A stretch of 54,203 nucleotides of DNA from Nitrospirota bacterium (lineage in GTDB: Bacteria; Nitrospirota; Thermodesulfovibrionia; Thermodesulfovibrionales; JdFR-88), in assembly GCA_021813405.1 (NCBI GenBank), contig JAKAKS010000002.1:1-54203 (forward strand), read 5' to 3'. Positions within the stretch are counted from its first letter, which is position 1. Every line of letters starts with the position of its first letter. Position numbers and translations under genes: made by a program. The notes beneath the pieces are model-generated. The model worked only from the letters and a program-made list of their open reading frames with translations, was not told where the DNA came from and searched no databases. Of this stretch, positions 1 through 54,203 are shown in pieces.

Positions 1-337
1 GCTCCTCTATCCGGCCAAGGGGCTTGTGTGTTACCGGATGATAGAAGATGGCGCCCTTTCTGAACACCTGGAGGCGTATGCCGGTTTTTAAATCAGTGGT
101 GTTGGCGAACGATGCCGTTATCAGCCCGTCCTTCTCCGATATCACTTCTCCTTTGGATGGCGGAAAGAATGAAAGCAGCGAGTCCCTCAGGCCCTGGAGC
201 GTATTGAGCCGGGGGTTGCCCAGCTCGGTGGCGCAGGCCCTCCGGACGCCAGGCCAGCCAGCCTGAAACGCCGTTAAGGCAAGCGCCGCGACAACGGCCA
301 GGAGGGCTGTTTTATGCGTGATTTTGAAACAGCTCAT
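1..337 (-). CDS. Secreted protein with FlgT-like C-terminal barrel (partial)
   Basis: The gene runs leftwards off the window, so only its N-terminal 112 residues are seen. It starts at ATG 337-335 behind a GGGAGGA Shine-Dalgarno. The N-terminus is a signal peptide (basic MSCFKITHK followed by an Ala/Leu-rich core). After about residue 60 the pattern GEVISEKDGLITASF, then TGIRLQVFRKG and HPVTHKPLG, resembles the small beta-barrel found in FlgT-C and CsgG-associated secreted proteins, where a gain-of-charge loop is followed by a 'dP-TG-LG' turn. That family link is by eye only. It is transcribed divergently from nuoN. Function is not assigned. Confidence 0.6.
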   Translation of the reverse strand, partial: MSCFKITHKTALLAVVAALALTAFQAGWPGVRRACATELGNPRLNTLQGLRDSLLSFFPPSKGEVISEKDGLITASFANTTDLKTGIRLQVFRKGAIFYHPVTHKPLGRIEE

Positions 338-510
338 AAACGGCTAATCCTCCCATGAGTAATCAAAAATTATAACATAACGATTGACATGATTTTGCAG
401 CGTGTTGTAAGGTTGATAAGGAGATTTTAGTTACGGCAACGCCACTTACAATTACATCGCAGCTCCCCACTATCCTTCCAGAGGCACTGATTTCTGCACT
501 GGCCATAGCA

Positions 511-1917
511 GTGATTCTGCTGGACCTGGTTATAAGGCGCAAACAGGTGCTTGCATGGATAACGGTGGCCGGCTCCGCCGGGGTGTTCTACAGCCTGTTT
601 GCCGCCAAGGGATTCGCGTTTAACCGGATGTTCCTTGCCGACGGCTACGGGATATTTTTTAAGGCCATATTCCTTATCTCGCTTGCGCTTTGCTCCCTCA
701 TGTCCGTGAGGTATCTAAGTGTGGAGGGCGCGCAAAAAGGGGAATATTTCGGCCTCATGCTTTTTGCCACCGTTGGAATGATGGTGATGGCCTCCGCGCC
801 GGACCTGATAACCGTTTACCTGGGGCTGGAACTCATGTCTCTTTCAGTTTACGCGCTTGCCGGGTTTATAAGGAACAGCCCCCGTTCCAGTGAGGCTGCT
901 CTCAAGTACTTTATGCTTGGGGCGTTTGCCTCCGCATTCCTGCTGCTTGGCATAGCCCTGGCGTATGGCATGACAGGCACTACCTCAGTGGCCGGGATAG
1001 CTCAATGGATACAGTATTCCAGCAGCACAGGCGCCAGTGCCAGCCCGCTTCTGGTGCTCTCCATGATTCTTTTGATTGCTGCGTTTGCATTTAAGATTTC
1101 GGCTGTGCCTTTCCATATGTGGACCCCGGACGTTTACGAAGGAGCGCCTACACCCGTAACCGCGTTTATGTCTGTGGGGCCGAAGGCGGCCGGATTTGCC
1201 GTGATTGGCAGGGTGATACTGGTTGCGTTTTCCTCCATGCGGGCTGATTGGGCAAGCCTGCTGATAGTGCTTTCCATACTCAGCATGGTTGCCGGAAACA
1301 TAATTGCCATAGCCCAGACCAACATAAAAAGAATGCTTGCCTATTCCTCCATCGCCCACGCCGGATACGCTCTTCTTGGCATCATAACATTCAGCCCGGA
1401 GGGCCTGGCCAGCATGATGAATTATCTGCTGATTTACGCCTTCATGAACATCGGGGCGTTCACTGTGGTAACCATGGCCAGGGTTGAAGGGCAGGGGGGC
1501 GAGGAGATTCAGGATTACGCCGGGCTCTCCAGGCGAAGCCCGTTTGTAGCATTTCTAATGCTCCTGTTCATGTTCTCGCTTACAGGAATACCGCCGACCG
1601 CCGGGTTCATGGGCAAGTTCTATATCTTTTCGGCGCTGATAAATGCCGGGTATACCTGGCTTGCCGTGATCGCCGTTGTGATGAGCGCTGTGTCGGCCTA
1701 TTTTTACCTGAGGGTGGTTATGTACATGTACATGAAAGAGCCGCTTGAGGCCGCCACCCCCGCCGTTGCCGCGGCTGCCTCCGGCGCGCCCGGCCTGAAA
1801 CCTTACGGGGCCAGGTTTGCCGTGCTGCTTGCCGGTATTGCAGTTCTGCTTATAGGTATATTTCCCACGCCAGTTATACAGATGGCCCGCGCCGCCCTGT
1901 ACGATTTCGGAAGCTGA
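511..1917 (+). CDS. nuoN: NADH-quinone oxidoreductase subunit N
   Basis: This is an antiporter-like membrane subunit of complex I that helps couple quinone reduction to proton pumping in the cytoplasmic membrane. It has many hydrophobic helices and the family signatures YLGLELMSLSVYAL (conserved Glu at residue 107 of this version), HMWTPDVYEGAPTPV and NIKRMLAYSSIAHAGYALLG. GTG 511 is the first conventional start, but the frame stays open upstream to about position 388 and reads as a good NuoN N-terminus (TSQLPTILPEALISALAIA). A Shine-Dalgarno AAGGAG sits at 418-423, so translation may begin near 430, where no usual start codon exists. A TTGACA box lies at 384-389. The gene stands alone: its neighbours are a divergent secreted-protein gene and convergent zapA, not other nuo genes. 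Confidence 0.9.
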   Translation: MILLDLVIRRKQVLAWITVAGSAGVFYSLFAAKGFAFNRMFLADGYGIFFKAIFLISLALCSLMSVRYLSVEGAQKGEYFGLMLFATVGMMVMASAPDLITVYLGLELMSLSVYALAGFIRNSPRSSEAALKYFMLGAFASAFLLLGIALAYGMTGTTSVAGIAQWIQYSSSTGASASPLLVLSMILLIAAFAFKISAVPFHMWTPDVYEGAPTPVTAFMSVGPKAAGFAVIGRVILVAFSSMRADWASLLIVLSILSMVAGNIIAIAQTNIKRMLAYSSIAHAGYALLGIITFSPEGLASMMNYLLIYAFMNIGAFTVVTMARVEGQGGEEIQDYAGLSRRSPFVAFLMLLFMFSLTGIPPTAGFMGKFYIFSALINAGYTWLAVIAVVMSAVSAYFYLRVVMYMYMKEPLEAATPAVAAAASGAPGLKPYGARFAVLLAGIAVLLIGIFPTPVIQMARAALYDFGS

Positions 1918-1942
1918 AAATTAACGGATTGCAATCTGCTTT

Positions 1943-2212
1943 TTACTCGAAGAGGCTGGAGAGTATCTCCGCCTTATGGGAGATCCTGACTGCGGCTTCG
2001 TCCTGTTCCTGCTTCAGTGAATGGTATTGCCCTGCTATGTTAAGGGCGGCAAGGATGGCCGCATTCAGTGCGGAAATGCCTGGGGATTTTGAAAGCACCT
2101 CCTGGATTTGCCCGTCCACGTAAGCCGCTATTTCCTGCATACGCTCTTCGCTTTGGTCAGACCGCAGCGTGAACTTTTGCCCGAATATCCGTACTTCCGT
2201 TTTGTTGCGCAT
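1943..2212 (-). CDS. zapA: Cell division protein ZapA
   Basis: An 89-residue protein of the ZapA family, which bundles FtsZ filaments at the division site. The N-terminal KTEVRIFGQKFTLRSD forms the family's beta-strand pair, followed by the YVDGQIQEV segment and a C-terminal coiled coil. The length is typical. It is the distal gene of a minus-strand run slt-zapB-zapA, 11 nt after zapB, and its 3' end faces nuoN with only 25 nt between them. Confidence 0.9.
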   Translation of the reverse strand: MRNKTEVRIFGQKFTLRSDQSEERMQEIAAYVDGQIQEVLSKSPGISALNAAILAALNIAGQYHSLKQEQDEAAVRISHKAEILSSLFE

Positions 2213-2223
2213 TTTTCAGCTGT

Positions 2224-2487
2224 TTATTGTTCCAGCCCCTGGAGTTCCTCAAGCAGTTCTTCTATCTGCGCCTTTATGGCGTTTCTTTCCGTGGCAAGCC
2301 CGTCCAGTTCCCGGGTCTTTTCATCCAGTGCGGATTCAAGCTGGCGGACCCTGCGCTCCAGGGCCGTCTTTTCTTCCTTGAGTCCCCTGATCTTTTCTAT
2401 TGCTGTTGATATCTGGTTTTCCAGGTTTTTAAATGTCTCCAAAGCCGCAGCCTCCTTGGCATTCGGTTGCCCGTCAAATAAACTCAT
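2224..2487 (-). CDS. zapB: ZapB-like coiled-coil division protein
   Basis: An 87-residue protein that is almost entirely coiled coil: heptads run from about residue 17 to the end (LENQISTAIEKIRGLKEEK onward), rich in Glu, Lys and Leu. ZapB proteins are abundant, very short coiled coils that stabilise the Z ring through ZapA. Position next to zapA supports the assignment; sequence alone would only allow 'coiled-coil protein'. Its start overlaps the 3' end of the transglycosylase gene by 4 nt, so the two are probably translationally coupled. Confidence 0.7.
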   Translation of the reverse strand: MSLFDGQPNAKEAAALETFKNLENQISTAIEKIRGLKEEKTALERRVRQLESALDEKTRELDGLATERNAIKAQIEELLEELQGLEQ

Positions 2488-4631
2488 CGTGATGAAGTTC
2501 CGTTCTGTATCAGCGCAACGCCGTTAATCTTCTGCTCCTGCGCGGCGGCGCCATTTTCAATGCCGGTGGCGCCGTTGCTGAAGATGTCCTCCACTACCTG
2601 CCTGCCGCCGTATTCATAATAGGATGTTATTATACGTTTTACATAATTTTTTGTCTCATCAAACGGGATGTCCTCGATGAACTCGTCCGTGGATGTGTAA
2701 TTGCCGGCGGCCAGCCATTGCCCGACGGCGTTTTTGCCGGCGTTATAGGCCGCAAGCGCCTCCGGCACGGATTTAAACCCGCTTATAAATTTTTTCAGGT
2801 AATAGGCCCCTATTTCTATGTTAGCGTCTACGTCGTAAATGCCGTTGTCGGTTTTGAAGTTAAGGCTGAGCGCCCGTCCATATCTTCTGGCCACCTTGGG
2901 CATAAGCTGCATCAGGCCCAAGGCCCCTGCCTGCGAGCGGGCATCGGGGTCGAACCTGCTTTCCTCGCGCATAACGGACAACAGCAGGTATGGGTCCAGG
3001 TTGTCCGCGGCGCAGGACTTTTTTACGGGTGCCCAGAAGGCCTTAGGATAAAGAATGTCCTTTGGCTGCATGCCGTCAGGGACCCTTTCGGCCACCAGTA
3101 TGGCTCGCCTGAATGCGCCAAGCTGTTCCAGTTTCAGTGCTATCTCCACAAGCGCCACTGGGTCCGATATCCTTGAAGACGCGGAGGCCAGCTCCAGCAT
3201 GGCGTCGTTGCGCAGGCCCGCTTTCAGGAGCATGCCGGCCCTGGTGATTGCCAAGGGGTTTTTTTCCTCCTTGGCGATGGCGAATATGGAATGTTTTTCC
3301 TTGCATTCCCGGCCCAGCTTCCCGGCCGCCAGGATGCCGTAAAAATCTTCCTCGCCGCTTAATTTGCGGTATATTTTTTTTGCCTCGGATGCGCTGTTTG
3401 GCCCGGCAAAGTTCTCGATGCTCCTTGCCTTCCAGTAAAGATAAACAGGCTTTGGATCGTCTGCCGCAAGTTTTGTGAATACATCCAGCGCATCTTTATA
3501 ATCATGCTGGGTATAGTAAAGCCAGCCATTTTCCCACAGGGCATCCTCCGTATAACCTGGGTATTTTTTCCTTACCATATCCAGAAGCGAGATGGCTTCA
3601 TCCGGCTTGTGCTCCCTCCTTTTACGGCTGGCCAGGGCCAGAAGAAGTTTTGCCGCCCGCTTGTCGCCTGATGCAAGGAAACCGTTTAGAAGTCCGCCAA
3701 AAGATGTATCGTCGCCGGCGCGGAAGTACGCCCTGGCTGCATCATAATTGTCATTGGCCTGAAGAAAGACCCCGGCGGACTCAACATAGCGTTTTTCCAT
3801 GAAGAGCGCCTGGGCCAGTGCGGTCAGGAAACTCTGTTGCATGGAAGCATATTCTGTATCCTGCCGGGCAAGCGCGCTTCTTGCCTCTGCCTCTGCCTGG
3901 TGCGGCCTGTATGCCCTGAGCAGGCTTCCGATACGTACAAGGGATTCGGCTGCCGTGGGTGCGCGCCCAAGCCCGGCCAAAGCCCTGGCTGAATAACGCC
4001 CAGCGGAGACGTACAGTTTTTCCAGTATAACCGAGGCCTGGTTCATGTGCCCCTGTGCCTTCAGGGTAAGGGCCAGCTGCATGTTGGCCCTCTGGTCCCA
4101 CGGGTAGCGTGAAACATAATCCTGAAGCCTTTGCACAAGGGCGGCATCGGTTGAATTTGTAAGCGCCACAACCATCCATCTGGCCTTTTTCAGAAGCGGG
4201 CTCTTCGGGTATTTGCTTATTAATTCCTGCGCGGCCTTAATTGCCGGATCATTCTGGTTTATCTGCTTCAGAGCGCGCGCCTGATAGAAGAGGGCGTAAT
4301 CGCCTATTACCGGATATTCCTTTGCTGCGGCGCCGAACTGTTTGCCGGCTTCGGCCCACTTATGGGCCTTAAAGAGGGCCGCTGCGTTTTGCAGGCTGCT
4401 TTTTACCGTTGCCCCGGCCTGTTGGAGCGCAGGGGCTTGGGGTTGATTGGCTGCGGGCAGGCAGGCGGCATTGGATACAGTAGCAGGCATATTGGAAGAA
4501 TTGGAAATGGCGGCAGTTGGTGCATTGGATGCCAAAGGCGCGGAAGTTGAAATTGCCTGGATTTGCGTGGATACGGCCAGGCTGGTAACAGGGAGAGCAA
4601 GCGCGATAATCAGAAACAACAGCCTTATCAT
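2484..4631 (-). CDS. Soluble lytic murein transglycosylase (Slt70-like)
   Basis: This 715-residue periplasmic enzyme cleaves the MurNAc-GlcNAc bond of peptidoglycan with formation of 1,6-anhydroMurNAc. It begins with a signal peptide (MIRLLFLIIALALPVTSLA), then a Ser/Ala/Pro-rich linker to about residue 65, a long alpha-helical tetratricopeptide-like superhelix (about 75-500), and a C-terminal SLT catalytic domain. The catalytic Glu is E557 in REESRF, followed by GALGLMQLMP and the AYNAGKNAVGQWL motif. Domain order and length match Slt70. On the minus strand TTGCCT and TAATAT boxes precede the ATG by a few bases without a Shine-Dalgarno, so the mRNA may be nearly leaderless. It heads the slt-zapB-zapA run, linking wall turnover to division. 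Confidence 0.9.
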   Translation of the reverse strand: MIRLLFLIIALALPVTSLAVSTQIQAISTSAPLASNAPTAAISNSSNMPATVSNAACLPAANQPQAPALQQAGATVKSSLQNAAALFKAHKWAEAGKQFGAAAKEYPVIGDYALFYQARALKQINQNDPAIKAAQELISKYPKSPLLKKARWMVVALTNSTDAALVQRLQDYVSRYPWDQRANMQLALTLKAQGHMNQASVILEKLYVSAGRYSARALAGLGRAPTAAESLVRIGSLLRAYRPHQAEAEARSALARQDTEYASMQQSFLTALAQALFMEKRYVESAGVFLQANDNYDAARAYFRAGDDTSFGGLLNGFLASGDKRAAKLLLALASRKRREHKPDEAISLLDMVRKKYPGYTEDALWENGWLYYTQHDYKDALDVFTKLAADDPKPVYLYWKARSIENFAGPNSASEAKKIYRKLSGEEDFYGILAAGKLGRECKEKHSIFAIAKEEKNPLAITRAGMLLKAGLRNDAMLELASASSRISDPVALVEIALKLEQLGAFRRAILVAERVPDGMQPKDILYPKAFWAPVKKSCAADNLDPYLLLSVMREESRFDPDARSQAGALGLMQLMPKVARRYGRALSLNFKTDNGIYDVDANIEIGAYYLKKFISGFKSVPEALAAYNAGKNAVGQWLAAGNYTSTDEFIEDIPFDETKNYVKRIITSYYEYGGRQVVEDIFSNGATGIENGAAAQEQKINGVALIQNGTSSR

Positions 4632-4689
4632 AGACTCGATATATTAAATAAAAAACGCTTAATTAGGCAACTTTCCATAAAGCCGGCCT

Positions 4690-4720
4690 TTGGAAAAATT
4701 AAAAACCGCTGTGTTAATAT
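4690..4720 (+). promoter_or_regulatory. Candidate promoter ending at the start codon of the 4726 gene
   Basis: TTGGAA (4690-4695) and TAATAT (4715-4720) are separated by 19 nt. The ATG follows the -10 box after 5 nt, which would give a leaderless mRNA. The TTG at 4690 also opens the longest reading frame, but reading it as a -35 box is more convincing because no Shine-Dalgarno precedes it. Confidence 0.4.
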
Positions 4721-4725
4721 TTTCG

Positions 4726-6549
4726 ATGATCAGAGACCTCAGTTTCCATGGCGAAGTAGGGGCCATGGACTTCAGGGTATACGTGAGCGGCCCGGAGGCG
4801 AAAAACGCGTATTTTTTTGAGGAGACAGCTTCCGAAGCGAGGTTTTTTTCCAGGGGCAACGAGTTCTCCATAGTCGGCGATTTCATAAGGTACAAAGGGA
4901 CGGGCGGATCTTTTTGCGAGTACATGTTCGGGGTGGAGAAGGCCCTGAAAGACCTTGTCAAGAAAGACATTCTAAACAGGCTGGTCATGTTCGGCGCATT
5001 TACCGGGAATGACGAAAGGCTTATTTTCACGGACGAAACGGACGGGTTTGAAACTGCGGAAAGGCTTTTCCTCCTTGGCCATGCAGTAAAAAACTATTAC
5101 TTCCTGGTGTCCTCCCCCGAAAGGCGCGAAACAAGGAAACGGCAGCGGGAACTGCTGGGCAAGATTGGCAAATTCCTTAAGCGGACAGCGATGGTGCAGG
5201 ACAACAGGGACTCCGACCTTGTGGAAGGTTTTCTTCAGGCACTGAATGAGCCATCGTCCACACTGTATGTTTTCAAGCTGGTGCACAAAAACAACGGCCT
5301 TTTTTACGACGCTTATAGGGAAACGTATTTCAAGGACAAGGGGCTTGGCCGCGAGGAGGAACTTTACCTTGCGGAGCTTGCTGTCCGGCTGGGCGTGGAT
5401 TACTACCAGCAGGAACGCATCAAGATAGACATTATGTATCGTCATCCAGAAAACCGTCCAATTGTGGACCAGCACAGGGACATTCTTGTATCCGCCCTGG
5501 AAAAGGGCGGTCTGGAAGACTCCGATGCCGCCCGGCTGCGGAGGATCAAGACGCTGAGGATAAGAAACCGTATACCTAGTGTGCTCTTCGAAACACTGGA
5601 CGAGCTTCTGCTTAAAGGCAAAAGCATAGATCTTGAGGACTCAGACAGCCTGCGCGAACCGCGGTCCATCCTGGAAAACATGTTTTTCAAGGACCCAACT
5701 CTCAGAAGCACCATAATCAAGGAGGACATTGTAAGGCTTATCCGGGCCAAGCACAAGGCCTACACAAGCGGCGATATGGGGTTTGACCAGATGCTCCTTG
5801 ATGTTGGCAAGATATGCGACGAAACTGCCCGTGAGACCGGCGACTACACACTGCTTGAAGAGCTGAGCTCTATCCTTACTTATTTTGACAGGTACGATCA
5901 TATACAGGCCAACATGAGCCAGCTTGCATTTCGGCCGGAGGTGAATCTCAGCGAGGACACGCTAAGGAGCCTTATAGGAAACAAAAAGGAATTCGACCAA
6001 CTGGATGAAGAATTGTTTGATGACATCTTCGCCAAGGAACTTTATAACAACAGGTATGTAACCGGATACGGCAAACGCAAGATAATTGCCGCCGCTGCAG
6101 GAATCGACCGGGTTATACAAGGCGATGCCGCTGTCAGGGACGTACTGGCGGAATTAAGGATGATAGGCGACGAGGAGAAACTCTATTGGGAGGTCCATGA
6201 CGCTCTGAAGGAGCAGATGCGCACTTATTATGCCCCGCTGGAGTCCAGGGAAGGCAAGGAAGAGGCCAAGGCGGAAATAGAAAGAGTTCTGGCCAGGAAG
6301 GGCGTGGCCGCCAGGGTGCCGGACCGTCTGTTTGAAAAATGCCTGTTTGATCTGAAAAAGGAGCTGTTCTATGTTAACCAGCTTCTGCCCGTTATCATAA
6401 AGACCACGGACACCAGGCTCCGTGAGGACTTCATTCGCAACAGCGGGCTGGACCGCTTCTACATAGAAAATGTGGAGAAGGCATACTTTGAGGACCGGGG
6501 CATGGACAAATTCCTTCTTGAATTACTGAAAGAAGAAAACGCGGCCTAG
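4726..6549 (+). CDS. Conserved hypothetical protein, 607 residues
   Basis: I cannot assign a function. The protein is soluble, highly charged and mostly helical, with no signal peptide and no membrane segment. The start MIRDLSFHGEVGAMDF is chosen over the longer TTG 4690 frame because of the promoter-like boxes just upstream. Recognisable blocks are NGGSF-like GTGGSFCEYMFGVEKALKDL (about 57-76), NYYFLVSSPERRE (about 121-133) and YYQQERIKIDIMYRHPENR (about 226-244). I recall similar large uncharacterised proteins in Geobacter-like deltaproteobacteria and Nitrospirota (possibly TIGR04442), but this is from memory. It is monocistronic and divergent from the transglycosylase gene. Confidence 0.75.
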   Translation: MIRDLSFHGEVGAMDFRVYVSGPEAKNAYFFEETASEARFFSRGNEFSIVGDFIRYKGTGGSFCEYMFGVEKALKDLVKKDILNRLVMFGAFTGNDERLIFTDETDGFETAERLFLLGHAVKNYYFLVSSPERRETRKRQRELLGKIGKFLKRTAMVQDNRDSDLVEGFLQALNEPSSTLYVFKLVHKNNGLFYDAYRETYFKDKGLGREEELYLAELAVRLGVDYYQQERIKIDIMYRHPENRPIVDQHRDILVSALEKGGLEDSDAARLRRIKTLRIRNRIPSVLFETLDELLLKGKSIDLEDSDSLREPRSILENMFFKDPTLRSTIIKEDIVRLIRAKHKAYTSGDMGFDQMLLDVGKICDETARETGDYTLLEELSSILTYFDRYDHIQANMSQLAFRPEVNLSEDTLRSLIGNKKEFDQLDEELFDDIFAKELYNNRYVTGYGKRKIIAAAAGIDRVIQGDAAVRDVLAELRMIGDEEKLYWEVHDALKEQMRTYYAPLESREGKEEAKAEIERVLARKGVAARVPDRLFEKCLFDLKKELFYVNQLLPVIIKTTDTRLREDFIRNSGLDRFYIENVEKAYFEDRGMDKFLLELLKEENAA

Positions 6550-6872
6550 AGGCGTGAACGCAAAAAATTCCTGTCAGGCTGAGTTGCAAGTTCAATTTAT
6601 AAACCCAGGGCTTCTCTTTATGGCCTTTTTTAGAGTATCTTCAGGGGAGAAATGTATTACCGGAATTACATAAAAAAGGGAACCGGGGTTCGTTTCGCTC
6701 CTCCCAGCACGTTTTAAATATTATCCTTTTTTGACACCTGTTGCGCCATATGACCGCAAAGATTCGATCCTGGCCACTTTGCACAAGGGTAGCAGGGATT
6801 AAAACCCCGGTTCGATGTGACATAGCGCACAAAATCCTGGCTTAAAACCATTTCCCCGAAATTCTGACATGC
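6550..6872. other. Gene-free stretch before the sigma-54 promoter
   Basis: There is no convincing reading frame here. Upstream of the sigma-54 site lies an imperfect dyad, TGTGACAT-AGCGCACA at about 6818-6833, at a distance where activators of sigma-54 promoters often bind. This is a suggestion only. The 6641-6832 and 6799-6981 minus-strand frames have no Shine-Dalgarno and no recognisable composition. Confidence 0.4.
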
Positions 6873-6888
6873 TGGCACGCAATTTGCA
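6873..6888 (+). promoter_or_regulatory. Sigma-54 promoter, full consensus
   Basis: TGGCACGCAATTTGCA matches the RpoN -24/-12 consensus TGGCAC-N5-TTGCW at every position, with the required GG-N10-GC spacing. Transcription would start near 6900 and read the small zinc-ribbon gene at 6971, whose strong Shine-Dalgarno then lies inside the transcript. Confidence 0.8.
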
Positions 6889-6970
6889 CTGATTTATCAG
6901 TGGAAAACGATAATTACAGGCGATGGAGCGGGGTTTGAGAAAAGGCGTTGATTTAAAGGAGGTTGACGCC

Positions 6971-7162
6971 ATGATGGACAAAGAATCCGAACAACTATGG
7001 GACGATTACAGGAGGGCGGAAGCCCGAAAAAACGAAGGGTGCAGGCTTTGCCGGGACAGGGGGTGCCCTGAATTCCTGGAGATGGAAGACTGCATAACCG
7101 GCAAACTTGATATTGAACGCATGAACTATTGCCCGCGGTGCGGGCGCAAGCTGGAGGAATGA
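6971..7162 (+). CDS. Small Cys-rich zinc-ribbon protein
   Basis: A 63-residue protein with CRLCRDRGC in the middle, a further Cys at about 41 and a C-terminal YCPRCGRKL, so two or three CxxC-type pairs can bind zinc or iron. The start MMDKESEQLW is fixed by AAGGAGG (6956-6962) eight bases before ATG 6971. The longer frame from 6923 would begin before that Shine-Dalgarno and has none of its own. It is transcribed from the consensus sigma-54 promoter at 6873, which is striking for so small a gene. Function unknown; a regulatory or metal-binding adaptor role is possible. Confidence 0.75.
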   Translation: MMDKESEQLWDDYRRAEARKNEGCRLCRDRGCPEFLEMEDCITGKLDIERMNYCPRCGRKLEE

Positions 7163-7213
7163 ATGGGCAAGGGTAACTTGCACTTACCCGCGGCAGCGGC
7201 CTGATCATAAAAA

Positions 7214-7242
7214 TCAAAAAAAAGGGCCTGGGTTACAGGCCC
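7214..7242 (-). terminator. Rho-independent terminator of the sulfur-relay operon
   Basis: On the minus strand GGGCCTG-TAACC-CAGGCCC is followed by a run of eight or more T. It lies about 25 nt beyond the stop of the TusA-like gene. Confidence 0.85.
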
Positions 7243-7264
7243 TGTTAACGCTTTTCTGGAGCTG

Positions 7265-7516
7265 CTATTTTTTCTGGATATAGAGTTCCCAGTAGCCTTT
7301 GTCTTCGAGCTTCACAGATTCAAAGCCAAAGCCCTGCTTTTCGGCCCACCTGGGGATAGTGTCTTCAGCCGAGGCCGGGGCATCGCACAGCACTTTGAGG
7401 ACGGACCCGCTGCCAAGCTTCTCGATGGCCTTTTTCGTGAGCACCAGCGGATAAGGGCAAACCCTGCCCAGCGTATCCAGTGTCTCAGTGGGAGCCTGGT
7501 TGCTAAGATTACCCAT
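7265..7516 (-). CDS. TusA-family sulfur carrier protein
   Basis: An 83-residue member of the TusA (SirA) family, small proteins that carry sulfane sulfur as a persulfide on a conserved Cys. Here the motif is CPYP with Cys20 (VCPYPLVLTKKAIEKLGSG), then the usual beta-strand 'LKVLCDAPASAEDIP'-like middle and a C-terminal strand. The N-terminus is about ten residues longer than E. coli TusA. It starts at ATG 7516 after AAGGAGG and is the last gene of a four-gene operon with three DsrE/F/H-like proteins, a set that normally passes sulfur between partners for thiol modification or dissimilatory sulfur metabolism. Confidence 0.9.
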   Translation of the reverse strand: MGNLSNQAPTETLDTLGRVCPYPLVLTKKAIEKLGSGSVLKVLCDAPASAEDTIPRWAEKQGFGFESVKLEDKGYWELYIQKK

Positions 7517-7533
7517 CAGAAAATCCTCCTTTC

Positions 7534-7944
7534 TTAGAAGAACAGAACGTGTTTTGCTTCGTCCATCTTTTTTGCAATCTCTGAAAACGGGACCACATTT
7601 ATGGTTTTTTCGGCACCCATCTCTTCTGCGTCGGGCAACTGGTCCACGGATATGCCGAATTTATCCAGATCTTCCTTGCAAACGTACACATCCAAGTCTA
7701 CCAGAAGACAGTTCTTCAGGTGGGATTCCGAAGATGTGATACCGTAAATGTCCATCGCCTTTTGGCCCTTCGTGATGCCCAGCACGCCCTCTCCTATAAA
7801 GCAGAGGGACGGGGTGACGGTGTCGCCGTCTTCCAGGAGTATCTCTACTGTCTGGTATGCTAGGGCATGGGTCATGGCGAGCCTTGACGTCTCACCCTTG
7901 TACTGGGGCTTTTGAACTATAAAAGCGCATTTGACGTCGCCCAT
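7534..7944 (-). CDS. DsrE/DsrF-like sulfur-relay protein (TusC-like)
   Basis: A 136-residue protein with the DsrE fold pattern: an N-terminal hydrophobic strand (CAFIVQKPQYKGETSRLAMTHALAYQ), a loop GDTVTPSLCFIGEGVLG, and VDLDVYVCKEDLDKFGI, where the Cys sits at the position used for sulfur transfer in DsrF/DsrE relatives. It lies between the TusA-like gene and a second DsrE-like gene and abuts the latter directly (stop at 7945, start at 7944), so coupling is likely. Exact subunit naming within the DsrEFH hexamer is tentative; the longer length and Cys position suggest DsrF/TusC. Confidence 0.8.
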   Translation of the reverse strand: MGDVKCAFIVQKPQYKGETSRLAMTHALAYQTVEILLEDGDTVTPSLCFIGEGVLGITKGQKAMDIYGITSSESHLKNCLLVDLDVYVCKEDLDKFGISVDQLPDAEEMGAEKTINVVPFSEIAKKMDEAKHVLFF

Positions 7945-8304
7945 CTACTCACCTCCTATCAGGAGCACCCGGTCGGCCGAGTGGATCCTGGCCAGATACC
8001 AGTGCATTGCATTCCATTGTATCTTTTCTATGCTTTCGGTTTTCTGCACACCTCTGGCCACTGTGCAGGCCTCGCACGTGCATACCTCTACGCCGGCAGC
8101 CAGCAGTTCGGTAAGATATTTTTCGCCAGTGGAATAATCTTTCAAGTGCTTCTGGTGGGCCTTTACGGACCCGGTTGCGTTGCCTGAAAACCACATGCTT
8201 ACTTTATGGCCTTTTTTGGCCGCCGCCCCAGCGAATTTTATCGCGAAGTCGTAGGAGGCGGAGCCGACCAGGCCAGGATAAACTCCCATAGTGATTGCGC
8301 CCAT
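7945..8304 (-). CDS. DsrE-like sulfurtransferase (TusD-like) with CxCxxC
   Basis: A 119-residue DsrE-fold protein. The first strand and loop read MGVYPGLVGSASYDFAIKFA, and the probable active site is GVEVCTCEACTVARGV (about 71-86), where three Cys replace the single catalytic Cys followed by RG seen in DsrE and TusD. In those families this Cys carries the persulfide. An AGGAGGC Shine-Dalgarno precedes ATG 8304. In gene order it follows the DsrH-like gene by 13 nt. The Cys cluster is unusual and could allow disulfide chemistry or metal binding in addition to sulfur transfer. Confidence 0.8.
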   Translation of the reverse strand: MGAITMGVYPGLVGSASYDFAIKFAGAAAKKGHKVSMWFSGNATGSVKAHQKHLKDYSTGEKYLTELLAAGVEVCTCEACTVARGVQKTESIEKIQWNAMHWYLARIHSADRVLLIGGE

Positions 8305-8317
8305 TTCCGGTGCCTCC

Positions 8318-8614
8318 TTATAGCCAGGCTATTTTTTCGAATTCGTTGAAAACAACGTCCACAAGGCCGTCGTAATTGACCACCTTAACCCTGCCGTCCA
8401 CCTGGGCCGGCAACATTCCCCTGGTCTCGATGTCCTCAGAGAGGGCGTAGACCTTGGAAAACCTGTCGAGCAGGCTTGAGGCCTTGCCCGATTCCTTCAA
8501 TAATGCATGCCATACGCCGTTCAGCACCAGAATGACCCCGGTTTTGCCCGGATCCAGCCTTTCCAGCGTATCGGAAGAAAGTTTGTAATCGCTGACGAAT
8601 ACGCCTAAGCTCAC
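8318..8614 (-). CDS. DsrH-like sulfur-relay protein (TusB-like)
   Basis: A 98-residue protein of the DsrH/TusB type. It has the compact alpha/beta core (TGVILVLNGVWHALL), the segment KVYALSEDIETRGM and the family's C-terminal VKVVNYDGLVDVVFNEFEKIAWL, shown here in part. DsrH proteins are the structural partner of DsrE and DsrF. No Cys is present, as in many DsrH relatives outside Allochromatium. GTG 8614 is preferred over GTG 8620 because the latter overlaps the AAAGGAGG Shine-Dalgarno. First gene of the minus-strand sulfur operon, behind the promoter at 8656-8685. Confidence 0.75.
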   Translation of the reverse strand: MSLGVFVSDYKLSSDTLERLDPGKTGVILVLNGVWHALLKESGKASSLLDRFSKVYALSEDIETRGMLPAQVDGRVKVVNYDGLVDVVFNEFEKIAWL

Positions 8615-8655
8615 TTGCACCTCCTTTAACGGGATTTTTTTATATGAAGCATAAA

Positions 8656-8685
8656 TGTATACCAGTTATAAGCACCCTTTGTCAA
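8656..8685 (-). promoter_or_regulatory. Sigma-70 promoter of the sulfur-relay operon
   Basis: On the minus strand TTGACA (8685-8680) is followed after 18 nt by TATACA (8661-8656). The predicted start near 8649 leaves a short leader before the Shine-Dalgarno at 8628-8620. Confidence 0.6.
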
Positions 8686-8821
8686 TGAACCGGCCTTTCC
8701 GGCGTGTGGGTGTTTTCAGCCGCGCCTGCTTTCAAACGTGTGTATCAGGCCGGGATTTGCGGCGGGCATGCCCAATACATTATTACGAGCGTTTACATCC
8801 ACACGCAGCCCTTTTCCGGCC

Positions 8822-9051
8822 TCTTTTTTATATGTTCAACCCGAAATCCATAAGTTGCTGATTTTAAAATTATTTTCGTCATTTTCTGTTCAATCCGTTC
8901 AATACCTTCTCCTATTTTGGCAGATGAAAACCTGGCAATCCAGCAGCCTCCTTTCCGGTATTGCCGGGAGCTTGCCCGGCCTGCCGGAGCATTTTAACCC
9001 GGCTGGGCATGGCATCGTCCATATGACATGCTTCATGATTTTCATGTCATG
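8822..9051. repeat. Dispersed intergenic repeat, copy A
   Basis: One of three copies of a 230-271-bp element (others at 23881 and 52904). The left block runs TTTTTTATATGTTCAA to TTCAATCCGTTCAATA; the right block contains GTCCATATGACATGCTTCAT and ends in TCATG. ATGACATG (9023-9030) and CATGTCAT (9043-9050) form an 8-bp inverted repeat. The middle is not conserved between copies. It fills most of the gap between the sulfur operon and the tracrRNA gene. 8690-8821 shows nothing recognisable. Confidence 0.65.
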
Positions 9052-9076
9052 TTTTTTGAAGGGGGTGAAGGTCTGC

Positions 9077-9188
9077 AAAAAATAAAGCCCGTGGATGCAC
9101 GGGCTTTGGCGGCCCCTCAGGGCAGAACCACCTTCGAGACGGTTGCCTCTTACTAGGATTGAAGAACAACCGCCGCTCAAGTACAATT
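9077..9188 (-). ncRNA. tracrRNA of the type II-C CRISPR system
   Basis: Predicted as an RNA of about 110 nt on the minus strand. Its 5' part (9187-9152) is an anti-repeat that aligns with all 36 nt of the CRISPR repeat, with six differences, all transitions. In the crRNA duplex five become G-U pairs and one an A-C mismatch. Next comes a stem-loop (GGCAACC with GGTTCTGCC, one bulge), a C/G-rich single-stranded section and a terminator hairpin with a perfect 10-bp stem (AAAGCCCGTG/CACGGGCTTT, 9084-9107) and six T. RNase III would cut the crRNA-tracrRNA duplex for Cas9 loading. No transcript data were used. Confidence 0.88.
9159..9187 (+). promoter_or_regulatory. cas9 promoter inside the anti-repeat
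   Basis: Read on the plus strand the anti-repeat keeps the promoter-like layout of the CRISPR repeat: TTGAAG (9159-9164), 17 nt, TACAAT (9182-9187). Transcription from about 9194 would give cas9 a leader of about 45 nt with GGGAGG before ATG 9239. Confidence 0.55.
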
Positions 9189-9194
9189 AGGAAG

Positions 9195-9224
9195 TTTTTA
9201 CCATAGGTAAAATCTATTTGTCAA
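9195..9224 (-). promoter_or_regulatory. tracrRNA promoter
   Basis: A consensus TTGACA (9224-9219, minus) stands 18 nt before TAAAAA (9200-9195), placing the start at about 9188, right at the first anti-repeat base. The -35 box lies just upstream of the cas9 Shine-Dalgarno (GGGAGG, 9225-9230) on the opposite strand. Confidence 0.7.
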
Positions 9225-9238
9225 GGGAGGATGGATAA

Positions 9239-12200
9239 ATGGAAAACACAATACTGGGGCTTGACCTTGGCTCAAATTCGATTGGGTGGGCCTTGTTTGA
9301 AGCCAAAGAGCAAAGGCCGGTCCGGCTGATCGATTGCGGGGTGAGGGTTTTTGAGGAAGGGTTGGAAGGCATTGAAGCGGACGGCAAGGGTAAATCCCGA
9401 AACGTTGCCCGCAGAGAGGCCCGCCTTAGGAGGAGACAGTGCGACCGCAAGGCAAGAAGACTGGCGCACCTTGCGCGTCTTCTCCAGCGTTCCGGACTGC
9501 TGCCCTCAGGTAAGCTTAACACGCCTGAAGAAAGGCACGAATTTTTTACGCAACTCGATAAGACCCTTTTGCCTCCTTTGCAATTGAGGGCTGAGGCCCT
9601 GGCCAGAAAGCTTGAAGCTAATGAGCTTGGCCGGGCTTTTTACCATTTGGGGCAAAGAAGAGGGTTCCTCAGCAACCGCAAATCTGCACCTAAAAAAGAT
9701 GAGGACAAGGGAGTAATAAAACAGGAAATCGCCGGTCTCGAAAAAGAAATTAAAGAGGCCGGGGCGCAAACACTGGGTGAGCATTTTAATAAACTTAATT
9801 CCGAAGGAGTGCGTGTAAGGGTAAGACATACGGCCAGAAAGATGTACGAGGATGAGTTCGGGCATATATGGGAGGCCCAAAGGCTCTACTATCCCGATAT
9901 TCTTACAGATGAATTGAAGAAAAAAATGTACAAGGCGATTTATTTCCAGCGGCCGCTTAAAAGCCAAAAGGAGTTGATAGGTCTTTGCGAACTGGAAGAA
10001 GGCAAAAAGCGCGCGCCCTGGGCGCTGCTTGCCGCCCAGCGTTTCAGATATTTGCAAAAAGTAAATGACTTGCGGGTAAACAGTGGTGGTGATGAACGCC
10101 CGCTTACCAAGGAGGAACGAAATTCGCTTATTCAAGCCCTGGAAAATATCGGCGACATGACTTTTGCCGGCAGGGGCTTAAATATAAAAAAGCTGCTTAA
10201 TCTCAAGAGCGTGGAGTTTAACCTGGAGCGCGGAGGAGAAAAAAAGTTGCCCGGCAACCGCACTGCAAAGGCGCTCAGGGATATTTTTAAAGATAGGTGG
10301 GACGGATTCACCGTGGAGGAAAAAAACGCCGTAGTGGATGAGATAAGGAGCACGGTAAAGGACGATATCCTGAAAAAACGGGGAGTGAAAGCCTGGGGCC
10401 TGGACGAAGAAGCGGCGCAGGATTTTGCGGAAATCAGCCTTGAGGACGGTTACTGCAATTACTCGAAGCTGGCAATCGGAAAACTGATGCCGCTTCTGGA
10501 AAAGGGGATGCCGCTTGCGTCAGCGATAAAGGAAATGTATCAGAACAGACGCGATAAAACAATTAACCCTCTGAGAGAACTGCCACCGGTAAGACAAGGG
10601 CTGGCGGAGATCAGAAATCCCCTTGTGGAGCGTGCCCTAACCGAATTGAGGCGCGTCGTGAATGCGGTGGTGGACAAACACGGCCAACCTGGCGTAATGC
10701 GCATAGAACTGGCGCGCGATCTCAAACGCCCCGCCAAAGAACGGGAGCAGGCATGGAAGAACATGCGCGCAAATGAAAAGAAAAGAGAAGAAGCTGCGCG
10801 TAAAATACTTGCCGAACCCGGCAACGGCAATCCCAGCCGGAATGACATTCTGAAAGTGCTTTTGTGGGAAGAATGCAACGGTAAATGTCCATATACCGGC
10901 AGGCCCATAAGCATGACCGCGCTGCTTGGCGATAACCCGCAATTCGATATTGAGCATATAATCCCGTTCGACCGCTCTTTGGACGATTCCTATGTAAACA
11001 AGACATTGTGCTACGCGGAAGAAAATAGAGAAGTAAAGAAAGGGAGGACGCCTTTCGAGGCGTATGGCGAAAGACCCGAGTGGTCCCAGATTTTGGAAAG
11101 GGTCAAAAACTTCAAAGGAGATGCGGCAAGGGAAAAGTACAGGCGGTTCAATCTGACCGAGGCGGAGCTTGAAGAGATACTGAAGGACTTTTCATCCAGG
11201 CAGCTTAACGACACCCGGTATGCCACCCGGTTAGCGAAGGGTTATCTTGGCCTTTTATATGGCGGCCTTGATGATGACGGGATAGACGCTGAGGGCAAAC
11301 GAAGGGTGCAGGCGGCAACGGGCCAGGTGACCGCGCATATCAGGAACGCGCTTGATCTGAACAGGATACTGAACGACGGCCCGCGAAAATCCAGGGATGA
11401 CCACCGCCACCACGCCGTTGACGCAGTGGCCATCGCCCTTGCGGATACCGCAATGATTAAACAGCTTTCTGATGCCGCAAAAAACAGGAAGGGCAGAAGG
11501 CTGTTTGCGCCTGTCCGGAAGCCGTGGGAAAACTTTTTCGAGGATGTGCGCAAGGACATATTAGGCATTACGGTTTCCAAGCGCGTATCAAACCGGGTGC
11601 GCGGCGCTCTTCATAAAGAGACTTTTTATTCGCCGCCCAAAACGGATGATAAGGGCAAAAAATACGTCCTTGTCCGTACAGGGCTGGCGGATTTAAGCAA
11701 AAAAGATATTGAAACTGGGTTGGACTATTTGGATGAGCGTGTCCGGGACTGCATCCTTGAAAAGCTTAATGGCGGCGAGGCCAAAAAAGTATTTGCGCAT
11801 CCTGAAGACCATCCAGTTATAAAAACAAAGGACGGCAGAGAGATACCCATCCACAAGATAAGGATCAGACAATCGCAGGACGTGTTCGCAGTTGGCAAAG
11901 GAGATAGCGCGCGCTATGTGCAGGCCGATTCCATTCACCATATGGAGATCATTAGGACAAAGGACAAAAACGGGAACGAGAAGTGGGAAGGTTTTGTTGT
12001 GGACATGTTGGAAGCTTACAGGCGCTTGCATGCAAAGGAGCCGGAACCAGTGATTAAGCGCGACCATGGAGAAAACAAGGAGTTCGTCTTTTCGCTTGCG
12101 GGCGGGGAGATCATAGAACTGGATGAATTGGATAAGACGGGAAGAGGTCTTTATGTAGTGCGGACCGTGCCAAAAAGCAGACAGATTTATTTTACCCCGC

Positions 12201-12331
12201 TGGCGGATGCCCGGATATTAAAGGATATAGGTAAGAAGGGGCTTACTGCTTACCCTGAGACTTTGAAGGAGCGGCACTGTAGAAAGGTTGTGGTTACCCC
12301 GCTTGGAGAAGTCCGCCGGGCCAATGACTGA
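9239..12331 (+). CDS. cas9: CRISPR-associated endonuclease Cas9 (type II-C)
   Basis: RNA-guided DNA endonuclease of 1030 residues, a compact size typical of subtype II-C. RuvC-I is ILGLDLGSNSIGW with Asp9, followed by an Arg-rich bridge helix (about 54-85, RNVARREARLRRRQ). RuvC-II carries MRIELARDLK with Glu490. The HNH domain includes a CNGKCPYTG zinc-like knuckle, DIEHIIPF with His573 and ENRE with Asn596, 23 residues on, the same spacing as in Neisseria Cas9. RuvC-III has DDHRHHAVDA with His725 and Asp728. All catalytic residues are present, so the nuclease should be active. The C-terminal 280 residues are the WED/PAM-interacting part and cannot be read for PAM. GGGAGG precedes ATG 9239; cas1 overlaps its end by 8 nt. 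Confidence 0.97.
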   Translation: MENTILGLDLGSNSIGWALFEAKEQRPVRLIDCGVRVFEEGLEGIEADGKGKSRNVARREARLRRRQCDRKARRLAHLARLLQRSGLLPSGKLNTPEERHEFFTQLDKTLLPPLQLRAEALARKLEANELGRAFYHLGQRRGFLSNRKSAPKKDEDKGVIKQEIAGLEKEIKEAGAQTLGEHFNKLNSEGVRVRVRHTARKMYEDEFGHIWEAQRLYYPDILTDELKKKMYKAIYFQRPLKSQKELIGLCELEEGKKRAPWALLAAQRFRYLQKVNDLRVNSGGDERPLTKEERNSLIQALENIGDMTFAGRGLNIKKLLNLKSVEFNLERGGEKKLPGNRTAKALRDIFKDRWDGFTVEEKNAVVDEIRSTVKDDILKKRGVKAWGLDEEAAQDFAEISLEDGYCNYSKLAIGKLMPLLEKGMPLASAIKEMYQNRRDKTINPLRELPPVRQGLAEIRNPLVERALTELRRVVNAVVDKHGQPGVMRIELARDLKRPAKEREQAWKNMRANEKKREEAARKILAEPGNGNPSRNDILKVLLWEECNGKCPYTGRPISMTALLGDNPQFDIEHIIPFDRSLDDSYVNKTLCYAEENREVKKGRTPFEAYGERPEWSQILERVKNFKGDAAREKYRRFNLTEAELEEILKDFSSRQLNDTRYATRLAKGYLGLLYGGLDDDGIDAEGKRRVQAATGQVTAHIRNALDLNRILNDGPRKSRDDHRHHAVDAVAIALADTAMIKQLSDAAKNRKGRRLFAPVRKPWENFFEDVRKDILGITVSKRVSNRVRGALHKETFYSPPKTDDKGKKYVLVRTGLADLSKKDIETGLDYLDERVRDCILEKLNGGEAKKVFAHPEDHPVIKTKDGREIPIHKIRIRQSQDVFAVGKGDSARYVQADSIHHMEIIRTKDKNGNEKWEGFVVDMLEAYRRLHAKEPEPVIKRDHGENKEFVFSLAGGEIIELDELDKTGRGLYVVRTVPKSRQIYFTPLADARILKDIGKKGLTAYPETLKERHCRKVVVTPLGEVRRAND

Positions 12332-13211
12332 GCGCATCATAGATATTTCCGAAGGCCCGGCAAAGCTTAGTGTCAGGCACGCCCAGCTCCAGATCGAAAA
12401 GGATGGCGAGCTGATGGGCGCCGCGCCTCTTGAGGAAGTTGCCGCGCTTCTGGTTTCACATCCTGCCGTCACTTACACCAATGCCGTTTTGAGCGGACTT
12501 TGCCAGCATGGCGGCTTATTCGTGCTCTGCGGAGAAAAACACCTTCCAGCCGGTATGTTAATGCCCTTTGAAAGCCATTTCGTCCAGTCGGAACGTTTTT
12601 CCACGCAGGCGCGGGCCTCGTTGCCGGTTAAGAAACAGCTATGGAGGCAGATAATCCGCGCCAAAGTGCGGGCGCAGGGAAATCTTCTTCTTGAAGAGCG
12701 CGGGAAAGACAACGGGTTGCTTATGCTTGCGGACAGGGTTGGCTCCGGCGACTGCACGAACATTGAGGCGCAGGCGGCCCGCCGGTACTGGAGCGCGTTG
12801 TTCGGGGAGGATTTCATTCGGGACCGTAATGAGCCTGGGCCTAACATATTCCTTAATTACGGCTATACAGTGTTAAGGGCTGCTGCTGCGAGGGCCATAT
12901 GCGCGGCGGGGCTTCATCCCGCTTTGGGCCTCCACCATCACAACCGGTATAGCGGATTCTGTCTTGCTGATGACTTGATGGAGCCTTACCGCCCGGCTGT
13001 GGATGCTATTGTTTTGGCTTCAGGCCAAAAAAGCGGCGGTGATTGCATTCTGGGAAAAGAGTCCAAGGCGTTTATCATCAAGACTCTAATGGACAAGAGG
13101 TTTGAAATAGGCGGGGAAAGCAGGGGATTATTCGATTCTCTTGCCCGTACGGCGGCTTCATTGGCGTCCGTTTTTTCGGGCAAGAGAAAGACGCTTCTTT
13201 TGCCAGTATAA
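12324..13211 (+). CDS. cas1: CRISPR integrase Cas1
   Basis: A 295-residue integrase that, with Cas2, inserts new spacers at the array. The start MTERIIDISEGPAKLSVRH is chosen because ATG 12324 overlaps the cas9 stop as ATGACTGA and matches the N-terminus of type II Cas1; the frame opened at 12288 would add 12 unrelated residues. The active-site set is present: Glu148 in NIEAQAARRYW, the His cluster 204-206 in GLHHHNRYSGF, and Asp216/Asp217 in CLADDLMEPYRP. Length fits type II Cas1 (about 290-305). Confidence 0.97.
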   Translation: MTERIIDISEGPAKLSVRHAQLQIEKDGELMGAAPLEEVAALLVSHPAVTYTNAVLSGLCQHGGLFVLCGEKHLPAGMLMPFESHFVQSERFSTQARASLPVKKQLWRQIIRAKVRAQGNLLLEERGKDNGLLMLADRVGSGDCTNIEAQAARRYWSALFGEDFIRDRNEPGPNIFLNYGYTVLRAAAARAICAAGLHPALGLHHHNRYSGFCLADDLMEPYRPAVDAIVLASGQKSGGDCILGKESKAFIIKTLMDKRFEIGGESRGLFDSLARTAASLASVFSGKRKTLLLPV

Positions 13212-13215
13212 ACAC

Positions 13216-13554
13216 ATGCAAAGGCTGGAATTTTCGGAGTATCGCTCTATGTGGCTATTTGCGATGTTCGATCTTCCGGTGGACACACAGGAAGCCCGCC
13301 ACCTCTATACCAAATTCCGGACTTTTCTTTTAAAAGAAGGTTTCACCATGATGCAGTTTTCAGTCTATGCCCGCTATTGCGCAAGCGAAGAACGGAGCGA
13401 AGCTTTCAGGCGGAGGCTGAAAAAGGCCCTTCCTCCCAAAGGCGAGGTCCGTCTGATGGCTGTAACCGATCATCAGTTCGGGAAAATGGAGATTTACAGG
13501 GGGAAAAACCTGTGTTCAACCGAAAAACCTCCAGATCAGGTAATGCTTTTTTAA
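13216..13554 (+). CDS. cas2: CRISPR adaptation protein Cas2
   Basis: A 112-residue ferredoxin-fold protein that dimerises between two Cas1 dimers during spacer integration. It opens MQRLEFSEYRSMWLFAMFDLPV, shown here in part; the conserved Asp19 in MFDLPV follows the first strand, and FLLKEGFTMMQFSVYAR is the typical second helix-strand unit. ATG 13216 is 4 nt after the cas1 stop; the longer frame from 13141 lies inside cas1. There is no csn2 or cas4 gene, which together with the Cas9 size defines subtype II-C. Confidence 0.95.
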   Translation: MQRLEFSEYRSMWLFAMFDLPVDTQEARHLYTKFRTFLLKEGFTMMQFSVYARYCASEERSEAFRRRLKKALPPKGEVRLMAVTDHQFGKMEIYRGKNLCSTEKPPDQVMLF

Positions 13555-13570
13555 GCTGCAGGAAAGGCGG

Positions 13571-13603
13571 AAGCCCTTGTAAATCATGGACTTACAAGGG
13601 CTT
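13571..13603. terminator. Perfect 12-bp hairpin between cas2 and the array
   Basis: AAGCCCTTGTAA (13571-13582) and TTACAAGGGCTT (13592-13603) form a perfect stem with a 9-nt loop. No T-run follows on either strand, so it is not a textbook intrinsic terminator, but it lies where plus-strand cas mRNA and minus-strand crRNA transcription meet and could separate them. Confidence 0.45.
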
Positions 13604-13604
13604 C

Positions 13605-15550
13605 ATTGTACTTGAGCGGCGATTGTTTTCCAACCCCAGCCATGCCAGCAAAGACCGTTCAGGGCATCTTATTGTACTTGAGCGGCGATTGTTTTCCAAC
13701 CCCAGCCTGTCCGATGTCTTTGCAACTGCCGTCCACATTGTACTTGAGCGGCGATTGTTTTCCAACCCCAGCGATTTTTGCGCTCGTAATCTTCCGTGAT
13801 GGATTGTACTTGAGCGGCGATTGTTTTCCAACCCCAGCTGGTAATCAATATAATATCCCTCCTGCTTTATTGTACTTGAGCGGCGATTGTTTTCCAACCC
13901 CAGCAAAATGTGTTGGCTGTCGAACTCCCTGCCATTGTACTTGAGCGGCGATTGTTTTCCAACCCCAGCTCTATGTTGTAAGTGCCGTCCCATACCTGGA
14001 TTGTACTTGAGCGGCGATTGTTTTCCAACCCCAGCCGTTGGCATCGTTTGGTGACAATGTGAGTTATTGTACTTGAGCGGCGATTGTTTTCCAACCCCAG
14101 CTACTGGCCTGTGCAATGAGGTATAAGCACCATTGTACTTGAGCGGCGATTGTTTTCCAACCCCAGCAGCCTGTCGCCGGAATTCGGTATTACACCCATT
14201 GTACTTGAGCGGCGATTGTTTTCCAACCCCAGCATCTGATTTCTTGCCCATTATTCGCGGACCATTGTACTTGAGCGGCGATTGTTTTCCAACCCCAGCT
14301 AATAACCCAAAACGTGTGCGCCCGCTGCGATTGTACTTGAGCGGCGATTGTTTTCCAACCCCAGCCATAATCTCGGTCCTGAACGGCTCGCCACTATTGT
14401 ACTTGAGCGGCGATTGTTTTCCAACCCCAGCCTTGGGTTTTTTCTACCTGGGCATTCTGTATTGTACTTGAGCGGCGATTGTTTTCCAACCCCAGCGCGT
14501 AAAGTAATACTAATCCCTTGTCCTTGATTGTACTTGAGCGGCGATTGTTTTCCAACCCCAGCCTTAAATGTAACGGGGTATGCCGCAGGCGCATTGTACT
14601 TGAGCGGCGATTGTTTTCCAACCCCAGCTTAAGTCACAATAAGAATCTTACGTGAACAATTGTACTTGAGCGGCGATTGTTTTCCAACCCCAGCCTGGCC
14701 TTCGACGGGTTTTCTTCCATCGTTATTGTACTTGAGCGGCGATTGTTTTCCAACCCCAGCCAGACGCTAACACTTGCCTGACATCTTTAAATTGTACTTG
14801 AGCGGCGATTGTTTTCCAACCCCAGCGATACACGGGATACTATCGCGACTACTACATTGTACTTGAGCGGCGATTGTTTTCCAACCCCAGCCCGGTAGGA
14901 CAGACATCTTCGTATAATTTTATTGTACTTGAGCGGCGATTGTTTTCCAACCCCAGCCGTTTAATGTCGCTCTTCCAAACCAAATCGATTGTACTTGAGC
15001 GGCGATTGTTTTCCAACCCCAGCAAGCCATCCAGCAAAGCCACCAAGATGCAAATTGTACTTGAGCGGCGATTGTTTTCCAACCCCAGCTGTGTACTCGT
15101 AATGGTTTGAAAAGGGAATATTGTACTTGAGCGGCGATTGTTTTCCAACCCCAGCTGTGTACTCGTAATGGTTTGAAAAGGGAATATTGTACTTGAGCGG
15201 CGATTGTTTTCCAACCCCAGCCCAGGCGCAGGTATGTATCTGTGTTTTCCGATTGTACTTGAGCGGCGATTGTTTTCCAACCCCAGCACAGCTTCGGGAA
15301 TAAATAATACGTTGACTATTGTACTTGAGCGGCGATTGTTTTCCAACCCCAGCACGAAGCAGAAGACACAGACAAAATGGGCTATTGTACTTGAGCGGCG
15401 ATTGTTTTCCAACCCCAGCTTCATCTGCTCAATATCACCGCGCGTTACCATTGTACTTGAGCGGCGATTGTTTTCCAACCCCAGCGGAATCTACAAAAGA
15501 AACTGCTTAAATGCATTGTACTTGAGCGGCGATTGTTTTCCAACCCCAGC
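13605..15550 (-). CRISPR. Type II-C CRISPR array, 30 repeats and 29 spacers
   Basis: Thirty repeats of 36 nt (plus strand ATTGTACTTGAGCGGCGATT...CCCCAGC), none showing a change. There are 29 spacers: 25 of 30 nt and four of 29 nt (before the repeats at 13934, 14461, 14856 and 15515). Strand is set by the tracrRNA: the anti-repeat pairs with the minus-strand repeat, which starts GCTGGGG and ends TACAAT, so crRNAs are read right to left. Spacers at 15090-15119 and 15156-15185 are identical, a 66-bp tandem duplication. Both end repeats are intact, so no decayed trailer end can be picked. The leader side is probably the AT-rich 15551-15700. Confidence 0.99.
15515..15543 (-). promoter_or_regulatory. 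Intra-repeat crRNA promoter (one of 30 identical copies)
   Basis: In crRNA direction each repeat is 7 nt + TTGGAA + 17 nt + TACAAT, the hexamers being 4/6 and 5/6 matches to sigma-70 consensus at ideal spacing. The -10 box is the last six bases of the repeat, so RNA would start about 6-8 nt into the next spacer and leave a guide of about 23 nt. The coordinates given are those of the rightmost repeat. Confidence 0.65.
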
Positions 15551-15568
15551 CGGGTTTGCCTTGGGGGC

Positions 15569-15587
15569 ATGGGGGCGGAGCCCCCAT
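15569..15587. other. GC-rich hairpin beside the array
   Basis: ATGGGGGC (15569-15576) and GCCCCCAT (15580-15587) enclose GGA and are followed by an AT-rich stretch. It lies 18 nt outside the rightmost repeat, on the presumed leader side. It may block read-through into or out of the array. Confidence 0.5.
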
Positions 15588-15713
15588 TAAATATTAAAAA
15601 AGGTTGATTTTCTACACAATAATTTTCGGGGTTTTATTGCTTTTTTTCAGTATTTTTGGCATATTTTCTGTAAACCGGAATCAAAAAACCAATTGGAAGG
15701 GAGGTGATTGGAT

Positions 15714-16181
15714 TTGAAGAGGTTTACAGTTCTATTGGCCGCAGTACTGTTTCTGCTTCCCGCCGGCCTGGTTTTTGCCGTAAACTCCAGCTCTTCGGCG
15801 CCTGTCCACAAGGTCTCGAAAAAGACGGTGAAGAAAAAGGTCAGGATACATCAGCTTACAGGGGATGTTTCGGCGGTGAACCTGGCTGCAAAAACGCTCT
15901 CCATAAAGGGCAGGAAAGGCATAGCGCAGTTTGACATCACCGGCAAAACCAAGGGCCTTGCCTTGGACAAGCTGAAACCCAGCCAGAAAGTTACCGTAAG
16001 GTACTATATTGCGGACGGTAAAAAAACAGCCGTAAGCATAAAAGCCCCTGTGGTTAGAAAAAGCAAAAAAAAGGTAAAACACGCCAGTAAAACCAAAAAG
16101 GCCGCTGCCAAGCCCGCACCGGCAGCAACCCCGGAGAAAACGGGTAAGGCGCCCCAAAGACCCGAGATGACCGGATGTTAA
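15714..16181 (+). CDS. Exported lysine-rich protein
   Basis: A 155-residue protein with a clear signal peptide (MKRFTVLLAAVLFLLPAGLVFA). The mature part begins with Ser/Lys-rich sequence (APVHKVSKKTVKKKVRIHQL), then a small beta-rich domain of about 60 residues (GDVSAVNLAAKTLSIKGRKG ... KVTVRYYIADGKKTAVSI) that looks like an OB- or DUF5666-type fold, and ends in a Lys/Ala/Pro tail. TTG 15714 is chosen because AAGGGAGGTGAT lies at the right distance; TTG 15708 is too close. The gene after it is a related protein that also starts with TTG, so the pair probably arose by duplication. Function unknown; the charge suggests binding to polyanions in the envelope. Confidence 0.75.
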   Translation: MKRFTVLLAAVLFLLPAGLVFAVNSSSSAPVHKVSKKTVKKKVRIHQLTGDVSAVNLAAKTLSIKGRKGIAQFDITGKTKGLALDKLKPSQKVTVRYYIADGKKTAVSIKAPVVRKSKKKVKHASKTKKAAAKPAPAATPEKTGKAPQRPEMTGC

Positions 16182-16215
16182 ATTCCGGCTCGCACTGGTT
16201 TTTTTAATTCAATCG

Positions 16216-16243
16216 GGCCTCCTTTTTGGAGGCCGTTTTTTTT
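16216..16243 (+). terminator. Rho-independent terminator
   Basis: GGCCTCC-TTTTT-GGAGGCC followed by G and eight T, 35 nt after the stop of the exported lysine-rich protein gene. Confidence 0.92.
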
Positions 16244-16440
16244 GTTGTATTCGATGGGTTGGTATCCTCAAATAGGGAATATCATCTTCAAAAGAGGATT
16301 GTTTTTGGTGCTTCCTGAGCTTTGTATTTTTTGCTATTTTACAAAAAACATTATAAAACAGATTGTTATGCGATCATTAAATCATAGGCACGCATTTTGA
16401 TTGTATGTGTCCATCATAGTAATGAAAGGAGGTGATTGAA

Positions 16441-16749
16441 TTGAAGAAGGCACTTATGATGCTCGTTGCAGCACTCTTTATGTTCTCTGCTGTTGGTATG
16501 AGCTACGCGGCTGGTGTAAGCAACGCAACCGCTCCTACTCACAAGATGGCTAAGAAGAAAGTAGCCAAGAAGAGGGTAGTAAGGAAGAAAAAGGCTGCCA
16601 AGAAGAGGGTAGTAAGGAAGAAAAAGGCTGCTAAGAAGAGGGTAGTAAGGAAGAAAAAGGCTGCCAAGAAGAAGGTTGTAAGGAAGAAAAAGGCCGCCAA
16701 GAAGGCTGCCAAGAAGAAAGAGGCTGCTCCCGCTCCGGCGGCGAAGTAA
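16441..16749 (+). CDS. Exported histone-H1-like Lys/Arg repeat protein
   Basis: A 102-residue protein with a signal peptide (about residues 1-24, MKKALMMLVAALFMFSAVG then AGVSNA) followed by almost nothing but Lys, Arg, Val and Ala. An 11-residue unit of the type AKKRVVRKKKA is repeated four times, then KKAAKKK and APAPAAK. The tail resembles bacterial histone-H1-like DNA-binding proteins, but those are cytoplasmic, whereas this one has an export signal. TTG 16441 lies eight bases after AAAGGAGGTGAT. The start region of the mature protein (TAPTHKMAKKKV) matches that of the preceding gene (SAPVHKVSKKTV). Possible roles: cross-linking acidic polysaccharide, lipopolysaccharide or extracellular DNA. 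Confidence 0.75.
   Translation: MKKALMMLVAALFMFSAVGMSYAAGVSNATAPTHKMAKKKVAKKRVVRKKKAAKKRVVRKKKAAKKRVVRKKKAAKKKVVRKKKAAKKAAKKKEAAPAPAAK
16564..16695 (+). repeat. Four tandem 33-bp coding repeats
   Basis: Units start at 16564, 16597, 16630 and 16663. The first two are identical, the third differs by one base, the fourth by a few. They encode the basic 11-residue unit and look recently amplified, so copy number may vary between strains. Confidence 0.9.
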
Positions 16750-16766
16750 CCTACCTTAAGGTAATT

Positions 16767-16805
16767 AAAAGAGGTCTCGCTAAAACGGGGCCTCTTTTAT
16801 TTTTA
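16767..16805 (+). terminator. Rho-independent terminator
   Basis: AAAAGAGGTC ... GGCCTCTTTT stem with an 11-nt loop region, followed by ATTTTTA, just after the stop of the Lys/Arg repeat gene. Confidence 0.85.
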
Positions 16806-16885
16806 TTCGGGCCCATTCCCACTTTAATCCATATGATCTGCGTCATACATTTCTTTTTCAAGACAATTAAAATAAACAATCCTTT

Positions 16886-17998
16886 ATGAAGTTAAGGCAT
16901 ATGAAGATAGCTGTCTTGCTGGTCCTTTTTATCATGGTTTCATGCGGCACTGAAATCAGGTTGGGGAACTCTATAATCCGGCGTTCGTTTATAGCCAAAG
17001 ACGTCAAGGCCGCTCCTGGAATGGCGGCATGGCTGGACCCAGGGCATCTTGTCTTTATAAGCAGCGGACATCTTTTTATATATAATGTGCGCACCGGGAA
17101 GCTATCTGAACGACCGGGGAAAGCCGGGAGCGCAGGGGCTTATTATTTTTTAGGCAGGTCCGAATGGGGGGTGGCGGCCCTGTCTGTTGCTGACAGAAAA
17201 CCACGGCTGTTTATTCTGCGGAACGGCGGAAGTGTGACGGCAGGCAGCCTGCAAATGGAAAAATTGCCTGATCAAGGAATATCGGGCAATCCCAGGGCCG
17301 CTTTTGCGCTGCCCATTCCAGGGCGCTTTCTGCTGGTTTACCTTTCATTAAAGGAGACCTCTATCGGCCTGGAGGAAAATGGCCGGCTGGTATTGCTTGA
17401 TACCAGTGCCGGGAAGACTGCCGGAAAAGTGCTGTATTCATCCAGCAGGTATTTACCCGGCCAATGGGCCGAATGCGCCCCCAGCGCCCTTGCTGGCTGG
17501 ACGTGGGCTATGCCTGATAATTCAGGCAAGTTTTACCCCTTGATAGAAACGGAAGCGCCTCCCGTTGCCCCGGCATTTGCGAAGCTGGAGATTCTGGACT
17601 TCGTGGCCGGAGCTGTTAAAGAGATCGGGCGGCTGGATTACACGGCCTGCCCGGTGGCGGTGTCTGCGCCATCAGATGGCGCCGGGCGAGGCGTCCAGCT
17701 TGTGCTGGCCTCGGAGCATGGCCTTTCCTATTATAATAACGGAGTCATAAAGACAATCGGGCATATGAGGGGGATTTATCCATCCCAGAATCCTTCCGGG
17801 GGGCTTATCTACGTTGGCGGCTGGATCGTAAGCCGCAAAAAAGGCAGCGTGGCGGGATGGGGTTATCCATTCAAGCTGATTTCAGGTGCGCAAGACAGTG
17901 CTGGGTTCTGGTCGCCGGATGGCAGGCTTTTGGCTGTTGCCAATAAAAGAGGTCTCTATCTGTACAGCGGATTTCCTGTAAAAGGGGCTGGACGATAA
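16886..17998 (+). CDS. Lipoprotein with propeller-like repeats
   Basis: A 370-residue protein with a lipoprotein signal: a hydrophobic stretch ending in the lipobox-like IMVSCG, with Cys25 the probable lipidation site. The rest is beta-rich with repeated 'GRLL/GHLF - LYLY' blade-like stretches (HLFIYNVRTGKL, NGRLVLLDTSAGK, FWSPDGRLLAVANKRGLYLY), consistent with a beta-propeller of WD40/TolB kind. There is no enzyme motif I can name. ATG 16886 or ATG 16901 (MKIAVLL) may be the start; neither has a strong Shine-Dalgarno. It is monocistronic, between a terminator and the fimbrial promoter region. Confidence 0.75.
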   Translation: MKLRHMKIAVLLVLFIMVSCGTEIRLGNSIIRRSFIAKDVKAAPGMAAWLDPGHLVFISSGHLFIYNVRTGKLSERPGKAGSAGAYYFLGRSEWGVAALSVADRKPRLFILRNGGSVTAGSLQMEKLPDQGISGNPRAAFALPIPGRFLLVYLSLKETSIGLEENGRLVLLDTSAGKTAGKVLYSSSRYLPGQWAECAPSALAGWTWAMPDNSGKFYPLIETEAPPVAPAFAKLEILDFVAGAVKEIGRLDYTACPVAVSAPSDGAGRGVQLVLASEHGLSYYNNGVIKTIGHMRGIYPSQNPSGGLIYVGGWIVSRKKGSVAGWGYPFKLISGAQDSAGFWSPDGRLLAVANKRGLYLYSGFPVKGAGR

Positions 17999-18251
17999 CG
18001 ATTTCAGTTTTCGGGCAGTTTGACCGGCTTTGCCGGGAAACCAGACTTGCCGGATTGAACTGAAATATCCCTCATTTTTAAAATCTTACCCGTAAGCAGG
18101 CTCACAAAATAACGGGATTTGCACGCCTGGTTGTAATTATTGTCACAATGCGGCATAGATTGTCAGGCATTTTGCCCTGAATTTAGTTTCAATTCAAGCT
18201 TTAGTCATAGATACATGCCAAATTAGTGTCAAATGCCTCACTAAAAAACCT
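17999..18251. other. Gene-free stretch upstream of the fimbrial operon
   Basis: ATTTCAG near 18001 and CTGAAAT near 18060 can pair across about 50 nt. The rest is AT-rich without reading frames. It probably holds activator sites for the sigma-54 promoter at 18314, but I can see no clear dyad. Confidence 0.35.
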
Positions 18252-18278
18252 AAACTGAGTGTTTTGCCTCAGTTTTTT
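18252..18278 (+). terminator. Candidate Rho-independent terminator
   Basis: AAACTGAG-TGTTTTGC-CTCAGTTT followed by further T. It could end read-through from the lipoprotein gene before the fimbrial promoter. Confidence 0.6.
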
Positions 18279-18313
18279 AAAGGTTTCTGTTTATTTTTCG
18301 TGATTCGGATTAC

Positions 18314-18329
18314 AGGCACGTACCTTGCA
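18314..18329 (+). promoter_or_regulatory. Sigma-54 promoter of the fimbrial operon
   Basis: AGGCACGTACCTTGCA matches TGGCAC-N5-TTGCA at all but the first base and keeps GG-N10-GC. Predicted start near 18341, 64 nt before the pilin ATG. Confidence 0.75.
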
Positions 18330-18404
18330 TGTGATTAGAGTTACAAAGTTTGGCTATAACATCTCAGTTTTAAACCCCTTTAGGGGGAGATAAGGAGGCA
18401 GAGA

Positions 18405-18869
18405 ATGAAAAGGTCAATGGTAGTAATAGTATTAACAGTATGCATGGTATTGGTGGCTGGGGCGGCATTTGCGGCCAGCTCTAACAGCAGTGTGACCGTT
18501 TCCGGAACGGTGCAGGGCGTTTGCCAGTTTGATCCCACAAGCGGCACGGCGCTGAGTTTCGGCAGCATTACACCTAATGTTGCGGCCACTGCAACCAATA
18601 ATGTTATCGTAGAGTGCACCAACGGTTGGGCGTACTCCCTGGCGGTTAATACCGGCCTCAATTCCGCCAACTGCGCCGGGTCCGCTTGCATGAAGAACGG
18701 CGCCAATTACATGAACTACTCAGCTTCATTGGCCAGCGCCAGCGGCACGGGTACAGGTTTTGGAAGCCCCATTACGGATGTCCTGACCGGCACAGTGAGC
18801 GCAACCAACTCCCAGAATGCGGCGGTTGGTTCTTACAATGACACCCTTACAGTAACGCTAACCTACTAA
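18405..18869 (+). CDS. Major fimbrial subunit, SCPU (spore coat U) domain
   Basis: A 154-residue secreted subunit of an archaic (sigma-clade) chaperone-usher fimbria. A signal peptide ending AAFA is followed by an Ig-like SCPU fold: N-terminal donor-strand-like SNSSVTVSGTVQGVC, two Cys pairs (VCQFD ... VECTNG and NCAGSACMKNG), and the C-terminal YNDTLTVTLTY typical of the family. AAGGAGG precedes ATG 18405. First gene after the sigma-54 promoter; a hairpin directly downstream (18884-18907) probably makes it the most abundant product, as expected for the shaft subunit. Confidence 0.88.
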   Translation: MKRSMVVIVLTVCMVLVAGAAFAASSNSSVTVSGTVQGVCQFDPTSGTALSFGSITPNVAATATNNVIVECTNGWAYSLAVNTGLNSANCAGSACMKNGANYMNYSASLASASGTGTGFGSPITDVLTGTVSATNSQNAAVGSYNDTLTVTLTY

Positions 18870-18883
18870 ATTTATAAAAACGG

Positions 18884-18907
18884 ACGAGGGGGAGTTTTCC
18901 CCCTCGT
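18884..18907 (+). terminator. Attenuating hairpin after the major pilin gene
   Basis: ACGAGGGGGA-GTTT-TCCCCCTCGT, a perfect 10-bp stem followed by only a short T-rich tail. Partial termination or mRNA protection here would raise the ratio of major pilin to downstream usher and chaperone. Confidence 0.65.
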
Positions 18908-18926
18908 TCAATTTAAGGGTGATCCA

Positions 18927-19421
18927 ATGCTGTACAGGGGACACAGGCTTTCATATATAAAACGTATTGCTTTGGCCCTTTGTTTTTTTCTTGCAGCGGG
19001 CACGGGGCGGGCACTGGCAGGCACAAAAACATCTTCCGTTGCGGTAAGTGCGTCAGTTCCATCCGGCCTATGCCAGTTCATCACCACAACGGCCGCCCTG
19101 AACTTTGGCAACCTTAACCCGGCAAACCCGGTGAACGTAAACGCCACCGCCTCGCTAACCTTTCTCTGCTTTGGACGGCCGGTGTCCTACGCGGTAACCC
19201 ATGATGGCGGGCTGCACAACTCCGGCGGCCAGAACCGGATGATTAATGCGGACCTGGTGCATTACCTACCATATTCGGTTTCATTGAACCCCACTACCGG
19301 CACTGCTAACTTTTTTACTTTCCAGACGGTTACGGTAACCGGGACTGTAGCGGGCCTGGACTATCAAAACGCACAGTCCGGCAATTATTCCGATACGCTT
19401 ACCGTAACTGTTACGCCTTAG
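18927..19421 (+). CDS. Second SCPU-domain fimbrial subunit
   Basis: A 164-residue protein related to the preceding pilin. It has a signal peptide (about residues 1-32, ending GRALA), SSVAVSASVPSGLCQFITT as the N-terminal strand, TFLCFGRPVSYAV with the partner Cys, and a C-terminal YSDTLTVTVTP. Only the single Cys pair is kept. AAGGGTGAT lies before ATG 18927. Being downstream of an attenuating hairpin it is probably a minor subunit. Confidence 0.85.
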   Translation: MLYRGHRLSYIKRIALALCFFLAAGTGRALAGTKTSSVAVSASVPSGLCQFITTTAALNFGNLNPANPVNVNATASLTFLCFGRPVSYAVTHDGGLHNSGGQNRMINADLVHYLPYSVSLNPTTGTANFFTFQTVTVTGTVAGLDYQNAQSGNYSDTLTVTVTP

Positions 19422-19448
19422 GGTCGTTTTTTTTGTATAATACTCGCA

Positions 19449-20237
19449 ATGTTGCTAAACGGTTTTAAAATGAAACCAGCCGCAAGGCGTGTTTTGTTTT
19501 GCCTGGCGGCTATGGCCTATTTCCTGGTATTTCTGGCCCCAGCTGCTTTAGCTGGAAACTTTTACGTCTTCCCTACGCGGCTGGATTTTGGCCCTCAGGC
19601 CAGTACAGGGGCAATTACCGTATCCAACAAGGTTAACGAGCCGCTCAATATACAGGTGGGGGCGGTCAAGTGGACCGAGGACGCAAGCGGCAAGGACGTT
19701 TACTCCGATACAAAGGACGTTATATTCTTCCCTAAAGTTGCATCCCTTAATGGAAACGAGCAGCGGCTTGTGAGGGCCGGCGTGCAACTGCCGCCATCAG
19801 CCATCGAGAGGACTTACCGGCTGTTCATTGGTGAGATACCGCAGCCCAAAAAGCCCGGCCAAACCCAAATCTCGGTGGCGATAAGGTTCGGTATCCCCGT
19901 ATTTGTTGCTCCGGCTAAGGAAAACCCGGCAGGGGCCATCGGCAGCCTTGAAATCTCCAAAGGCAATCTGAACATCCTTGCAAAAAATACAGGCAACGTC
20001 CACTTCATCCTGAAAACCCTGCAGGTAAGAGGCACGGACCCGAAGGGCCATGTGAAATTCTCCAAGGACATTCCCGGCTGGTACCTGCTGGCTGGCGCTT
20101 CCCGGCTTTATACCACGCCCATCACCAAGGTCCAATGCCTTGGGTTGTCCAGGATCGAGGTGAAGGCGGTTACGGACAGGCCGGACCTCAACTTCTCCGG
20201 ATCTCTGGAAATGAAAAAAGAGATGTGCGGTGCGTAA
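19449..20237 (+). CDS. Periplasmic fimbrial chaperone (PapD-like, archaic type)
   Basis: A 262-residue periplasmic chaperone that donates a strand to fold pilin subunits and hands them to the usher. It has a signal peptide (MKPAARRVLFCLAAMAYF onward, ending ALAGN), then the N-terminal Ig domain beginning FYVFPTRLDFGPQASTGAITV, and the G1-strand region TYRLFIGEIP, followed by the second domain VAIRFGIPVFVAP. A TATAAT box (19436-19441) sits 7 nt before ATG 19449 without Shine-Dalgarno, so there may be an extra leaderless transcript in addition to operon read-through; ATG 19470 is an alternative start. Confidence 0.9.
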   Translation: MLLNGFKMKPAARRVLFCLAAMAYFLVFLAPAALAGNFYVFPTRLDFGPQASTGAITVSNKVNEPLNIQVGAVKWTEDASGKDVYSDTKDVIFFPKVASLNGNEQRLVRAGVQLPPSAIERTYRLFIGEIPQPKKPGQTQISVAIRFGIPVFVAPAKENPAGAIGSLEISKGNLNILAKNTGNVHFILKTLQVRGTDPKGHVKFSKDIPGWYLLAGASRLYTTPITKVQCLGLSRIEVKAVTDRPDLNFSGSLEMKKEMCGA

Positions 20238-22594
20238 GGCCTAAATCCAGCCGGCTTGCCGCGCCGGTGCTGTTTGTGCTTCTGGCCGCGGCATTGCTCC
20301 CCTGCATAGCTTCCGCTGCCTCACAGAGGCTCATCGTCTATATAAGCCTGAACCAGGAGCCCAAAGGCGAGTTCTTTGTAATCATGTCCGGCGGAGGGGA
20401 TTTCCTGGTGAGGCAGGCCGACCTCAAATCCATGGGCCTGCAACACATAACAGGCGCAGTAACGCAGCAGGGCAATGAAAAATATGTCTCCCTGAAATCC
20501 ATTAAAGGGGTAAAATTCCATTTCGATGAAAACACGCTTACCCTGGAGTTAACGGCCACCCCTTCGTTATTGCCGGAGCATGAGAAGAACTTTACCCCCG
20601 CCAGGCACACCAAAGTAGTGTACCCAGTAAACAACAGCGTTTTCCTTAATTACGCGCTGGACTACAATTCCGGAAGCAATTTCAGGTCCACGGGCATCAC
20701 CCTTGGCAATGAGCTTGGGGCAAGGCTAAGCAATTTCCTGCTGCTTAGCAGCAGCACTTACAGCCGTGCTCCTTCGGCAGACAGTTTCACAAGGCTGCAA
20801 AGCAGCCTTATCCACGACAACCGGGAAACCCTCCAGCGGTTTACGGCCGGAGATTTCTTTGCCGCATCAGGCGAGCTTGGAAGTGCGCTTAACATGGGGG
20901 GGCTGTCCTTTGCAAAGGTGTACCAGATAAACCCCTATCTTATAAAACAGCCCATGCTCGATGTAACAACGGACCTGCTTACCCGTTCTGACGTTGAGGT
21001 TTACATAGACGGCGTGCTGGTAGGCAAGCAGTCCTTTGCGCCCGGCCTTGCGGACCTCAGAGACATAAACTACGCGGGCGGCCTGCACCAGGTGGACATA
21101 TTGATAAAAGACGCCTTTGGCAGGGAAAGATGGATTCATTACCCGTTCTACTTTACGGACACGCTGCTTCGGAAAGGGTTCCATGAATACAGCTACAACG
21201 TAGGATACCTGCGGGACAAATACGGCAGTGAAAGCAACAGTTACGGCAGCCCCGTCTTCACCGCATACCACAATTACGGCGTAACCGGCGGGTTTACCGC
21301 CGGGGCCAGGGCCGAGGCGGGCAGGGGGGTGTACAACATCGGCGGGCAGGGGACATACAGGATTGGCCCGTATGGCACGGTATTTCTTGCGGCCTCCGCC
21401 AGCATATGCAACGGAGCTTCCGGCGCGGCCGGTTCCTTCAGGTATGATTTCCAGAAACGCAACCTGAATGGGGGGCTTAGCCTTCAGGCCTTCAGCCCGG
21501 GTTACGAGATTATTTCATATACCCTTTCCCCGGACCTTGCCAGGCCGGAGTACACCGCCTCTGCCGCTGCAGGCTACGGGACGCCAAAGCTGGGTAATCT
21601 GTCAGCGGTTTACAGCATATCGGACCAGTACGGCGGCAGCCGTATCCGCATACTCACCGCTTCGTTTCAACGGAACATTACCAGCAAGGTAAACCTAACC
21701 GCTACTTACAAAAACACGGCTGGCCAGCCAAATGAAAGCGAAATAGTTTTCAACCTTACATACTATTTCGGGAAAACCTCGAATGTTTCGGCCATCCTGG
21801 ACCTGGGCAGGCACACGGGTTCCGAGGGGCTCCAGGTGCAGAAAAACCTGCCGCTTGGCGAGGGGTATGGCTACAGGGCCGTCCTGGAGCGCGACAGCGC
21901 CGGGGGCGTTAACAGCTACCAGGTGGACCCATCGGTGCAGGTTAACCTGCCTGGAATTGCGCTAAGCGGGGAGTATTCCGGCAGCTTCAGCGGAAGTTCG
22001 GGCACCGGCTCCCTTGACCTGCGCGCGGCCGGCGCCATTGCATACGTTGGGGATTCTTTCGGGTTTGCGCGCCCCATAAGCGACAGCTTCGGGCTTGTTA
22101 AGGTTGGCAATATAAACGGGGTTGAGGTAAGCGTGAACAACCAGTACCTTGGCAAAACCAATAAAAATGGCGAGGTGTTTGTGCCAACCCTGTCTTCCTA
22201 TACCGATAACGAGGTATCCATCAGCCAGAAGGACATCCCGCTTAACTACACACTTTCCGCGTCAAGCGAGTACGTGTCTCCGGCTTTAAGGGCCGGGGCG
22301 CTTATCAATTTTGAGGCAAAGCGGTTCACGGCGGTAAGCGGCTATCTGAAAATAAAATATAACGGGCAGGTGCAGCCGGTGGAATACCGTGAGGTCACTA
22401 TGCAGGTGAATAAAAAGGCGGTCTCGTTCCCCACGGGCAAGGGCGGGGAGTTTTACCTGGAGGACATTCAGCCCGGCCGGTACAGCGCTTCCTTCGAATA
22501 TTTGAAAAAGCGGTGCGTCTTTGAGATAATAGTGCCGGTATCGAAGGAGCTGATAAATGATCTTGGCAACGTGGTCTGCGAAGACATTCACTAG
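20225..22594 (+). CDS. Outer-membrane fimbrial usher
   Basis: A usher of about 789 residues (FimD/PapC superfamily, archaic clade) that forms the outer-membrane pore and orders subunit assembly. GTG 20225 is preferred, giving a signal peptide (SSRLAAPVLFVLLAAALLPC) and a 13-nt overlap with the chaperone gene; the frame opened at ATG 20135 would add 30 residues from inside that gene. After an N-terminal domain (about 40-130) comes a long beta-barrel with alternating strands (VFLNYALDYNSG, RFTAGDFFAASGELGSAL), a plug-like Ig segment around VEVYIDGVLVGKQSF, and a C-terminal domain starting near GYLKIKYNGQVQPVEYREV. It ends within the next gene by 38 nt. Confidence 0.93.
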   Translation: MRCVRPKSSRLAAPVLFVLLAAALLPCIASAASQRLIVYISLNQEPKGEFFVIMSGGGDFLVRQADLKSMGLQHITGAVTQQGNEKYVSLKSIKGVKFHFDENTLTLELTATPSLLPEHEKNFTPARHTKVVYPVNNSVFLNYALDYNSGSNFRSTGITLGNELGARLSNFLLLSSSTYSRAPSADSFTRLQSSLIHDNRETLQRFTAGDFFAASGELGSALNMGGLSFAKVYQINPYLIKQPMLDVTTDLLTRSDVEVYIDGVLVGKQSFAPGLADLRDINYAGGLHQVDILIKDAFGRERWIHYPFYFTDTLLRKGFHEYSYNVGYLRDKYGSESNSYGSPVFTAYHNYGVTGGFTAGARAEAGRGVYNIGGQGTYRIGPYGTVFLAASASICNGASGAAGSFRYDFQKRNLNGGLSLQAFSPGYEIISYTLSPDLARPEYTASAAAGYGTPKLGNLSAVYSISDQYGGSRIRILTASFQRNITSKVNLTATYKNTAGQPNESEIVFNLTYYFGKTSNVSAILDLGRHTGSEGLQVQKNLPLGEGYGYRAVLERDSAGGVNSYQVDPSVQVNLPGIALSGEYSGSFSGSSGTGSLDLRAAGAIAYVGDSFGFARPISDSFGLVKVGNINGVEVSVNNQYLGKTNKNGEVFVPTLSSYTDNEVSISQKDIPLNYTLSASSEYVSPALRAGALINFEAKRFTAVSGYLKIKYNGQVQPVEYREVTMQVNKKAVSFPTGKGGEFYLEDIQPGRYSASFEYLKKRCVFEIIVPVSKELINDLGNVVCEDIH

Positions 22595-23045
22595 GTTGTT
22601 GGCTGCCACGCTTATTGTGCTGGCGGTTTCCGGGTACGCCTTTGCCGCCCGTTGCACTGTTTCGGCAACCGGCATCAATTTCGGCAGTTACAATATCCTG
22701 TCCGCCGCCCCAACCGATTCCACGGGCCAGGTAAACGTGTCTTGCAACGGCAACGTGACTTCGGCAGCCATCTCGATAAGCGCCAGCCCCACTTCGGGCA
22801 GTTTCTGGCCCAGAGACATGAGGAGCAGCCTTTCTCCTTCCTTTATGATGGCTTATAATCTTTATACGGACTCCACCAGGAGCACCGTATGGGGCGACGG
22901 TACGCTTGGCACCCAAACGGTGGTAATCCAGCCGGTAACCAGGAAGGCCGTTTACACCGAAACTATTTACGCCAGGATACCCGCCAGGCAGGACGTTTAT
23001 TACGGGCCGTATTCCGATACGCTTACTGTAACTGTAAACTGGTAA
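22557..23045 (+). CDS. SCPU-domain fimbrial tip or adhesin subunit
   Basis: A 162-residue secreted SCPU protein: signal peptide ending GYAFA, then ARCTVSATGINFGSYNILS, VNVSCNGNVTS, and C-terminal YGPYSDTLTVTVNW, the family hallmark. It begins right after Arg-Cys without the extra donor strand seen in the first subunit, which is what would be expected for a tip subunit. It overlaps the usher by 38 nt and closes the fimbrial operon. Confidence 0.85.
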   Translation: MILATWSAKTFTRLLAATLIVLAVSGYAFAARCTVSATGINFGSYNILSAAPTDSTGQVNVSCNGNVTSAAISISASPTSGSFWPRDMRSSLSPSFMMAYNLYTDSTRSTVWGDGTLGTQTVVIQPVTRKAVYTETIYARIPARQDVYYGPYSDTLTVTVNW

Positions 23046-23083
23046 AATAACTAATACATTATCGCATCGAAAAGGAGCCCTCA

Positions 23084-23848
23084 ATGGCTTTTGTTATAGC
23101 GTTTGCCGGAAAGGGAGGCACCGGGAAGACCAGCCTGGCCGCCCTCACAATCAAATACCTGATGGAAAAAAGAAAAGGCCCCGTGCTTGGCGTGGACGCG
23201 GACAGCAACAACTGCCTTAACGAGGCCCTTGGCATAGAGGCCAGCGCTACTATCGGCGGCCTGCGGGAGGAGTCCCTTCAGGCGGTGCGCGGCGGAGGCC
23301 CCAGGCCCGGCGGCATGAGCATGGAAGAGCTGTTTGATTACCAGGTGCAGCAGTCCATCATAGAGTCCGGCGGGTTCGACCTGATGATAATGGGCAGGCC
23401 CGAGGGGCCGGGGTGCTACTGCGCGGCAAACAACATAATCCGTAAATACACTGACAAACTCTCGGACAGTTACCCCTATGTTGTTATAGACAACGAGGCC
23501 GGGATGGAGCACTTAAGCAGAAGGACAACGCATAAGGTAAACATCCTGCTGATAGTCAGTGACCCGTCCAAAAAAGGCATCCATACCGCTTCAAGAATAA
23601 ACGCGCTGGTGGACGAGCTTAAGCTGGACATCGGCAGGCGCGCCCTTATAGTGAACCGCGTGCCCGAGGGTGAAAGCGAATTCCGTATTGAAAAAGTGCC
23701 GGCCCACCTGGACCTGGCCGGCACCGTGCCGCAGGACGAAAACATATTCAGGCTGGACGTTGCCGGAGAGCCGATGCTGAACCTGCCGGAGGGCTCACCC
23801 GCGCTTGCCGCCTTTTACAGGATACTGAATACGCTGGATATCCCGTAA
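23084..23848 (+). CDS. cooC: CooC-type CO-dehydrogenase maturation ATPase
   Basis: A 254-residue P-loop NTPase of the MinD/SIMIBI class that assists nickel insertion into carbon monoxide dehydrogenase. The deviant Walker A GKGGTGKTSL (9-18) has the signature Lys10 and Lys15; switch regions VDADSNNCLNEALG and VIDNEAGMEHLSRRTT follow. The CooC hallmark CxC for metal binding at the dimer interface is GPGCYCAANN. Start ATG 23084 follows AAAGGAG. No CODH or acetyl-CoA synthase gene is in the window, so its client must lie elsewhere. It lies 38 nt behind the fimbrial operon on the same strand, perhaps by chance. Confidence 0.93.
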   Translation: MAFVIAFAGKGGTGKTSLAALTIKYLMEKRKGPVLGVDADSNNCLNEALGIEASATIGGLREESLQAVRGGGPRPGGMSMEELFDYQVQQSIIESGGFDLMIMGRPEGPGCYCAANNIIRKYTDKLSDSYPYVVIDNEAGMEHLSRRTTHKVNILLIVSDPSKKGIHTASRINALVDELKLDIGRRALIVNRVPEGESEFRIEKVPAHLDLAGTVPQDENIFRLDVAGEPMLNLPEGSPALAAFYRILNTLDIP

Positions 23849-23880
23849 GTTTGCGCCGGGCCTGCGCATCTCTGCTGGAG

Positions 23881-24148
23881 CCTTTTTTTATATGTTCAAA
23901 CCAGAATTCACAATTCACTGATTAAAAAGCTTTTTCAGGATTTTGCCGTTCAAGCCGTTCAATAGGGCCGACATACCGGCGCAGGCCGGTATCCAAAAGC
24001 CAGACCTCTCCCGCTGCCGGATATGGAACGTATCTGGTCCTTGCCATTTCAAAGAGCACGGCCCCAAAACGGGACCTGGCCAGCGCATTTATAACATGGG
24101 AAACCATGACATTGTCCATATGACATGCTTCATGATTTTCTTGTCATG
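23881..24148. repeat. Dispersed intergenic repeat, copy B
   Basis: Second copy of the element at 8822 and 52904. Left block TTTTTTTATATGTTCAAACC ... GTTCAAGCCGTTCAATA (to about 23963); right block GACATTGTCCATATGACATG ... TTGTCATG, nearly identical to copy A over 40 nt. The central part differs and contains a short minus-strand frame with no counterpart in the other copies. 24149-24334 shows nothing further. Confidence 0.65.
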
Positions 24149-24334
24149 GCTCTTTGGGGAAGAACGGCCGGTTGGTGCCTGGTACTTTGGAAGGTATCCT
24201 GGATTGTTGCTCCAGTCCGTTTGTCTTCCCTCCTGATCTTCAAAATTTAGATTGACCATTCAGGACGCAAAATTTACCTTTTAATTTGAAAGGTGTTTGA
24301 GTCACATGAATGCCGGAAAAGGTTTAAGCCGGCA

Positions 24335-24363
24335 ATAAAAGGCGGGCCTTAAAAAGGCCCGCC
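24335..24363 (-). terminator. Terminator of the PEP-CTERM gene
   Basis: GGCGGGCCTT-TTT-AAGGCCCGCC read on the minus strand, followed by TTTTATT, 44 nt beyond the stop of the PEP-CTERM gene. Confidence 0.85.
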
Positions 24364-24406
24364 TGCCCCTGACCGCCCCAGGCTTAAAGAGGGGGGAAAG
24401 AAGTTT

Positions 24407-25126
24407 TTATGTTTTTGCGAATCTTTTCTTGGCAACAATTGCAAGGGACAGAAGACCCATCAAAGTGAGAATGAGGGTGGAAGGCTCGGGGACAGAGGAG
24501 CGTGTGAAAACTGCTTTAAAGGACAGATCTCCGAAATTTTCAAAAGTGCTCCAAGCGCTACTGGTTAGGGCTGAAAAATTGTTGCCGTTGTTATCCCATA
24601 CGAATGAGCCGCCCCCATCATTAGGGGAAGGATGCGCGACTGTTCCCCATGAGCTGTTGCCATTAGAAGCAGCATAATCGCTCGGGTTAGATAACGTCAG
24701 GAACATGACGTAGGCATCCCCTGGTGTAAGGGTAATGCCACCAGTATTGACGGTAACGGGTTGAAAGACGCCGTTGTTTCCGGCAAGGACTATACTTGAT
24801 GGGCTTGCATAGAGCGCGGAGCCGGTAGCCTTACCAGGGCCCTGCCCATAAGATAACCCTCCAGACCAGGCATACACGTAAGCCTTCGAATACAGTGTGC
24901 CGGACGGGTTAATATAGAACGTAAAGTCTTGGAACACATTGTCAGCTGGGGCAATAAAAGTCTCGCCGTATGTCGTTGTCTCGGGAGTGCCATAAGAAGA
25001 AATACTATTAGAGCCATTCCATGACGGAGTGGTATCGTAGATAGTATCGGCGTTGGCAGGTACTGCCCAGAGCATTGCCGCAGAAAGCGACAGGGCCAGC
25101 ATAATGACTGCAATCTTCGATCTCAT
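24407..25126 (-). CDS. PEP-CTERM sorting-domain protein
   Basis: A 239-residue exported surface protein. It starts MRSKIAVIMLALSLSAAML (ATG 25126 behind AAAGGAA; the frame from 25189 adds 21 residues without a signal). The mature part is beta-rich and Ser/Gly/Asn/Thr-rich with no Cys. The C-terminus is a classical PEP-CTERM signal: VPEPSTL, a hydrophobic helix and KKRFAKT. Such proteins are cut and anchored or released by exosortase (EpsH) and usually accompany exopolysaccharide. A sigma-54 promoter lies upstream, as known for exosortase-associated PEP-CTERM genes controlled by the PrsR regulator. Confidence 0.9.
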   Translation of the reverse strand: MRSKIAVIMLALSLSAAMLWAVPANADTIYDTTPSWNGSNSISSYGTPETTTYGETFIAPADNVFQDFTFYINPSGTLYSKAYVYAWSGGLSYGQGPGKATGSALYASPSSIVLAGNNGVFQPVTVNTGGITLTPGDAYVMFLTLSNPSDYAASNGNSSWGTVAHPSPNDGGGSFVWDNNGNNFSALTSSAWSTFENFGDLSFKAVFTRSSVPEPSTLILTLMGLLSLAIVAKKRFAKT

Positions 25127-25167
25127 AGGGTTCCTTTCAAAATGGATTTGAATATAAGTTTCAATCC

Positions 25168-25183
25168 TGCATTTTTTATGCCA
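25168..25183 (-). promoter_or_regulatory. Sigma-54 promoter of the PEP-CTERM gene
   Basis: On the minus strand TGGCATAAAAAATGCA gives GG-N10-GC with -24 TGGCAT and -12 ATGCA. Transcription would begin near 25157, about 30 nt before the ATG. Confidence 0.65.
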
Positions 25184-25189
25184 CCGCAA

Positions 25190-25635
25190 AATTAGCTTTA
25201 AGTGCCTGATTTCGCGTAAAAATTAAAGTAATACTTGGTTTTTATTAATTAAAAAGTGTAAGGTTCAGCCGAATGACTGTAAAAAAAAATCGACAGGAGG
25301 AAGTTTTAAAAAATGGAAAATAGCCGGGACAAGCCGGGTTCTTTTGCAAGCTAAATCTTCCAAATGCTCCAAATGCAAAACTGGGAAACCGCACGGGCAG
25401 CTCTTTGCTTTTTTTGTCCGCTCACGGAACCGGTTTTTTTTATCGCACTTCCATCTGCGCCGATTTTTTTGCGAATATTACCAATTCATTGACAAGGGGG
25501 TTCGGCCACATCAAGTGTAAGGCGCACTTTTTTAACATGACGAATAATCTGGCCTTGGACATGGCTGGCCGCCCGGCATTGTGCCTGATACCGGCGTTTG
25601 CAATAATATGACGTGTGAAGGGGGGCCGGAATTAT
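25190..25635. other. Gene-free stretch before the ankyrin gene
   Basis: AT-rich and without a convincing gene. A 13-codon frame at 25313 has an AGGAGG 12 nt upstream, too far and too short to call. The 25405-25611 plus frame has no Shine-Dalgarno and unlikely composition. CGGGCAGCTCTTTGCT near 25394 has GG-N10-GC spacing but a poor -24 box. Confidence 0.4.
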
Positions 25636-26973
25636 ATGAAACGGATTTTGCCGATTCTCATATTGCCGTTATGCCTTATGCTGGCGGAAAATTCGTTTGC
25701 CAGGCAGCTTGGGAAAGAACTGTTTGATGCAATTCAAAACGGCAATCAGGCTGAAGTGAAGCATCTGCTCAATAAAGGCGCGTATGTAAACGCCAGGGCG
25801 AAAGGCGGCTTTTCGGCCCTCATATTTTCAGTTTTTTACGGACGGGCGGATATTGCCAAGTTTCTGATGAAAAAAGGGGCTGATGTAAATGCGAAGGACG
25901 ATTTTGGCCGCACGGCGCTGATCTGGGCGGCCCGGCGCGGGAATGAGGGCATTGCAAATCTGCTGGCCGGCATTGGCGCTGATGTAAATATCAGGGACAA
26001 TCAGGGGCACACGGCTTTAATGGATGCCGCCCTTAATGGGAAAGCGGATATTGTGAAGCTGCTGATAGGCAAGGGATCTGACGTGAACACAACTGACAAT
26101 GACGGCTATACGGCGCTAAATGGCGCTGAAGATAAGGATATAGTACACATCCTTTGGGCCGCGGGGGCCAGGGACAGATCGCTCCCCTTGATTGCCGCAG
26201 CCAAGGTTGGCGAGACGGCCAAAGTCAGGGTTTTGCTTGCAAGGAGTGTTGACGTGAATGCAAAAGGCATGTACGGCGATACTGCGCTGATGTGGGCGTT
26301 TAAGTTTGGATACTCAGGCATTGCCAGGCTGCTTATAGATAATGGGGCAGGGGTAAACATTAAGGATAAAGATGGCCGGACAGCGCTGATGTATGCTGCG
26401 GAGTATGGAAATGCAGGGCTTGCGGATGTCCTGATAAATAAAGGGGCGGACGTGAACGCAAGGAACAAGGACGGCGATACAGCGCTGATTTTTGCGGCGA
26501 TCAGTAACGATACCGCAATGGCCAAACTTCTTTTGGCCAGGGGTGCGGACGTAAACGCGAGTAATTACACGGACGGATATACGCCTCTTTTGCGCGCGGC
26601 GGAGTTTGGGCATGCGGAAATGGACCGGTTTTTGATAAGCAACGGCGCGGATGTAAAAGCGAGTACGGGAAGCGGTTTTACGGCGCTGATGGGGGCCGCT
26701 GCAAGGCGGGAAACGGATGTTTTGGAACTGATGATGGAAAAAGGCGCGGACGTGAACGCAAAGGACGAATTTGGCAACACGGCGCTGATGTATGCCGCCT
26801 TGAACGAGAAGATGGAAAATGTGAAACTCCTGCTAAAAAAAGGAGCGGACGTGAATGCAAAAAATAACAAGGGCGACACGGCGTTGGCTTTTGCCGAAAC
26901 AAAAGGCAACAGCGGGATCATTCAAATTCTCAAGGCAGCGGGGGCAGGGCGGTATAACCCGTCTCAAAATTGA
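25636..26973 (+). CDS. Exported ankyrin-repeat protein
   Basis: A 445-residue protein with signal peptide (MKRILPILILPLCLMLAENS) and about twelve ankyrin repeats from residue 30 to the end; the repeat core is 'DGxTALMxAAxxGNxxIAxLLIxKGADVNAK'-like. Ankyrin stacks mediate protein-protein contacts; here they would act in the periplasm or outside. ATG 25636 follows a GGGGGG purine run; GTG 25615 would remove the signal peptide's normal position. Around residue 180-195 one repeat is degenerate (AEDKDIVHILWAAGARDR). A paralogue lies at the right edge of the window (53417). Its end overlaps the convergent SulP gene by 10 nt. Confidence 0.93.
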   Translation: MKRILPILILPLCLMLAENSFARQLGKELFDAIQNGNQAEVKHLLNKGAYVNARAKGGFSALIFSVFYGRADIAKFLMKKGADVNAKDDFGRTALIWAARRGNEGIANLLAGIGADVNIRDNQGHTALMDAALNGKADIVKLLIGKGSDVNTTDNDGYTALNGAEDKDIVHILWAAGARDRSLPLIAAAKVGETAKVRVLLARSVDVNAKGMYGDTALMWAFKFGYSGIARLLIDNGAGVNIKDKDGRTALMYAAEYGNAGLADVLINKGADVNARNKDGDTALIFAAISNDTAMAKLLLARGADVNASNYTDGYTPLLRAAEFGHAEMDRFLISNGADVKASTGSGFTALMGAAARRETDVLELMMEKGADVNAKDEFGNTALMYAALNEKMENVKLLLKKGADVNAKNNKGDTALAFAETKGNSGIIQILKAAGAGRYNPSQN

Positions 26974-28658
26974 GCCGCTGCGCCTGCCCGGTACTCCCTG
27001 AGGACATCGCCAACCGTATCGTAGTAGGCGCCTGCGCCTATAAGCCGGGTGAACTGCGAGCGGGCCAATTCCTTAAGCACGTCATCGGAGACACCGGACA
27101 TCACCAGCCGTATTTCCCTGGTTTTTAAATTGCTGGCGATCTGGCGCAATGTTTCGGCTGCGGAGAAATCCACATCGTCTACCGAGTTGGCATCTATGCA
27201 GAACCAGCGCAGGTTTGGCCTGGCCCCATCCACAAGCCCCATTACCTCACGGTACAGCTGGTCGGTATTGGCATAATACATCGAATGGGTGAAACGGTAA
27301 ACCATAAGCCCCGGCGCCAGTTGTTCCGGCGCCGATACCGGCAAAAGCCTGAACCTGCCTTCCCCGTTAGCCTTTATTACGGAGTTTTTAGGCCTGTACC
27401 CGTGGCGGGTATGGGCAACAATCGAAAGGAGCATGGCCACGGCTATGCCCTGTTCCACGCCGTCAAATATAACCACCAGCGCAGTGGCCAGCGCTACCCA
27501 GAATTCCCATGGGCGCTCGAAATATATCCTGCGCATGCCCCTGATGTCGATAAGGCCTATGCCGATAAGAAAGACAACCAGGGAAAGCACCGCCCCAGGC
27601 ATTAATGAGATGGGGGCCGTTAAAAAAAGCAGCATCAGAAACACAAAAAGGCCTGCCGTAATCTGGGCCAGCTGGCTCATGCCGCCCGCCATCTCCACCA
27701 TTTGTGTTTTTGTGGGGCTGCCGTTCACGATAAAAGTGCCGGACAGTCCTGCGCCGATATTGGCCATGCTTAGGCCAAGCAGGTCGGCATCCTGGCTGAA
27801 CTTTTCATTGTGCCGCTCAGCGTATGCCCTGGAAGTGGCGGCGCTTTGCGCCAGGATTACCACGAACATGGAGAATGCCGTGGGAAAAAGTTTTTCCAGC
27901 AAATCCCGTGTCCATCGGATTTGCGGCAGGGCGATTGCCGGCAGGCCCCGCGGTATTGCGCCAAGCACGTGCACTCCATGCGCCCGAAGGTGAAGCGCGG
28001 AACTGGCGGCAATGGATCCGGCAACCGCGATCAGCGCGCCGGGTATTTTTTTTGAAATCCTCCCGGCCACAAGGATTACAACCAACGCCGCCGCCGAGAC
28101 CGCAAGGTCCGGAACACTGGTGCCGCTGATATGCCTGAACACGTCTATAACCGTTTCAACGGGGCCGTGGCGGCGCGTGGCAAGCCCCAGCATTCCCGGG
28201 ATTTGGCCAAGCGCCACCTGCACGCCCACCCCGGTCAGGAATCCGACAAGCACAGTGCGTGACAGGAAATCCGCAAGAAACCCCACACGGATAAACCGCG
28301 CCAGAAGTAGTAATCCGGCTGACATTAAAGCCAGCGCGCCGGCATAGGCCATCCACTGGGCCGAAGCCGGGGTTGCCATGGCGCTTAGCCCGGCAAAAAG
28401 GATGGCGGCGGTGGCGGAATCCGCCCCCACAACCAGATGCCTGGACGAGCTGAATAGCGCGAACAGAAACATGGGCAAAAGCATCGTGTACAGGCCGGCA
28501 ATGACCGGCGCGCCGGCTATCTGGGCATAACCCATAACCTCAGGTATGGCCAGCGCGGCAAGCGTGATGCCCGCGATGACATCCCTTGAAACCTGATATC
28601 TGCCCGAGGGGAAAATACCCTGGAGCGCCGTTATCCCTGTTCCGGATTTATTGTGCAT
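26964..28658 (-). CDS. SulP-family anion transporter with STAS domain
   Basis: An inner-membrane anion carrier of about 564 residues (SLC26/SulP family: sulfate, bicarbonate or other anions). The membrane part (about 20-420) contains the family region IAGITLAALAIPEVMGYAQIAG, ADSATAAILFAGLSAM, and NGSPTKTQM in the conserved Asn-Gly-Ser loop. The C-terminal STAS domain (about 440-555) includes LRWFCIDANSVDDVDFSAAE, shown within limits. Start: ATG 28658 or TTG 28688; neither has a Shine-Dalgarno. Substrate cannot be read from sequence; a sulfate role would fit the sulfur-relay genes elsewhere in the window but this is only context. Confidence 0.9.
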   Translation of the reverse strand: MHNKSGTGITALQGIFPSGRYQVSRDVIAGITLAALAIPEVMGYAQIAGAPVIAGLYTMLLPMFLFALFSSSRHLVVGADSATAAILFAGLSAMATPASAQWMAYAGALALMSAGLLLLARFIRVGFLADFLSRTVLVGFLTGVGVQVALGQIPGMLGLATRRHGPVETVIDVFRHISGTSVPDLAVSAAALVVILVAGRISKKIPGALIAVAGSIAASSALHLRAHGVHVLGAIPRGLPAIALPQIRWTRDLLEKLFPTAFSMFVVILAQSAATSRAYAERHNEKFSQDADLLGLSMANIGAGLSGTFIVNGSPTKTQMVEMAGGMSQLAQITAGLFVFLMLLFLTAPISLMPGAVLSLVVFLIGIGLIDIRGMRRIYFERPWEFWVALATALVVIFDGVEQGIAVAMLLSIVAHTRHGYRPKNSVIKANGEGRFRLLPVSAPEQLAPGLMVYRFTHSMYYANTDQLYREVMGLVDGARPNLRWFCIDANSVDDVDFSAAETLRQIASNLKTREIRLVMSGVSDDVLKELARSQFTRLIGAGAYYDTVGDVLREYRAGAAAQF

Positions 28659-28738
28659 GCCAATGCCAGATATTTTAGGGTTTTGCAAGCCGGTCTGTCC
28701 ACGTTATATAGCTTGCATCCATGATATAATTTCCACCA

Positions 28739-30280
28739 ATGAAGGCAGCAACGGCCGCGCAGATGCGGCGGATAGATTTGGCCACTATAAAAGAGTTTGG
28801 CATCCCGTCGCTTGTGCTTATGGAACGGGCCGCGCTCTCCGTGGTAAAACGCATCAAAGGGCTTTCCCCCAGCCCTAAAAAAACTATTGTGCTGGCTGGA
28901 AGCGGAAACAACGGCGGCGACGGGCTTGCCGTGGCCAGGATGCTTAAAAACGAGGGCTGGAACGTTAAGGCGTTTCTTATTAAGACCGGCTCCGGGTTGT
29001 CCGTGGAGTGCAAGGCCCAGCTTGAAACGGCAAAAAAATTTGGCTTGGAGGTTTTTAACAAGGCGCCGGAGCCAGCCGATTTCCATTCAGCGATAATAGT
29101 GGACGCCATATTTGGCACGGGGCTGGGCAGGCCCATTGAAGGCCCCGTCAAAAAGATAATAGAGGTTGTAAACGGTTTCCATGGAAATCAGGTAATTGCG
29201 GTAGACGTCCCATCCGGCATCAATTCCGATACGGGCGGAATAATGGGAACGGCGATAAAGGCCGCATGCACGGTTACATTTGGATTGCCCAAACCAGGTC
29301 TTCTGCTTCACCCCGGACGGGAGCACGCGGGCAGGCTCTTTATTGAAGACATCGGGTTTCCATCCATACTGCTGGAGGACCCCGCCATCAACTGCCAGTT
29401 AACCGGGGCTGAAGACATCAGCGCCCTCCTGCCAGAAAGGCCGCCGTATTCCAACAAGGGGGATTTCGGGCATGTGCTGTTGCTGGCAGGCTCCAGCGGG
29501 AAAACCGGGGCCGCGCTTCTTGGCGCCAGGGCGGCGCTCAGGACAGGAGCGGGGCTGGTTACGATGGGCGTACCTGAAGACACGCTTCACGACTATCAGG
29601 CAAACGCCCTGGATGAGATGACGTTCCCGCTGCCATCGGCTTCAGGCGGGCTTTCCGCTGCGGCGCTGGATGAAGTGCTACGGTTTATGACATCCCGCGG
29701 CAGTGTGCTGGCTATGGGGCCGGGGCTGGGTGTGACGCCGGATATAATAAAGCTTGTTTCGGGGCTGGTGAAAAGCTGCGCCTCTCCCATGGTAATAGAT
29801 GCCGATGCATTGACCGCGCTTAAGGAAAACCCGCGGATACTCAGGCAGGCCAAGGCCCCGGCCATACTTACACCTCATCCCGGTGAAGCGTCCAGGCTCC
29901 TTGGGACAAGCGTAAAAGAGATAGAGCAGGACAGGATTGGGGCCGCCAGGCGTCTGGCGGAACTGACCGGCGCTTATATGATTCTTAAGGGTGTGCCCAC
30001 GATAACCGCGGAGCCGGAGGGCAGTATCCATATAAACCCCACCGGCACCCCGGCAATGGCAAAGGCCGGGATGGGCGACGTGCTTACGGGCATGGTGGCG
30101 GCGCTTCTGGCCCAGGGATTGCCGCCTGCGGACGCTTCGGTTGCGGCCGTTTACATTCACGGGCTTGCCGGGGAGATTGCCCGGAGGATGCGCGGACCGG
30201 TTTACTCCGTGCTGGCATCGGACCTGCACGATACCATATCGCTTGCGTTTGATGAATTAATAAAATCTGAAATAAGCTGA
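28739..30280 (+). CDS. nnrD: Bifunctional NAD(P)H-hydrate repair enzyme
   Basis: A 513-residue fusion that repairs hydrated NAD(P)H: an N-terminal epimerase domain (YjeF_N, about 1-215, with AGSGNNGGDGLAVAR and VDVPSGINSDTG) and a C-terminal ADP-dependent dehydratase (YjeF_C, about 225-505, with KGDFGHVLLLAGSSGKTGAA, AMGPGLGVTP and GMGDVLTGMVAALLAQG). An extended -10 box TGATATAAT (28722-28730) lies 8 nt before ATG 28739 and there is no Shine-Dalgarno, so the mRNA is probably leaderless. It heads an operon reaching to 36381. Confidence 0.96.
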   Translation: MKAATAAQMRRIDLATIKEFGIPSLVLMERAALSVVKRIKGLSPSPKKTIVLAGSGNNGGDGLAVARMLKNEGWNVKAFLIKTGSGLSVECKAQLETAKKFGLEVFNKAPEPADFHSAIIVDAIFGTGLGRPIEGPVKKIIEVVNGFHGNQVIAVDVPSGINSDTGGIMGTAIKAACTVTFGLPKPGLLLHPGREHAGRLFIEDIGFPSILLEDPAINCQLTGAEDISALLPERPPYSNKGDFGHVLLLAGSSGKTGAALLGARAALRTGAGLVTMGVPEDTLHDYQANALDEMTFPLPSASGGLSAAALDEVLRFMTSRGSVLAMGPGLGVTPDIIKLVSGLVKSCASPMVIDADALTALKENPRILRQAKAPAILTPHPGEASRLLGTSVKEIEQDRIGAARRLAELTGAYMILKGVPTITAEPEGSIHINPTGTPAMAKAGMGDVLTGMVAALLAQGLPPADASVAAVYIHGLAGEIARRMRGPVYSVLASDLHDTISLAFDELIKSEIS

Positions 30281-30973
30281 ATGGAACCCGAAGGCGCTGA
30301 TAAAGGTATTATCCGGCCTGCAATCTTTGGCCCCGGCGTAAATGCGTTTTTTACCGGGCGGGAGGTTGGGGCCGGGGAGGCGGAGATTGCCGCCCTGCCG
30401 GGGATGTCTGCCCCGGACATCTACATGCCAGTGCAGCGGCATACCGGGCTGGTTGCCGTTTACCGAAGGGGCATGGAGCCGGTGGAATCCGATGCCGTTA
30501 TCGCCGACGTGCCGGGGGTTTTCCTTGGCGTAAAGACCGCCGATTGCGTTCCGGTGCTTGTTTACGACGGCAGGGGTGCGGTTGGGGCGGTGCATGCGGG
30601 CTGGAGGGGCACTGCGCAGGCGATACTTGCAAATACCATCAATGCGATGAAGGCCGCTTTCGGCTCCAACCCAGAAGAGATGAAGATAGCAATCGGGCCG
30701 GCCATAAGGCAATGCCATTACGAGGTGGGCAGGGAAGTGCTGGAGGCGGTTTCAGACGGCATCAGGGCCGCAGTGATTGCGTATCATGAGATAAAGAGCG
30801 GGAAAATATTCGTAGACCTCCCTTCCGTAAACATGCTTCAGGCGATGCTGGCAGGCGTTAAAAAGGAAAACATATATGTAAGCCCCGAGTGCACTTTCTG
30901 CAATCAGGCCTTCCATTCTTACAGGCGGGACGGGCAAAAGGCCGGAAGGCAAGGCGCTTTCATAGGGCTGTAA
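30281..30973 (+). CDS. pgeF: Multi-copper polyphenol oxidoreductase-like / purine nucleosidase (YfiH, PgeF)
   Basis: A 230-residue member of the YfiH/PgeF family, which has been linked to peptidoglycan editing and to purine nucleoside phosphorylase/deaminase activity. Metal and catalytic residues are seen in KTADCVPVLVYD, AVHAGWRGTAQAIL (His) and SPECTFCNQAFHSYRRDG. Length is normal. ATG directly follows the nnrD stop with no gap. Confidence 0.93.
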   Translation: MEPEGADKGIIRPAIFGPGVNAFFTGREVGAGEAEIAALPGMSAPDIYMPVQRHTGLVAVYRRGMEPVESDAVIADVPGVFLGVKTADCVPVLVYDGRGAVGAVHAGWRGTAQAILANTINAMKAAFGSNPEEMKIAIGPAIRQCHYEVGREVLEAVSDGIRAAVIAYHEIKSGKIFVDLPSVNMLQAMLAGVKKENIYVSPECTFCNQAFHSYRRDGQKAGRQGAFIGL

Positions 30974-30997
30974 AAATAAACCAAGGAGAAAGAAAAA

Positions 30998-31441
30998 ATG
31001 ACGGCCAAAGAAATAATGAAAACGGACGTGCTGACCGTAAGGCCAGACATGACGGTTGAGGACCTGGGCAGGTTCCTGATGGAAAATAACATTAGCGGCG
31101 CGCCCGTTGCCGATGAAAACGGAAACCTCCTTGGCATAGTTACCGAAAACGACCTGATAAGCCGTGAAAAAAGGCTGCATATCCCAACTTTGCTCAGGAT
31201 ATTCGATGCCTATGTTGCGCTGGAGCCTCCCTCGATAATCGAAAAAGAGATAAAGAAGATGGCGGCAATCAACGTGATAGACATATGCACCAGGGATGTG
31301 GTTACGGCGGACGAGGACACCTCTGTTGAAGACATTGCGACTTTAATGACAGAAAAAAGGGTGCACCTGGTGCCAATAGTTAAAAAGGGCAGGATTATCG
31401 GGATGGTGGGCAGGCACGAAATGCTGAAAACCCTTTCATGA
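30998..31441 (+). CDS. Tandem CBS-domain protein
   Basis: A 147-residue protein made of two CBS domains (MTAKEIMKTDVLTVRPDMTVEDL and ICTRDVVTADEDTSVEDIA start the two halves, shortened here). CBS pairs bind adenosine nucleotides and usually regulate a partner. AAGGAGAAAG precedes ATG 30998. Free-standing, with no attached effector domain, so its partner is unknown. Confidence 0.92.
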   Translation: MTAKEIMKTDVLTVRPDMTVEDLGRFLMENNISGAPVADENGNLLGIVTENDLISREKRLHIPTLLRIFDAYVALEPPSIIEKEIKKMAAINVIDICTRDVVTADEDTSVEDIATLMTEKRVHLVPIVKKGRIIGMVGRHEMLKTLS

Positions 31442-31890
31442 CATCAAGGCCGGATGAAAAGGTCACAAGGCGCACCACAAAAAGCGAAGCGGGTACAAAA
31501 AAAGTTGGCGCCGAACTGGGCCATAGCCTTAAGCCCGGCGACACGGTATGTCTGTACGGCGGGCTTGGCAGCGGGAAAACGGTATTTACAAAGGGCATAG
31601 CGTCTGCGCTGGGCATACCGGAGGCCGATATAACCAGCGCCAGTTTCCTGCTGGTGGCCGAGCATCCCGGACGGGTGCCGCTCTACCACGCGGACCTTTA
31701 CAGGATAGAGGACCCGGCGCAGATAGACTTCCTTGGGCTGGAGGAGTATCCGGCACTGGGTGGAATAACCATTATTGAATGGGCCGAAAGGCTTCCTGAG
31801 GATTTCGACGGCTGCACCCATAAGGTGCGGATAGGGATTGTCCGCGGACGGCAAAGAGAGATTATAATAGAGCGCGCGCATGGATTTTAA
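31438..31890 (+). CDS. tsaE: tRNA threonylcarbamoyladenosine biosynthesis ATPase TsaE
   Basis: A 150-residue P-loop protein needed, with TsaB and TsaD, to make t6A at position 37 of ANN-decoding tRNAs. Walker A is GGLGSGKTVFTKGIASALG; LYHADLYRIEDPAQIDFLG and IIEWAERL are family motifs. The N-terminus is about 15 residues longer and more charged than usual. ATG 31438 overlaps the CBS gene stop (ATGA). Confidence 0.95.
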   Translation: MTSRPDEKVTRRTTKSEAGTKKVGAELGHSLKPGDTVCLYGGLGSGKTVFTKGIASALGIPEADITSASFLLVAEHPGRVPLYHADLYRIEDPAQIDFLGLEEYPALGGITIIEWAERLPEDFDGCTHKVRIGIVRGRQREIIIERAHGF

Positions 31891-32737
31891 GACAATAGGC
31901 ATAGTGCTTAAGGAAAACAAGCCCGAGGCTGAGGAGATTATCCGCGGTGTAACGCAATGGCTGGAGAAGCGCGGGCTGGGAATTCTGTTTGATGAGGAGT
32001 CCGCTGCCAGATTGGGGAAGCCGGGCCTCTCCAGGGCGGAGCTTGCCGCCCGCGTGGACATGGTTGTTGCATTTGGCGGAGACGGCACTATGCTGGCCAT
32101 GGCAAGGCTGGTGGCCGAACGGTCCGTGCCGATACTGGGCGTGAACCTGGGCGGGCTTGGGTTTATTACAGAGGTAAGCGTGCCGGAAACATACTCCGCG
32201 CTTGAAAAGGCCCTTGGCGGGGACTGCCCGTGCGAACTGCGGATGATGCTGGCGGCCGAGATCAGGCGGCACGGTGAACTGATAGCCGAATACACGGTGC
32301 TCAACGACGTTGTCCTTAATAAAGGGGCCACGTCCAAGATAATAGACATAGAAACCAGGGTGGACAAGACGCCCATGACCACGTTCAAGGCCGACGGCCT
32401 GATAGCCTCTACCCCAACCGGCTCCACGGCGTATAATCTTTCCTCGGGAGGCCCGGTGCTCTATCCGACAGTGAAGGGGATAATACTTACTCCTATATGT
32501 TCCCATACGCTTGCCATGAGGCCTATTGTGGTCCCGGAGGGGGCGGAGATAGAGATAAGGCCTGTTACGGAGAGGGCGGATGTGTTTCTGTCGCTGGACG
32601 GGCAGGTGGGATTTGCACTGAGGGAGAAAGATACCGTTACGGTGAGAAAATCCCCGCATGAAACCAGGCTCCTCATACCGTTTGGCAGGGATTACTTCAA
32701 GATTTTAAGGGAGAAGCTAAGATGGGGAAGCAGATGA
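31880..32737 (+). CDS. nadK: NAD kinase
   Basis: A 285-residue cytoplasmic kinase making NADP from NAD. The GGDGTMLAMARL motif, LGVNLGGLGFITEV, TVLNDVVLNKG and LIASTPTGSTAYNLSSGGP are all present. Overlaps tsaE by 11 nt. Together with nnrD at the head of the operon it places NAD(P) supply and repair under one promoter. Confidence 0.97.
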   Translation: MDFKTIGIVLKENKPEAEEIIRGVTQWLEKRGLGILFDEESAARLGKPGLSRAELAARVDMVVAFGGDGTMLAMARLVAERSVPILGVNLGGLGFITEVSVPETYSALEKALGGDCPCELRMMLAAEIRRHGELIAEYTVLNDVVLNKGATSKIIDIETRVDKTPMTTFKADGLIASTPTGSTAYNLSSGGPVLYPTVKGIILTPICSHTLAMRPIVVPEGAEIEIRPVTERADVFLSLDGQVGFALREKDTVTVRKSPHETRLLIPFGRDYFKILREKLRWGSR

Positions 32738-33501
32738 AGCAAACGGCCAAAGATTTAAAAACGGTCCTCGGGTTTTTTAATGCCCTTGGCGTGGACCGCG
32801 TTCCAGCCCCGCCCAGTGTGAAAAAGCGCGGCGCTTCTAAAAAATCCGCTTCGCCCAGGAAAGATGATAAAGACGTGGGCGGGTTTACCTCCGGCCCAAC
32901 AGCTCCGGCCCTTGAAGCATTAAAAAACGAAATAGGCCCGTGCAAAAAATGCAAACTGGCCGCGGGCAGGACAAATATCGTTTTTGGCGAGGGTAATCCG
33001 CAGGCGGCGCTTATGTTCATAGGCGAGGCCCCAGGCAGGGAGGAAGACCTTCAGGGCAGGCCCTTTGTTGGGGACGCCGGGAAACTGCTTACCGGTTTCA
33101 TAGAACGGATGGGGTTTGCCAGGGAGGATGTGTTCATCACCAATATTGCCAAGTGCAGGCCGCCGGGAAACCGCGCGCCCGAAGAGGACGAGGTGACCGC
33201 CTGCATCCCGTACCTGAAAAAGCAGATTGAGATAATCAAACCCAGGGTCATAATGGCCCTGGGGGCTGTTGCTGCCCAGAACCTGCTTGCCACCAAAACG
33301 GCAATCAGCGCCTTGAGGGGTAAGAAATTTGAATTCAACGGTATACCCCTTGTGCCTACATTCCATCCGGCCTTTCTTTTAAGGAACCCATCAAGAAAGT
33401 GGGACACCCTTGAAGATGCCCTTCCGGTACTCGAAATACTGAACGAGCATGAAAAGACCGAAAATCTCAAGACTCTGATAAAGAAGAACAAAAAGAAATG
33501 A
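32722..33501 (+). CDS. Uracil-DNA glycosylase, type 4 (Fe-S)
   Basis: A 259-residue glycosylase that removes uracil from DNA. An N-terminal Lys/Ala/Pro-rich extension of about 65 residues precedes the catalytic part. Fe-S cysteines are CKKCKLA and two more in AKCRPPGN ... VTACIPYL; GEAPGREEDLQGRPFVGDAG is motif A and TFHPAFLLRNPSRKW the motif B/leucine loop. Overlaps nadK by 16 nt. Confidence 0.94.
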   Translation: MGKQMKQTAKDLKTVLGFFNALGVDRVPAPPSVKKRGASKKSASPRKDDKDVGGFTSGPTAPALEALKNEIGPCKKCKLAAGRTNIVFGEGNPQAALMFIGEAPGREEDLQGRPFVGDAGKLLTGFIERMGFAREDVFITNIAKCRPPGNRAPEEDEVTACIPYLKKQIEIIKPRVIMALGAVAAQNLLATKTAISALRGKKFEFNGIPLVPTFHPAFLLRNPSRKWDTLEDALPVLEILNEHEKTENLKTLIKKNKKK

Positions 33502-33977
33502 AACAGCTTTGGGCGCCATGGCGTATCGAGTACGTCCTTGGTGAAAAACCGGGCTATTGCATCTTCTGCGAATATCCCAAAGAAGACAGGGACAGGGAGC
33601 GGCTGATTCTTTACCGTGGCAGGCTGTGCTATGTGATAATGAACAAATATCCGTACAACAACGGCCACCTTATGATAGTGCCTTATGAGCATCGAGACCA
33701 TTTAAACGGCTATTCCACCGAGACCCTGCATGAGATGATGGAGCTTGCAGACGCCTCCGTTGCCAGGCTTGAAAAGGCGATGCGCCCGGAAGGGTTCAAT
33801 ACCGGGATAAACGTAGGCAAGCCTGCCGGGGCAGGCATAGACGAGCATCTGCACATGCACATAGTGCCCAGGTGGACGGGGGACGCCGGGTTCATGGCCG
33901 TGCTGGACGAGGTGCGGGTGATGCCGGAACACCTCATGGCCACCTACGACAAACTTGCGCCGCTGTTCAAAGAATAA
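33498..33977 (+). CDS. HIT-family nucleotide hydrolase/phosphorylase
   Basis: A 159-residue histidine-triad protein, of the group annotated as AP4A phosphorylase-like. The triad is HLHMHIVPRW near residue 117; NKYPYNNGHLMIVPYEH is the upstream nucleotide-binding region. CIFCEYPKED (CxxC) near the N-terminus may bind zinc, as in this subfamily. Overlaps the glycosylase gene by 4 nt. Confidence 0.93.
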   Translation: MKQLWAPWRIEYVLGEKPGYCIFCEYPKEDRDRERLILYRGRLCYVIMNKYPYNNGHLMIVPYEHRDHLNGYSTETLHEMMELADASVARLEKAMRPEGFNTGINVGKPAGAGIDEHLHMHIVPRWTGDAGFMAVLDEVRVMPEHLMATYDKLAPLFKE

Positions 33978-34331
33978 ATGGAAAGAATTTGGCAGGATAG
34001 ATGCGGATGGTGCAAGGCGGGAATACAGGGCAATCCTGCGCTTGTCATTGATGAAACAAAAATTCCGGTGGAATTTGAGCGGCACTATATCGAAAAAATC
34101 ATCTTCCTTTCGTTAAAGGAATATCCGCATTGTGCCCATGCCGGTATTCTTAGAGGTGATGAACAATACGAGCATAAGGGAGTCCCTGTTTTTATGATTC
34201 CCTCCGGTGAGGACGCAAAGAATATCGCGATTAGGACCTGCGGCAAGGAATGTGCGGAACCGGTAAAAAATGCACTTGAAAATGAAGAGTATGTTTTTGA
34301 ATGGAACTTTGAAGATGCAGGAAGAAGTTAA
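33978..34331 (+). CDS. Hypothetical protein, 117 residues
   Basis: No family is recognised. The protein is soluble, with an N-terminal CGWCKAG pair, two further Cys in RTCGKECAEPV, and CAHAG between, five or six Cys in total, so a zinc- or Fe-S-binding role is possible. ATG follows the HIT-gene stop without a gap, so it is very likely co-translated with it. Confidence 0.65.
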   Translation: MERIWQDRCGWCKAGIQGNPALVIDETKIPVEFERHYIEKIIFLSLKEYPHCAHAGILRGDEQYEHKGVPVFMIPSGEDAKNIAIRTCGKECAEPVKNALENEEYVFEWNFEDAGRS

Positions 34332-34336
34332 AAAAT

Positions 34337-34471
34337 ATGCCTAAACCTACAGAATCATATCCTAAAAAAGAGGAATGGGCCGAATTTTCTCCCGGCAGAG
34401 GGCAGAAAGCACGGATGTTGGTTTTTAACGGGGACACCCTTGTTTTTAATGGGGACATTCCAAGCAATTAA
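34337..34471 (+). CDS. Possible small ORF, 44 codons, before recN
   Basis: A short frame (MPKPTESYPKKEEW ...) ending VFNGDTLVFNGDIPSN and abutting the recN ATG. It contains a 21-nt tandem duplication (GTTTTTAACGGGGACA at 34421, GTTTTTAATGGGGACA at 34442), which resembles the GGGGACA-type motifs common in intergenic elements of related genomes. It may be an insertion remnant rather than a gene. Confidence 0.25.
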   Translation: MPKPTESYPKKEEWAEFSPGRGQKARMLVFNGDTLVFNGDIPSN

Positions 34472-36148
34472 ATGCTCAAAGAGCTCCGCATAAAGGACTT
34501 CGCCATCATAGGGGAGCTCTCTATTGCTTTTGAAAAAGGACTTACCGCACTTACTGGCGAGACCGGCGCGGGTAAATCCATTATTGTTGACGCGCTGGGG
34601 GCGGCGCTTGGCGAAAAGACCGGCCCCGAGATGGTCCGCTCCGGTTACGAGACCGCATCGGTTGAGGTGTTCTTTGACGTGGATGCAATTCCACAGGCCG
34701 CAGCCCGACTGGAGATCGATCCGGGTGACGGCCTTATGCTGCGGCGTACACTATCCAGTTCCGCAAAAAGCAGGGCTTATATAAACGGCGTTATGGCAAC
34801 CATTCAGGCGCTCCTTGAAACCGGCAGGGAACTGGTGGACATTCACGGCCAGCATGAGCACCAAAGCCTTCTTTCCGCCCAGAACCAGCTGCTGATGCTT
34901 GACGGCTTTGCGGGGCTTGAAAAGACGCGGGAAGACGTTGGGGAACTGTACCGGGAAACAGCGCTCCTGAAGCAGCAGATAGCAAATCTGGAGCTTAACA
35001 AGGCTGAACGGCAGAGGACGCTGGAGTTCCTTTTGTATCAGGTAAACGAGATAGAGTCGGCCGCGCTGCGCCCCGGCGAGGATGAGGAACTGGCTGCCAG
35101 GAAAACGGTGCTTGCCAATCTGGGGAGGCTGAGAGAGCTTGCCGAAACCGCTCGCTGTGCCGTTTACGGGGATGAAAACACCGGCATTGGCGGCCCTGCA
35201 ATTGACGCGCTGGACAGGGCGAGGGCCGCGCTTGAAGAAGCCGCCCGCCTGGACCCGGAGGCTGTGGCGGAACCCCTGGGCCACCTGAATGCGGCCATCC
35301 CGCTTGTTGAAGAGGCGGCCGCGTCCCTTCGCGCGGTCTGCGGCAGGTATGCGCCGGATTCAGATAATGAGCAAAGCCTGGACGCAGTTGAAGAGCGGCT
35401 GGAAGTTATAGACAGGCTTAAAAAGAAATACGGGGCTTCAATAGAAGACATCATCGAATTTGGCATGAAGGCCAAGGCGGAGGCCGAGGCCTTTTCCGGA
35501 ATGGGAGAGAGCGCAGAAAAGCTGAAAACAGAACTGGCGGATAAGGAAGGCAAGCTCCAAAAAACGGCTGCCGCGCTCACGGAAAAGAGAAAGGACGCGG
35601 CACTCAAGGCGCAGGAGGGGGTAAATGCCGTCCTGCCTGCGCTGGCCATGGAGAAGGCGCAGTTCCATATAGACATAACCCCGGCGCAAATCGGCAGTGC
35701 CGGCGCGGACCGGGTGGAATTCCTTTTTAACGCAAACCCCGGAGAGGCATTAAAGCCGCTTTCAAAAACGGCCTCCGGGGGCGAAATGTCCAGGCTGATG
35801 CTTGCGCTTAAAAGCGCGATACGGGCCAAAGGGGTGCCGGTGCTGGTATTCGATGAGATTGACGCCGGCATTGGCGGCAGGACGGCTGAAAACGTGGCGA
35901 TGAAATTGAAGGAGCTTTCAAAGAGCCATCAGGTGCTTTGCATAACGCACCTTGCGCAGATAGCCTCCGCCGCAGACAAACACTTCCTTATAGAAAAAGA
36001 TTCAAAAGGCGGGCGCACTCAGGTTAAAATAAAAGCCCTTTCCGGGAAAGAGCGGGAAGAGGAGATAGCCCGCATGCTCTCTGGCAGTGTTTCGGAAACT
36101 GCACTGAGGCACGCAAAGGAATTGATTTCGGGTTCAAGGAGAAAATGA
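34472..36148 (+). CDS. recN: DNA repair protein RecN
   Basis: A 558-residue SMC-like ATPase for double-strand break repair. Walker A is GETGAGKS (near 28-35), a coiled coil with central segments runs from about 150 to 390, the signature KTASGGEMSRLMLALK and Walker B PVLVFDEIDAGIGG follow, and CITHLAQIAS is the H-loop. Full length. Same operon as nadK and the glycosylase. Confidence 0.97.
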   Translation: MLKELRIKDFAIIGELSIAFEKGLTALTGETGAGKSIIVDALGAALGEKTGPEMVRSGYETASVEVFFDVDAIPQAAARLEIDPGDGLMLRRTLSSSAKSRAYINGVMATIQALLETGRELVDIHGQHEHQSLLSAQNQLLMLDGFAGLEKTREDVGELYRETALLKQQIANLELNKAERQRTLEFLLYQVNEIESAALRPGEDEELAARKTVLANLGRLRELAETARCAVYGDENTGIGGPAIDALDRARAALEEAARLDPEAVAEPLGHLNAAIPLVEEAAASLRAVCGRYAPDSDNEQSLDAVEERLEVIDRLKKKYGASIEDIIEFGMKAKAEAEAFSGMGESAEKLKTELADKEGKLQKTAAALTEKRKDAALKAQEGVNAVLPALAMEKAQFHIDITPAQIGSAGADRVEFLFNANPGEALKPLSKTASGGEMSRLMLALKSAIRAKGVPVLVFDEIDAGIGGRTAENVAMKLKELSKSHQVLCITHLAQIASAADKHFLIEKDSKGGRTQVKIKALSGKEREEEIARMLSGSVSETALRHAKELISGSRRK

Positions 36149-36381
36149 CAGATAAAGTGGCAGGAAGGAAGGCAAAAATAATTTTAGACAGGGACCTGTG
36201 CAAGGGTTGCGGCTACTGCGTGGACGCGTGCCCAAAGGGCGTGCTTGTTATGGAAAAAGCGTCGTTCAATGCGGCCGGGTTCCTGCCAGCTGTTGTTGAA
36301 AAACCCTCCGAATGCACCGGCTGCGCCCTCTGCGCCCGCATGTGCCCTGATATCGCAATAGAAATCTGGGTGGAAGAATAA
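36145..36381 (+). CDS. 2x[4Fe-4S] ferredoxin, 2-oxoacid oxidoreductase delta-subunit type
   Basis: A 78-residue ferredoxin with two cluster motifs, CKGCGYCVDACPKG and CTGCALCARMCPD. The spacing and the FNAAGFLPAVVE insert between them match the delta subunits of 2-oxoglutarate (KorD-like) or related ferredoxin oxidoreductases. The catalytic alpha and beta genes that usually follow are missing here; downstream is only a decayed dGTPase end. The ATG overlaps the recN stop (ATGA). Confidence 0.9.
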   Translation: MTDKVAGRKAKIILDRDLCKGCGYCVDACPKGVLVMEKASFNAAGFLPAVVEKPSECTGCALCARMCPDIAIEIWVEE

Positions 36382-36449
36382 GGCCAAATAATTAAAAAAG
36401 ATTAGGTAAAAATATGCCAGCGGGTCCGCAATACACACGTTTTTTTTAG

Positions 36450-36716
36450 CCAATACTTGAAATCCTGACGGAATTGGGGCAGGTGCTTGAATTCCGGGGG
36501 CAATATATTGTTAATCAAGTGTTTGAGGTTTTGGCATCCGATCCTGAAAGGCTGCTTAAGTAAAGTTTCAAGGAAGTATGGGAAACAGCCGGCAGCCATG
36601 CAGGAAAAATGAGGGTTATCGGTGATTATATTTCTGGAATGACGGACGAATATGCTACGCGCCAGTATGAAAGGCTGTTCGTACCCAGACATGGGACTGT
36701 ATTTCAGAGGCTCTGA
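36450..36716 (+). pseudogene. Decayed 3' end of a dGTPase (dNTP triphosphohydrolase) gene
   Basis: In one frame the sequence reads ELGQVLEFRGQYIVNQVFEV, ASDPERLLK, an in-frame TAA at 36561, then EVWETAGSHAGK, RVIGDYISGMTDEYATRQYE and RLFVPRHGTVFQRL to a final TGA. The DYIxGMTDxYAxRxYxRLF pattern is the C-terminal signature of HD-domain dGTPases. The N-terminal HD part is absent, and a run of eight T lies just before the surviving part. It is a remnant, not an active gene. Confidence 0.7.
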
Positions 36717-36823
36717 TTAGCTCAGGTTTTCACCCTTTCCCGCCTCGAATCATCTTCCGAAATTAGCTTCAAAATGCGCTATTATTAAAAATAACGGGTC
36801 ATAGACAATTACGGAGGCAGGTA

Positions 36824-38089
36824 CTGAAAACTTCCGGAAAGCTTATTATCTGGGGTGCAATCCCGGTTGTTCTGATTTTTCTGGCTGTCTGGTGGCATGC
36901 CAGGGCGCACGAGCCAGTGGTACAGGCGGCGGTTGCGGCCAAGCGGGATCTTGAATTGACTATCCCCTCGTCCTCCGTAGGTGTGGTTAAAAGCGAGCAT
37001 GATATCAAAATAACCGCGCAGAGGGCTGGCCGGATAACTACCCTGATGGCTGACGAAGGCGACCAGGTAAAGGCCGGGCAGACGATTGCCCGGTTGGACC
37101 CCGCCCAGGCCATCCAGAACTTAAAGAGTGCCCAATCAACTTACGAACAGGCCGGGGCGGAGCTTGAAGAACTGAAGACAACCGCCAGGCCCATTGAGGA
37201 TGAGGCGGAGGCGGAAATGCGCGAGGCCAGGGCCGGATATTCCGAGTCTGAAAAAAATCTGAAGAGGATAGAGCAGCTAAGGAAAAAGGGCATAGTCTCA
37301 CAGGCGGAACTGGACAATGCAATGGGGCAGCGGGACATGAAAAAGGCCGCCTATGATTCCGCCCTTGCCGCAAAAGAAAAGACGGGCAGCACTCCAATAA
37401 AGATAGACGCGCAGAAGGCCGCCGTGCGTGAGGCCCGGGCCGCCCTGCGGATAGCCCGGCTTGAGTATGGCTATTCCTTCATCAAGGCGCCGGCCCCTGG
37501 CATCATATCGGAGCGTCCCGTGAAGGTAGGCCAGTATGTGCAGCAAGGCTCGCTTATAGCCGGGTTGACCGATATGAAATCCCTTTATGTAGAGGCCGCA
37601 ATGGACGAGGCCGATGCGGGCAATGTTACCCTTGGCGAAAATGCCGCGCTGAAGCTGGACGCCTTTCCGGGGCAGGCATTCCGGGGCGCCGTTTACATGA
37701 TCTCGCCGCTGGTGCAGGGAAAGCAGTACGAGGCCAAAACATTCCAGGTGAGGATACGGCTTGTGCCGGAGGGCAGCACAAAAAATGAAATCTCCAGGGT
37801 AAAGCCGGGTATGTCTGCGGACGTTGAGATAATTGCTAAAAAGCTTAAAGGCGTGCTTGCCGTTCCCGCGCAATCGGTGTTTGAAGGGGATAGCGGCAAA
37901 CAGTTTGTTTACGTTATAAAAGGTGGCAGGGCCAGGCTGCGGGAAGTTGCCACAGGCATGCAGGGCACGGACTACACACAGATATTATCCGGCCTGAAGG
38001 AAGGGGAGCGGGTGGTTGCCACCCCTGATGTTACCGGACTGGCGGACGGGGCAAGAATAAAAGTAAGCCGTAAAAATGCCGCTGATTGA
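36824..38089 (+). CDS. MacA/HlyD-type periplasmic adaptor protein
   Basis: A membrane-fusion protein of about 421 residues that links an inner-membrane MacB-type ABC exporter to an outer-membrane channel. An N-terminal transmembrane anchor (LIIWGAIPVVLIFLAVWWHA) is followed by lipoyl halves (DIKITAQRAGRITTLMADEG and YSFIKAPAPGIISERPVKVG), a long alpha-hairpin (about 100-200) and a beta-barrel/MP domain ending in GLKEGERVVATPDV. The anchor is only included if translation starts upstream of GTG 36917; a GGAGG (36813-36817) 6 nt before CTG 36824 supports an unusual CTG start. The next gene overlaps by 14 nt. Confidence 0.88.
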   Translation: MKTSGKLIIWGAIPVVLIFLAVWWHARAHEPVVQAAVAAKRDLELTIPSSSVGVVKSEHDIKITAQRAGRITTLMADEGDQVKAGQTIARLDPAQAIQNLKSAQSTYEQAGAELEELKTTARPIEDEAEAEMREARAGYSESEKNLKRIEQLRKKGIVSQAELDNAMGQRDMKKAAYDSALAAKEKTGSTPIKIDAQKAAVREARAALRIARLEYGYSFIKAPAPGIISERPVKVGQYVQQGSLIAGLTDMKSLYVEAAMDEADAGNVTLGENAALKLDAFPGQAFRGAVYMISPLVQGKQYEAKTFQVRIRLVPEGSTKNEISRVKPGMSADVEIIAKKLKGVLAVPAQSVFEGDSGKQFVYVIKGGRARLREVATGMQGTDYTQILSGLKEGERVVATPDVTGLADGARIKVSRKNAAD

Positions 38090-38744
38090 GCTTAAGGATA
38101 TTACCAAGGCCTACGCTCTGGGAGAGTCCCGGCGGGTGGATGTGCTGCGCGGGATATGCCTTGATGTTGAAAAGGGCGAGTTCATCGCGGTAATGGGGCC
38201 GTCGGGCTCCGGCAAATCCACGCTCTTAAACATAATAGGATGCCTGGACAGGCCCAGTTCCGGAACTTATCTGTTTGAGGGCGTTCTTGTTTCCGGGAAA
38301 TCCGATGAGGAACTGGCCAGTATAAGAAACGGCAAAATAGGGTTTGTGTTCCAGAGCTTCAACCTTATACATAAATTCAGCGCTATGAAAAATGTGGAGC
38401 TTCCCCTCGTCTACGCCGGGGTGAGTGAAAGCCAGAGGCGGGAAACCGCAGCCAGGCTTCTTGAAAGGGTGGGGCTTTCCGGCAGGGCAGGCCACAAGCC
38501 GATGGAACTGTCCGGCGGTGAGCAGCAGCGCGTTGCCATAGCAAGGGCGCTGGCAAACAACCCGAAAATCATTCTGGCGGACGAGCCTACCGGAAACCTG
38601 GACAGTAAATCCGGGGCCGAGGTGATGGACATATTTCTGTCGCTTCACAGGCAGGGGGCAACCGTTGTGATGGTGACGCATGAGCCACGGCTGGCGGAAA
38701 TGGCGGGGAGGATAATCCAGATCAGGGACGGTGAGGCGGCCTGA
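38076..38744 (+). CDS. MacB/LolD-type ABC exporter ATPase
   Basis: A 222-residue ATP-binding subunit: Walker [18 protein letters not shown]-loop VFQSFNLI, signature [15 protein letters not shown], Walker [13 protein letters not shown] and H-loop VTHEPRL. In E. coli MacB this domain is fused to the membrane part; here it is a separate gene followed by a permease with 1-nt overlap. Confidence 0.95.
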
Positions 38745-39949
38745 TGGACGCGCTGGAAGTCTTCAATTCCGCAAAGGATTCGCTTGTAAGCAACCGGTTA
38801 AGAAGCACGCTTACCGTGCTTGGCATCATAATCGGCGTGGCCGCCGTTATTCTGCTTGTGTCGTTGGGCGAAGGGGCCAGGGCCTATATAAAACGCCAGC
38901 TTGGGGACCTGGGCTCCAACATCCTGATTGTAGTGCCCGGCAAGACAGCCAAGGAGGGCGGCATGCAGATGGGCACTTCCACAGTCCGGAAGCTCCGGAT
39001 GAGCGACGCCGCACTTATAGAAAAACGCGCCAGGTATGTGGAGCATGCCGTGCCCATAATAATCGGCACGTCCTGGATAAAGTATGGCAATAAAAGCAGG
39101 AACACTTATGTAGTTGGCGTAACCGGGCCGTACTTCCATGTGCGCAATCTAAAAATGGCCGCGGGCCGGGCCATTAGTGATGACGACGTGTCGGCTGCAA
39201 GAAGGGTCTGCGTGCTGGGCCGTACCGTGAAGCGCGAACTCATGGGAGCTTATGGCCCCCTTGGAGGCAGCGTGACAATAGGCAATGCCAGATTCAGGCC
39301 TGTTGGCGAAATGGCCCCCAAAGGCGTTGCCCTTGGGTTCGATCTGGATGACGTGGTTTTCATTCCCGTTACTTCCGCCGTGGAGCTTTTTGATACGGAC
39401 TGGCTGTTCAATATTACGGTGAAGGTTGCCTCGGAGGACAAAATACCCATCGTAAAAAAAGAGATACGCCGGCTCCTTATGAAAAGGCACGCTGGCAAGG
39501 AGGATTTTACTATACTTTCCCAGGACGAGATGATATCCGTAATGTCCAGGATACTGCGGATAATGACGGCCGTGCTTTCAGGCATTGCGGCCATATCGCT
39601 TGTGGTGGGGGGCATAGGAATTATGAATATAATGCTGGTTTCGGTAAGCGAGCGGACAAGGGAGATAGGCATAAGGAAGGCCGTGGGGGCCACGAACCGG
39701 GACATACTTGTGCAGTTCCTTGCCGAATCCGTTGCGTTAAGTCTTGCCGGCGGATTGGCCGGTGTGGCTGTGGGTGTGGCTATCGGCCTCGGTTTTTCCT
39801 ACTTCACAAGCGCGGTGCCGGTAAAGATAGCCTGGTGGTCAGTTGGTCTGGCGTTTTTCTTCTCGGCGGCTGTGGGCGTGTTCTTCGGGGTATATCCGGC
39901 CGCAAAAGCGGCTGCGTTCGATCCTATTATTGCTTTACGCCATGAGTAG
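38744..39949 (+). CDS. MacB/FtsX-type ABC permease
   Basis: A 401-residue permease with one N-terminal and three C-terminal transmembrane helices and a periplasmic MacB_PCD domain between (about 45-240). The N-terminal LRSTLTVLGIIIGVAAVI and the FtsX stretch GGIGIMNIMLVSVSERTREIG, shown in part, IRKAVGATNRDI are characteristic. Works with the adaptor and ATPase upstream, probably exporting a lipid, peptide or macrolide-like compound; no outer-membrane channel gene lies adjacent. Confidence 0.94.
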   Translation: MDALEVFNSAKDSLVSNRLRSTLTVLGIIIGVAAVILLVSLGEGARAYIKRQLGDLGSNILIVVPGKTAKEGGMQMGTSTVRKLRMSDAALIEKRARYVEHAVPIIIGTSWIKYGNKSRNTYVVGVTGPYFHVRNLKMAAGRAISDDDVSAARRVCVLGRTVKRELMGAYGPLGGSVTIGNARFRPVGEMAPKGVALGFDLDDVVFIPVTSAVELFDTDWLFNITVKVASEDKIPIVKKEIRRLLMKRHAGKEDFTILSQDEMISVMSRILRIMTAVLSGIAAISLVVGGIGIMNIMLVSVSERTREIGIRKAVGATNRDILVQFLAESVALSLAGGLAGVAVGVAIGLGFSYFTSAVPVKIAWWSVGLAFFFSAAVGVFFGVYPAAKAAAFDPIIALRHE

Positions 39950-40559
39950 GGTGGCTATGGCCGTGCTTTTTTTCAGGGACGGCCGCAAGTACCTTTTCGC
40001 AGCATCCGATAACCGCATTGGAAGTCTCATTGGGGCAGCCGGGGCTCCCCTTTACCAGGGAAGTGAGTGTCTTTAGTTCAGATTTGGCGGCATGGGAAAG
40101 ATGCTCCAGCTCGCTACGGGCCATCTCCAACTCATGGATTACCTTGTTTACATCCTCCACGAAGGACTTGATGTAAATGTCGTCCCTGTGGCGCACGTGC
40201 AGCCTCCTGCTGTAATCCCCGCCAAGTATAAGCCGCATCTCCATTTTCAGCCGCTCAAACGGGCCGATCAAACGATGCGAAAAGTACAACGTAAGTACCA
40301 ATACAAGCGCTACGTATCCGGCCATGATTATGAAAGGAAGAAACTCGCGGTCTACCATGTTGCCCAGAAGCTTGGCAAGCGTTATGAACACTACACCGGC
40401 CCCAAGGGACCACATGACTATGAATAATATCGAATAGCGGAGCGCACTGGAGGTGAAATGCTTCTGTTTGACCATCTTCTGGGCAGACCCCTCTTGTTTC
40501 TTAAAAGCCCCACGTGGTCCAGCATTTGCTGCCCCTTCGGACATTCGTGATTCTATCAC
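39927..40559 (-). CDS. Membrane protein with HAMP domain
   Basis: A protein of about 205-210 residues with two transmembrane helices (LFIVMWSLGAGVVFITLAKL and FIIMAGYVALVLVLTLYF), a HAMP-like domain (RLIGPFERLKMEMRLILGGD then RDDIYIKSFVEDVNKVI) and a coiled C-terminus. It lacks a kinase, MCP or cyclase output domain, so it may modulate a partner. The start is unsettled: ATG 40544 (MSEGAANAG) or 40475 (MVKQKHF) are alternatives. It converges on the permease gene with a 23-nt overlap. Confidence 0.8.
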   Translation of the reverse strand: MIESRMSEGAANAGPRGAFKKQEGSAQKMVKQKHFTSSALRYSILFIVMWSLGAGVVFITLAKLLGNMVDREFLPFIIMAGYVALVLVLTLYFSHRLIGPFERLKMEMRLILGGDYSRRLHVRHRDDIYIKSFVEDVNKVIHELEMARSELEHLSHAAKSELKTLTSLVKGSPGCPNETSNAVIGCCEKVLAAVPEKKHGHSHPTHGVKQ

Positions 40560-40640
40560 AGGGCATGGGAAAAAAGATATGGCCCAGGTATCGCGGGGGC
40601 GGAAAGCCGCCGAAGGAAATCCGGGAAAAGGCCTTTAAAT

Positions 40641-40669
40641 TTGACACATAAAACCGATTCTGTTATCTT
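40641..40669 (+). promoter_or_regulatory. Sigma-70 promoter giving a probable leaderless mRNA
   Basis: TTGACA (40641-40646), 17 nt, TATCTT (40664-40669). The start codon ATG 40677 comes 7 nt after the -10 box, exactly where transcription should begin. Confidence 0.65.
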
Positions 40670-40676
40670 CAAACCG

Positions 40677-41435
40677 ATGAAAAAAGCGGCACTTTCCCTT
40701 TCTATTTTCCTGTGCCTTCTGCCCTCGGTTGCCGCCGCATTCGATCTGGACCTGGTAAGGCCCCAGTCTCCTTATGGAGGGTTCTTCGCTTACAGCGCTG
40801 AAACAATACCCAAGGGGGACTTCGCCGTGGGCTACAGCCTGGAGCGGTCGCAGAAACCGGATTTTTACAGGCAGGTTGTTGGCGGAGCATACGGGCTGGG
40901 CAGCAGGGCGGACATTACGCTGGACACGGGCTTTGTAAGCGGGTATCACGGCCAGGGCGGGTTCGAGGACATAGGAGCTGCTTTTAAATACCGCCTGCTT
41001 GATGAGGGCAGATACGCCCCGGCGGTGGCGGCAATGGCATTTGGTTATGCGCCTACCGGGCGGGACACGGTTAGCTGGGGAGGCGGGGTGGGTGGTGGTG
41101 TGGCCCTGACAAGGACGCTTGGCCCGCTTACGGCAAACCTTGACGCCATCATAACCAACCCGGGCCAAAGCGGGCTCCATAATGAATTCGATTTTCTGGG
41201 CAGCCTGGGGTTTCCCATCGCCCACGGGGCAACCATATTAAGCGAGTTCCAGGTGCGCAAGGAAGCTTATTCGGGCCGGGTGGACCTTTCGGAGGTCCGG
41301 TTTGGATACAGGATAATGTCCGACAAGCTCTACAGTGCGCTTGGCCTTGGTTTTGGCCTTAAGGAAAGGCACCCCCAGTTCAGGCTGATCATCTCCGTGG
41401 GGGCCCTTCTGGGCAAGCCCGGCATAATGCAATAA
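40677..41435 (+). CDS. Outer-membrane beta-barrel-like hypothetical protein
   Basis: A 252-residue exported protein with signal peptide (MKKAALSLSIFLCLLPSVAA) and regular amphipathic strands with Gly/Tyr/aromatic alternation (GDFAVGYSLERSQKP, RADITLDTGFVSGYHG, SVGALLGKPG), as in small outer-membrane barrels. It was not matched to a named family. ATG 40677 is chosen because the longer frame to 40641 is just the -35 box. tatA follows 24 nt later. Confidence 0.7.
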   Translation: MKKAALSLSIFLCLLPSVAAAFDLDLVRPQSPYGGFFAYSAETIPKGDFAVGYSLERSQKPDFYRQVVGGAYGLGSRADITLDTGFVSGYHGQGGFEDIGAAFKYRLLDEGRYAPAVAAMAFGYAPTGRDTVSWGGGVGGGVALTRTLGPLTANLDAIITNPGQSGLHNEFDFLGSLGFPIAHGATILSEFQVRKEAYSGRVDLSEVRFGYRIMSDKLYSALGLGFGLKERHPQFRLIISVGALLGKPGIMQ

Positions 41436-41459
41436 CGTTTTGGGGTAAAATAGAGTATT

Positions 41460-41780
41460 ATGTTCGGTATCGGCCTGGGAGAGATAGCTGTAATATTTAT
41501 TGTTGCACTGCTTGTGTTCGGCCCGGAGAGAATGCCTGGCATCGCAAGGGCAGTTGGAAGGGCCGCAGGCGAACTAAGGCGCGCCCTGGCCGACGCGCAG
41601 ACCGATATAATCAACCAGGTGAAAACCGGAACCCCTCAGCAGGCAAAGGCTGAACCCCCCAAGCCGCCAGCACCGTCTGCCCCGGTTTCCAGCCCAATAT
41701 CTGATCCAATCAAGGCCTTCTTCACACCGCAGGAAGGCGCTGCGTCTATTACCCCAGGCGAGGACGCTGAAAAGAAGTGA
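41460..41780 (+). CDS. tatA: Twin-arginine translocase subunit TatA/TatB
   Basis: A 106-residue Tat component: N-terminal membrane helix in FGIGLGEIAVIFIVALLVFGP, then an amphipathic helix (RMPGIARAVGRAAGELRRAL) and a Pro/Ala-rich tail. The Phe-Gly hinge fits TatA; the opening MFGIGLGE with Glu8 is more TatB-like. A TAAAAT box (41446-41451) lies 8 nt before ATG 41460 with no Shine-Dalgarno, again compatible with a leaderless mRNA. Confidence 0.93.
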   Translation: MFGIGLGEIAVIFIVALLVFGPERMPGIARAVGRAAGELRRALADAQTDIINQVKTGTPQQAKAEPPKPPAPSAPVSSPISDPIKAFFTPQEGAASITPGEDAEKK

Positions 41781-42562
41781 TACCCGGCGACGAAGGGCGT
41801 ATGCCGCTGATTGCACACCTTGCGGAACTGAGAAAGAGGCTTATGATATGCATCGCGGGGTTTGTTGTTGCCTTCGCGGTCTGTTTCTACTTCTCCGAAA
41901 ACATCTTCAGCCTGCTTATGTTCCCGCTGCGCGGTTACCTTGTTTTTTCAATGGCCAGTCCGCATATAAGATACATGGCCACCCCTGATCCGCCTAAGCT
42001 CTATTTCATGGGAATAACAGAGGCGTTCTGGATGAATATGAAAATAGCCATGCTGGCCGGGCTGGTGCTTACGCTTCCGCTTATTTTCCAGCAGATATGG
42101 AAATTCATCTCACCCGGCCTGCTGGTGAAGGAAAAGAAACTGGCCAGCCCTTTTGTGATAGGCGGCACCATTTTGTTTGTAATGGGCGCGCTGTTTTGCT
42201 ATCTGATAGTGCTTCCGTTTGCGATACGGTTTCTGCTTAACTACAAGACCCAGTACCTCACCCCGATGCTTACAGTGGGAAAGTATATGGATTTTTGCTT
42301 AAAATTCATAATGGCATTTGGCATAGTCTTTGAGCTTCCGATGTTTATCATACTGCTGGTGCGGATGGGCATAGTCTCCGCAGACACCCTCGCCAAAAAC
42401 AGGAAATACGCAATATTGGGGGCCGTGATAGCCGCGGCTATACTCACCCCTTCCCCGGATGCCTTCAATCAGATACTGATGGCCATCCCCATGGTGCTTT
42501 TATACGAAGTGGGAATACTGCTTGCAAGAATTTTGATAAGGAGGCCGGCCGGCATTGGCTAA
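41777..42562 (+). CDS. tatC: Twin-arginine translocase subunit TatC
   Basis: A 261-residue membrane protein with six helices that recognises the twin-arginine signal. N-terminal MPLIAHLAELRKRLM, then FYFSENIFSLLMFPLR, FWMNMKIAMLAGLVLTLPLI and PSPDAFNQILMAIPMVLLYE. Starts at GTG 41777 overlapping the tatA stop (GTGA). Heads on into the unknown/HEAT/HD-GYP genes with short overlaps. Confidence 0.96.
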   Translation: MIPGDEGRMPLIAHLAELRKRLMICIAGFVVAFAVCFYFSENIFSLLMFPLRGYLVFSMASPHIRYMATPDPPKLYFMGITEAFWMNMKIAMLAGLVLTLPLIFQQIWKFISPGLLVKEKKLASPFVIGGTILFVMGALFCYLIVLPFAIRFLLNYKTQYLTPMLTVGKYMDFCLKFIMAFGIVFELPMFIILLVRMGIVSADTLAKNRKYAILGAVIAAAILTPSPDAFNQILMAIPMVLLYEVGILLARILIRRPAGIG

Positions 42563-42833
42563 CGCCAGGGGAAAGAGCCTCAAGGCCATAGCCCAGGACA
42601 TCTCTGAAGGGTATGTATCTATAAACCCGCTGTTTCTCAAGCCGTTCTCCGATGAGGCCCTGAAGGAGCTTTATACTGAGGTTGGAAAATTCCAGGTGGA
42701 AATAAGGTCCGATAAATTTCCCAACGGGGACACTCTGGCCATAAGGATGAGGAATCTGAGGCTGCAAAGGCTTTTTTCCGCACAGATGGTAATCAGGAAT
42801 TTTGCCAGGTCCAAAAGGATGATACTGGTTTGA
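42555..42833 (+). CDS. Hypothetical protein, 92 residues
   Basis: A small soluble protein of alpha/beta character (SLKAIAQDISEGYVSINPLF ... LKELYTEVGKFQVEI ... RMRNLRLQRLFSAQMVIRNF). It has no Cys and no signal peptide, and I do not recognise it. It begins with TTG, overlaps tatC by 8 nt and the following HEAT-repeat gene by 4 nt, so it is a genuine part of the operon. Confidence 0.65.
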   Translation: MANARGKSLKAIAQDISEGYVSINPLFLKPFSDEALKELYTEVGKFQVEIRSDKFPNGDTLAIRMRNLRLQRLFSAQMVIRNFARSKRMILV

Positions 42834-44470
42834 AGGCGGAGCCCCAGCCAGCCGATATAAAAGCCGCGCAGGACGTGATCGCTTCCTTCCAGAAGGCAAG
42901 GAAAAGCCTTCGCATGTATCCCTCCAATAATCCAATTTATGTGAGGACAATAGAGGACGTTTTCCGCAGGCTGGACAATATACTTGAAATCGGCCCGCTG
43001 GAGCTTGGAGTGAGGCAAAATGAAATTCTTTTCGGTGACACTCCCGTCTATGCCGCATCGGGGATGGAGGACAATCTGGCCTTCTTCTTTTTCAAGGACG
43101 GACTTCGGGAAATATCCTTTAAAAGCGGGTTGACCCTGGAAGAGACAAGGGAGTTCCTGGAAGCGATATCGCAGGACTCCGGCATGGACGAGGACATTGT
43201 CACTCTGCTGTGGGAAAAGGACCTGGAGCATATCAAATACGTAATAGACGAGAACTTCCTCCTGGAGGACGAGACCTACGAAACCGAGGCCGTCCTCCAC
43301 GCCAGGGAGGAGACCACGCCGGAAGAAGACCTCAAGAGGGCGCATTCCGAGGCGTTTTCCTCCAGCACGCCCATGTCGGCGCCGGAGATAGTGCCGCTGT
43401 CCAGCGCCGACTTTGAAGAGCTTATGCGGGAGGTGCGGCTGGATTCCGCAGACAAATTAATTAAACTGATAAGCATTCTCTTCGATATATTGAGTGACTG
43501 CCAGCCTGCCCTATACCCGGAAGTGGCCGGGATAATTAAAAGCGCCCTGGAGCATTCAATAAGAAAAGGGGACTTGAGCTCTGCGCTTGGCATATTTTCG
43601 GCAATGGATGCCGTCCCCCCGGAGGGGCCGGTTTCAGACCTGCTTAAAAAAGAGATGAAAAAAGTGCAGGCGCATGCCTCCTCACTGGAGCTTGTGAAGG
43701 AGCTTGGCGCGCATCTGGACTCCGGACAGATCCGGGATGAAGAGATGCTTATAGATTATGTGCGCCGCCTGGATTCCAGCGCGATTGCTTCCCTCATAGC
43801 GGTGCTGGGGGATTTGAAAACAATGGAGGCCAGGAAGACGATAATGAACGCACTGGCATTCCTGGGCAGCAAGGACCTGAACGCCCTGGCAAAGGGGCTT
43901 TCGGACCCGCGGTGGTACGTGGTGAGAAATATCATCCACATCTTCAGGAAAATGGAAGACAGGCGGTGCGTGGATTTTGTTATCAAGGCCAGCCGGCACT
44001 CGGACGTAAGGGTGCGCATAGAGGTGATAAGGGCGCTTGGGGAACTGGGCGGCCAGGGTGTCATCCAGACCGTAAGGGACGCCCTTGACGATTCCGAATT
44101 CTCCGTTCGTTCCAGCGCTGCAAGGGCGCTTGGAATGCTCAAGACGGAGCCTTCGAGGATGATACTTATGCAGCACATGGCCGGGAAGGATTTCATGCAG
44201 GCCGATTTCAATGAAAAAAAGGAGTTTTTTGAGGTGCTTTCCGGATGGAACAGTCCGGAATCCGAAGCGTATATGATCAAGTGCCTGCGCGCCGGCTCGC
44301 TGTTTCACAAGGGCAGAACTGACGAGCTTAAGGCCTGCGCCGCCTATGCCCTGGGGCTTATGGGCGCAAAAAATGCCCTGCCACTGCTGCACAAACTGAG
44401 GGATTCCAAAAACAAGACCATTTCGGATTACGCCTTTAATGCCATAAAACGGATAGAATATGGAAACTAA
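42830..44470 (+). CDS. HEAT-repeat protein
   Basis: A 546-residue soluble protein. The N-terminal part (about 1-200) is helical with no named domain; from about 330 on there are HEAT/PBS-lyase-like repeats (DLNALAKGLSDPRWYVVRNI, RVRIEVIRALGELGGQGVI, EFSVRSSAARALGMLKTEPS, CAAYALGLMGAKNALPLL). Such superhelices are scaffolds. TTG start. The next gene (HD-GYP) overlaps by 11 nt, and in both genes an N-terminal region starts with similar 'LHNPANE / YPSNNPIY' stretches, suggesting that they bind one another or share ancestry there. Confidence 0.88.
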   Translation: MKAEPQPADIKAAQDVIASFQKARKSLRMYPSNNPIYVRTIEDVFRRLDNILEIGPLELGVRQNEILFGDTPVYAASGMEDNLAFFFFKDGLREISFKSGLTLEETREFLEAISQDSGMDEDIVTLLWEKDLEHIKYVIDENFLLEDETYETEAVLHAREETTPEEDLKRAHSEAFSSSTPMSAPEIVPLSSADFEELMREVRLDSADKLIKLISILFDILSDCQPALYPEVAGIIKSALEHSIRKGDLSSALGIFSAMDAVPPEGPVSDLLKKEMKKVQAHASSLELVKELGAHLDSGQIRDEEMLIDYVRRLDSSAIASLIAVLGDLKTMEARKTIMNALAFLGSKDLNALAKGLSDPRWYVVRNIIHIFRKMEDRRCVDFVIKASRHSDVRVRIEVIRALGELGGQGVIQTVRDALDDSEFSVRSSAARALGMLKTEPSRMILMQHMAGKDFMQADFNEKKEFFEVLSGWNSPESEAYMIKCLRAGSLFHKGRTDELKACAAYALGLMGAKNALPLLHKLRDSKNKTISDYAFNAIKRIEYGN

Positions 44471-45860
44471 AGAGCCGGAACAGGACAGGCCGTTCAGGGA
44501 CCTGGTAAGCCAGCTTGCCGTAGTAATCCGCACATCCCAGCTGCATAACCCTGCCAATGAGGCGGTGGTGACCGCGATTGAAAAGATGATACCGCTGATA
44601 AACGGCCTGCTGGAGGATGAGAGCTCCATTCAGGTGGAGCTTGTGGGGGAGTATTTCTATGTAAACGAGAACAGAGTAAAGTTCACGATGGAGCACCTGC
44701 TGAATTTCGACTTCCTTCAAAAGGAGTTCGCAAAGCGCTCAGTTGGAAGCATCTCCTTCCTTTGCCCCGTGGCGGTGGAGAATATACAGAATTTCCTGTC
44801 CGTGTTCATAGCATGCCAGTACGCGCCTGATCCGTATGAAGCCCTGGTCGCCGGGCTTGCCCAGGAAAAATGCATAGACCCGGGGGTTGTGAGGCGGATA
44901 TCGGTGGATGGTGAGCACGATTTGAGAAGGGCCGTGAAAAAGACGTACTTCAATGCGGTCTCTTTTACAAAAGGCGTGATGAATAAGCTGAAGGCCGGCG
45001 AGCGCGTGAATATAAAGAAGGCCAAGAGGATAGTGGAGTCCATGGTGGACCTGCTCCTTGACAGGGAGGAGTTTCTGCTGGGGATGACGGCCATCAAGAA
45101 CTACGACGAATATACATTCCATCATTCCGTAAATGTCAGTATACTGTCCGTTGCCCTGGGGCAAAAAATCGGCCTGAGCAAGAAGGACCTTATGGAGCTT
45201 GGCCTGGCCGCGCTCTTCCATGACATCGGGAAAACCGAGATTCCGCCCCTCATACTTAACAAGCCCACCAGCTTCACCGATGAAGAATGGAACGTCCTGA
45301 AGGGCCATCCGGTGCATGGCGTCCGGATGATATTCAGGATGAAGAGTTTTGATGATTCCTCCATCCGCGCGGCCATAGTTGCCTACGAGCACCATATGCA
45401 TCAGGACCACAGCGGGTATCCTGGAATCAAGAAGCTGAAGGACCTGGACCTTTACTCCCGTATCGTGAGCCTGGCGGACCAGTATGACGGAATGACTTCG
45501 TCCCGCGTATATGCGAGGGTCCCTATGACGCCGGACAAGGCGCTCAGCCTTATGAGCAAGAGGGCGGGCGTCCAGCTTGATCCGCTTCTGTTCAAGTTTT
45601 TCATAAACCTTGTTGGCGTGTATCCCATCGGGAGCCTCATCATGCTGGATACAAGGGAACTTGCGGTAATATCCGGCGTAAACAACGGGGATTTTCAGCG
45701 GCCCAAGATGATACTGATTACCGACGGGGAAGGCAACAAGATTACTCCCGTTGCTGCAAGCCTCACAGAAAAAGACGGGCTGGGCCGTTATACCAGAAAC
45801 GTCATGCGGACCCTGGACCCGGTGAAGTACAAAATTAACATTGCCGAATATCTGCTCTGA
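44460..45860 (+). CDS. HD-GYP domain phosphodiesterase
   Basis: A 466-residue protein with a C-terminal HD-GYP domain (about 205-400): HHSVNVSILSVALG, ALFHDIGKTEIPPLILNKP, GHPVHGVRMI, HHMHQDHSGYPG and IVSLADQYDGMTS. Metal ligands His, HD, His, HH, Asp are kept, and GYP is intact, so cyclic-di-GMP (or related) hydrolysis is likely; the HHE of canonical enzymes is HHM here. The N-terminal half is helical without a receiver domain. Last gene of the tatA-tatC operon. Confidence 0.92.
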   Translation: METKEPEQDRPFRDLVSQLAVVIRTSQLHNPANEAVVTAIEKMIPLINGLLEDESSIQVELVGEYFYVNENRVKFTMEHLLNFDFLQKEFAKRSVGSISFLCPVAVENIQNFLSVFIACQYAPDPYEALVAGLAQEKCIDPGVVRRISVDGEHDLRRAVKKTYFNAVSFTKGVMNKLKAGERVNIKKAKRIVESMVDLLLDREEFLLGMTAIKNYDEYTFHHSVNVSILSVALGQKIGLSKKDLMELGLAALFHDIGKTEIPPLILNKPTSFTDEEWNVLKGHPVHGVRMIFRMKSFDDSSIRAAIVAYEHHMHQDHSGYPGIKKLKDLDLYSRIVSLADQYDGMTSSRVYARVPMTPDKALSLMSKRAGVQLDPLLFKFFINLVGVYPIGSLIMLDTRELAVISGVNNGDFQRPKMILITDGEGNKITPVAASLTEKDGLGRYTRNVMRTLDPVKYKINIAEYLL

Positions 45861-46008
45861 AATCTGAGTCAGATTTTCGAATTTTAGAGCTGCCTGATTT
45901 TTTCCTGTTTTGGTAGACCTGTCGTAGTGCGGAGTTTTTTTGCCGGGGTTGTGCTATATTCATTACGGCGGTATCAAGTTCGGTCATTGCCGGTTAAGGA
46001 GGGGCCCA

Positions 46009-46488
46009 ATGAAACGAATACTTACTGTCCTTTGCGGTGCATTTCTTTCAATTTTGATAATAGCCGTTGCCGTTTTCGCATTCCGTGCCTTTAAAGGCAA
46101 AGGGCTGGACCAGCAAAGCAAACTGTACGCCGATTCAGCTATACCAGCCATCATCTCCCAATGGGACGAACAGGCGCTTGTTGGCCGTGCCAGCCCGGAA
46201 CTCAAGGTTGTTTTGAAAAAAAACGGCGGCCTGGACAATCTCTTTGGCAGGTTCCATAAATTAGGCAGGCTAAAAAAATATTACGGGGCGGTTGGGGAAT
46301 CAAATATTTCCATCACCACGCAAAACGGGAAGGTAATTACGGCCCTGTATATAGCAAAAGCCGACTTCCAGTCCGGCCACGCCGAGATCAGGATAGGGCT
46401 GATAAAACACGGCGATAACTGGCAGATTCTGAATTTCTACGTGAATTCACCCGGGTTCTTAATACCGGGTGCGGTCAAGGCAAGCTGA
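46009..46488 (+). CDS. Membrane-anchored hypothetical protein (NTF2/DUF4019-like)
   Basis: A 159-residue protein with one N-terminal transmembrane or signal segment (RILTVLCGAFLSILIIAVAV) and an alpha+beta domain (YADSAIPAIISQWDEQALVG ... YYGAVGESNISITTQNGKVITALYIAKADF ..., shown in parts) that has the feel of an NTF2- or DUF4019-type fold; this is a guess by eye. AAGGAGGGG fixes ATG 46009. Monocistronic, after a weak hairpin (AAATCT/AGATTT at 45860-45876). Confidence 0.7.
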   Translation: MKRILTVLCGAFLSILIIAVAVFAFRAFKGKGLDQQSKLYADSAIPAIISQWDEQALVGRASPELKVVLKKNGGLDNLFGRFHKLGRLKKYYGAVGESNISITTQNGKVITALYIAKADFQSGHAEIRIGLIKHGDNWQILNFYVNSPGFLIPGAVKAS

Positions 46489-46689
46489 ATAAGCCCCAAC
46501 TTCAAAAAACCGCGTGCCAGCAAATGTCTTTAAAATATCCGGGCTATGCGGGTTTGCTAAAAAACTTTTTATATTAAAGGGTTTTAGGATATATTTAATG
46601 CTATGGTTTAAGATAAGGCAAAAAATATTTAGAAATCAGGAAGTTGATGTGGATTTTATGGAAAAGAGCATATCGGTGATCCTCTGGCC

Positions 46690-46719
46690 TTGACTACTTG
46701 GCGCGATAGTTGGTACATT
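46690..46719 (+). promoter_or_regulatory. Promoter of the rpsU operon
   Basis: TTGACT (46690-46695), 18 nt, TACATT (46714-46719). Gives a leader of about 40 nt containing AAAGGAG before rpsU. The rest of 46489-46689 is AT-rich with no gene. Confidence 0.5.
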
Positions 46720-46764
46720 TACTGTTAGCCAAAAACGCTTTATTTGAAAGGAGTTGATGATTAA

Positions 46765-46959
46765 ATGCCCGTTATCAGGGTGGGCGACGGCGAGAGCTTC
46801 GATAACGCTCTGAAGAAGTTCAAGAAGCAGTGCGAGCGCGAAGGCATCCTCTCCGAAGTAAGGAAAAGAGAGCACTATGAAAAGCCCAGCATAAGGCGCA
46901 AGAAGAAATCCCTGGCTGCCCGTAAAAAGGCGGTCAAAAGGCAAAGGACTCCGCGGTAA
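46765..46959 (+). CDS. rpsU: 30S ribosomal protein S21
   Basis: A 64-residue basic protein of the small subunit platform. [20 protein letters not shown], then [20 protein letters not shown] and a Lys/Arg-rich tail are family-typical. AAAGGAG lies nine bases before ATG. First gene of the macromolecular-synthesis-like operon rpsU-yqeY-NIF3-dnaG-rpoD. Confidence 0.98.
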
Positions 46960-47421
46960 ATGGCCCTTTCCGAAAGGATAGACGCCGACCTCAAGGAGGC
47001 AATGAAAAGTGGGCAGAAACTCCGGCTGGAAACGCTCCGGATGCTCAAATCTGCGTTGAAATACAAGCAGATAGAGGCTGGGGCGCAGCTTGCCGAAGAT
47101 GATGTTATTGCAGTTGCAGGCACCCTTTGCAAACAGCGCAGGGATTCCATAGAGCAGTTCAGGAAGGCCGGCAGGGAGGACCTTGCCAAAAAGGAAGAAG
47201 ATGAGCTTGGCATTCTGGCGGCCTATCTGCCCAAACAGCTTACGGCTGAAGAACTTGCGCCCATGATAGACGAAGCGATAAAAAATTCCGGCGCCGCAGG
47301 CCCGCAGGACCTTGGCAAGGTGATGAAACTTATCATGCCAAAGGTGAAGGGCGCGGTGGATGGGAAGCTGCTTAATGAAAAAATCAGGGAAAAACTTGCC
47401 TCGCTTGGAGGGCCTAAATAG
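46960..47421 (+). CDS. yqeY: GatB/YqeY domain protein
   Basis: A 153-residue helical protein of the YqeY family, related to the tail domain of amidotransferase subunit GatB. Contains LRLETLRMLKSALKYKQIEA, QRRDSIEQFRKAGREDLAKK and LPKQLTAEEL. Starts directly after the rpsU stop. Often found between rpsU and dnaG; role poorly defined. Confidence 0.95.
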   Translation: MALSERIDADLKEAMKSGQKLRLETLRMLKSALKYKQIEAGAQLAEDDVIAVAGTLCKQRRDSIEQFRKAGREDLAKKEEDELGILAAYLPKQLTAEELAPMIDEAIKNSGAAGPQDLGKVMKLIMPKVKGAVDGKLLNEKIREKLASLGGPK

Positions 47422-48378
47422 ATGAAACTGAGTGATTTTTACCGCAAGGCCGTCCAGACCGGGATCGAGAACGACCCGCGCGGCAAGGATTTTGTACTGA
47501 AGACTCTTGAAGACAGGAAAAAGGATTATGAGGGGTTAAAAGACAAGGACAGGGAGTTTTTTGACCTTGAATCCCTTGAAAACCCATATGCGGACACGCG
47601 CATACTATCCGGCACAGGCGACGAGGAGATACGTTGCGCCATAGTTGGTGTGGACATGGAACTGCCCGAGATACTGCTTGTGGACGCGCTGAAGCAGAGG
47701 GGCAGGCAGGTTGATCTGGTATTGGCCCATCACCCAGAGGGCAGGGCGTATGCCAACCTTTATAAAGTGATGGGGATGCAGGCAGATATCCTGGCCCGCT
47801 TCGGCGTTCCAATCAACATAGCCGAGGACCTGATGGAAGGGCGCGCAAGAGATGTTGAAAGAAGGCTTATGCCGGTAAACCACACCCGCTCATCCGATGC
47901 GGCAAAGCTGCTTGGCATACCTTTCATGTGCCTTCATACCGTGGCCGATAACATGGTTGCCACCTATCTCCAGAACCTGATGGACGAGAGAAAGCCCGCC
48001 ACGCTTTCCGACGTTGTGGACATTCTCAAGGAGATACCTGAATACAGGGAAGGCCTTTTGAACGGGGCCGGGCCCAATATATTGATAGGCTCTCCAAAGA
48101 GGAAGGCGGGCAGGGTATATGTGGACATGACAGGCGGCACCGAGGGCCACAAAGATATATTTCAGAGCATGTCCGCGGCAGGCATCGGGACCGTGCTTGC
48201 AATGCATTTAAGTGACGACCACCGCAAAGAGGCTGAAAAAAACCATGTAAACGCGGTGATTGCCGGGCATATAGCAAGCGACAACCTGGGTATAAATCTG
48301 CTTCTGGATGCAGTGACAAAAGATTCTCCGGTGGAATTTCTGGAGTGCTCCGGGTTCAGGCGGATAAAAAGAAATTAA
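47422..48378 (+). CDS. NIF3-like metal-binding protein
   Basis: A 318-residue protein that looks like a divergent NIF3 (NGG1-interacting factor 3) family member: LVLAHHPEGRAYANLYKVMG with paired His, and near the end AVIAGHIASDNLGINLLLDA, the typical second metal site. In between is a Lys/Gly-rich PII-like insert (GRVYVDMTGGTEGHKDIF). The first 75 residues are an extra helical region. Function of the family is unsettled. ATG 47422 follows yqeY without a gap. Confidence 0.75.
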   Translation: MKLSDFYRKAVQTGIENDPRGKDFVLKTLEDRKKDYEGLKDKDREFFDLESLENPYADTRILSGTGDEEIRCAIVGVDMELPEILLVDALKQRGRQVDLVLAHHPEGRAYANLYKVMGMQADILARFGVPINIAEDLMEGRARDVERRLMPVNHTRSSDAAKLLGIPFMCLHTVADNMVATYLQNLMDERKPATLSDVVDILKEIPEYREGLLNGAGPNILIGSPKRKAGRVYVDMTGGTEGHKDIFQSMSAAGIGTVLAMHLSDDHRKEAEKNHVNAVIAGHIASDNLGINLLLDAVTKDSPVEFLECSGFRRIKRN

Positions 48379-48442
48379 TAAAATCCTGCCGAAAGGCGGA
48401 ACTGCGCTTTCATATCCCCCTTCTTTTCTAATATAATTTCAA

Positions 48443-50146
48443 ATGCAGTCCCCGGGGAAGAAAAACCTTCTGGAAGAGATTAAAGCCAGGCTGGATATCG
48501 TTGCCGTCATTGGTGATTATGTTTCCCTTAAGAAGGCCGGCAGCAATTTCAGGGGGCTTTGCCCGTTTCACAGCGAAAAGACCCCTTCCTTCATGGTGAA
48601 TCCGGAAAAGCAGGTATTCCACTGCTTCGGGTGCGGCGTTGGAGGAGATATGGCCGCGTTTGTGATGAAATACGAGTCTGTGGAGTTTCCGGAGGCCCTG
48701 AAACTTCTGGCCGTAAAAGCCGGGCTGAACCCGGATGAGTTTTCAGGCGGATATGACAAGAGACAGTCGGACGAAAAAAAGGACCTGAAGGAGATAATGG
48801 CCGAGGCCTGCCGGTTTTATTCCGCCTCGCTGCAAAAAAGCCAGCCAGCCCTTCAATATATAAAATCCCGCGGCATATCGCCGGAGTCCGCAAAGGAGTT
48901 TATGCTGGGCTATGCCCCCCCAGAATGGGGAGCGTTAGCCGCGCATCTGGCCAGAAAGGGTTTCAGCCCGGAGAAGATCATACTGGCGGGAGTGTCGAAA
49001 AAGGGGCAAAACGGCCTTTTCGATATGCTAAGAAACCGCATTGTTTTCCCGATTACCGACGCATATGGCGCGCCCGTGGCATTGGGCGGACGCGTTATGG
49101 ACGCCTCGCTGCCCAAATATTTGAATACGCCGGAGACCGCTCTCTTTAAAAAAGGGCAAACCCTTTTTGGCATGAGCCTGGCAAAAGACGCCGTAAGGGC
49201 CGAAGGCAACGCAATCCTGTCCGAGGGCAATCTGGATGTAATAATGTGCCACCAGAACGGGTTTAAAAACGTAATTGCGCCGATGGGGACGGCGCTCACC
49301 GCCGCACATTTGAAATTCCTGAAACGCTATGCCTCCAAAATATTTCTTGTGTTTGACGGAGACAATGCCGGGATAAATGCCGCCAGAAGATCGCTTGGGA
49401 TTGCCCTGGAACAGGAATTCGAGATAAAGGTGGCATTGCTGCCCTCCGGGGAGGATCCGGACAGCCTGCTAAGAAAAAATGGCGCGCCCGCCTTCCGGTT
49501 GGCCCTGGATAACGCGCTAAGCCCAGTGGAGTTTATGCTTAAGACCTTCAAGGGGACGAGGACCGAGGTGCTCCGTGAGGCCGTGCATATGGTTGGGCTT
49601 GCCGCGGACCCGATAATGAAAGAGGAGTTTCTCAGGGAACTGGCTGACAAAGGCAGAACCAGTGAGGATGCCATCCGGCGGGAACTGGCAAGGGTTGGGC
49701 AGAAACGGGCTTATGGCGGGCGGCCCACCGTGCCGGATGTCTCCAAAACGGCCGAACAAAAAACGGCCGGCCCGGCCGGGATCAGGTATAAAGAGGAAAA
49801 ATTGCTTTTGAGTATTTTTTACAATCAACCTGATAAAAGAGGTGCTATACTGGAGGATATGTCTTCTGAAGAGCTTGAGGACCCCATTGCAAGGGGTCTT
49901 TTTAGTAAAATGGCCAGGGCAGAGGCGTTTACGGCGGAAGAGCAGGCGGTCCTTTCAGCGTTGGCCGTGGCCCCCGGCTTCGAGCCGGATGACGCGCTGG
50001 CGGCCGCGTCCGACTGCATAAAAAAGCTGAGAGTGCGCGCGATAAATAAAAAAATGGCTGAGGCCAGGGGAGACGCAGCGCTGCTTAAAAAATTGATAAT
50101 GCAAAAAAAAGCCCTCACAGGAGGTAGAACTATAAATGGAGAATGA
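48443..50146 (+). CDS. dnaG: DNA primase
   Basis: A 567-residue primase. N-terminal CHC2 zinc site [11 protein letters not shown] ... [11 protein letters not shown]; the TOPRIM core has [10 protein letters not shown] (Glu) and [15 protein letters not shown] (Asp-x-Asp). The C-terminal helicase-interaction region is short. A TATAAT box (48432-48437) 5 nt before ATG 48443, without Shine-Dalgarno, suggests an internal promoter and leaderless mRNA in addition to read-through from rpsU. rpoD starts 11 nt before its stop. Confidence 0.97.
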
Positions 50147-51566
50147 GTTCGAAGATATCATTACTGAAGAGGAAAAGGACGAGGCCGAAGAACATGCCGG
50201 GGCGGCCGCTGAAGACGCCACCGAAGGTGAATATGAGCCTATAAAATATTACTTGAAGGAGATGTCCAACGTACCCCTGCTTACAAAACAGGGGGAGGTG
50301 GAGATAGCAAAGAAGATAGAAAAGACCAGGAACGCGCTGGCCGCCTCGGTTTTCTCGATGCCGCACGCATATGAAATGATAACGGAACTGGGCAAGTGCG
50401 TGGAAAGGGGCGAGGCCCCTCTAGTGGAGATCATCCAGAATGGCGAGGACGTTGAGGAAGACGAGCTTTTCAACGAGCGGCAGAGGTTCTATGAAACCAC
50501 GATGGCCTTAAAGGACCTCTGGAAGAAAAAGGCCGCGCTCAGGAAAAAAGGGACCTCGGGGCCCAAAGGCGAGGCAGCGCTGGGCAAACTGAACGAGGAA
50601 ATAAGTTCCAGGCTTAACGACCTGCAGCTGAAAGAGGAGACCATACTGGACTTTGCCGCCAAAATCTCGGACCGTCTAGAAAAGACGCTGGAGATAGAGC
50701 ATCTGGTTTCGGCATGCCGCAACAAGAAGAAATGCGAAATGGAGAAGAAGGAACTGGACTATCTCATCAAAGCGCTTGGAATTGATGTGGCCGAGATGAA
50801 GCAGACCAGAAACAGGATAAACGAATGCGAACTGGACCTGATGGAGGCCAAGCGCCAGCTTATAGAATCCAATTTAAGGCTGGTTATAAGCATAGCAAAG
50901 AGGTACATGGGCAAGGGCCTGAGCCTGCCGGACCTTATACAGGAGGGCAATATCGGGCTTATGAGGGCGGTGGACAAATTCGAGTACCAGAGGGGTTATA
51001 AGTTCTCCACCTATGCCACCTGGTGGATAAGGCAATCAATCACCCGCGCCCTGGCAGACCAGTCCAGGACCATACGCATACCCGTCCACATGGTTGAGAC
51101 GATAAACCGGATCACGCGTGTATCCAGGGAGCTTGTGCAGGAGTTCGGCAAGGAGCCCCAGCCGGAGGAGATCGCGCACAGGCTGAAGCTGCCGGCCGAC
51201 AAGGTAAAATCCATCCTCAAGGTGGCAAAGGAGCCTATCTCTCTGGAGACCCCCGTGGGCGAGGAGGAAGACAGCCACCTGAGGGACTTTATCGAGGACA
51301 AGGCCGCCCCTTCTCCACTGGAGGACGTGATCATGGACGACCTGAAAAAACAGATAACCAAGGTAATAGACTCCCTTAACCCAAAGGAGCAGATAATCAT
51401 AAAGAAGCGCTTCGGCATAGGTGACGACCCGCATACACTTGAGGAAGTGGGCAAGGAGTTCTCCGTGACAAGGGAAAGGATACGCCAGATAGAAGTGAAG
51501 GCGCTAAGGAAGCTCAGGCATCCGTCCAGGAGCAAATGGCTCCGGGATTTCATGGAAAGACACTAG
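50136..51566 (+). CDS. rpoD: RNA polymerase primary sigma factor
   Basis: A 476-residue sigma-70. Region 1.2 begins [20 protein letters not shown] at about residue 28, so the usual region 1.1 (70-100 residues) is reduced to a short acidic leader ([20 protein letters not shown]). A shortened non-conserved region follows. Region 2 has [39 protein letters not shown] and [13 protein letters not shown]; region 4 has [20 protein letters not shown] and [21 protein letters not shown] (50120-50125) ten bases before the start inside dnaG couples the two genes. Confidence 0.97.
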
Positions 51567-51603
51567 GCAGAGCGGCATTCTTTATTGCCATAAGTTTTTT
51601 CCC

Positions 51604-51633
51604 TTGACGCCGTGAGGCGATGGAGATTACACT
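51604..51633 (+). promoter_or_regulatory. tRNA promoter
   Basis: TTGACG (51604-51609), 18 nt, TACACT (51628-51633), with start predicted near 51640, 17 nt before the tRNA. Confidence 0.6.
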
Positions 51634-51656
51634 AGGAATTCACCTGAATTCTTTCA

Positions 51657-51732
51657 GGGCCCATAGCTCAGTTGGTAGAGCTACCGGCTCATAACCGGTT
51701 GGTCCCAGGTTCGAGTCCTGGTGGGCCCACCA
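51657..51732 (+). tRNA. tRNA with CAU anticodon (elongator Met, or Ile2)
   Basis: A 76-nt cloverleaf with encoded CCA: acceptor GGGCCCA/TGGGCCC, D arm GCTC...GAGC, anticodon arm ACCGG-CTCATAA-CCGGT and T arm CCAGG-TTCGAGT-CCTGG. Anticodon CAT. The acceptor and arms fit elongator tRNA-Met of deltaproteobacteria; a lysidine-modified tRNA-Ile(AUA) cannot be excluded from sequence by eye. It is not an initiator because the acceptor end is paired (G1-C72). Confidence 0.95.
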
Positions 51733-51754
51733 AATTTCCGGAGGTGTTTTGGGT

Positions 51755-52483
51755 TTGAACCCGCAGCTTAAGCTCCTGGTGGAGCTGCAGCAAATGGACA
51801 GCCAGATAATTGAAAGAGCTTATCTGGTAAAGCAGATCCCCTTTAAGATCGAGTCCGCAATGTCCCCTCTTAAGCAGGCCAAAGTTTCCTTGGAAGAAAA
51901 GAAACGCGCTTATGAGGCCGCCGTCAAGCGCAAGCGGGAGCTGGACTCGGAGCTTGAGGACATGGGCCAGAAGATAACCAAGCTGAAGGCCCAGACCTCC
52001 GGCGTAAAGACCAACAAGGAATACCACGCCCTTTTAAAAGAGATAGAGGCCGCCGAAGCCTCCAGGTTCGCCCATGAGGATTCCATCCTGTCTGCAATGG
52101 AGCAGATCGAGTCTTCGGAAAAAGAGATAAAGACAGAAGAGAAGAAGGTAAAAGAGGAAGAAGCCAGGGTGGAGGTGTTCCGGCAGGACCTGGAAAAACA
52201 GAAAGAAGCCGCCTCTCTGGAATTAAAGGAGCTTAAAGGCAAACGGGCCGCATTCGCGTCCCAGATAGCCCAGGATGCCTATGAGCTTTACATGTCGCTT
52301 CTGAAGGACCTTGGCGGCGTGGCCGTTGCCCAGGCCAAAGGCGAGGTTTGCGGCGGCTGCCATATGAATATAATGCCCCAGCTTTATGTGCATATAAAGC
52401 AGAACAGCGAGATACATCAGTGCCCCCAGTGCCGCAGGATACTGTTTTATAAAGAGGAGCCGGTGGAAGAGCCGGCGAAATGA
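51755..52483 (+). CDS. Coiled-coil C4-type zinc-ribbon protein (CdsZ/DUF164 family)
   Basis: A 242-residue protein with a long coiled coil (about 10-175, rich in Glu/Lys) and a C-terminal zinc ribbon CGGCHMNIMPQ ... HQCPQCRRILFY. This family (HP0958-like) binds nucleic acid or sigma-factor complexes in some bacteria. GGAGG (51740-51744) favours TTG 51755 (spacing 10) over TTG 51749. It begins only 22 nt after the tRNA CCA, so its mRNA may be released by tRNA processing. Confidence 0.9.
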   Translation: MNPQLKLLVELQQMDSQIIERAYLVKQIPFKIESAMSPLKQAKVSLEEKKRAYEAAVKRKRELDSELEDMGQKITKLKAQTSGVKTNKEYHALLKEIEAAEASRFAHEDSILSAMEQIESSEKEIKTEEKKVKEEEARVEVFRQDLEKQKEAASLELKELKGKRAAFASQIAQDAYELYMSLLKDLGGVAVAQAKGEVCGGCHMNIMPQLYVHIKQNSEIHQCPQCRRILFYKEEPVEEPAK

Positions 52484-52878
52484 AAAAAGCCCTCATATGG
52501 TCCGACGGGGCCTCCAGCGGGAACCCTGGCCGGGCCGGTATCGGCGGGGTGGTTAAAATTGGGGAGCACACCGCCGAATTCTCACGATGCATCGGGATCA
52601 CCACCAATAACGTAGCCGAATACTCCGCGATTATAGAGGCCCTGGAAAAAGCTGCCGAAATGGGCGCAACCTCGGTGGAGGCGTTTATGGATTCGGAACT
52701 GGTGGTTAGGCAGATAAACGGCCGGTACGCCGTGCGGCACGAGAATATGAAGCCGCTTTTCGAAAAGACGATGAAGCTTCTTAAATCTTTTGACTCCTGG
52801 TCCGTCACCCACGTAAGAAGAGAGCAGAACAAGCGGGCCGACGCCCTCTCCAAAGAGGCAGTTAAAGACCCGGCATAG
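52480..52878 (+). CDS. rnhA: Ribonuclease HI family protein
   Basis: A 132-residue RNase H that cuts RNA in RNA-DNA hybrids. Active-site motifs: WSDGASSGNPGRAGIG (Asp), NNVAEYSAIIEALE (Glu), FMDSELVVRQI (Asp) and REQNKRADALSKEA (Asp). The basic handle region is reduced, as in many bacterial/archaeal type-1 variants. Overlaps the zinc-ribbon gene by 4 nt and closes the operon. Confidence 0.94.
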   Translation: MKKALIWSDGASSGNPGRAGIGGVVKIGEHTAEFSRCIGITTNNVAEYSAIIEALEKAAEMGATSVEAFMDSELVVRQINGRYAVRHENMKPLFEKTMKLLKSFDSWSVTHVRREQNKRADALSKEAVKDPA

Positions 52879-52903
52879 TTCCCTGCCGCAGCTTGCCTGT
52901 GCC

Positions 52904-53174
52904 TCCTTTTTTTATACGCTCAAACTGAAATCCGCAACCTTCTGTTTTCTATAGGGTTTTTATGCAGTCTGCGTTCAATCTGTTCAATGCCCTGCCCATT
53001 TTTGTCTCCTGTTTCGAGCCTGAGCGCCTGATTTTTTTTAAAGAGGCCGTTTCCTCAATATCGATAATTTTTTTCAAAGAGCGAAGGGGGAAATTCCCTT
53101 TTATCAGTGCCATCTTAACCTGGCACATCGTGACATTGTCCATAGCGGGCATACGTCATTAAGTTTATGTCATG
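52904..53174. repeat. Dispersed intergenic repeat, copy C
   Basis: Third and most divergent copy: left block CTTTTTTTATACGCTCAAAC ... GTTCAATCTGTTCAATG (to about 52989), right block GACATTGTCCATAGCGGGCA ... TATGTCATG. The centre is AT-rich and unlike the centres of copies A and B. It follows rnhA directly. Confidence 0.55.
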
Positions 53175-53281
53175 GTTTGCAGGTTAAGGCGTTTGGTTCT
53201 GAAAACCCTTTCCGTGGCCGTTTTTTAGGGCTTTATTACCCCTTCAACCCTTAAAATCGATGCTCCCAGTTGGCGCTCAAG

Positions 53282-53318
53282 TTTCGCCCGGAGTCTTGCT
53301 TGCAAACACCGGGCGAAA
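53282..53318. other. Perfect 10-bp inverted repeat upstream of the ankyrin gene
   Basis: TTTCGCCCGG (53282-53291) and CCGGGCGAAA (53309-53318) with a 17-nt loop. No T-run follows. It could be an operator or an mRNA hairpin upstream of the gene at 53417. Otherwise 53175-53416 is AT-rich with no gene. Confidence 0.5.
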
Positions 53319-53416
53319 TGTGCATATTACAATAAGAATTTCAATTAAAACTTTTGGAATGTTTACTACATTTGCTGAATCCATGTAACGCAATCTTACT
53401 GCTGATGGGGGCTAAA

Positions 53417-54203
53417 ATGAAGAGGATTTTAATTGTTTTTATTCTTGCATTTCCGTTATGTCTTACTTTACCGGCAAATGCCTCCACCGGACAGCTTGAT
53501 GACCAGCTTTTGGCTGCTGTAAAGCGTGATGTAGGCTTCAGGGGCGTTGATGTTGACAGTATAAAGGCGCTGCTTGACAAGGGAGCGGATGTAAACGCGC
53601 GAGATAGCAGTGGCAATACACCGTTAATATTGGTTGCCTGCAAGGGTATTGATCATGGACTCCATGTGCCCCTCGGTGAGCCCCCTACGGATATTACGAA
53701 ACTTCTGATTGATAGAGGCGCTGACGTTAACGCGAAAAATAATGCTGGCTGGACGGCACTGATGGATGCAGCTGGATGCGGGTTTGAAAATATTTCGCGC
53801 CTCCTTATAAACTCCGGCGCGGACGTGAATATAGAGGCCAGTGACGGCAGAACGGCGTTGATGCTTGCGGCCTATAGGGGTGCGGCAGATATTGTTAGGC
53901 AATTGATAGCCGCGCATGCTGCTGTGAACGCAAAGGACAAAAATGGCAATACGGCGCTTAGTTTTGCCGAAAAAAATGCACTTATCGAACGTGCGCCAGA
54001 ATATTTCGATGAAATAGTTCAAATGCTCAAGGCCGCCGGGGCGGAACCGGAGGAGAGCGACCTTAAGTACATGTTGTTTCTGACGATCAGGAAAGGCAAT
54101 TTGGCGCTTATGAAAGACTTGCTTAATAAGGGCGCAAATGTAAACGCAAGGAAACCCAAAGGCGGCTTGCCATGGGAGTGGGGCTTCAGATCACTGAGAT
54201 CGG
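53417..54203 (+). CDS. Exported ankyrin-repeat protein (partial)
   Basis: Runs off the right edge with an open frame (262 codons seen). Signal peptide MKRILIVFILAFPLCLTLPA, then ankyrin repeats (IKALLDKGADVNARDSSGNT, TKLLIDRGADVNAKNNAGWT, SRLLINSGADVNIEASDGRT, VRQLIAAHAAVNAKDKNGNT, and a further repeat after a linker near 215). Closely resembles the ankyrin protein at 25636 in layout and signal peptide, so they are paralogues. No Shine-Dalgarno is obvious before ATG 53417. Confidence 0.88.
   Translation, partial: MKRILIVFILAFPLCLTLPANASTGQLDDQLLAAVKRDVGFRGVDVDSIKALLDKGADVNARDSSGNTPLILVACKGIDHGLHVPLGEPPTDITKLLIDRGADVNAKNNAGWTALMDAAGCGFENISRLLINSGADVNIEASDGRTALMLAAYRGAADIVRQLIAAHAAVNAKDKNGNTALSFAEKNALIERAPEYFDEIVQMLKAAGAEPEESDLKYMLFLTIRKGNLALMKDLLNKGANVNARKPKGGLPWEWGFRSLRS

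Follow-up and report, generated by a model that had tools for sequence, protein, structure and literature searches.

Whether every repeat of a CRISPR array can carry its own promoter is the question raised by an array in a 54,203-nt stretch of DNA from a Nitrospirota bacterium; the whole stretch is referred to here as the window. A sequence-only reading of this DNA had described 30 identical repeats, each composed, in crRNA orientation, of 7 nt, TTGGAA, 17 nt and TACAAT. An exact search confirms the description: GCTGGGGTTGGAAAACAATCGCCGCTCAAGTACAAT has 30 perfect copies on the minus strand between 13605 and 15550, all with exactly this layout (7+6+17+6 = 36), and no further copy elsewhere in the 2.9-Mb genome (up to three mismatches over the first 23 nt). 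The same reading had taken the identity of the repeats as an argument for working promoters. The identity holds for 30 of 30 copies, but is usual in any array; it was therefore dropped as support for promoter function, and the 30 copies are counted as one observation rather than 30. The spacers are 30 nt (n = 25) or 29 nt (n = 4) long. One of them is present twice, at neighbouring positions (15090-15119 and 15156-15185), and the relative G065 (L023) likewise has an adjacent duplicated spacer.

Organization of the locus and its relatives

The locus encodes Cas9, a type II Cas1 and Cas2 (Table 1). Among proteins of solved structure, its Cas9 is most similar in sequence to Cas9 proteins of 1082-1095 aa. 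Neither Csn2 nor Cas4 was found among the flanking ORFs that were tested, none of which matches a cas family; the locus is therefore assigned to type II-C. The tracrRNA with an anti-repeat pairing to the repeat, which belongs to such a system, is present as well. Directly upstream of the locus, on the minus strand, lie sulfur-relay genes (7265-8620, with matches to TusB/DsrH and TusC/DsrF). On the other side, a short ORF (16432-16749) combines a signal-like start with a tandem Lys/Arg-rich repeat of the type KRVVRKKKAA, and the ORFs at 18405-23045 resemble, judged by eye from their translations, a chaperone-usher pilus cluster.

Table 1. Positions of the features of the CRISPR locus in the window.
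Feature	Position	Strand	Remarks
tracrRNA, anti-repeat followed by two hairpins	9077..9188	minus	terminator stem 9107-9084, then ATTTTTT; fold z -4.4; conserved in relatives
tracrRNA anti-repeat	9152..9187	minus	plus strand is a degenerate repeat, ACTAGGATTGAAGAACAACCGCCGCTCAAGTACAAT, just upstream of cas9
Candidate cas9 promoter opposite the anti-repeat	9159..9187	plus	TTGAAG, 17 bp, TACAAT; 51 nt lie between its end and the cas9 ATG (value for the window only)
tracrRNA promoter	9195..9224	minus	TTGACA 9224-9219, 18 bp, TAAAAA 9200-9195; predicted start at the first anti-repeat base
cas9	9239..12331	plus	1030 aa; RuvC and HNH motifs; TIGR01865 (E 1.7e-213); matches Cas9 entries in PDB
cas1	12291..13211	plus	TIGR03639, type II Cas1
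cas2	13216..13554	plus	TIGR01573
Leader palindrome, GAAGCCCTTGTAA..TTACAAGGGCTTC	13570..13604		abuts the cas2-side repeat; taken to mark the acquisition end
CRISPR array	13605..15550	minus	30 identical 36-nt repeats, 29 spacers; crRNA strand minus, read towards cas2
Repeat furthest upstream in transcription (representative)	15515..15550	minus	-35-like TTGGAA 15543-15538, 17 bp, -10 TACAAT 15520-15515; same layout in 30 of 30 repeats

A scan of genome contigs gave one relative, and the comparison was therefore widened to whole genomes of the class and the phylum as well as ten plasmid loci. Three of the latter have a detectable array, and a fourth (Pasteurella) has three scattered repeats. Searching 230 genomes of the class for Cas9 yielded ten further loci, 11 with the window. 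These form clade A (the window, G068, G063, G142, G065 and G077) and clade B (five loci of another family). The family-level relative Nitrospirae bacterium DBS2-1.bin159 (L009) is the same contig as G068.

The tracrRNA and the strand of the crRNA

The tracrRNA, which the sequence-only reading did not contain, provides an orientation of the array that makes no use of TACAAT. Its pairing with the repeat on the crRNA strand amounts to -57.0 kcal/mol, compared to -20.0 kcal/mol for the other strand and -28.7 kcal/mol for the best of 200 shuffled repeats. The crRNA strand is therefore the minus strand, and the orientation proposed earlier was right. The pairing spans all 36 nt of the repeat; the plus strand of the anti-repeat differs from the repeat at 6 positions, 5 of which become G-U pairs. 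The TTGACA of the tracrRNA promoter is found in 10 of the 11 loci (TTGACT in L029), and in those 10 lies 28-31 nt from the -10 of the anti-repeat. Rfam returned no tracrRNA, and protospacers for a PAM-based orientation were found neither in phage records nor, for two spacers, in IMG/VR. An exact copy of the first 19 nt of the repeat also lies near the contig start in G077 (L024, 92-110), past the tracrRNA terminator; it is either a leftover piece of a repeat or an artefact of assembly.

The repeat as a probable sigma70-type promoter

Promoters were scored with a sigma70 matrix of E. coli, not of the host. On this scale the best promoter of the window repeat scores 11.7, and its -10 coincides exactly with the final 6 nt of the repeat; none of 2000 dinucleotide shuffles reaches this score. 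The opposite strand of the repeat is at chance level (p 0.29, same matrix). Counted against TTGACA and TAnAAT at 16-18 bp, the window repeat has 9 of 12 consensus matches; its -35 alone is weak (4 of 6). An extended -10 (TGn), typical of the described II-C members with repeat promoters and not strictly required, is absent: the segment AAGTACAAT lacks the TG, in place of which the repeat has a -35. As a reference within the same genome, the best sites upstream of 23 tRNA genes consist of TTGACA and TAnAAT, mostly at 17-18 bp, with a median score of 8.7 versus 4.6 for control stretches. These tRNA promoters are of the same type as the repeat and on average no better, the repeat exceeding 18 of the 23.

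The related loci extend this picture. In all 10 distinct repeat types of Nitrospirota, the best -10 coincides with the last six bases of the repeat. In crRNA orientation, the repeat of G063, GCTGGGGCTTGACAACAGAATCCGCTCAAGTATAAT, contains the full sigma70 consensus TTGACA-16-TATAAT, and those of G142 (GTTGGGGCTTGACAGGAACTGCGGCTCAAGTACAAT), G065 (GTTGGGGCTTGACAGGAACTGACGCTCAGGTACAAT) and G077 (GCTGGGGCTTGACAACAAAATCCGCTCAAGTACAAT) contain TTGACA-16-TACAAT. The hexamers of these four loci, whose Cas9 proteins are 53-58% identical, occupy repeat positions 9-36 and reach 11-12 of 12 matches. Among 396 genomes of the phylum, tandem TTGACA-16-TAYAAT at array spacing occurs only in these four, and the reversed pattern, used as a control, in none. 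Tandem consensus promoters in viral contigs amount to one match at 16 bp and 29 at 17 bp, none of them a CRISPR array. The five clade B repeats (GTTGTGGGTTGC...GATATGTTATACT or close variants) have an extended -10, TGTTATACT, and TTGC at the -35 position. Repeat promoter scores are 14.3-16.5 in the relatives, 11.7 in the window and 9.2-12.8 in clade B with its TG-extended -10.

In the Cas9 tree, the window and G068 (repeat GCTGGGGTTGGAAAACAGACGCCGCTCAAGTACAAT) are nested within clade A, and TTGACA-16-TACAAT is therefore the ancestral state. The -35 of the window looks like a drifted copy of the ancestral hexamer, TGGAAA at 16 bp, with a C8-to-T change that would have re-created TTG one base upstream at 17 bp. 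TTGGAA at 17 bp, named as the -35 in the sequence-only reading, is thus exact as a sequence, but the homologous -35 lies one base further in. With the window -35 weak by itself, the strong case for a repeat promoter comes from the relatives.

The probable acquisition end and the flanks of the array

Next to the cas2-side repeat, all six clade A loci have a conserved palindrome whose arms have changed in a compensatory way (TTGTAA..TTACAA and TTGCAA..TTGCAA). Its core motif, CCTTGYAAATCANNNNNTTRCAAGG, is present in a single copy in each of these six genomes and in none of the others among the 230. In the window the palindrome probably serves as a leader element when spacers are integrated, or else as a hairpin that transcripts leaving the array encounter. 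An intrinsic terminator was considered and rejected, since no T-run follows the palindrome on either strand. Beyond 15550, at the other end, not even the flanks of the window and G068 are related to each other, and in the relatives L025, L026 and L027 degenerate terminal repeats are found at the end far from cas2. Because the conserved palindrome lies beside cas2, and because the far end shows an unconserved flank and degenerate repeats, new spacers most likely enter at the cas2 end. Transcription thus proceeds towards the acquisition end, as judged by conservation, and an external promoter on the upstream flank would sit at the position furthest from the newest spacer. A GC-rich hairpin, GGGGGCATGGGGGCGGAGCCCCCAT, lies just upstream of the first transcribed repeat (15563-15587); it is unique in the genome (up to three mismatches) and absent from the flank of G068.

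Alternative explanations and proposed mechanism

An array of this kind could also be transcribed from an external promoter upstream of 15550 into one long pre-crRNA that is cut by RNase III with the tracrRNA, the motif in the repeat being incidental or auxiliary. The 36-nt pairing with the anti-repeat would suit such processing, the upstream flanks of L026 and L029 contain an external promoter-like site that outscores the repeat, and the II-C system of R. anatipestifer is said to have no repeat promoters. In the window, however, the best site on the upstream flank is no better than shuffled DNA (p 0.25), no promoter there is conserved, even in G068, and it is the downstream end that carries the conserved leader. 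The full TTGACA-16-TAYAAT in the repeats of the relatives would also be left unexplained, and we regard a single external promoter as unlikely. Still less probable is that the TACAAT end is kept for other reasons, namely for integration by Cas1-Cas2 at the leader-repeat junction or for pairing with the 5' end of the tracrRNA, and that the likeness to a promoter is secondary. It is true that this end points to the leader, the site of integration, and that the anti-repeat pairs with it. Neither role predicts TTGACA at sigma70 spacing, however, and the ACA of TTGACA is kept in the repeats, yet poorly matched by the anti-repeats (TTGAAC in G063, TTGCAC in G142, TTGTCC in G077). Outside the Nitrospirota, the -10 end of the anti-repeat is kept in Pigmentibacter, but changed to AACAAT in Pasteurella, a relative of the Neisseria system, and lost in Limnohabitans and Sphingobium; pairing at this end is hence not essential in the latter three.

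We consider it highly probable that the window contains a type II-C system in which each repeat acts as a sigma70-type promoter with a -35 and a -10, initiating crRNA transcription towards the cas2 end, and that TTGACA-16-TACAAT is its ancestral form. A promoter embedded in the repeat, as the sequence-only reading had suggested, is supported by the orientation of the array, the better promoter at the same repeat positions in relatives, the similar tRNA promoters, the lack of a conserved upstream promoter and spacer acquisition on the downstream side. The activity of this promoter, its start sites and the processing of the transcripts are inferred. By analogy with C. jejuni, RNA polymerase would bind the repeat and start about 6-8 nt into the following spacer. 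The transcript would cover this spacer and the repeat after it, so that the guide is about 23 nt long and its 5' end is primary; its 3' end would be set when the tracrRNA pairs with this second repeat, whether RNase III takes part or not. Starts within the spacers, and with them a dispensable 5' processing, are suggested by Campylobacter and Neisseria. A new spacer, inserted at the cas2 end, would be expressed from the repeat directly upstream, so that no leader promoter would be needed. Downstream acquisition would then offer a testable reason for repeat promoters in II-C systems: a newly stored spacer is expressed immediately and independently of the upstream sequence. A 36-nt repeat would have room for a complete -35/-10 promoter in addition to its roles in tracrRNA pairing and in integration, and the relatives, with 12/12, 11/12 and 9/12 matches, offer a natural series for relating repeat promoter strength to guide abundance.

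The anti-repeat as a possible cas9 promoter

On the strand opposite the anti-repeat, the repeat's own -10 is kept, facing cas9, in 11 of 11 Nitrospirota loci. The resulting candidate promoter is the top-scoring site upstream of cas9 in five of the six clade A loci (the window and four of the five relatives) and the second in the sixth. By its position, the tracrRNA promoter would start the tracrRNA at the first base of the anti-repeat, and the predicted cas9 start accordingly falls at about 9193-9195, at the tracrRNA -10. It is quite conceivable, if a little short of probable, that the degenerate repeat serves both strands, as the tracrRNA anti-repeat on one and as a promoter driving cas9-cas1-cas2 on the other. 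The two promoters (9195-9224 and 9159-9187) would then be interlocked, a polymerase on one covering the other, and transcription of tracrRNA and cas9 would be mutually exclusive. If so, the promoters of the crRNAs and of cas9 would all go back to one ancestral promoter in a repeat, and the overlap could explain the balance between effector and tracrRNA.

The plus strand of the anti-repeat may instead be no cas9 promoter, its -10 being kept for full pairing between tracrRNA and repeat, with cas9 transcribed from elsewhere; we give this nearly an even chance. In favour of this reading, the -10 follows the sequence of the repeat, TATAAT being matched by TATAAT and TATACT by TATACT, which is what pairing would require, and in clade B the -35 is lost on this strand and the site ranks only 2-11 among the upstream sites. 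Against it stand the top rank in five of six clade A loci, the position 51 nt before the ATG in the window and the TTG retained at 16-17 bp; other II-C anti-repeats do without these bases, and pairing by itself does not force their retention. Because covariation of the -10 with the repeat within the group could still come from pairing, dual use is stated here with caution. An anti-repeat that doubles as a cas9 promoter is not reported in the literature searched, which leaves out most subscription papers and is weak evidence of absence.

Comparison with known systems

Repeat promoters were reportedly described by Zhang in 2013 for the type II-C system of Neisseria meningitidis. The Neisseria repeat has 36 nt and ends in TACAAT, with an extended -10, TGCTACAAT, and no -35. 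In N. meningitidis, transcription is reported to start from every repeat and guides to have about 24 nt (PMC7038990, PMC5006608, PMC10281378); the window shares the 36-nt repeat ending in TACAAT and the proposed per-repeat transcription, and differs in having a -35 without TG instead of the extended -10. In C. jejuni, transcript starts were mapped at spacer position 5, with the -10 at the end of the repeat (Dugar 2013, PMC3656092). This minimal II-C system also resembles the window in its cas9-cas1-cas2 order, its tracrRNA and a -10 at the 3' end of every repeat, but has an extended -10, GGTAAAAT, without a -35, whereas both hexamers are present in the window (PMC3656092). The plan of Neisseria and Campylobacter with a different repeat, as the locus had been described from its sequence, hence applies to the -10 at the repeat end, but not to the promoter type.

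For the II-C systems of Clostridium cellulolyticum and Flavobacterium, repeat promoters have been proposed whose direction is opposite to the cas genes or points to the variable end (PMC7038990, PMC8092290, PMC10309648); these are of other types than in the window (extended -10; TTG at -33). Arrays of type II-C are read towards the variable end (Hoikkala et al., PMC8092290). In Riemerella anatipestifer, as is likely for the window, new spacers enter beside cas2, and C. jejuni is reported to be similar (PMC6008519). Unlike what is proposed for the window, the R. anatipestifer II-C system is reported to be without promoters in its repeats (PMC5006608), and II-C membership alone therefore does not imply repeat promoters. 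A full -35/-10 promoter within a CRISPR repeat is not reported in the literature searched, with most subscription papers outside this search and the evidence of absence correspondingly weak. Repeat promoters in type II-C systems have been known since 2013 and proposed in several genera; the locus described here represents a variant with a full -35/-10, which would extend the plan to the Nitrospirota.
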